From a virus: a stretch of DNA of 22,269 nt. Within the stretch, counting starts at the first letter, position 1; every line of letters begins with the position of its first letter. The stretch is from the IMG/VR virus record IMGVR_UViG_3300032069_000859, positions 1-22,269 of that record; one strand, given 5' to 3'. The notes below the pieces were generated by a model. The model worked only from the letters and a program-made list of their open reading frames with translations, made no database searches and was not told the origin of the DNA. The position numbers were made by a program, and so were the translations under genes. Shown here one piece after another: positions 1 to 22,269 of the stretch.

Positions 1-269
1 ATCGCTGGCCCAGCCCTCCTCCTCCAGTCTGACCACCGACGACACCGCCTCGGGTAGTTCCCCCCTCTCCGCAGCCCCAAACTGTCACGCTTCTTCGAGA
101 AGTGTCACGACTTTCTCGTGGCGACCCAGATAGAGGCATTGTAGGCGATTTCCAGGGCCGAAGTGTCACGGCTTTCTGGGGACTGTCCACAGACCTCCCC
201 GGCTCCTCCCTGGCAGAATGCTCCTGCCCGCCGTCACCGTGCGGCGGAGATCACCTGGGAGCTATGCTC
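1..269. other. Left-edge region without a supported gene
   Basis: No convincing coding frame starts or ends here. A short open frame on the minus strand runs off the left edge from about position 60, but it has no recognisable motif and no clear ribosome binding site. The stretch carries three TGTCACG repeats (listed separately), a perfect CTTCT/AGAAG hairpin at 90-102 with a TCG loop, and a weak DnaA-box-like 9-mer CTGTCCACA at 183-191. It may be the end of a neighbouring element or a control region for the gene at 270. Confidence 0.4.
82..177 (+). repeat. Three TGTCACG-centred direct repeats
   Basis: TGTCACG occurs at 83-89, 103-109 and 164-170. The second and third copies share a longer core, AGTGTCACGRCTTTCT, at 101-116 and 162-177; the first is followed by the related CTTCTTCG. 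Such multiple short repeats are seen at ends of some insertion sequences (for example IS21-type) and as regulator binding sites. No transposase is visible in the window, so the role is inference only. Confidence 0.5.
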
Positions 270-614
270 ATGAAACAACCCGACGTTCCCCGTCGCAGAC
301 CTCAGCCGCAGCCGTCGCCCGCCCGCCAGCGCCTCGCCGCCATGATGCAGGCGCTGGAGTTCGGGTGCATCGATGGTCTACGTGTGGTCAACGGAGAGCC
401 GCAGTCCAGCCCGCGACCGCGGCGCAAGCGGATCGTGAATCTGGCTGCCGATGGGATTCCCTCGGCCAAGCAGTCAGGACGCGCCTTCCGGCTGCGGTCG
501 CTCGACGCTCTCTTCCGCCGGCTGGACTCGATCACCGGGACGGCCATGGTGAGCATCGTCGTCCAGCACGGCCTTCCGGTGCGCCTGACCATCGAAGAAC
601 CAGACGAAGCCTGA
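270..614 (+). CDS. Small conserved-looking protein of unknown function (114 aa)
   Basis: I chose the ATG at 270 because a GGGAG at 257-261 lies 8 nt upstream; an in-frame ATG at 264 is too close to it. The protein has a basic, Pro/Gln/Arg-rich N-terminus (residues 1-22), a middle segment with FGCIDGLRVVNGEP and basic RPRRKRIV, and a C-terminal pair of predicted beta strands (MVSIVVQHGLPVRLTIEE). The alternation FG-I-x-L-VxxGEP ... HGLPVRLTIEE resembles small proteins I have seen in GC-rich bacterial genomes, but I cannot name the family. It could be a phage gene or a flanking host gene. It reads in the same direction as the sigma-like gene, separated from it by a structured leader. Function unknown. 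Confidence 0.6.
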   Translation: MKQPDVPRRRPQPQPSPARQRLAAMMQALEFGCIDGLRVVNGEPQSSPRPRRKRIVNLAADGIPSAKQSGRAFRLRSLDALFRRLDSITGTAMVSIVVQHGLPVRLTIEEPDEA

Positions 615-658
615 CCGCGCCGTGACAACCGAATAGCGCAATCACTCTCACGCAAAGA

Positions 659-790
659 CTGACCGAAGAGCGGAGGTCGCGTGGATGCCGCCCCTACAGG
701 GCGGCCGTCCAACGGTCTCCGCTCCATCGTTGCGAGCGCACCCTTCGGTCAGCCGGCATCCACCGCGGCCCCCTCCTCGGCCCGAGGAGG
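659..790 (+). promoter_or_regulatory. Structured leader of the sigma-like gene, SD-sequestering stems
   Basis: Nested inverted repeats are visible. Outer arms CTGACCGAAG (659-668) and CTTCGGTCAG (743-752) match perfectly. Inside, GAGCGGAG (668-675) matches CTCCGCTC (717-724) and extends to 12 pairs (668-679 with 713-724) with two G-U wobbles. A symmetric 7x7 internal loop follows, then a perfect 7-bp hairpin (687-693 with 699-705, loop CTACA). A second hairpin pairs CCTCCTCG (772-779) with CGAGGAGG (783-790). The GGAGG at 672-676, 8 nt before ATG 685, and the GAGGAGG at 784-790, 5 nt before GTG 796, both lie inside stems. This suggests translational control of the sigma-like gene; the mechanism is inference. 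The segment 615-658 shows nothing clear. Confidence 0.6.
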
Positions 791-795
791 AAGAA

Positions 796-1425
796 GTGGG
801 TGCCGATCACAGTCGCAAGACGCTGGATGCCTATGCCGTTTCGTCCATCAAGCAGCACGCCCTACAGCTGATCCGCAGGGCCGGCTTCGTCCCCGAAGAC
901 TTCCACGACATCGTGCAAGAGCTGACGATCTATCTCTGGGAGCAGCTCGACAAGTTCGACCCTTCCCGCGGGAAGCGTACCACCTTCATCGACCGCGTCG
1001 TCCGCAACAAAGCAGCCGATATCCTGGAGGCACGTCGCGCCGCCTGTCGGGACTGCCGCCTCGAGATGGAGTCCATTCACGATGTAGTTACGGCCGAGGA
1101 TGGCGAGGATGCCTGCCTCGAGGATCTGGCCGAGACTGACGCGGTGCGCAGCCAGCAAGGCCTAAGCCACGATCCCTTCGAGCGCGGAGTTGAGCGGCGA
1201 GTAGATCTGCTGCGGGCCTTGGCGAAGCTCACCCCCGAGCAACTCGACCTCTGCCGGAGGCTGCTGGAGAACCCCAACCGCAGCCGCATTGCCGCCGACC
1301 TCGGGATATCGAGAGACACGCTCTACGAGTCGATCCACGCGATTCGCGCCATCTTCGAGCAGGCCGGCCTGCGCGTGCACCTCGGAGAGGAGTCCCGACA
1401 CTCCGGCGGGCCTTCCCGTAAGTAA
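796..1425 (+). CDS. Sigma-70-like (ECF-type) RNA polymerase sigma factor
   Basis: This 209-residue protein has the two-domain layout of small sigma-70 factors. A region-2-like helical block lies at about residues 17-75 (DIVQELTIYLWEQLDKFDPSRGKRTTFIDRVVRN in two halves), and a region-4-like helix-turn-helix at about residues 148-190 (LTPEQLDLC ... RSRIAADLGISRDTLYESIHAIRAIF). An acidic linker joins them. It probably redirects host RNA polymerase to phage promoters. I chose GTG 796 because GAGGAGG (784-790) precedes it by 5 nt and the upstream in-frame stretch from ATG 685 is Pro/Arg-rich low complexity overlying strong hairpins; ATG 685 also has a good GGAGG, so a 246-residue form remains possible. 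The last codons overlap a 21-bp sequence repeated near 12.2 kb. No other transcription factor is visible beside it. Confidence 0.72.
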   Translation: MGADHSRKTLDAYAVSSIKQHALQLIRRAGFVPEDFHDIVQELTIYLWEQLDKFDPSRGKRTTFIDRVVRNKAADILEARRAACRDCRLEMESIHDVVTAEDGEDACLEDLAETDAVRSQQGLSHDPFERGVERRVDLLRALAKLTPEQLDLCRRLLENPNRSRIAADLGISRDTLYESIHAIRAIFEQAGLRVHLGEESRHSGGPSRK

Positions 1426-1433
1426 CAAGTAGG
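1413..1433 (+). repeat. 21-bp perfect repeat, copy 1 (end of sigma gene plus RBS)
   Basis: The core CCCGTAAGTAACAAGTAGG (1415-1433), preceded by TT, recurs exactly at 12233-12253. Copy 1 covers the final codons and TAA stop (1423-1425) of the sigma-like gene and the start of the ribosome binding site (TAGGAG) of the gene at 1446. Similarity to the second copy extends upstream through CCCGACACT and GTGCACC with small indels. Confidence 0.85.
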
Positions 1434-1445
1434 AGCACTCCACGG

Positions 1446-1868
1446 ATGAGGACCGAGATTACACCAGTGACCCCTGAGATCTACCGCTTCCGTTTCACCC
1501 CCGACGTCTCCATGGAGCGCGCTCGGGACCTGGTGGCCCATGCCATCCTGCTCGCAGAGCACATCCATGGGCCAGCCAGAGTGCGGTTGGACTGCGGCTA
1601 CTTCGCCGATGACAGGAAGCGGTGTCTGGTGGTGGACGCCCGCACTAAGGCCGGCCAGAGCGTCGCCGTCTTCTACACCCAGTTGCTCCTGAACGAGTTC
1701 GGGTTGACCGCCTTCGACGTCGAGCGCGTCCCCAAGGATGACGGCTTCACCCGGCGCGGAGTACTGGGCCGGGTCGGCAGTTGGCTGAGCGATCGCTGCC
1801 GCGGTGCAGTCCGGTGCCTGACAGGAGCGAGATTCGCCGCCCGCCGATCTGGATCAGCTTCCGACTGA
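1446..1868 (+). CDS. Hypothetical protein (140 aa)
   Basis: The ATG follows TAGGAG (1430-1435) at a 10-nt spacing, 20 nt after the sigma-like gene, so the two are probably cotranscribed. The first 100 residues look like a compact alpha/beta fold: a beta strand IYRFRFTPDVS, a helix MERARDLVAHAILLAEHIHG, then strands ARVRLDCGYFADDRKRCLVVDARTKAGQSVAVFYTQLL. The C-terminal 40 residues are Arg/Ala/Ser-rich and probably disordered. I recognise no family and no catalytic motif. The stop is followed after 2 nt by an ATG (1871) in the next frame, so coupling to the downstream gene is likely. Function unknown; position suggests an early phage role. Confidence 0.65.
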   Translation: MRTEITPVTPEIYRFRFTPDVSMERARDLVAHAILLAEHIHGPARVRLDCGYFADDRKRCLVVDARTKAGQSVAVFYTQLLLNEFGLTAFDVERVPKDDGFTRRGVLGRVGSWLSDRCRGAVRCLTGARFAARRSGSASD

Positions 1869-1912
1869 CGATGAGTGGCTATTCGGCCTGTGAGACTGAC
1901 ACGGAGGAAACT

Positions 1913-2464
1913 GTGCTCGTAGACATCACCATCGAAGGCATCACCCCACTCCTGCAACACCGCTTCGGCGAGGAGGCGGAAGAGCAGGTATCCAACGGCA
2001 GCTCGCGCTCCACGACGACGCGAAAGAAGCCGCGAGACGAGGCCGAGAAGGTCGCCTACCGGATGCCGGACGGACGGCTCTATCAGCCGTCAACGCACAT
2101 CCTCCAGGCATTCCGCAACGCTGGCAGGTTCCACAAGGTGGGCCGCAAGCAGGCCGATCGGCTCTGCATGGCGGCATTTTCCATCCTGGAGACCGAGCTG
2201 GTCCACGACACAAAGGACTTCGAAGTGGACAGCCGGCCGGTCGTCATCCCCGCCACTCGCGGCCGCGTCATGCGCCACCGGCCGCGGCTCGATTCATGGC
2301 GGCTGAGCTTCACAGCCGACGTAGATGTCGAGATCTTCTCGCTAGATCTCAGCTACCTGATCCTGGCCGATGCGGGCCGCAAGGTGGGCATCGGTGACTT
2401 CCGTCCGGATAAGGGCGGTCCGTTTGGCCGCTTCAAGATCGTGAAGTGGGAGCCGCAGACGTGA
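1913..2464 (+). CDS. Phage hypothetical protein with I-x-G-x-TPLLQHRF N-terminus
   Basis: I prefer GTG 1913 because GGAGG (1903-1907) lies 5 nt upstream and the frame then opens with a strand ending in GITPLLQHRF, the typical beginning of a group of phage proteins found beside recombination genes. The in-frame ATG at 1871, 2 nt after the previous stop, would add 14 residues. The 183-residue protein then has a polar segment (SNGSSRSTTTRKKPRDEAEK), a helical part (STHILQAFRNAGRFHKVGRKQADRL) and a C-terminal beta-rich part ending in GIGDFRPDKGGPFGRFKIVKWE. The opening ITPLLxHRF and the closing GDFRP..GG.FGRF recall RAMP/Cas7-like folds only vaguely; I would not assign that. It sits just upstream of the Sak4-like ATPase gene, so a role in early DNA metabolism is plausible but unproven. 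Confidence 0.68.
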   Translation: MLVDITIEGITPLLQHRFGEEAEEQVSNGSSRSTTTRKKPRDEAEKVAYRMPDGRLYQPSTHILQAFRNAGRFHKVGRKQADRLCMAAFSILETELVHDTKDFEVDSRPVVIPATRGRVMRHRPRLDSWRLSFTADVDVEIFSLDLSYLILADAGRKVGIGDFRPDKGGPFGRFKIVKWEPQT

Positions 2465-2470
2465 TGAGTT

Positions 2471-2575
2471 GGTGAGGCGAGGTCTGGCGAGGCGGGGCCT
2501 GGCTAGGCGGGGCCCGGTTAGGCTGGGTGAGGCGCGGTGGGCCGAGGTCGGGTACGGCGAGGCATGGCAAGGCAA
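2471..2575 (+). repeat. Pentanucleotide array GGYNN x 21
   Basis: From 2471 to 2575 nearly every fifth base starts a GGC or GGT triplet (20 of 21 units; the exception is GCCGA). The commonest units are GGCGA, GGTGA, GGCGG and GGCAA. The array fills the gap between the stop at 2464 and the ATPase start at 2609. Open frames across it give Arg/Gly/Ala-rich repeats and are not credible genes. Imperfect GC-rich pentamer arrays of this kind occur beside recombination genes in some phages; the function is unknown to me. Confidence 0.85.
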
Positions 2576-2608
2576 GGGTCGTTCATCCGATTGGAGAGGA
2601 GAACAGCA

Positions 2609-3388
2609 GTGGGCATCTTACCGACGGAACCAACACCCCCGAAGACCGATCTGTCACAGTCCACCATCCTGGTGTACGGCGACGTCAAGATCGGCAAGAC
2701 GGAGTTCAGCTCGCACTTCCCCGACAGCATCTTCCTGGCGGCTGAGGCCGGCCAGGGCGGCATCGAATGCTATCGCGTGGGCATCGACAGCTGGGCCACG
2801 TTCCTATCCGCCTGCGGCGAGCTCGCCCAGGGAGGCCACCGCTTCCGCACGGTCATCGTTGACACCGTGGACGCGCTCTGGCAGCTCTGCCAACGCCATG
2901 TCTGCGAGCAGCAGAACATCCAGCATGAAGCCGACATGCCGTATGGCAAAGGCTACAGCCTGGTGCTGAACGAGTTCCAACGGGTGATCGCGAAGCTCTC
3001 TCACCTGGGCATGGGCCTTGTTCTCATCAGCCACGCCGACCGCGAGGAGATCCAGGGCCGCACCGGCACCTACCACAAGGCCGTCCCCGCGCTGAGGGAC
3101 AAAGTGCGCAAGTTCCTGCTGGGCCTGTGCGACCTGGTGCTGTACTGCGACACCGAAACCGCGGCCGGCCCCGACGGCAAGCCTATCACTCGGCGCGTTC
3201 TCCGCACCAAGCCGTCGCAGCACTGGGAGAGTGGCGATCGCACGGGACGCCTCCCAGAGATTCTCCCCCTGGATTACGACGCGTTCAAGGCGGCCTTCGA
3301 GGCCGCTGCGCAGTCCCTGTGTCCGGCAATGTCCGGTCCCGGGAATTCCACAACCCCACAAGGAGAGACGAGCCATGAGCAGCAGTGA
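2609..3388 (+). CDS. Sak4-like RecA-fold ATPase (AAA_24-type), recombinase
   Basis: This is a single-domain RecA-like ATPase of 259 residues, the usual size of phage Sak4 proteins. Such proteins bind DNA and promote strand annealing with a partner SSB. Walker A is GDVKIGKT (residues 24-31), Walker B is TVIVD (81-85), and a conserved LVLISHADREE follows at about residue 136. The GTG at 2609 is chosen because GGAGAGGAG (2593-2601) lies 7 nt upstream and the frame before it runs through the pentamer array. The stop overlaps the next gene by 14 nt, so translation is probably coupled to the DUF669-type protein, a pairing common in phages. No truncation is visible. A generic AAA ATPase of other function is possible, but the neighbourhood favours recombination. 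Confidence 0.85.
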   Translation: MGILPTEPTPPKTDLSQSTILVYGDVKIGKTEFSSHFPDSIFLAAEAGQGGIECYRVGIDSWATFLSACGELAQGGHRFRTVIVDTVDALWQLCQRHVCEQQNIQHEADMPYGKGYSLVLNEFQRVIAKLSHLGMGLVLISHADREEIQGRTGTYHKAVPALRDKVRKFLLGLCDLVLYCDTETAAGPDGKPITRRVLRTKPSQHWESGDRTGRLPEILPLDYDAFKAAFEAAAQSLCPAMSGPGNSTTPQGETSHEQQ

Positions 3389-3878
3389 CGAGCGCGGCGC
3401 AGCTCAGGAAGTCAGCGCCACCGATCTCGCGACCTTCGACGCGGAGTTCGAAGGAGCGCCGATGGAGGACTCGGGGTTCGAACCCCTACCCGACGGCAAG
3501 TACCAGGTAACGGTCGAGCGGGTTGAACTCGTGCGCTCCCGCGCTGGCAATGCGATGTTGCGCTGGACCCTGCGCGTCCTCGGCCCTCAGTGCCAGGGGC
3601 GTCTGCTCTGGCGCAACAACGTCATCGCCTCGGCCGAAAACTTGAAGTGGTTGAAGAGCGACCTGCACACCTGCGGCCTCACGCTGGGCAAGCTCTCGGA
3701 GCTGCCGTCGCGATTGCCGGAGCTGCTCGACATCCACCTCGAGGTCACCAAGCGGACGCGGGGTGAGAACGAGAGCGTCTACCTGAACAAGCGCATCGAG
3801 GCGGCCGGCGCTCCTGCGGCTTCGGCCGGTTCGGCCGGCTCAGCCGGGTCCACTGGCTCCGCCCTTCCGCCCTTTTGA
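3375..3878 (+). CDS. DUF669-like candidate single-stranded DNA-binding protein
   Basis: Residues 35-140 read as an OB-like beta-rich domain typical of phage DUF669 proteins: DGKYQVTVERVELVRSRAG, then MLRWTLRVLGPQCQGRLLWRNNVI, and a final strand DIHLEVTKRTRGENESVYLNKRI. The ATG at 3375 has AGGAGAG upstream and lies inside the end of the Sak4-like gene. DUF669 proteins are regularly encoded next to Sak4-like ATPases and are thought to act as SSB. The C-terminal 25 residues are a Ala/Gly/Ser repeat ending in LPPF. This recalls the flexible tail and terminal Phe of bacterial SSB, but lacks the acidic residues that normally bind partner proteins. The 1-nt gap to the nuclease gene suggests the same operon. 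Confidence 0.75.
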   Translation: MSSSDERGAAQEVSATDLATFDAEFEGAPMEDSGFEPLPDGKYQVTVERVELVRSRAGNAMLRWTLRVLGPQCQGRLLWRNNVIASAENLKWLKSDLHTCGLTLGKLSELPSRLPELLDIHLEVTKRTRGENESVYLNKRIEAAGAPAASAGSAGSAGSTGSALPPF

Positions 3879-3879
3879 G

Positions 3880-4326
3880 ATGCAACCAGTCCGCGTGATC
3901 GTAGACACGCGGGAGCAGCTTCCGTACGCCTTCTCTGACCGGGTGGTCGCCGTGCGGTCCCCCCTCGCCGCCGGCGACTACTCGGTCGAGGGAGCGGAGC
4001 ATCTCCTGGCGGTGGAGCGCAAGAGCCTGGATGACTTCGTGTCTTCGGTCATCCGCGACCGGCCGCGCTTTCGGCGGGAGATCGAGAGACTGCAGAGCTA
4101 TGCCTTCGCCTGCGTGGTGGTGGAGGCAAGCCTGGCGGATGTGTTCGCCCACTGCTATCACAGCGGCGCCCACCCCAACGCGGTGGTCGGGGCGGCGATC
4201 AGCATCGTCGTGGACTATGGGGTTCCCGTGTTCTTCTGCTCTGACCGGCAGGCCTGCTGTCGGTTCACCGAGGGCTTCCTGCTGCGTGCCTATCGCAAGG
4301 TGATATCGGAATGCTCGACGCCATGA
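3880..4326 (+). CDS. ERCC4-type nuclease
   Basis: The protein shows the complete XPF/MUS81-family nuclease signature: DTRE at residues 9-12, GDY at 32-34 and ERKSLDD at 46-52. The acidic and Lys residues of GDxnERKxxxD form the metal-dependent active site. At 148 residues it is only the nuclease domain, without the helix-hairpin-helix tail of cellular XPF, as is common for phage versions. Such enzymes cut branched or flap DNA, which fits processing of recombination intermediates. The ATG lies 1 nt after the preceding stop. The gene overlaps the start of the RecD2-like helicase gene by 16 nt, suggesting coupled translation. The family assignment is secure; the exact substrate is not. Confidence 0.85.
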   Translation: MQPVRVIVDTREQLPYAFSDRVVAVRSPLAAGDYSVEGAEHLLAVERKSLDDFVSSVIRDRPRFRREIERLQSYAFACVVVEASLADVFAHCYHSGAHPNAVVGAAISIVVDYGVPVFFCSDRQACCRFTEGFLLRAYRKVISECSTP

Positions 4327-6524
4327 CGTCTCAGTCGGTCACAGTACGGGGCCGGGTGGAGGATGTGTACTTCTCCAGCCCCGGCTTCTCGGCCGGCTGC
4401 CTGCGCGGCGAGGACGGGAAGAGAGTTAAGTTCGCGGGGCCGGTGCTGGTGCAGGAGCATGAGCCGGTGGTGCTGAGAGGCCGCTGGGAGACGCACACAA
4501 AGTACGGCCGGCAGCTTCAGGTGGAGGCAGTCGAGCTCGACCTCGACCTAGACCCAGAGGGCCTAGCGCACTATCTCGCTCACCATCCTGCGATCAAAGG
4601 CATCGGTCCTGTGAAGGCGCGACGCATCGCCGTTCGCTTTGGATCGGACTTCGAGCGCGCCCTGACCGAAGAGCCGCAGTTGATCGCCGACGAAGCGCAC
4701 ATCCCGTTGGAGACGGTGGAGGCACTCCGCGACGAATGGCTCCGCACGAAGACGGTGAACGCCGCCTTAATCTGGCTCTCCGCCTACGGGCTGACTCACC
4801 ACCAAGTCACCACACTCGTCGAGAAGTACGGCAACAATGTCGTCGCCATCCTGAGGGCCGACCCCTACCTGATTGTCAAGGAGATCCCTGGCTTCGGCTT
4901 CCGGCGAGTAGACCAGATCGCGCTCCAGATCGGGACCCCAAAGGAGCACCCGTCGCGGCTTCGGGCGGGAGTGCTGTTCTGCGTGCGCGAGCGCCTGGAG
5001 CAGGGCGACTGCTGGGTCGGGTATGAGCAGCTGATCGAGCTGGCGAACGGCGTGCTAGCGCTGGACACCATCGGCAGTCGTGAGTTGATCGAGCACACGC
5101 TTGAGGGTCTGATCGGCGTGGGCGAGCTCTCCTGTGCTTCCTATGCGGGCCGCTTCCTGGTAGCCATCCCTGAGATTCGGCGCATGGAGGAGGAGCTGGC
5201 CGCGGTCTTCTCCTCCGGCAACGCGCCCAACCCGCACTTCGCTGACGACACCGATGCCGACGCGCTGATCGAAGAGCAGGCGCCCGACCTGAACCCAGGT
5301 CAGCGTGAGGCAGTAAGGGCCGCGCTCAAGCACCGCATGTCTCTGATCTCAGGTGGAGCGGGGAGCGGCAAGACCTATGTCAGCGCGGCCATCACCACCA
5401 TCTGCCGCGCCCACGAACTCTCCGTTGTCCTCGCGGCGCCCACCGGCAAGGCCGCCAAGCGCATGGAGCAGGTGGTCGGTCAGGAGGCCTTCACCATCCA
5501 CCGCCTGCTCGGGTATGACGGGCGCAACTTCGCCCTGGGTGCCGATGACCCGATCGACGCGGACGTGCTGATCGTGGACGAGGTTTCGATGCTCGATGTG
5601 CCCCTCGCCTGGCAACTGTTCCAGGCGGTCGATCCCGAGCGCACCGCGGTCATCTTGGTGGGCGATCACAACCAGCTCCCTCCAGTCGGCCCGGGCAACA
5701 TCCTGCGCGACCTGACTGATACGCGCGTGCTGCCGACCGTGGTGCTCGACGAGATCGTCCGCCAGGCCGGCCCGCTCAAGGAGAACTCCATCGCAGTGCT
5801 GCGGGGAGAAGTGCGCAAGACCGCGACGCCTGAGCCTGCCAGAGTTCCGCCCTGGATTCTGATCAACCACCTCACCCGGGCCGAGGAAGTTCTGCGAGCA
5901 CTGCTCGACATGCACCGGGACGGCATCGCGGAGCGGCTGCGTTTCGACCTGATCTCCGAAGTGCAGGTGCTGACCCCGACCCACAAGGGGCCGCTGGGCA
6001 CGGCCGCACTGAATGTTGAGCTCCAGCGGCTGCTGCAGAGGAAGCTGTACGGGGTCGAGGTGCCTCCTACCCGGCCGGGCCGCCGGCCCCGCTTCCTGCT
6101 CCACGACAAGGTGATCCAGAAGCGCAACAACTATGACCTCGGCGTCATGAACGGCTCCATCGGTCAGGTGATTGCGGCGAACGCGAAGAGCCACGACCTC
6201 GTCGTTCGCTTCTTCGACCGGGATGTGCGCGAGGTCGAGCTGTCAGCCGAGGAGGGCCATCTCCAGGACCTCCACTTGGCCTACGCGCTCACCATTCACT
6301 CGGCGCAGGGCTCGGAGTTTCCTTGCGTGGTGCTGGTGGTCCACAAGTCCCACAGCTTCCAGCACCACCGGAACCTGTTCTACACGGGCGTCACTCGCGC
6401 CCAGCAGGTGGCGATCATCCTGGGTGACCAGTGGGGCATCCGGAACTGCGCCGATAAGCGCGAGGTCGGACGGCGCAAGACGTTCCTTTCGCTGCTTGGC
6501 CAGCAGGACGGGAGCGATGAATGA
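4311..6524 (+). CDS. recD2: RecD2-like SF1B DNA helicase
   Basis: The 737-residue protein has the RecD2 order. An N-terminal OB-like domain (residues 6-85) is followed by helix-hairpin-helix segments (IKGIGPVKARRI; IPGFGFRRVDQIA). Walker A is GGAGSGKT (348-355), then APTGKAAKRM and Walker B VLIVDEVSML (about 419-428). GDHNQLPPVGPG follows, and a C-terminal helicase domain carries HSAQGSEF (about 662) and YTGVTRAQ. RecD2 proteins unwind DNA 5' to 3'. ATG 4311 is preferred because AAGGTGAT lies 6 nt upstream; ATG 4323 is an alternative. The end overlaps the primase gene by ATGA. RecBC partners are absent, as is usual for RecD2. It probably works with the nuclease, SSB and Sak4-like protein in recombination or fork restart. 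Confidence 0.9.
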   Translation: MLDAMTSQSVTVRGRVEDVYFSSPGFSAGCLRGEDGKRVKFAGPVLVQEHEPVVLRGRWETHTKYGRQLQVEAVELDLDLDPEGLAHYLAHHPAIKGIGPVKARRIAVRFGSDFERALTEEPQLIADEAHIPLETVEALRDEWLRTKTVNAALIWLSAYGLTHHQVTTLVEKYGNNVVAILRADPYLIVKEIPGFGFRRVDQIALQIGTPKEHPSRLRAGVLFCVRERLEQGDCWVGYEQLIELANGVLALDTIGSRELIEHTLEGLIGVGELSCASYAGRFLVAIPEIRRMEEELAAVFSSGNAPNPHFADDTDADALIEEQAPDLNPGQREAVRAALKHRMSLISGGAGSGKTYVSAAITTICRAHELSVVLAAPTGKAAKRMEQVVGQEAFTIHRLLGYDGRNFALGADDPIDADVLIVDEVSMLDVPLAWQLFQAVDPERTAVILVGDHNQLPPVGPGNILRDLTDTRVLPTVVLDEIVRQAGPLKENSIAVLRGEVRKTATPEPARVPPWILINHLTRAEEVLRALLDMHRDGIAERLRFDLISEVQVLTPTHKGPLGTAALNVELQRLLQRKLYGVEVPPTRPGRRPRFLLHDKVIQKRNNYDLGVMNGSIGQVIAANAKSHDLVVRFFDRDVREVELSAEEGHLQDLHLAYALTIHSAQGSEFPCVVLVVHKSHSFQHHRNLFYTGVTRAQQVAIILGDQWGIRNCADKREVGRRKTFLSLLGQQDGSDE

Positions 6525-9523
6525 ACGACGCGAGAGCAGCCCCCGATCCACAGTCCGCACTGGAGCTGCTGCGTCGGTACTTCCTGTGTCGCACCGACCG
6601 GATCGCGTTCCTGGCCCCCTGGGGCAAGCCATGTCCCGCGGACGTGGGCGAGGAGCTCGAGGCGCTGCTCCTTGCTCACGTGCAGGGGGAGTCGGCGCCG
6701 AAGGCTACGGTTCGCTATCGCAATCGCCGCGGCCAGGGAGCAGTGGCCGGTCGGTTCCGCGTGGGCGCCTACGCGCCCGCACCCGATGGCACCACAAAGT
6801 GGGTCTGCCTGGACTTCGACGGCGGTGATCATGCCGACGCTCTGGCCAACCCGAAGCAGACAGCCGTTGAGACCTGGCATCGACTCACGCAGGCCGGCAT
6901 TGCAGCCTACCTGGAGCGCTCCGGCAGCGGTAAAGGATGGCACCTATGGTGCTTCTTCGAGCCGCCACTGAAGGCCGAGAAGGCGCGCGCCCTGGCACGG
7001 GCGCTGATACCCGAAGAGGTCACACTCGGCACCGGGGAGGTGGTCCGCACCAACACGGGCCGCGGAGTCGAGATCTTCCCGAAGCAGGCCAAGGTCGAGA
7101 AGAAGGGCTATGGCAACCTGGTATGGCTGCCGTGGTGGTCTGGTGCAGAGGATGGCGCTAACCAGTTTCACCGACCCGGTGATCAGGGCCACCTGGTGCC
7201 CTATGCCCCGGCCGAGTTCGAGACTGCAGACGAGGCGCGGGTCGACGCTGCCATCGCCCGGCACACGCAGCCCGTCGATTCCCCAGTTGCGCAAGTGGAT
7301 GAGCCCGCCAACACGGACGATCAGTCCTGGCGGGAGTGGCGCAAGCAGGCGCTGGCCGCCCTGCCACTGGAGTCGGTCTACGGGGAATGGCTTACCGGCC
7401 GCAAGCACAGCACCGGCTGGCTGGAATGCCGGGATCCCTGGTCGCCAACTGGTGACCGCGATCCCTCGGCCGGCGTGTCGGATGGCACCGGTCAGGGTGA
7501 GCGCGGGCAGTTCCATTCCTTCATCTCCGGCGAGTCGCTTTCTGTCTTCGACTTCCTGGTGAAGCGCTGCCTGGCGGCTGATTTCGCGGAGTCAAGACGC
7601 CAGGTCGCTACGCTGTCCGGTGTCCCTCCGCCGGCAGGAAGGGCGCCGGGACCTGCCGCTTCTAGCAGTCCGAAGCAGCCCTCCCGGCCGCAGATTCGCG
7701 TCAACAACCGCCAGCTGCGGGATATCATCGCCGACGGTTGGCAGGCAGTCCACGCTGCGAACCGGCCCCCCGTGCTCTTCCGGCGGGCAGACAGTCTGGC
7801 CAGGCTTGTCCTTGGCGATGGTGACCCGCACATCGCGCTCGCTGACGAGGCCGCCGTATACGGTCTCCTGGCGCGCGCTGCCGACTGGGTGAAGGTAACC
7901 GACGACGCGGTGGTGAGCGTGAGTCCGGTACGGGACGTGGCTCGCGACATGCTCGCCTACCCCGACACCGCCCTCGGTCCGCTCGATGGCGTGGTCTGTG
8001 CCCCGGTCTTCGACGCGTCAGGCAGCTTGATCTCTCGGCCTGGCTACCACGCCGAAGCGCGGCTCTGGTACCACCAAGCTACCGATCTCTCCCTGGACCG
8101 GATGCCTGGCAGTGTGACGGCCGAACAGGTCGAGGCGGCAAAGCGCCTGCTCTTCGAAGAGCTGCTGGTTGACTTCCCGTTCGTGTCGGAGTCCGATCGA
8201 GCGCACGCGGTGGCCGCCATGCTGCTCCCGTTCGTGAGGCGGATGGTTGGCGGATGCACGCCCATCCATCTGATCGAGGCGCCGGCGCCAGGCTCTGGTA
8301 AGAACCTGCTCGCGGACGTAGTTTCCCTCATCGCCACCGGGCATGCGTGCGAGCCGACGACGGTGACCTCCGACGAGGACGAGACTCGCAAGAAGGTCAC
8401 CGCGCTGCTGGCGAAGGCGCAGCCTGTCATCCTGCTCGACAACGTCCGCGTGGGGATCGAGTCGGCGCAGCTGTCGTCGGCGCTCACGGCAGAGGTGTGG
8501 TCAGACAGGCTGCTGGGCCAGAACCGGATGATTGATCTGCCCAACCACGCCACCTGGCTGGTGACCGCGAACAACCCCCGCCTCTCCCTGGAGATCGCCC
8601 GGCGCTGCATTCGCATCCGCATGGACCCGCAGACCGATCGGCCCTGGCAGCGGGTCGGCTTCCGGCACTCGCCGCTGCGGGACTGGATCAGGGAGAACCG
8701 GCCCGCGCTCGTACGCGCAGTGCTGACCCTGGTGCAGGCCTGGATCGCGGCCGGGCGGCCGCGGGCGGGGATCACGCTGGGATCGTTCGAGAGCTGGGCT
8801 GGAGTGATAGGAGGCATCCTCGCCAATGCCGGCATCCGGGGCTTCCTGGGCAACGCGGAGGAGCTGTACGAGGCCGCCGACGTCGAGGGCAACGAGTGGC
8901 GGGAGTTCGTGGCGGCCTGGTGGGAGGCCCATCAGGACCACTGGGTCGCGGCCAAGGATCTGCTCGAACTCGCCCTCGAACGCGACCTGCTGGGCAGCGT
9001 GATCGGCGACAAGTCACTCCGTTCCCAGCAGATCCGGCTCGGGCTGGCCCTGGCGGCCGCACGGGACCGGCAGTTCGCGGACTGGCGACTGCTCATGCGC
9101 TATGACTCACACTCGAAACGGGCCGCCTATCGCCTGGCGATGGTCGGATCACCCGATGATCGCGCGGGATGTTGCGGGATGTCACGCGGTATGTTTGAGA
9201 CCAACATCCCGCGGCCTATTTGCACCCAGGACCAGGCCAGATTGGGCCAGGCTGAATCCGCGGAATGTTGCGGGATGTTTGAACAACCTTATGCGCATGC
9301 GCGCACATGCGTGCCCGCGCGCACGCACGCGAAGAGTGATCGGGGAAATCATCCCGCAACATACCGCGAGGAGGCTTCGACAGCCTCAGAGGTCAGCCTC
9401 GACGCTCCTGGGCCGCGGAATGATGCGGGATGTGGGTTTTCAACATCCCGCGGAACATACCGCGAAGATCCCGCGGACGGCCCCGTTGACCTAGCCAACC
9501 TACCTGAGGAGGTCGAAGGGTGA
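6521..9523 (+). CDS. Primase-helicase: TOTE-type archaeo-eukaryotic primase plus P-loop helicase
   Basis: The N-terminal domain has the archaeo-eukaryotic primase signature in the TOTE style: DFDG (98-101, catalytic Asp), ERSGSGKGWHLWCFF (about 132-146), EIFPKQ (184-189) and GYGNLVWLP (196-204). A segment at about 270-365 (CRDPWSPTGDRDPSAG ... SFISGESLSVFDFLV) looks like a CHC2 primase fold that has lost its zinc ligands. The C-terminal ATPase has Walker A APGSGKN (589-595), Walker B VILLD (636-640) and a TANNP sensor followed by RRCIRIR, like SF3/DUF927-type helicases. It should prime and unwind at replication initiation. From about residue 880 the sequence is Cys/Gly/Arg-rich and is set by a DNA repeat array rather than by a recognisable domain. 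The start overlaps the RecD2 stop (ATGA); the end overlaps the next gene (GTGA). Confidence 0.82.
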   Translation: MNDARAAPDPQSALELLRRYFLCRTDRIAFLAPWGKPCPADVGEELEALLLAHVQGESAPKATVRYRNRRGQGAVAGRFRVGAYAPAPDGTTKWVCLDFDGGDHADALANPKQTAVETWHRLTQAGIAAYLERSGSGKGWHLWCFFEPPLKAEKARALARALIPEEVTLGTGEVVRTNTGRGVEIFPKQAKVEKKGYGNLVWLPWWSGAEDGANQFHRPGDQGHLVPYAPAEFETADEARVDAAIARHTQPVDSPVAQVDEPANTDDQSWREWRKQALAALPLESVYGEWLTGRKHSTGWLECRDPWSPTGDRDPSAGVSDGTGQGERGQFHSFISGESLSVFDFLVKRCLAADFAESRRQVATLSGVPPPAGRAPGPAASSSPKQPSRPQIRVNNRQLRDIIADGWQAVHAANRPPVLFRRADSLARLVLGDGDPHIALADEAAVYGLLARAADWVKVTDDAVVSVSPVRDVARDMLAYPDTALGPLDGVVCAPVFDASGSLISRPGYHAEARLWYHQATDLSLDRMPGSVTAEQVEAAKRLLFEELLVDFPFVSESDRAHAVAAMLLPFVRRMVGGCTPIHLIEAPAPGSGKNLLADVVSLIATGHACEPTTVTSDEDETRKKVTALLAKAQPVILLDNVRVGIESAQLSSALTAEVWSDRLLGQNRMIDLPNHATWLVTANNPRLSLEIARRCIRIRMDPQTDRPWQRVGFRHSPLRDWIRENRPALVRAVLTLVQAWIAAGRPRAGITLGSFESWAGVIGGILANAGIRGFLGNAEELYEAADVEGNEWREFVAAWWEAHQDHWVAAKDLLELALERDLLGSVIGDKSLRSQQIRLGLALAAARDRQFADWRLLMRYDSHSKRAAYRLAMVGSPDDRAGCCGMSRGMFETNIPRPICTQDQARLGQAESAECCGMFEQPYAHARTCVPARTHAKSDRGNHPATYREEASTASEVSLDAPGPRNDAGCGFSTSRGTYREDPADGPVDLANLPEEVEG
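9164..9474. repeat. Array of 13 iteron-like 10-mers (GCGGGATGTT), both orientations
   Basis: Forward copies start at 9164, 9174, 9186, 9260, 9270, 9415 and 9425. Reverse copies (AACATCCCGC) start at 9203, 9348, 9358, 9442, 9454 and 9465. Every copy matches the consensus at 8 or more of 10 positions. Neighbouring copies are mostly 10-12 bp apart, one helical turn, so a protein could bind on one face. Inverted pairs make hairpins: 9186-9212 and a perfect 9-bp one at 9425-9451. Copies fall in different reading frames and on both strands, so this is DNA-level conservation, not a peptide repeat. It may be a replication origin, partition site or operator inside the 3' end of the primase-helicase gene. 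Confidence 0.88.
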
Positions 9524-10191
9524 TCGCCACCGGTCAGTCCCTGCTCTACGTCTCCACCGAACTGGACACCTGGGAGACCTCCACACCGGAACCCGACCAG
9601 GACGAGATCTGCGAGCGCTGCGGGTTCCGGCGGCTCGATCCCGAGTACTACGCCTGGCTGCGGCACTGCATGGAGGTGGCGAAGCGGGCGCGGGAACGAG
9701 GCCGACTCGCTGCGGCGCAATACCAGGAACTGAGGCGGCGGTTCAACGAGGCGCACTTCTGGGCAGTGGCGCACTTGGGCGAAGCTGCTCTTGCGGCCGC
9801 GGTCGGGACACTCGACCCGAAGGCCTACCAGGCACCGCGGGTTCAGGACTGGGAACCTACGCCGCACCCCGAACCAGCCGCCACGCCACCACACTTCTTC
9901 CCGGCTGACGGGGATTGGCCATTCACGGAGCCCGTCAGCCCTGAAGCCGTTGCGAAGGTTGATGCCATCCGCGACCAGGCGCTCGCGCTGGGCTGGTCGG
10001 AGGCGGCGCTCTACCAGAATCGGGGCCGGCTGCGCTTCCCGTGTGGAGGTGACTACGGGCTGGTGTGCTTCCTGCACGGCAGCCATGAGATCGGCGAGGT
10101 CACAGGGGAGAGCATTGAGATCGTCGCACCGAGTGGGAGCAGACTGCGGTACCGCCAACCCGGTCGTACAGACCTTCGTTACGCCGGCTAG
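9520..10191 (+). CDS. Hypothetical phage protein with N-terminal CxxC (223 aa)
   Basis: The GTG at 9520 overlaps the primase stop (GTGA) and has a strong GAGGAGGT (9506-9513) 6 nt upstream, which fixes the start. Residues 29-40 contain CERCGFRR, a possible zinc knuckle with no second Cys pair nearby. A basic helical stretch follows (ARERGRLAAAQYQELRRRF), then a Pro-rich linker (about 107-130). The C-terminal module, about 138-215, reads EAVAKVDAIRDQALALGWSEAALYQNRG and a beta-rich tail; the first part could be a small helix-turn-helix. I do not recognise the family. Its place at the end of the replication run, just after the iteron array, makes a DNA-binding role possible, but that is inference. 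Confidence 0.7.
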   Translation: MIATGQSLLYVSTELDTWETSTPEPDQDEICERCGFRRLDPEYYAWLRHCMEVAKRARERGRLAAAQYQELRRRFNEAHFWAVAHLGEAALAAAVGTLDPKAYQAPRVQDWEPTPHPEPAATPPHFFPADGDWPFTEPVSPEAVAKVDAIRDQALALGWSEAALYQNRGRLRFPCGGDYGLVCFLHGSHEIGEVTGESIEIVAPSGSRLRYRQPGRTDLRYAG

Positions 10192-10197
10192 CGCAGG

Positions 10198-10226
10198 TTG
10201 GTAAGCCATCAACTCAGGGGTATACT
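10198..10226 (+). promoter_or_regulatory. Sigma-70-like promoter upstream of the glycosylase gene
   Basis: TTGGTA (10198-10203) and TATACT (10221-10226) are separated by 17 bp, close to the bacterial consensus TTGACA-N17-TATAAT. The gap 10192-10265 is the longest in this stretch of plus-strand genes and ends in AAGGAG (10249-10254), 11 nt before the ATG at 10266. This suggests the glycosylase gene has its own transcript, separate from the replication genes. Confidence 0.6.
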
Positions 10227-10265
10227 GCCAGCGGGGAAGGACACGTACGAAGGAGTCTCTATCAG

Positions 10266-11159
10266 ATGGACGTGCTCGGAGACATCGTGTGTGGCGGCTT
10301 GGATGTCGTATTCGTTGGGACCTCGGTAGGCGAGATCTCCGCACAGCGGGGTCACCACTACAGCGACCCGACGAACTCCTTCTACCGCGACCTGTTTGCT
10401 GGTGGCTTCACAGACCGGCTGCTGCGCCCGGATGAGGACCACCTGCTACTCCGATATGGCATCGGACTGACGGACCTGGCGAAGCAGGCCGTGTCGAGCG
10501 ATGATCGGACCCTGTCAGAGTCTGATTGGGACCGCGGCCGGCTCGACGAGACGATCCGGAAGCATCGCCCCAGGGCAGTCTGCTTCAATGGCAAGAAGGC
10601 GTTCAGAGCGTGGTCGGGGATCAGGAAGAGCGACTGGGGCCTCCAGACATCTGCCTTGTTCCGGGGCATCCCGATCTTCGTAGTGCCTTCCACGAGTGGG
10701 CGGGTACCTGGCGGCAAGCCCCTTGGCGGGCGGACCCGCACAGAGTGGTTCGTGGCTCTGCGCGCGTGGCTATCGGGAGAGAGATCTGCGCTTGAGGGAA
10801 CAGCGGCAAGGGAGGGTGCCCGGGACATGGAACACACACCACAGGATGATCTGGCGACTGTCATCACGGCGGAGATCGTGGCGAGGTTCGAATCAGAGAG
10901 GAAGGCTCCCTATCTGGACGGGGATGGCTATCTTGTCTGCGGGGGGCGGAGCGGTGTGCACCTCATTGTGTACCGGAGGCACAATAACCCGAAGCCGTGG
11001 CCAGTGCCTTTCTCCGCCCTAAGGGAGGCGGTCGGTCAGTCGTGCGCGCTCGGGCGTCCTCTGCGTCAGACGGAGTGCAATGCCATCTGCAATCGGCGAG
11101 GCACGCCCATCGCCATTCTGCTGAGGCTGGTTCCCGATTCGCGTTACCAGACGACGTAG
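10266..11159 (+). CDS. Uracil/mismatch DNA glycosylase (Mug/TDG-like) with extra C-terminal domain
   Basis: Residues 12-165 match the Mug/TDG fold: LDVVFVGTSVG (12-22), ISAQRGHHYSDPTNSFY, GFTDRLLRPDEDHLLLRYGIGLTDL, then AVCFNGKKAF (about 103-112) and VVPSTSGR (about 139-146). In E. coli Mug the first motif is GINPG with Asn activating water. Here it is GTSVG, so it belongs with the divergent GTxxG group of family-2 glycosylases, and activity on uracil or mismatches must be shown. Residues from about 195 to 297 form an added domain (DLATVITAEIVARFESE ... YLVCGGRSGVHLIVYRR ... ECNAICNRRGTPIAILLRL) that I cannot identify. The gene has its own promoter and converges on a minus-strand gene, so it looks like cargo inserted in the replication block. 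Confidence 0.75.
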   Translation: MDVLGDIVCGGLDVVFVGTSVGEISAQRGHHYSDPTNSFYRDLFAGGFTDRLLRPDEDHLLLRYGIGLTDLAKQAVSSDDRTLSESDWDRGRLDETIRKHRPRAVCFNGKKAFRAWSGIRKSDWGLQTSALFRGIPIFVVPSTSGRVPGGKPLGGRTRTEWFVALRAWLSGERSALEGTAAREGARDMEHTPQDDLATVITAEIVARFESERKAPYLDGDGYLVCGGRSGVHLIVYRRHNNPKPWPVPFSALREAVGQSCALGRPLRQTECNAICNRRGTPIAILLRLVPDSRYQTT

Positions 11160-11188
11160 TGCCCACGGAGACCACGCGGTCACGATCT

Positions 11189-11935
11189 CTATGAGAGCCC
11201 GGGGCTCCGTCTGGCATGCACCCACCCCATGAGCGCGTTGTCGAGCACCTTGGCATGCCCGCTGTCCCACAGACGCGTCCCTCCAGATGCATTCGCGCAC
11301 GCGACGGCGTCGCGGATGTCCTGTGCATTCTGCCAGGCAATCGCTGCAAACCACGGGAAGATGGCCTCGAACGTCTCGGCCGCCGACCCCGGAGCGTCTG
11401 TGCGCTCGAAAAAGAACCTCAGCGTATACGCACGGTCCACTGGAGGCACCAGGTCGGGCAGGAAATGGTGCAGGGCTTTGCTGTTCGCCACCAGGACTGA
11501 TTCAGCCAACGTGAGGCCAGCGTCGCTCTTGTGGGCCTCTATGATCCTGCCGATCTGCCTTCCGACATCCCGCGCACTCCGATCATCCAGATCAAGTATG
11601 CTCCGCCCGTAGAAGACCGACGCATGCCCGAACATAGTCCGGGCATTCAGTGCGAACTCGCTGAAGTCGCGAAGCTTCGCATTGCCCGGGCCCATCCGAT
11701 GAAGCCCCCAGGCAGCTAGCGTCGCGTAGAGCATCTCGATGTAGGTCTCATCCCCAATGGCACTGGCTGGGCCATCATGCTGCCGGAGCCGGTCCACGGT
11801 GCGCAGGTGGAAATGGAGACTTGGCCCAGAAAAGCGATTCGCTTCTCTGAATCGCATGAGGTACCGCGAGAAGTTCGCCGAGAGGCCGGCGACTCGTTCG
11901 GCGATCCTGCTTTCTGTAGAATCCCGCAGCTTCAT
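11189..11935 (-). CDS. Conserved protein of unknown function (minus strand, 248 aa)
   Basis: This is the only well-supported minus-strand gene. The ATG at 11933-11935 follows AGGGGGAGA and GAGGG. Sequence blocks are those of a family I have seen in scattered bacteria but cannot name: FSRYLMRFREANRFSGPSLHFH, YIEMLYATLAAWGLHRMG, and VLVANSKALHHFLPDLVPPVD followed by RAYTLRFFF. These blocks read as helices with no membrane segment and no obvious catalytic triad. The conserved NSK...LPDLVPPVDR motif may form an active or binding site; this is inference. It converges with the glycosylase gene with 29 nt between the stops and is followed on its 5' side by about 320 bp without a clear gene. Position and orientation mark it as an accessory gene, possibly linked to defence or DNA repair. 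Confidence 0.75.
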   Translation of the reverse strand: MKLRDSTESRIAERVAGLSANFSRYLMRFREANRFSGPSLHFHLRTVDRLRQHDGPASAIGDETYIEMLYATLAAWGLHRMGPGNAKLRDFSEFALNARTMFGHASVFYGRSILDLDDRSARDVGRQIGRIIEAHKSDAGLTLAESVLVANSKALHHFLPDLVPPVDRAYTLRFFFERTDAPGSAAETFEAIFPWFAAIAWQNAQDIRDAVACANASGGTRLWDSGHAKVLDNALMGWVHARRSPGLS

Positions 11936-12504
11936 CCCTCGTCTCCCCCTACACTGGCGGCATGCTCACTGCTCCAGGTCCTGGGATCAGATACAGCTCC
12001 AGGCACCCTGAGTCCTCTCCACTGATCAGCGGGCCACTCTAACACGGGTCCCCGACACGTCTGAGAGCCGCCGAGATTCTGCCGCGTCCTCCCGCATGTA
12101 GCCACCAGAGGAAGAGTGACGGTGTCGCTGCCTGGGTCCGAACGCCCTCTGGTGACCAAGCCGAGGCAGAGGCGGTCTGCGCGCTGCTGCGGTGCACCGC
12201 TGGACGAGGAAGCCCCGACACTTCGCCACCTGTTCCCGTAAGTAACAAGTAGGGAAGTGTGATGACGGCGGTTGAGCGCACACAATCGGCGAACGCGGCA
12301 GGTAAGGCCCGTTCCAGGCCGATCTTGCGCCTTCTTTCCTCGCCCAAAGGCTTGATGTTCTTCGGCTTCAGAGTGAGTAATGACCTTGAGACTGGCACGC
12401 ATGTGCCGGCCAATTCTGAAGCCGGACGGGCCTCAGAAGGCGTGAGAGAACTCAAGGCGGCGGCTCACGACATGCGCCCTCCGGCGGAATGTGGAGGTCG
12501 TGCT
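11936..12504. other. Gene-free leader region between divergent genes
   Basis: This 569-bp stretch holds the upstream region of the minus-strand gene and the leader of the plus-strand gene at 12505. It carries a decayed copy of the sigma-gene tail (12180-12253). Two hairpins follow: GGCAC/GTGCC at 12394-12407, and TTCTGA/TCAGAA at 12414-12438 with an inner GCC/GGC. An open frame from GTG 12259 or ATG 12262 runs in frame into the next gene, but its third-codon GC is visibly lower than that of neighbouring genes. A 41-codon frame at 12116-12241 is not convincing. I see no strong sigma-70 promoter; a phage-specific promoter is possible. Confidence 0.5.
12180..12253 (+). repeat. Decayed duplicate of the sigma-gene 3' end (21-bp repeat, copy 2)
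   Basis: The exact 21-bp repeat lies at 12233-12253. Upstream, CCCGACACT (12215-12223), a GTGCACC block (12192-12198) and CTGCGCG (12178-12184) match the sigma-gene tail at 1365-1410 in the same order but with small insertions. In the matching frame the end reads PRHFATCSRK and stop, against SRHSGGPSRK and stop in the sigma factor. The intact sigma region 2 and region 4 are not present here. This looks like a remnant of a duplicated sigma gene end with its downstream RBS. A shared regulatory leader that spread by copying would look the same. Confidence 0.6.
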
Positions 12505-13734
12505 GTGAGCACCGCTCTAGCGCCCGTTGAACACGGGCAGAACGCGGGCCTGGACCTGTCGGGATATGACCCGCAGGCCTACAACATCCTCTCCCCCGTG
12601 CTGCGGCTGGATACCGCGGCTCCGTATCTGCGGCTCCGAGCCGTAGAAGTCAGGCTGGACCCCGACGTGCATCGCGGCGACTGCTATGCCGCGCCGGGCA
12701 CGAAGTGGACCAAGGACAGGCGCACAGGAGAACTGCTGCCGGTGCTGGTAGCACCGAGCAAGCCGGGCCTGCTGAAGATCGCCTCCGCAGCGGGCCTGAT
12801 CATCGACCCCCGCAACTCCCACCGCATCACTCCCGATGCCTGTGAGCGCTGCATCGAGATGGCGCAGGCGACCCAACAGGCCGCGCGCTGCGGCGACTGC
12901 TCCTCGCGTTTCGACACGGCGTACCAGTACATCGGCGCGGTCAGGACCGACACGGGCTGGCGCATCGTGAAGGCCAGCTACGAGTGGAATCTCGATGCCC
13001 AGCGGCGCAAGCTCGTGCGCGAGGCGAAGAAGCGACTGGCGAAGGCCCAGGAGGAGGGCAAGTCCTTTGGCGTCGAGGAGCACGTCGAAGATCGTCTCGA
13101 CCAGCTCATCGCCGAGCGGTACGGCCTCGCCGAGACGAAGGCGCTCCTGCGGCTCGTGCGAGCCATTTGCCATCTGCGCCAGGCCTACACGCGTGAGGAG
13201 ATGGCCCGGCCCTTCGTCGTCGTGCGCACCGAACTCGCTCCCGATTTCGCTGATCCCGAGACGCGACGCGCGCTGGCGGCAAAGGCGATCTCAAGTGGAG
13301 CAGAGATCTTCGGGCCGGCCGAGGATGAGCGGCCATTGCTGCATGTCCCCAAGGCGGAGGTAGTTGACGAGCTCGCCTCTGGGCCGGACTTCACCGATGC
13401 CGAAGTGCGTGCCGAGGAAGCGGCCGATGACGACCTCGACGGAGCCGTCCCGATCACCGACACGATCGGACCTGACGACCCCGGCGCAGACGCGTTGACG
13501 GAAGCGGTGGCCAAGCCGGTCGCGGTCCAGGTATCCGACGGACCCGAACCTGTGCAGCACACGCCAACGCCCGCACCAGAGGCCGGCACTTGTGATGACT
13601 GCGGCGCTTCGTTGACGCCGGCGGTGGTCGCCTACTGCCAGAGCCCGCGTGGCAAAGCAACCTTCGGCGGCGCGAGTTACTGCTACGCCTGCCAGAAGAA
13701 GCATCGGCCGGCGAGGAAGGCGGTGGCACGGTGA
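12505..13734 (+). CDS. Phage DNA-metabolism protein, possible single-strand annealing protein, C-terminal zinc finger
   Basis: The start at GTG 12505 is favoured by GGAGG (12493-12497) 7 nt upstream; the frame is open from 12259, which would add 82 poorly coding residues. The opening DPQAYNILSPVLRLDTAAPYLRLRAVEVRLD, then KPGLLKIASAAGLIIDPRNS, resembles phage proteins thought to be RecT/Erf-like annealing proteins, where a GLxKIAxAAGI-type block recurs. A CxxC...CxxC cluster (CERCIEMAQ ... CGDCSSRF) follows, then a helical basic stretch (REAKKRLAKAQEEGKS) and an acidic Asp/Glu-rich linker. A C-terminal zinc ribbon (CDDCGASL ... CYACQKKH) closes the 409-residue protein. The stop overlaps the SbcD-like start. 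The annealing role is inference from pattern and position; the zinc motifs are plain. Confidence 0.6.
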   Translation: MSTALAPVEHGQNAGLDLSGYDPQAYNILSPVLRLDTAAPYLRLRAVEVRLDPDVHRGDCYAAPGTKWTKDRRTGELLPVLVAPSKPGLLKIASAAGLIIDPRNSHRITPDACERCIEMAQATQQAARCGDCSSRFDTAYQYIGAVRTDTGWRIVKASYEWNLDAQRRKLVREAKKRLAKAQEEGKSFGVEEHVEDRLDQLIAERYGLAETKALLRLVRAICHLRQAYTREEMARPFVVVRTELAPDFADPETRRALAAKAISSGAEIFGPAEDERPLLHVPKAEVVDELASGPDFTDAEVRAEEAADDDLDGAVPITDTIGPDDPGADALTEAVAKPVAVQVSDGPEPVQHTPTPAPEAGTCDDCGASLTPAVVAYCQSPRGKATFGGASYCYACQKKHRPARKAVAR

Positions 13735-14969
13735 GCCTCCGCGCAGTACACACGGCCGACTGGCACTTCTCTGCGCAGCGCAACCGGATCGACGCTGACA
13801 CCGGACTGAACTCTCGGCTCATCGACTTCTATCGCTGCGCGCGGTTCACCATCGAAGACGGCTTGAGCCGCGGGGCGCAGCTTGTCCTGCATGCGGGTGA
13901 CGCGTTCCATGGCTGTCGCCCCACGCCCTCGGAGGTGCGGCTACTCCGGGAGGCGCTGCGACCGGCACTGGAGGCCGGGGTGCCGGTGGTGCTGTTGTTG
14001 GGTAACCACGACGCACCCCGGTCTCCGGCCGAGAAGCACGCGCTCGATCTCGTTCGGGAGACGCCCGGGCTGCTCGTGATCGACCGGTCGATGTTGCTGA
14101 ACGTGTGGCAGGGCGATGGTCGCGTGATGGTGGAGCCCACGAACGTCGCCACGCCGGACGGACGTGACTTGGCTCTGCAACTGGCGTGTCTCCCCTGGCC
14201 GAACAAGCAGCTTCTCCTGGCCGACGAGGAATACCGGAGACTCGACCCCGGCCAGCTCAACGAGGTCGTCCGGCAGAAGATGATGGACTGCCTGCAGGGA
14301 CTGGTGGCCGACTGCATCCCTGGCATCACCGCGATTCTGCTCGCTCACCTCTCGGTGGACCTCGCCCAGGCCGGCGGCCAAAACCGGCTCATGGCCCTGG
14401 GCGGCGAGTGGACCCTGAACGTCCACGACGTGGCCGGCCTCGGCTTCGACGCGGTATGCCTGGGACACATCCATCGGGCGCAAGTGCTGTGCGACGCGCC
14501 ATGGATCGGCTACTGCGGCAGCCCCGAGGCCGTGACCTTTGGCGAAGAGACAGAGGGGAAGAGCTACTGCCTTCTCGACGTCCATGACGACTGCAGCGTC
14601 GCGGTCGAGCAGATCCCGACGCCGCACCGACGCTTCCTCACCATCGACCTGAGCAACGGTCATGCACTCCCGACGCCCGATGAACTTGCCGGCGCCATCG
14701 TGCGCGTCCGCGTGCCGCAGGCGAGCGATGTCGACTTCGCCGCCTTGCGCCGCGACCTTGAAGCGGCCGGCGTGCATGAGTACCAGGTGGAGACCCAGCG
14801 GGCGGAGACGGTGAGACGGCGCGCGGTGGCGGTGTCTTCGGAGATGGCGCTGGAGGAAGCGATCAAGGCTTACCTTGAGCAACGCCCTGAGTTGCAGCCC
14901 CTCGCCGACGCGCTACTCGCGGAAGCACGCGTGGTGGAACAGACCGTCGTCGCAGGAGGTGCAGCATGA
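13731..14969 (+). CDS. sbcD: SbcD/Mre11-like exonuclease subunit
   Basis: This is a calcineurin-type metallophosphoesterase with all expected metal motifs: DWH (residues 10-12), GDAFH (56-60), GNHD (91-94), AHLS (His 206) and GHIH (245-248). SbcD/Mre11 works with SbcC/Rad50 to open DNA ends and cut hairpins; the T4 phage counterpart is gp47. At 412 residues it has the usual length, with a capping domain after about residue 270. The GTG at 13731 overlaps the previous stop, and the end overlaps the next small gene by ATGA. The partner SbcC-like gene lies one small gene downstream but appears broken, which may leave the nuclease without its ATPase. Confidence 0.9.
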   Translation: MSLRAVHTADWHFSAQRNRIDADTGLNSRLIDFYRCARFTIEDGLSRGAQLVLHAGDAFHGCRPTPSEVRLLREALRPALEAGVPVVLLLGNHDAPRSPAEKHALDLVRETPGLLVIDRSMLLNVWQGDGRVMVEPTNVATPDGRDLALQLACLPWPNKQLLLADEEYRRLDPGQLNEVVRQKMMDCLQGLVADCIPGITAILLAHLSVDLAQAGGQNRLMALGGEWTLNVHDVAGLGFDAVCLGHIHRAQVLCDAPWIGYCGSPEAVTFGEETEGKSYCLLDVHDDCSVAVEQIPTPHRRFLTIDLSNGHALPTPDELAGAIVRVRVPQASDVDFAALRRDLEAAGVHEYQVETQRAETVRRRAVAVSSEMALEEAIKAYLEQRPELQPLADALLAEARVVEQTVVAGGAA

Positions 14970-15163
14970 GCAAGTCCTACACGAGTGCCGAGATTCGGGG
15001 CCAGATCACCAGCCGCCAGCATGAGATTGAGGAGATCGCACTGCGATGTCTGGGGTCGGGATTCCCAGACGCGGCAGATGAACTGGCCGCGGCCTCGGCC
15101 GCAATGACCAGGGCGAAGCTGAGAGTGCAGCAGGCAAGTGTCGCCAGAGAGGGGGAGTCATGA
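14966..15163 (+). CDS. Small protein between sbcD- and sbcC-like genes (65 aa)
   Basis: The ATG overlaps the SbcD-like stop and has a strong AGGAGGTG about 6 nt upstream; the stop overlaps the SbcC start by ATGA. Such tight packing on both sides argues that it is a real gene. The 65 residues are predicted largely helical: EIRGQITSRQHEIEEIALRCL, then AADELAAASAAMTRAKLRVQQA. No family is recognised. A small helical partner or regulator of the Mre11/Rad50-like complex is possible but is only inferred from position. Confidence 0.7.
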   Translation: MSKSYTSAEIRGQITSRQHEIEEIALRCLGSGFPDAADELAAASAAMTRAKLRVQQASVAREGES

Positions 15164-15450
15164 GACCGGTCAGGCTGAAGCTCAACAACTTCCTGTCCTA
15201 CCGCGGCGAACACTCCATCGACCTCGATGGCGTCACGCTGGCGGTGCTCAGCGGCCCCAACGGCTCTGGCAAGTCCAGCCTCATCGACGCCATGCGCTTC
15301 GCCCTCTTCGGGCATACCCGCGGTGGTTCCGATGGGGTGATCACGGAGGGCGAGCAGGCCTGCCGCGTGGAGTTCGAGTTTGCTCTGGGTGATGAGACCT
15401 ACCTGGTATCTCGCCAGCGCAGCAGCGCATCGAGCAGGTGCTTCACCTGA
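15160..15450 (+). CDS. sbcC: SbcC/Rad50-like ATPase, N-terminal fragment
   Basis: The 96 residues match the beginning of SbcC/Rad50: LKLNNFLSYRGEHSIDLDG, Walker A GPNGSGKS (32-39), then DAMRFALFGHTRGGSDGVI and a strand DETYLVSRQR. The frame ends at TGA 15448-15450, and the rest of the protein continues in the -1 frame. In intact SbcC/T4 gp46 proteins about 20-50 residues separate the VxRxR strand from the LTxxxF block; here they are almost adjacent. A deletion between two CAGCGC copies (15415-15420 and 15423-15428) would explain both the loss and the frameshift. Two separate subunits, a programmed frameshift or an assembly error are alternatives. Start ATG 15160 overlaps the upstream stop and is well supported by AGAGGGGGAG. 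Confidence 0.8.
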   Translation: MRPVRLKLNNFLSYRGEHSIDLDGVTLAVLSGPNGSGKSSLIDAMRFALFGHTRGGSDGVITEGEQACRVEFEFALGDETYLVSRQRSSASSRCFT

Positions 15451-17327
15451 CGGACGACTTGTTCACGGTCACGGCCTGCGCGAACCAGGGCAATGTCGCG
15501 GCCTTCTCCCAGGCGAAGCCGGCCGCGCGCAAGCAGGTGCTGTCCGACATTCTGGACCTGGTCGCATGGGAGCGGCGTGCCGATGTTGCCAGGCAGCTGG
15601 GCCGGGACGTGGCGGCACAGGTGGAGGCCGATCGGACGCGCCACGCGGCGCTACAGGCGACCGCTTCCGAGGCGGACGGCCTGCGGGACCAGATCGCCCA
15701 GAATGACGCCACACAGGGCGACGTGGCGCGCCAAATCGCGGCCACGGAGGGCGAGCTCTCCCAGGCACAGGAGACCAAGGAGGCGCTCCTGCGCGACCGG
15801 GAGGCCGACCGCGCCCGCCGTGAGTCGCTGGACGAGCTCGCCGCGCGAGCCGAGACCACCAGGACGGCAATCGGTGAGGCGACCAGACGGCTGTCGCAAC
15901 TCGAGAAGGCGGTGAGCGGTAAGGCCGCGCTGCTCGACGGCATCCGCCGTGCAGAGGAAACCCAGACCTATGCTCAGGAACTCGAAGCCAAGCGCCAGGA
16001 GGATGAGCGGCTGGCGCACGAGGCCGAACTGGTCGAACAACGCAAGCGCGCCGCGGCGGCCGAACATGCGCAGGCCGTGCGGTCGCTGAAGGAACGGATC
16101 GAGGGTGCGCGGTCTGGTCATGAACGTCAAGTGCGATCTCTGCGCCAGCGCGTCGAGGACCTGAAGTCACAGGCGGAACCGCTGGAACGCGTGCCCTGCG
16201 CTGATACACAGATGGCCGCGACGTGCCCTTTGATCGAGGCAGCGCGCCGTGCGAAAGCAGCGCTGCCTGGTGTCCAGGCCGAGCTCGCCAAGCTACTCGA
16301 CAGTGACCCGACCGCGGATGATGCGAAACGGCTCTCGGCACTGGAATCGCAGCCCGTCGCACAGGCCGAAGACAAGCGGCTCCGCGAGATCGCCCGGGCG
16401 CGCAAAGAGGCCGGCTACGACGCGGCGGAGCACGCGAAGGCAAAGCAGGCCGCGGGCAAGTTGCGCGATCTGCAAGAGTCCCTGCGTCGGGTCGAACGGG
16501 CCGAAGCACAGCTGGCCGAGGTGCGCACGCAGCTTGATGGTCTGGCCGCCGAAGCCAAGCAGACGGCCGAGCGCAAGGCGGCACTGGAGAAGGAACTGGG
16601 CCCGGCCCGCGATTGGGACGCGCTGCTGGCGAAGGCGGAGCAGGCGATCAAGACAGCTCGCTCGGCGATCGCCGGCCTGCAGGCGAAGCTCCAGACCCTC
16701 GGGCAGCAACATGGTGCTCTGGAGGAACGGCTACGCCTGGCGGAACAGGCCGTCGCCGAAGTCGAGCAGCTCTCGGTTCAGCTGCGCGACGGGGATCGCC
16801 GCCTCAATCTCCTGAAGATCCTCGCCCAGGCATTCGGCAAGTCCGGTATCCCGGCCCTGCTGATCGAGCAGGCGGTACCAGACCTCGAAGCCGTCGCCAA
16901 TGACGTGCTGTCAACGCTGAGCGACGGCCGTATGTCCCTCGCCCTCCGCAGCCAGCGAGAGACTAAGGCCAAGACCATCCAGGAGACGCTCGACATCGTC
17001 ATCGCCGATGACCAGGGCCAACGCCCCTACGAGAGCTTCTCCGGCGGCGAGGCGATGCGGGTGGATCTGGCGCTGCGCATCGCGCTGTCGGTGCTACTTG
17101 CCAGTCGCGCCGGCGCGCGCTGCGAGATGCTCGTCCTCGATGAGACCTGTGCGCCGCTCGATGCGCAGGGACGAGCGCTCTTTGTTGACTGCCTGGGACG
17201 GATCTCCGATCGCTTCGCCACCGTGCTGGTGGTGACGCACGTGGACGAGCTCAAGGAGCTCTTTCCCTATCGCTTCGAGGTGAGCAAGAACGGACAGGGC
17301 AGCACGGTGAATCTGGTCGCCGCCTGA
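15438..17327 (+). CDS. sbcC: SbcC/Rad50-like ATPase, coiled coil and C-terminal lobe
   Basis: Starting in the -1 frame relative to the N-terminal fragment, this 629-residue part has the LTDDLFTVTACANQGNVAAF block, then a long coiled coil rich in Ala/Glu/Arg/Leu. A zinc-hook-like Cys pair (C254 and C263, eight residues between) lies in its middle. The C-terminal lobe has the ABC signature SFSGGE (533-538), Walker B with D568/E569, a D-loop APLD and H601. All C-terminal ATPase motifs are intact. The GTG at 15438 is the nominal start, but no good ribosome binding site precedes it and the frame is open back to 15396. It would need the N-terminal fragment to form the ATP site. It ends just before a terminator. 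Confidence 0.82.
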   Translation: MLHLTDDLFTVTACANQGNVAAFSQAKPAARKQVLSDILDLVAWERRADVARQLGRDVAAQVEADRTRHAALQATASEADGLRDQIAQNDATQGDVARQIAATEGELSQAQETKEALLRDREADRARRESLDELAARAETTRTAIGEATRRLSQLEKAVSGKAALLDGIRRAEETQTYAQELEAKRQEDERLAHEAELVEQRKRAAAAEHAQAVRSLKERIEGARSGHERQVRSLRQRVEDLKSQAEPLERVPCADTQMAATCPLIEAARRAKAALPGVQAELAKLLDSDPTADDAKRLSALESQPVAQAEDKRLREIARARKEAGYDAAEHAKAKQAAGKLRDLQESLRRVERAEAQLAEVRTQLDGLAAEAKQTAERKAALEKELGPARDWDALLAKAEQAIKTARSAIAGLQAKLQTLGQQHGALEERLRLAEQAVAEVEQLSVQLRDGDRRLNLLKILAQAFGKSGIPALLIEQAVPDLEAVANDVLSTLSDGRMSLALRSQRETKAKTIQETLDIVIADDQGQRPYESFSGGEAMRVDLALRIALSVLLASRAGARCEMLVLDETCAPLDAQGRALFVDCLGRISDRFATVLVVTHVDELKELFPYRFEVSKNGQGSTVNLVAA

Positions 17328-17341
17328 GCATCGGGCGGCAC

Positions 17342-17377
17342 GCCCCGGGCCTTCGCGGGCTCGGGGCTGTTTCTCTT
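17342..17377 (+). terminator. Probable intrinsic terminator after the SbcC-like gene
   Basis: GCCCCG (17342-17347) pairs with CGGGGC (17362-17367), and the inner GGCC pairs with GGCT (one G-U), giving a 10-bp GC-rich stem with a TTCGCG loop. A T-rich tail, TGTTTCTCTT (17368-17377), follows. It lies 15 bp after the stop at 17327 and before the methyltransferase at 17399, so it divides the recombination block from the modification block. Confidence 0.72.
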
Positions 17378-17398
17378 CACGGTGAGCAGTAGCACGGA

Positions 17399-18922
17399 AT
17401 GCGAGAGATCCTGATCGGCGACTGCAGAGACAAGCTCAGAGACCTGCCCGCGGACAGCGTCCAGTGCGTGGTGACCTCGCCCCCGTATTGGGGCTTGCGC
17501 CGGTACGACGGGGAGCAGGAGGCGGTGTGGGGCGGCGATGCTGAGTGTCCCCATGACTGGGTCCCGCGGAGGTACTACGTGGAGCAGTCCACCGGCAAGC
17601 ATAGCCGGGAGGCGTTCGTCAAGCCGGGCGATGAGAACATCGAGCGGCTGAAGGCAGCGCGCTGGCGGGAGGACGCGTTCTGCGCGCGGTGCGGCGCCTG
17701 GCGCGGCGCCTTCGGCTTGGAGCCGACACCGGAGCTGTATGTGACGCACACAGTCGAGATTCTGAGAGAGGTCCGGCGCGTGCTGCGGCCCGACGGAGTG
17801 ATCTGGTGGAACCTGGGTGATTCCTACGCGGGCAGCGGACAAGGCTGGCAGCACAAGGACGGCGGCTCCATTCAGCGCAAGTGGCTGGATGCTTACGGCA
17901 CCGGCCGGCCTCCCGGCTACATCTCATCCGCCTCCCCGACTGGCCTCAAACCGAAGGACCTGACGCTCGTCCCGGCGAGAGTCGCGCTGGCCGCACAGGC
18001 CGACGGCTTCTGGGTGCGGGCGATGGTGATCTGGGAAAAGGTCAACTGCATGCCCGAGTCGGTGAAGGATCGCCCCACCGAGAGCCACGAGTACATCCTG
18101 CTGCTGACGAGGTCGGAGCGTTACTTCTACGACGCGGATGCGGTGCGCGAGCCGCATCAGGCGGCCTCTCTCCAGCGCGTCCAGCAGAAGTGGGCAGACA
18201 CCACCAAGTACGACGAGGAAAGCGCACCAGAGCATCAGCACTCGTGGCAGCGCGGAGAGCGCGGCATGGACCGCAACTGCCACCCCGCCGGCCGGAACCT
18301 CCGCAGCGTCTGGCGGTTCGCCACCATCCCCTACATGGGGGCGCACTTCGCGGTGTTCCCGCCGGAGCTGCCGCGGCGATGCATCCTTGCCGGGACTCCT
18401 CCGAAGGTGTGTGCTGATTGTGGGGCTCCCTGGGAACGGCTGACGAAGCGTGAGGCCGTCCCATATCCCAGCGGCTCACACGGCAACTACGTCAACAAGG
18501 GTCATCCCCCCGGCGGCCAGGAGCGGGACGACTCCACCACGCTGGGCAAGGTCGAGTACTACCGGATGGCGACCATCGGCTGGCAGCCGACCTGCGAGTG
18601 CCATGGGAATGCCGAGATCGTCCAGGTCGAGTGTCAGGAGTGCAGCGGCGAAGGCGCTGTTGACGGCGAGGCGTGCCCGACCTGCGACGGGAGTGGCCAG
18701 GTCGATACCCGCGTGTGGCCGGAGTCGGTATTGCAGGCCTGGCCGACCCGGCCGGCCATCGTGCTCGACCCCTTCGCGGGGTCCGGCACCACACTCAAGG
18801 TGGCCGAGGACCTGGGGCGCTGGTGGATCGGCATCGACATTTGCGAGCAGTACTCCGCGCAGATCAGAGAGCGCACCGCGCAGCGTTCGTTGGCGGCGGC
18901 GTTTGAGAACGAGACGGCCTGA
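17399..18922 (+). CDS. Beta-class DNA methyltransferase (N4-C or N6-A) with inserted zinc motifs
   Basis: The catalytic motif TSPPYW (residues 26-31) comes first and the SAM-binding VLDPFAGSGTTL (455-466) last, the beta-class order. Between them lie the target-recognition region and three Cys clusters: FCARCGAW (about 98), CADCGAPW (about 340), and a DnaJ-like pair CxxCSGEG ... CPTCDGSG (about 410-435). The 507-residue length is large for such enzymes because of these insertions. It probably methylates a short site in phage or host DNA, perhaps to block restriction. No restriction partner is nearby, so it is an orphan methyltransferase. The start ATG 17399 has only weak GGTGAG upstream. Specificity cannot be read from the sequence. 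Confidence 0.88.
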   Translation: MREILIGDCRDKLRDLPADSVQCVVTSPPYWGLRRYDGEQEAVWGGDAECPHDWVPRRYYVEQSTGKHSREAFVKPGDENIERLKAARWREDAFCARCGAWRGAFGLEPTPELYVTHTVEILREVRRVLRPDGVIWWNLGDSYAGSGQGWQHKDGGSIQRKWLDAYGTGRPPGYISSASPTGLKPKDLTLVPARVALAAQADGFWVRAMVIWEKVNCMPESVKDRPTESHEYILLLTRSERYFYDADAVREPHQAASLQRVQQKWADTTKYDEESAPEHQHSWQRGERGMDRNCHPAGRNLRSVWRFATIPYMGAHFAVFPPELPRRCILAGTPPKVCADCGAPWERLTKREAVPYPSGSHGNYVNKGHPPGGQERDDSTTLGKVEYYRMATIGWQPTCECHGNAEIVQVECQECSGEGAVDGEACPTCDGSGQVDTRVWPESVLQAWPTRPAIVLDPFAGSGTTLKVAEDLGRWWIGIDICEQYSAQIRERTAQRSLAAAFENETA

Positions 18923-18923
18923 G

Positions 18924-19253
18924 ATGAGTGCTGAGGTGAGACGGGACGCGTTCAACAGACTGGTGGAGATGGAGACCGCAGCGCTGGTCGAGTTAGTGGG
19001 TCGTCGCAATCGGGCCTACGCGGGTGGCGATCCACTCAAGTGCTGGCGCAAGCGCGGGCTGCTGGGTCTGCTGGTACGACTGGAGGACAAGCTCAACCGT
19101 TTCGAGACATTTCTCGAAGGCGGCGGTGCCACGGAAGAAGCGTGGAGAGAGTTGTTGCGCGATATCGCCGGCTACGCGCTCTGCGGGCTGGTATGGGTGG
19201 GCGCTGGCGGTGACCCTGCCTTGACGGACACACAGAATGAGCAAGCACCGTAA
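18924..19253 (+). CDS. NMAD1/DUF1599-like protein
   Basis: The 109 residues match the layout of the nucleotide-modification-associated domain 1 (DUF1599): helix AFNRLVEMETAALVELVGRR, Y-x-x-GDPLKCW, then GLLGLLVRLEDKLNRFETFL and a final helix LLRDIAGYALCGLVWV. The conserved RLEDKLxR and D-x-AGYAL elements are visible. Members are frequently encoded beside phage methyltransferases and nucleotide enzymes and are thought to bind or alter nucleotides; the reaction is not established. The ATG lies 1 nt after the methyltransferase stop, and the end overlaps the next small gene by 17 nt. The larger upstream open frame is a shadow of the methyltransferase gene. Confidence 0.72.
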   Translation: MSAEVRRDAFNRLVEMETAALVELVGRRNRAYAGGDPLKCWRKRGLLGLLVRLEDKLNRFETFLEGGGATEEAWRELLRDIAGYALCGLVWVGAGGDPALTDTQNEQAP

Positions 19254-19443
19254 CCGCAAGACAGTCTGCAGGCTGTGCCTGCATCGCGGACCGGAGGTGC
19301 GCGTCGACGGCGCACTGCATCCTACGTGTCTGCGACATAGAATGGACGGGGCGGCTCAGGCGCTTCCGGCAGAGTGGATCGCGGCATTGGAGAGCAAGGA
19401 CGCGCGCTGCGATCTGTATCAGCCAGTGGCGGGGGTGCAGTGA
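19237..19443 (+). CDS. Small CxxC protein (68 aa)
   Basis: The ATG lies inside the end of the preceding gene and the stop TGA shares a base with the next ATG (TGATG), so the gene fits the packed operon. The 68 residues carry VCRLCLHRG near the N-terminus and PTCLRHR some 16 residues later, a possible three- or four-ligand zinc site with His. The N-terminus is basic (SKHRNRK). No family is recognised. A small nucleic-acid-binding protein is possible. The reading frame has coding-like GC at third positions, but evidence beyond position and the Cys motif is thin. Confidence 0.6.
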   Translation: MSKHRNRKTVCRLCLHRGPEVRVDGALHPTCLRHRMDGAAQALPAEWIAALESKDARCDLYQPVAGVQ

Positions 19444-20480
19444 TGCCCTGGCACGGGTTTGAGGCACTGCCGCCGTACTTCGGGGGCAAGCGCCGGCTGT
19501 GCCCGCGCATCTTCCGCGAGATCTCGCGGGTACATCCCCAGGAAGTCTGGTCGTCCTTGCGACTGGTCGATCCGTTCCTGGGCGGCGGGAGCGTCAGCCT
19601 GTACGCGAAGGCGCATGGCTTCGGTGTGTTGTGTGGCGATCTGGCGGAACGCAGCGTGATCATCGGCAAGGCGCTCATCGAGAACGATGGCGTACATCTG
19701 AGCGATGACGACATCCTCCGGCTGTTCGTGCCCGCCGAGGGCAATCGGCACCTGATCGAAAGCAGCTATGTGCCGGACTGCTTCGCGGAGGCGACGGCGA
19801 GGTTCCTCGACAATGCCTTCGCCGCGGTGGACACGGTCACCGACGAGATGAAGCGCCACCTGCTGCGTCTGCTGCTGATCCGCTACATCTACTGGATGCG
19901 GCCACACGCGAAGTTTTCCTCCCCGGGGGCGTTCAATCGCCCCTTCGCGGAGGAGCGCTGGGACGACATCAAGGCGACCTACAAGCACGCGATCACGGCC
20001 AATGCCAGTCATCCCTTGCCGGCGCTGAGGCACTTGGCAAAGCACATCAACCGCGCGGTGGCGCGCGGCGCACAGCCGTGTCGAGCCATGAAGGGCGACG
20101 CGCTCTCCACCATCCGCGCTGGCGTCGGGGCCGACATCCTGTACCTCGACCCCCCCTATGGTGGCACGCTGGTCTACGAGGAGGAGTACCGCATCCTGGA
20201 CGAGATTCTCGGCGAGCACCACGACCCGAGCGCGTTCTCGGGGCGTGACGGGCTGGACTACTTCGTCTCGCTGCTGGCGCAGTGCCAGGCGTATCCACTG
20301 TGGGTGATCTCCTACGGCAACGCGGTGGTGGACTTGCAGACCGTGAAGACCGCCATCGAGCAATTCCGGCCGGCGCACGCCGTCGAGATCGCCTACTCGC
20401 ACATGACCGCGGTCGCCACCAAGGAAAAGCGGGAAGCGAATCGCGAGTTCATCATTCTGGCTGGGGAGATGGTCGCATGA
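19443..20480 (+). CDS. Dam-like (D12 class) N6-adenine DNA methyltransferase
   Basis: The protein opens with PPYFGGKRRL (about residues 10-19), the typical start of D12-class adenine methyltransferases. The SAM-binding VDPFLGGGSV follows and DPPY lies at residues 236-239, the alpha-class order. The 345-residue length is slightly above the usual 260-300. ATG 19443 overlaps the preceding stop; an upstream in-frame extension lies inside the small CxxC gene and is rejected. It would add methyl groups to adenine in a short site, the second methyltransferase in this block. The stop shares bases with the DUF4406-like start (ATGA). It could protect phage DNA or mark it for replication or packaging; that is inference. 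Confidence 0.88.
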   Translation: MPWHGFEALPPYFGGKRRLCPRIFREISRVHPQEVWSSLRLVDPFLGGGSVSLYAKAHGFGVLCGDLAERSVIIGKALIENDGVHLSDDDILRLFVPAEGNRHLIESSYVPDCFAEATARFLDNAFAAVDTVTDEMKRHLLRLLLIRYIYWMRPHAKFSSPGAFNRPFAEERWDDIKATYKHAITANASHPLPALRHLAKHINRAVARGAQPCRAMKGDALSTIRAGVGADILYLDPPYGGTLVYEEEYRILDEILGEHHDPSAFSGRDGLDYFVSLLAQCQAYPLWVISYGNAVVDLQTVKTAIEQFRPAHAVEIAYSHMTAVATKEKREANREFIILAGEMVA

Positions 20481-20851
20481 AGGTTTACGTCAGCGGTGCG
20501 TACACCCCGGCCGACGGCAGAGAAGAGACGCGCCTCGAGAACATCCGCCTCGCCAGCGAGACCGGCAAGCTCCTGCTGAGACTGGGGCACACGCCCTTCT
20601 GCCCGCACACCATGACCGCCGGGTGGGAGGACGAGTGCTCCTACGACGACTTCCTGCGCATAGATCTGGAGTGGCTCAGGCTCTGCGACGCCATCGTGCT
20701 GCTGCCGGGATGGCAGACCAGCCGTGGCGCGCGCATGGAATGCGAAGAGGCGCAGAGACAGGGGCTTGTCATCTGGGACATTGAGCGGGAGACTGAGGGC
20801 AGTGTGGAGGTCAACCGAGTGCTACTGGAGAGGGTGATGTCATGCAGCTAA
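20477..20851 (+). CDS. DUF4406-like / nucleoside 2-deoxyribosyltransferase-like protein
   Basis: The 124 residues begin MKVYVSGAYTPADG, a beta strand and glycine turn typical of DUF4406 and nucleoside deoxyribosyltransferase-like folds. They continue with a helix (NIRLASETGKLLLRLGHTPFCPH), then LEWLRLCDAIVLLPGWQTSRGARMECEEAQRQG, which carries the conserved LPGWxxSxGAxxE motif. These proteins bind nucleotides; in phages they may salvage or alter bases. The ATG overlaps the methyltransferase stop and the end overlaps the ParB-like gene by 10 nt. The fold is well supported; the substrate is unknown. Confidence 0.8.
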   Translation: MKVYVSGAYTPADGREETRLENIRLASETGKLLLRLGHTPFCPHTMTAGWEDECSYDDFLRIDLEWLRLCDAIVLLPGWQTSRGARMECEEAQRQGLVIWDIERETEGSVEVNRVLLERVMSCS

Positions 20852-21510
20852 TCGCACGCGATCTCATCCGCGACAACCCCTGGAATCCGAATGCCTTCGA
20901 CGTGGAGACGTATCCGAAGCTGGTCGAGAGCATCCGGGAGAAGGGCATACTGGAGCCGCTCAAGGTCATGCCTGACCCGGAATGCGAGGGGCATTACCTG
21001 CTGGTGGACGGCTATCACCGCTGGAAGGCGGCGGGCGAACTCGGCATTGAGGAAGTGCCGTGCGAAGTCTGGGACATCACGCCGGAAGAGGCGAAGGTCC
21101 GCGGGCTGCAGTTGAACTACCTGCGCGGCCAGCCCGTGCCGCGGCGCTTGGCGGAGTTGGTGCATGATCTCAACCGCACTTACGCCGTAGATGATCTGGC
21201 CAAGATGCTTCCGTGGTCGGCAACGCAGCTGCGGGACTCGCTGGAACTGCTGAAGCTGCCGGCCGACCTGCGCGAGATGCTGGACAAGCAGGCACAGCAG
21301 AACGCCGCCGAGGCCCCTGTGCCCGTGACCGTAGTGCTGCTGGGCAAGGAGCACGAGCAGTTCGAGCGAGCGATGGCGGCCGCCAAGACCGAACTGGGCA
21401 AGGGCGCGCGCAAGGGCCAGTGTCTGGAGCTGGTGTGCCAGACGTTCCTCCAGCAGCGCGGTGACACAGAGTCCGGTATCCGCGACGCAGAAGCAGCTGA
21501 TCCGGCATGA
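20842..21510 (+). CDS. ParB-like nuclease-domain protein
   Basis: The 222 residues show the ParB/sulfiredoxin-type domain: LIRDNPWNPNAFD at the start, LVESIREKGILEPLKVMPD, and LLVDGYHRWKAAGELGIEEVPCEVWD (the GYHR box, residues about 55-80). A helical segment follows with a helix-turn-helix-like YAVDDLAKMLPWSATQLRDSLELLKLP. Phage ParB-like proteins of this kind often lie beside terminase genes and may act as nucleases or DNA-binding adaptors; no ParA is present, so plasmid-type partition is unlikely. The stop overlaps the next gene by ATGA. The last 20 residues are polar and probably flexible. Confidence 0.82.
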   Translation: MQLIARDLIRDNPWNPNAFDVETYPKLVESIREKGILEPLKVMPDPECEGHYLLVDGYHRWKAAGELGIEEVPCEVWDITPEEAKVRGLQLNYLRGQPVPRRLAELVHDLNRTYAVDDLAKMLPWSATQLRDSLELLKLPADLREMLDKQAQQNAAEAPVPVTVVLLGKEHEQFERAMAAAKTELGKGARKGQCLELVCQTFLQQRGDTESGIRDAEAADPA

Positions 21511-22070
21511 GGCGCCCCGAGATGGTCGAGCAACAGGAAATCGCCGCGCGCCAGGAGCGCGCCTGGCATCTGGTGGTGGTGCGCCGGCTGAGCGAGAACG
21601 AGGCGGCCCAGATCCTCGGCGTGCACGAGAAGACCGTGCGCCGGGACCTGGCCGCCATGCGCAGTCGGGGGGCGAAGATGGTCGCCAGCATGTCCACTCA
21701 GCGCAATGTGTTGCATCTGGCGGCCGAGATGTGGGCGCAGCTATCGTCCGTGCTGCGGGAGGCGTGGGTGTCAGTGCAGGCGGCCGGGACCGACTCCCCG
21801 GTGCGGGTGCGCGCGCTGAACACCGTGCGTGCCACCGTCAAGGACATGGCGGACATTCTGCAATCGCTGGGCTTGCTGCCCAAGGCTCCCGAAGAGGTGT
21901 TGATCAGTGCGAAGGACCCAGGACAACTCAACGATGTGCAACTCGAAGCCGCGGTGGCTTTCTTCCTCACGCTGTCGAGCGATAGCCCGGAGATTGGAGC
22001 AGATGTTGGAGGCGCGGAAGAACCCGAGGCCCTGGATCGAGCGGAATCTGCAGATCCGGACGAAGGATAG
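21507..22070 (+). CDS. HTH protein, probable terminase small subunit
   Basis: A clear helix-turn-helix, LSENEAAQILGVHEKTVRRDLAAMR, lies at about residues 28-52. A long helical middle region follows (VLHLAAEMWAQLSSVLREAWVSVQAA ... VRATVKDMADILQSLGLL) and then an acidic tail. DNA-binding N-terminus, helical oligomerisation core and direct overlap with a large-terminase gene are the usual features of small terminase subunits, which recognise the packaging site. The ATG overlaps the ParB-like stop; the end overlaps the large terminase by 68 nt. A transcriptional regulator cannot be excluded, as no terminase-specific motif is visible. Confidence 0.6.
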   Translation: MRRPEMVEQQEIAARQERAWHLVVVRRLSENEAAQILGVHEKTVRRDLAAMRSRGAKMVASMSTQRNVLHLAAEMWAQLSSVLREAWVSVQAAGTDSPVRVRALNTVRATVKDMADILQSLGLLPKAPEEVLISAKDPGQLNDVQLEAAVAFFLTLSSDSPEIGADVGGAEEPEALDRAESADPDEG

Positions 22071-22269
22071 GCGGATCGTGCCGTTCGTCTTCAACGCGGC
22101 CCAGGTGGACTACTACGAGCACCGGACGAAGCGGGACGTGATCCTCAAACCCCGGCAGTTGGGTTTCACCACCGAGATCTGCGGACTGTTCTTCGCGGAC
22201 ACACTGCTGCGGCCCAACACCACCTCGGTGATTGTCGCCCATGATACGGATTCCAGCGAGAAGATTTTC
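22003..22269 (+). CDS. Terminase large subunit, N-terminal part (runs off the right edge)
   Basis: The 89 visible codons read as the start of a phage large terminase: PWIERNLQIRTKDRRIVPFVFNAAQVDYYEH, then the adenine/Walker A-like KPRQLGFTT and VIVAHDTDSSEKIF. In this family the KxRQxGxST block is the deviant Walker A of the packaging ATPase. ATG 22003 is preceded by GGAG with a short 3-nt spacing; GTG 22078 is in frame but would cut the conserved opening. The gene overlaps the HTH gene by 68 nt. The ATPase Walker B and nuclease domain lie beyond the window. This marks the start of the packaging and head genes. Confidence 0.85.
   Translation, partial: MLEARKNPRPWIERNLQIRTKDRRIVPFVFNAAQVDYYEHRTKRDVILKPRQLGFTTEICGLFFADTLLRPNTTSVIVAHDTDSSEKIF

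Follow-up and report, generated by a model that had tools for sequence, protein, structure and literature searches.

Among the closest described systems is the theta-type origin (repAB plus iterons) of the Streptomyces plasmid pWTY27. Its replication is bidirectional and requires repA, repB and a 300-bp non-coding array, of which a 149-bp inner fragment is insufficient; RepA shifts the array in gels and leaves footprints at 405-447 and 462-509, and the array was read by its authors as a long stem-loop and not as a mirrored array of sites (PMC3583192). The SaPI helicase Rep reads iterons located beside its own gene with its C-terminal domain, apparently as two hexamers (PMC7581432). In lambda-type origins, the iterons lie within the coding sequence of their own initiator, the O gene (PMC7466680). 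Finally, ORF904 of pRN1 joins a primase, an SF3 helicase and a C-terminal winged helix in one protein and uses a stem-loop following the rep gene (PMC4234260).

The DNA analyzed in this study (the window) is a stretch of 22,269 nucleotides, i.e. positions 1 to 22,269 of the IMG/VR record IMGVR_UViG_3300032069_000859, and all coordinates follow it (Table 1). The gene containing the array of 10-mers had been called a primase-helicase gene in an earlier, sequence-only reading, and this was borne out by an N-terminal AEP-TOTE primase domain (Pfam, E 6.9e-21) and a helicase half of the PriRep/D5 fold. For the helicase half, family and sequence searches yielded no consistent Pfam family and no solved sequence relative, and therefore fold comparison was used. 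The best solved match of the model of residues 390-876 (pLDDT 89) was SaPI5 PriRep (7ola, Z 13.5, over model residues 1-400); other close folds were poxvirus D5/E5 and NrS-1, all of them primase-helicases and several solved as hexamers, while SCCmec Cch (5dgk) matched the helicase model with a Z of 11.2. The last 94 residues, modelled alone (pLDDT 93), are predicted to form helices followed by a two-strand wing, and they resemble the Zur/FurB winged helices with a Z of about 8, which is at the edge of being meaningful. According to these models, both features by which a SaPI-type helicase is recognized, a D5/SF3-like helicase fold and a C-terminal winged helix, would be present.

Table 1 Features of the window discussed in the text. 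Sites are given by strand and first position.
Feature	Position	Strand	Basis or remark
Sigma-factor-like protein	685-1425		
AAA_24/DUF669 pair	2537-3878		
RecD2-like helicase	4311-6524		
Gene of the primase-helicase (1000 aa; AEP-TOTE primase at the N terminus, then AAA+/SF3-type helicase, winged helix and a variable tail)	6521-9523	+	Pfam, model
C-terminal winged helix (residues 783-876), putative reader of the 10-mers	8867-9148	+	Model, RepA homology, wing covariation
Dyad-symmetric iteron array, candidate replication origin	9163-9475		Site scan, self-complementarity, same layout in relatives and plasmids
Left outer cluster (+9164, +9174, +9186, -9203)	9164-9212		Site scan
Left inner doublet (+9260, +9270)	9260-9279	+	Site scan; counterpart of a RepA footprint in pWTY27
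Spacer between the halves, candidate opening site	9280-9347		25-nt purine-pyrimidine alternating run at 9290-9314
Right inner doublet (-9348, -9358)	9348-9367	-	Site scan
Right outer cluster (+9425, -9442, -9454, -9465, plus the weak extra +9415)	9415-9474		Site scan
Acidic C-terminal peptide, conserved, directly after the array	9482-9520	+	Relatives' peptides at the same place
Uracil-DNA-glycosylase-like protein	10266-11159		
SbcD/SbcC-like pair	13731-17327		
DNA methyltransferase	17399-18922		

The sequence-only reading had reported thirteen 10-mers with at most two mismatches at 9164-9474, and all 13 were recovered at these positions. Compared with the word of the window, GCGGGATGTT, four sites are perfect, eight have one mismatch and one has two. 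The whole window contains 43 matches to this word (23.2 expected; none of 100 shuffles reached 43), 13 of which are concentrated in 311 bp within the final 120 codons of the 1000-codon ORF. The steps of 10-12 bp described within the groups also held, except that a 17-bp step spans the convergent pair in each outer group. Clusters of near-exact motif copies were confined to the array in three viral contigs of 58-61 kb, and searches of phage records at the DNA level, with the array or the whole window as the query, gave no match. The array is confirmed as real and non-random.

Short repeated peptides occur in the tails of several relatives (e.g. CGTSCGTCGTSCGT in L003), and the 10-mers might be regarded as a by-product of such a repeat in the protein. 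This can practically be dismissed. The sites occupy both strands and all three codon phases and encode differing peptides, and synonymous recoding removes the pattern (the best de novo repeat score of the tail was 110, compared with 68 or less after 300 recodings), so the earlier statement that protein repeats provide no explanation stood. Moreover, in several relatives the array is non-coding and located 3' of the stop codon (L015, L028, L037 and L049, and weakly L012); since it lies outside any reading frame of the gene there, the array is a DNA element and not a coding repeat, and the by-product explanation is refuted by these copies.

The reading frame of the window, like that of several relatives, continues through the array to an acidic ending (e.g. 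DLANLPEE, DLAQIPDWEE or DLAELPDEWE) with the pattern x-D-L-A-x-L/I-P-x-x-x-E. The peptide of the window is PVDLANLPEEVEG, and the peptides of relatives at the same place are PIDLAQIPDWEED, PVDLADLSDDEED, ITDLAELPDEWE, EFDLSDLPEDF and LLDLAKIPEGDE. This conserved peptide is possibly a protein-binding tip, and it may be the reason why the frame is kept open across the array.

The main property of the array, overlooked in the sequence-only reading, is that it constitutes a dyad. Read by strand, the layout is +++- ++ (spacer) -- (+)+---, and the start-to-start distances are + 10 + 12 + 17 - 57 + 10 + 78 - 10 - 57 + 10 + 17 - 12 - 11 -. The whole array matches its own reverse complement, although imperfectly: complementarity amounts to 79% between the arms 9174-9212 and 9425-9463, and to 91% between 9259-9280 and 9347-9368. 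By order and strand, 12 of the 13 sites can be paired (the odd one is the weak +9415), while 10 are mirrored within 2 bp on one exact axis, because the axis of the outer four pairs (approximately 9318.5) and that of the inner two (approximately 9313.5) are 5 bp apart, as would result from the insertion of a single 10-bp site unit into the right half. An equal symmetry was obtained in 2 of 500 shuffles of both spacing and strands, and in 53 of 500 when strands alone were shuffled; therefore, the symmetry of a single array is only suggestive, and the weight rests on the comparison across relatives (in L007, 12 of 12 sites mirror).

A symmetric region of this kind could also act as one long hairpin or cruciform that is read by its structure, with the repeats as a mere stem, as was proposed for the pWTY27 array and the pRN1 origin. 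The strand 9163-9475 indeed folds as one long imperfect hairpin (-97.6 kcal/mol versus -61.8 for shuffles, z -10), the ORF904 system offers a precedent of similar protein architecture, and L008, L011, L072 and pWTY27 show more complementarity of the between-site bases than expected by chance (1-4 of 500 shuffles). In the window, however, this between-site complementarity is at the shuffled level (16 versus a mean of 16.1), as it is in L003, L024 and L049, which means that the hairpin of the window derives from the sites themselves. The convergent pair in each outer cluster and the steps of about one helical turn are likewise as expected for protein sites. Recognition of the element by its structure is highly improbable, although the excess in L008, L011, L072 and pWTY27 makes some structural contribution conceivable.

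Relatives were collected by profile searches with the primase-helicase among viral contigs and contigs of metagenome-assembled genomes, and were screened, with no motif given in advance, for 10-mers repeated within 1 kb of the winged helix. A score of at least 86 was obtained in 19 of 31 relatives with at least 40% identity (the window counted among them), whereas random 1-kb segments of the same loci had a median score of 48, with 64 as the 95th percentile. Random segments scored above 80 only at the displaced arrays of L013/L016 and at repeats in L009; as the null of the first screen was contaminated with displaced true arrays, its 99th percentile was not used as a threshold. The sample includes close pairs (L003/L004, L024/L025, L031/L038, L013/L016 and L034/L035), and the independent lineages are therefore fewer. 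Weaker arrays were seen in L012, L027 and L031/L038.

The presence of the same 10-mers at the end of related primase-helicase genes had been put forward as a check. Repeated 10-mers are found at this place in most relatives, but each lineage has its own word: GCGGGACGTC (L003), GCGGAACTTC (L006), GCGGTACCTT (L007), TGGAAACGTT (L008), TGGGGACGTT (L011), GCGGGGAGTT (L015), TACAGACCTT (L036) and others. The layout is kept. That of L007 is +9+13+19-54+10+101-10-55+19-13-10-, L036 has +11+15-12-48+9+80-9-48+12+11+25-, and L008 and L011, whose words are quoted above, share +20+11+17-49+9+(94 or 73)-9-49+17-11-10-. Each half comprises exactly six sites in L007, L008, L011 and L036. A search of the arms between the outer and inner clusters for a lineage-independent motif gave nothing above shuffles overall.

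Six close relatives (L009, L014, L030, L032 and L034/L035) have no array near the gene, and none was seen there in the more distant helicase relatives phiAsp2, RcXuper, Rctr197k, L062, L063 and L065. In L009, the best repeat lies upstream of the gene and was rejected as an array, since it is a coding repeat that specifies PET in frame. In L013 (10431-10691) and L016 (3916-4176), a dyad array with the word CCGGCACCTC is located about 3 kb downstream of the primase; the element is thus able to leave the gene, and its location is usual but not fixed.

Two further loci differ in arrangement. A single intergenic region of L015 (6585-7133) contains two tandem arrays of the same 10-mer, the second with a long alternating CG spacer. 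In L064 (Methanosarcinales virus vir525; 5532-5869), following a distant helicase homologue, iterons without a clear dyad flank an 87-bp spacer of only 18% GC; this archaeal virus thus has an opening element of the more classical type.

Homologues of the helicase half were also found on plasmids. The array of pWTY27 (L067) has 5+5 sites in the order +11+15-41+9+71-9-41+15-11-, and that of a Streptomyces rubiginosohelvolus plasmid (L072), in non-coding DNA 3' of the gene, reads +11+10+16-50+9+78-9-51+17-10-11-. A further mirrored array is present in L084, and L069 and L086 show a simpler form with inverted triplets; no array was seen in several other plasmid homologues (e.g. L070, L085, L087 and L088). 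A CTGACCTGC box in both arms, between the outer and inner clusters, was observed only in L072 (6962-7170) and L067 (8248-8430), and is a possible extra origin element of these two Streptomyces plasmids. RepA of pWTY27 aligned with the helicase and winged-helix profile of the window over 462 columns, covering template positions 55-532 of 538, with a probability of 100% (hhalign, E 2.5e-64), and the winged helix is homologous to the C-terminal end of RepA. Mapped onto the layout, the pWTY27 footprints cover both inner doublets and the adjoining spacer and leave the mid-spacer open. By analogy, this comparison is the strongest functional evidence for the array.

Binding of the array by the initiator is very likely on these grounds. 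Of the three binders considered in the sequence-only reading (the primase-helicase, the product of the gene at 9520 and a regulator), the primase-helicase is favoured by the homology and binding of pWTY27 RepA, and the 9520 product is unneeded for the explanation; the idea of origin-type iterons bound by the primase-helicase also gains from the layouts of the relatives. Within the protein, differences between motifs follow those of the wing (residues 851-876) more closely than helicase divergence accounts for (partial Mantel r 0.29, p 0.0008), in an exploratory test for which four sub-regions were tried and the motif register was set by hand. After the same correction, the recognition-helix stretch 826-850 alone gave no partial correlation with the motif (p 0.43). 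The covariation, which is only suggestive, indicates that the 10-mers may be read by the winged helix of the protein itself.

A separate small protein with 35-55% identity to the primase winged helix is encoded just after the primase in L003 (8982-9323), L004 (8988-9326) and L006 (8045-8302). This protein could be a rival binder of the array, engaged in copy-number control. Plasmid iteron arrays serve in control and partition too. The array might accordingly be a site of this type for another phage protein, such as an operator, a centromere-like site or iterons that govern copy number or incompatibility, with replication starting elsewhere, and it does overlap the coding region just upstream of gene 9520. 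We consider this very unlikely. The separate winged-helix protein was detected only in the three relatives named above and not in the window. A search of the + strand from the array to gene 9520 revealed no promoter typical of an operator, and the - strand has one weak promoter-like match (9156-9185). Furthermore, the initiator of pWTY27 binds an array of the same layout, and replication of the plasmid depends on this array (PMC3583192).

We therefore regard the array as very probably the replication origin of the phage, bound by the primase-helicase whose gene contains it. Under the best reading, a self-loading hexameric primase-helicase would start bidirectional replication from iterons placed within the tail of its own coding sequence. 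Each subunit would bind one 10-mer through its C-terminal winged helix, and sites about one helical turn apart would set the subunits side by side. The mirrored halves, canonically of six sites each, would then place two helicase rings face to face over a spacer of 60-110 bp, although the 13 sites of the window and the 10 of pWTY27 speak against a universal six per ring. Opening of the spacer would lead to bidirectional replication, in which the N-terminal primase domain may provide priming.

Unlike usual opening sites, the spacer of the window is not AT-rich; its GC content (65%) resembles that of the surroundings. Across 21 arrays, the longest purine-pyrimidine alternating run per spacer has a mean of 18.1 nt, compared with 6.3 nt for random stretches taken from these loci, with 0 of 2000 attaining the observed value. 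It may be speculated that alternation aids opening, e.g. by a transition to the Z-form. In G001 and G002, but not in G003, the turning point of the cumulative GC skew is no more than a few kb away from the array. The skew is confounded by gene orientation and is at best weakly compatible with an origin at the array.

These results provide a testable pair of origin and initiator for a group of uncultivated phages. The binding word of the initiator can evidently be replaced many times while the layout, measured in base pairs, hardly changes, which suggests that the layout mirrors the assembly of two helicase rings. A simple rule follows for locating origins in phages, plasmids and integrated elements, namely to inspect such genes at their 3' end, and the question is raised of how a GC-rich spacer with alternating purines and pyrimidines is opened. 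Taken together, the observations can be read more broadly, as a widespread class of tailed-phage and plasmid origins in which selection maintains a fixed two-fold geometry with about 12 sites, so that every helicase subunit has one site in a pair of hexamers facing each other. In this class, the word would co-drift with the wing as a private replication code of each lineage, an alternating (Z-prone) spacer would be opened instead of an AT-rich element, and the origin would be overlaid on the coding tail of the initiator. This joint reading is tentative and, as a whole, rather unlikely.

As a kind, this type of origin is known; the intragenic setting, the fixed geometry with a drifting word and the alternating spacer that is not AT-rich are new. 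Searches of open-licence literature yielded no description of such an origin inside a phage gene, with a geometry that is conserved while the word drifts. With lambda-type origins the window shares iterons within the coding sequence of the initiator, but O is not a helicase and the four iterons of lambda lie beside an AT-rich tract, whereas the window has a helicase domain, a GC-rich spacer and a 13-site dyad. The pRN1 system has the same protein architecture and an origin at the 3' end of the gene; its stem-loop lacks iterons, while the hairpin potential of the window is accounted for by its 13 iterons. The self-loading helicases of SaPI (Rep/ori) and SCCmec (Cch2) resemble the window protein in the modelled helicase fold, yet there is no match to solved relatives at the sequence level, and the array of the window differs in being coding, in both orientations and dyad-symmetric, with a spacer that is not AT-rich. 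SaPI iterons are located directly downstream of the gene, as in the four relatives with a clearly non-coding array, while those of the window are at the 3' end but within the reading frame. The array of pWTY27 is non-coding, follows the stop codon and has its own sequence (GTGGGAACC), and its primase is a separate gene (RepB), whereas the primase of the window is fused at the N terminus and the array lies inside the ORF. Nevertheless, the two systems share an initiator homologous over the helicase and winged helix, the mirrored layout (inner doublets 9 bp apart, spacer of about 60 bp) and the location of the array where the gene of the initiator has its 3' end. The long inverted repeat of pWTY27 can be reinterpreted as mirrored binding sites.
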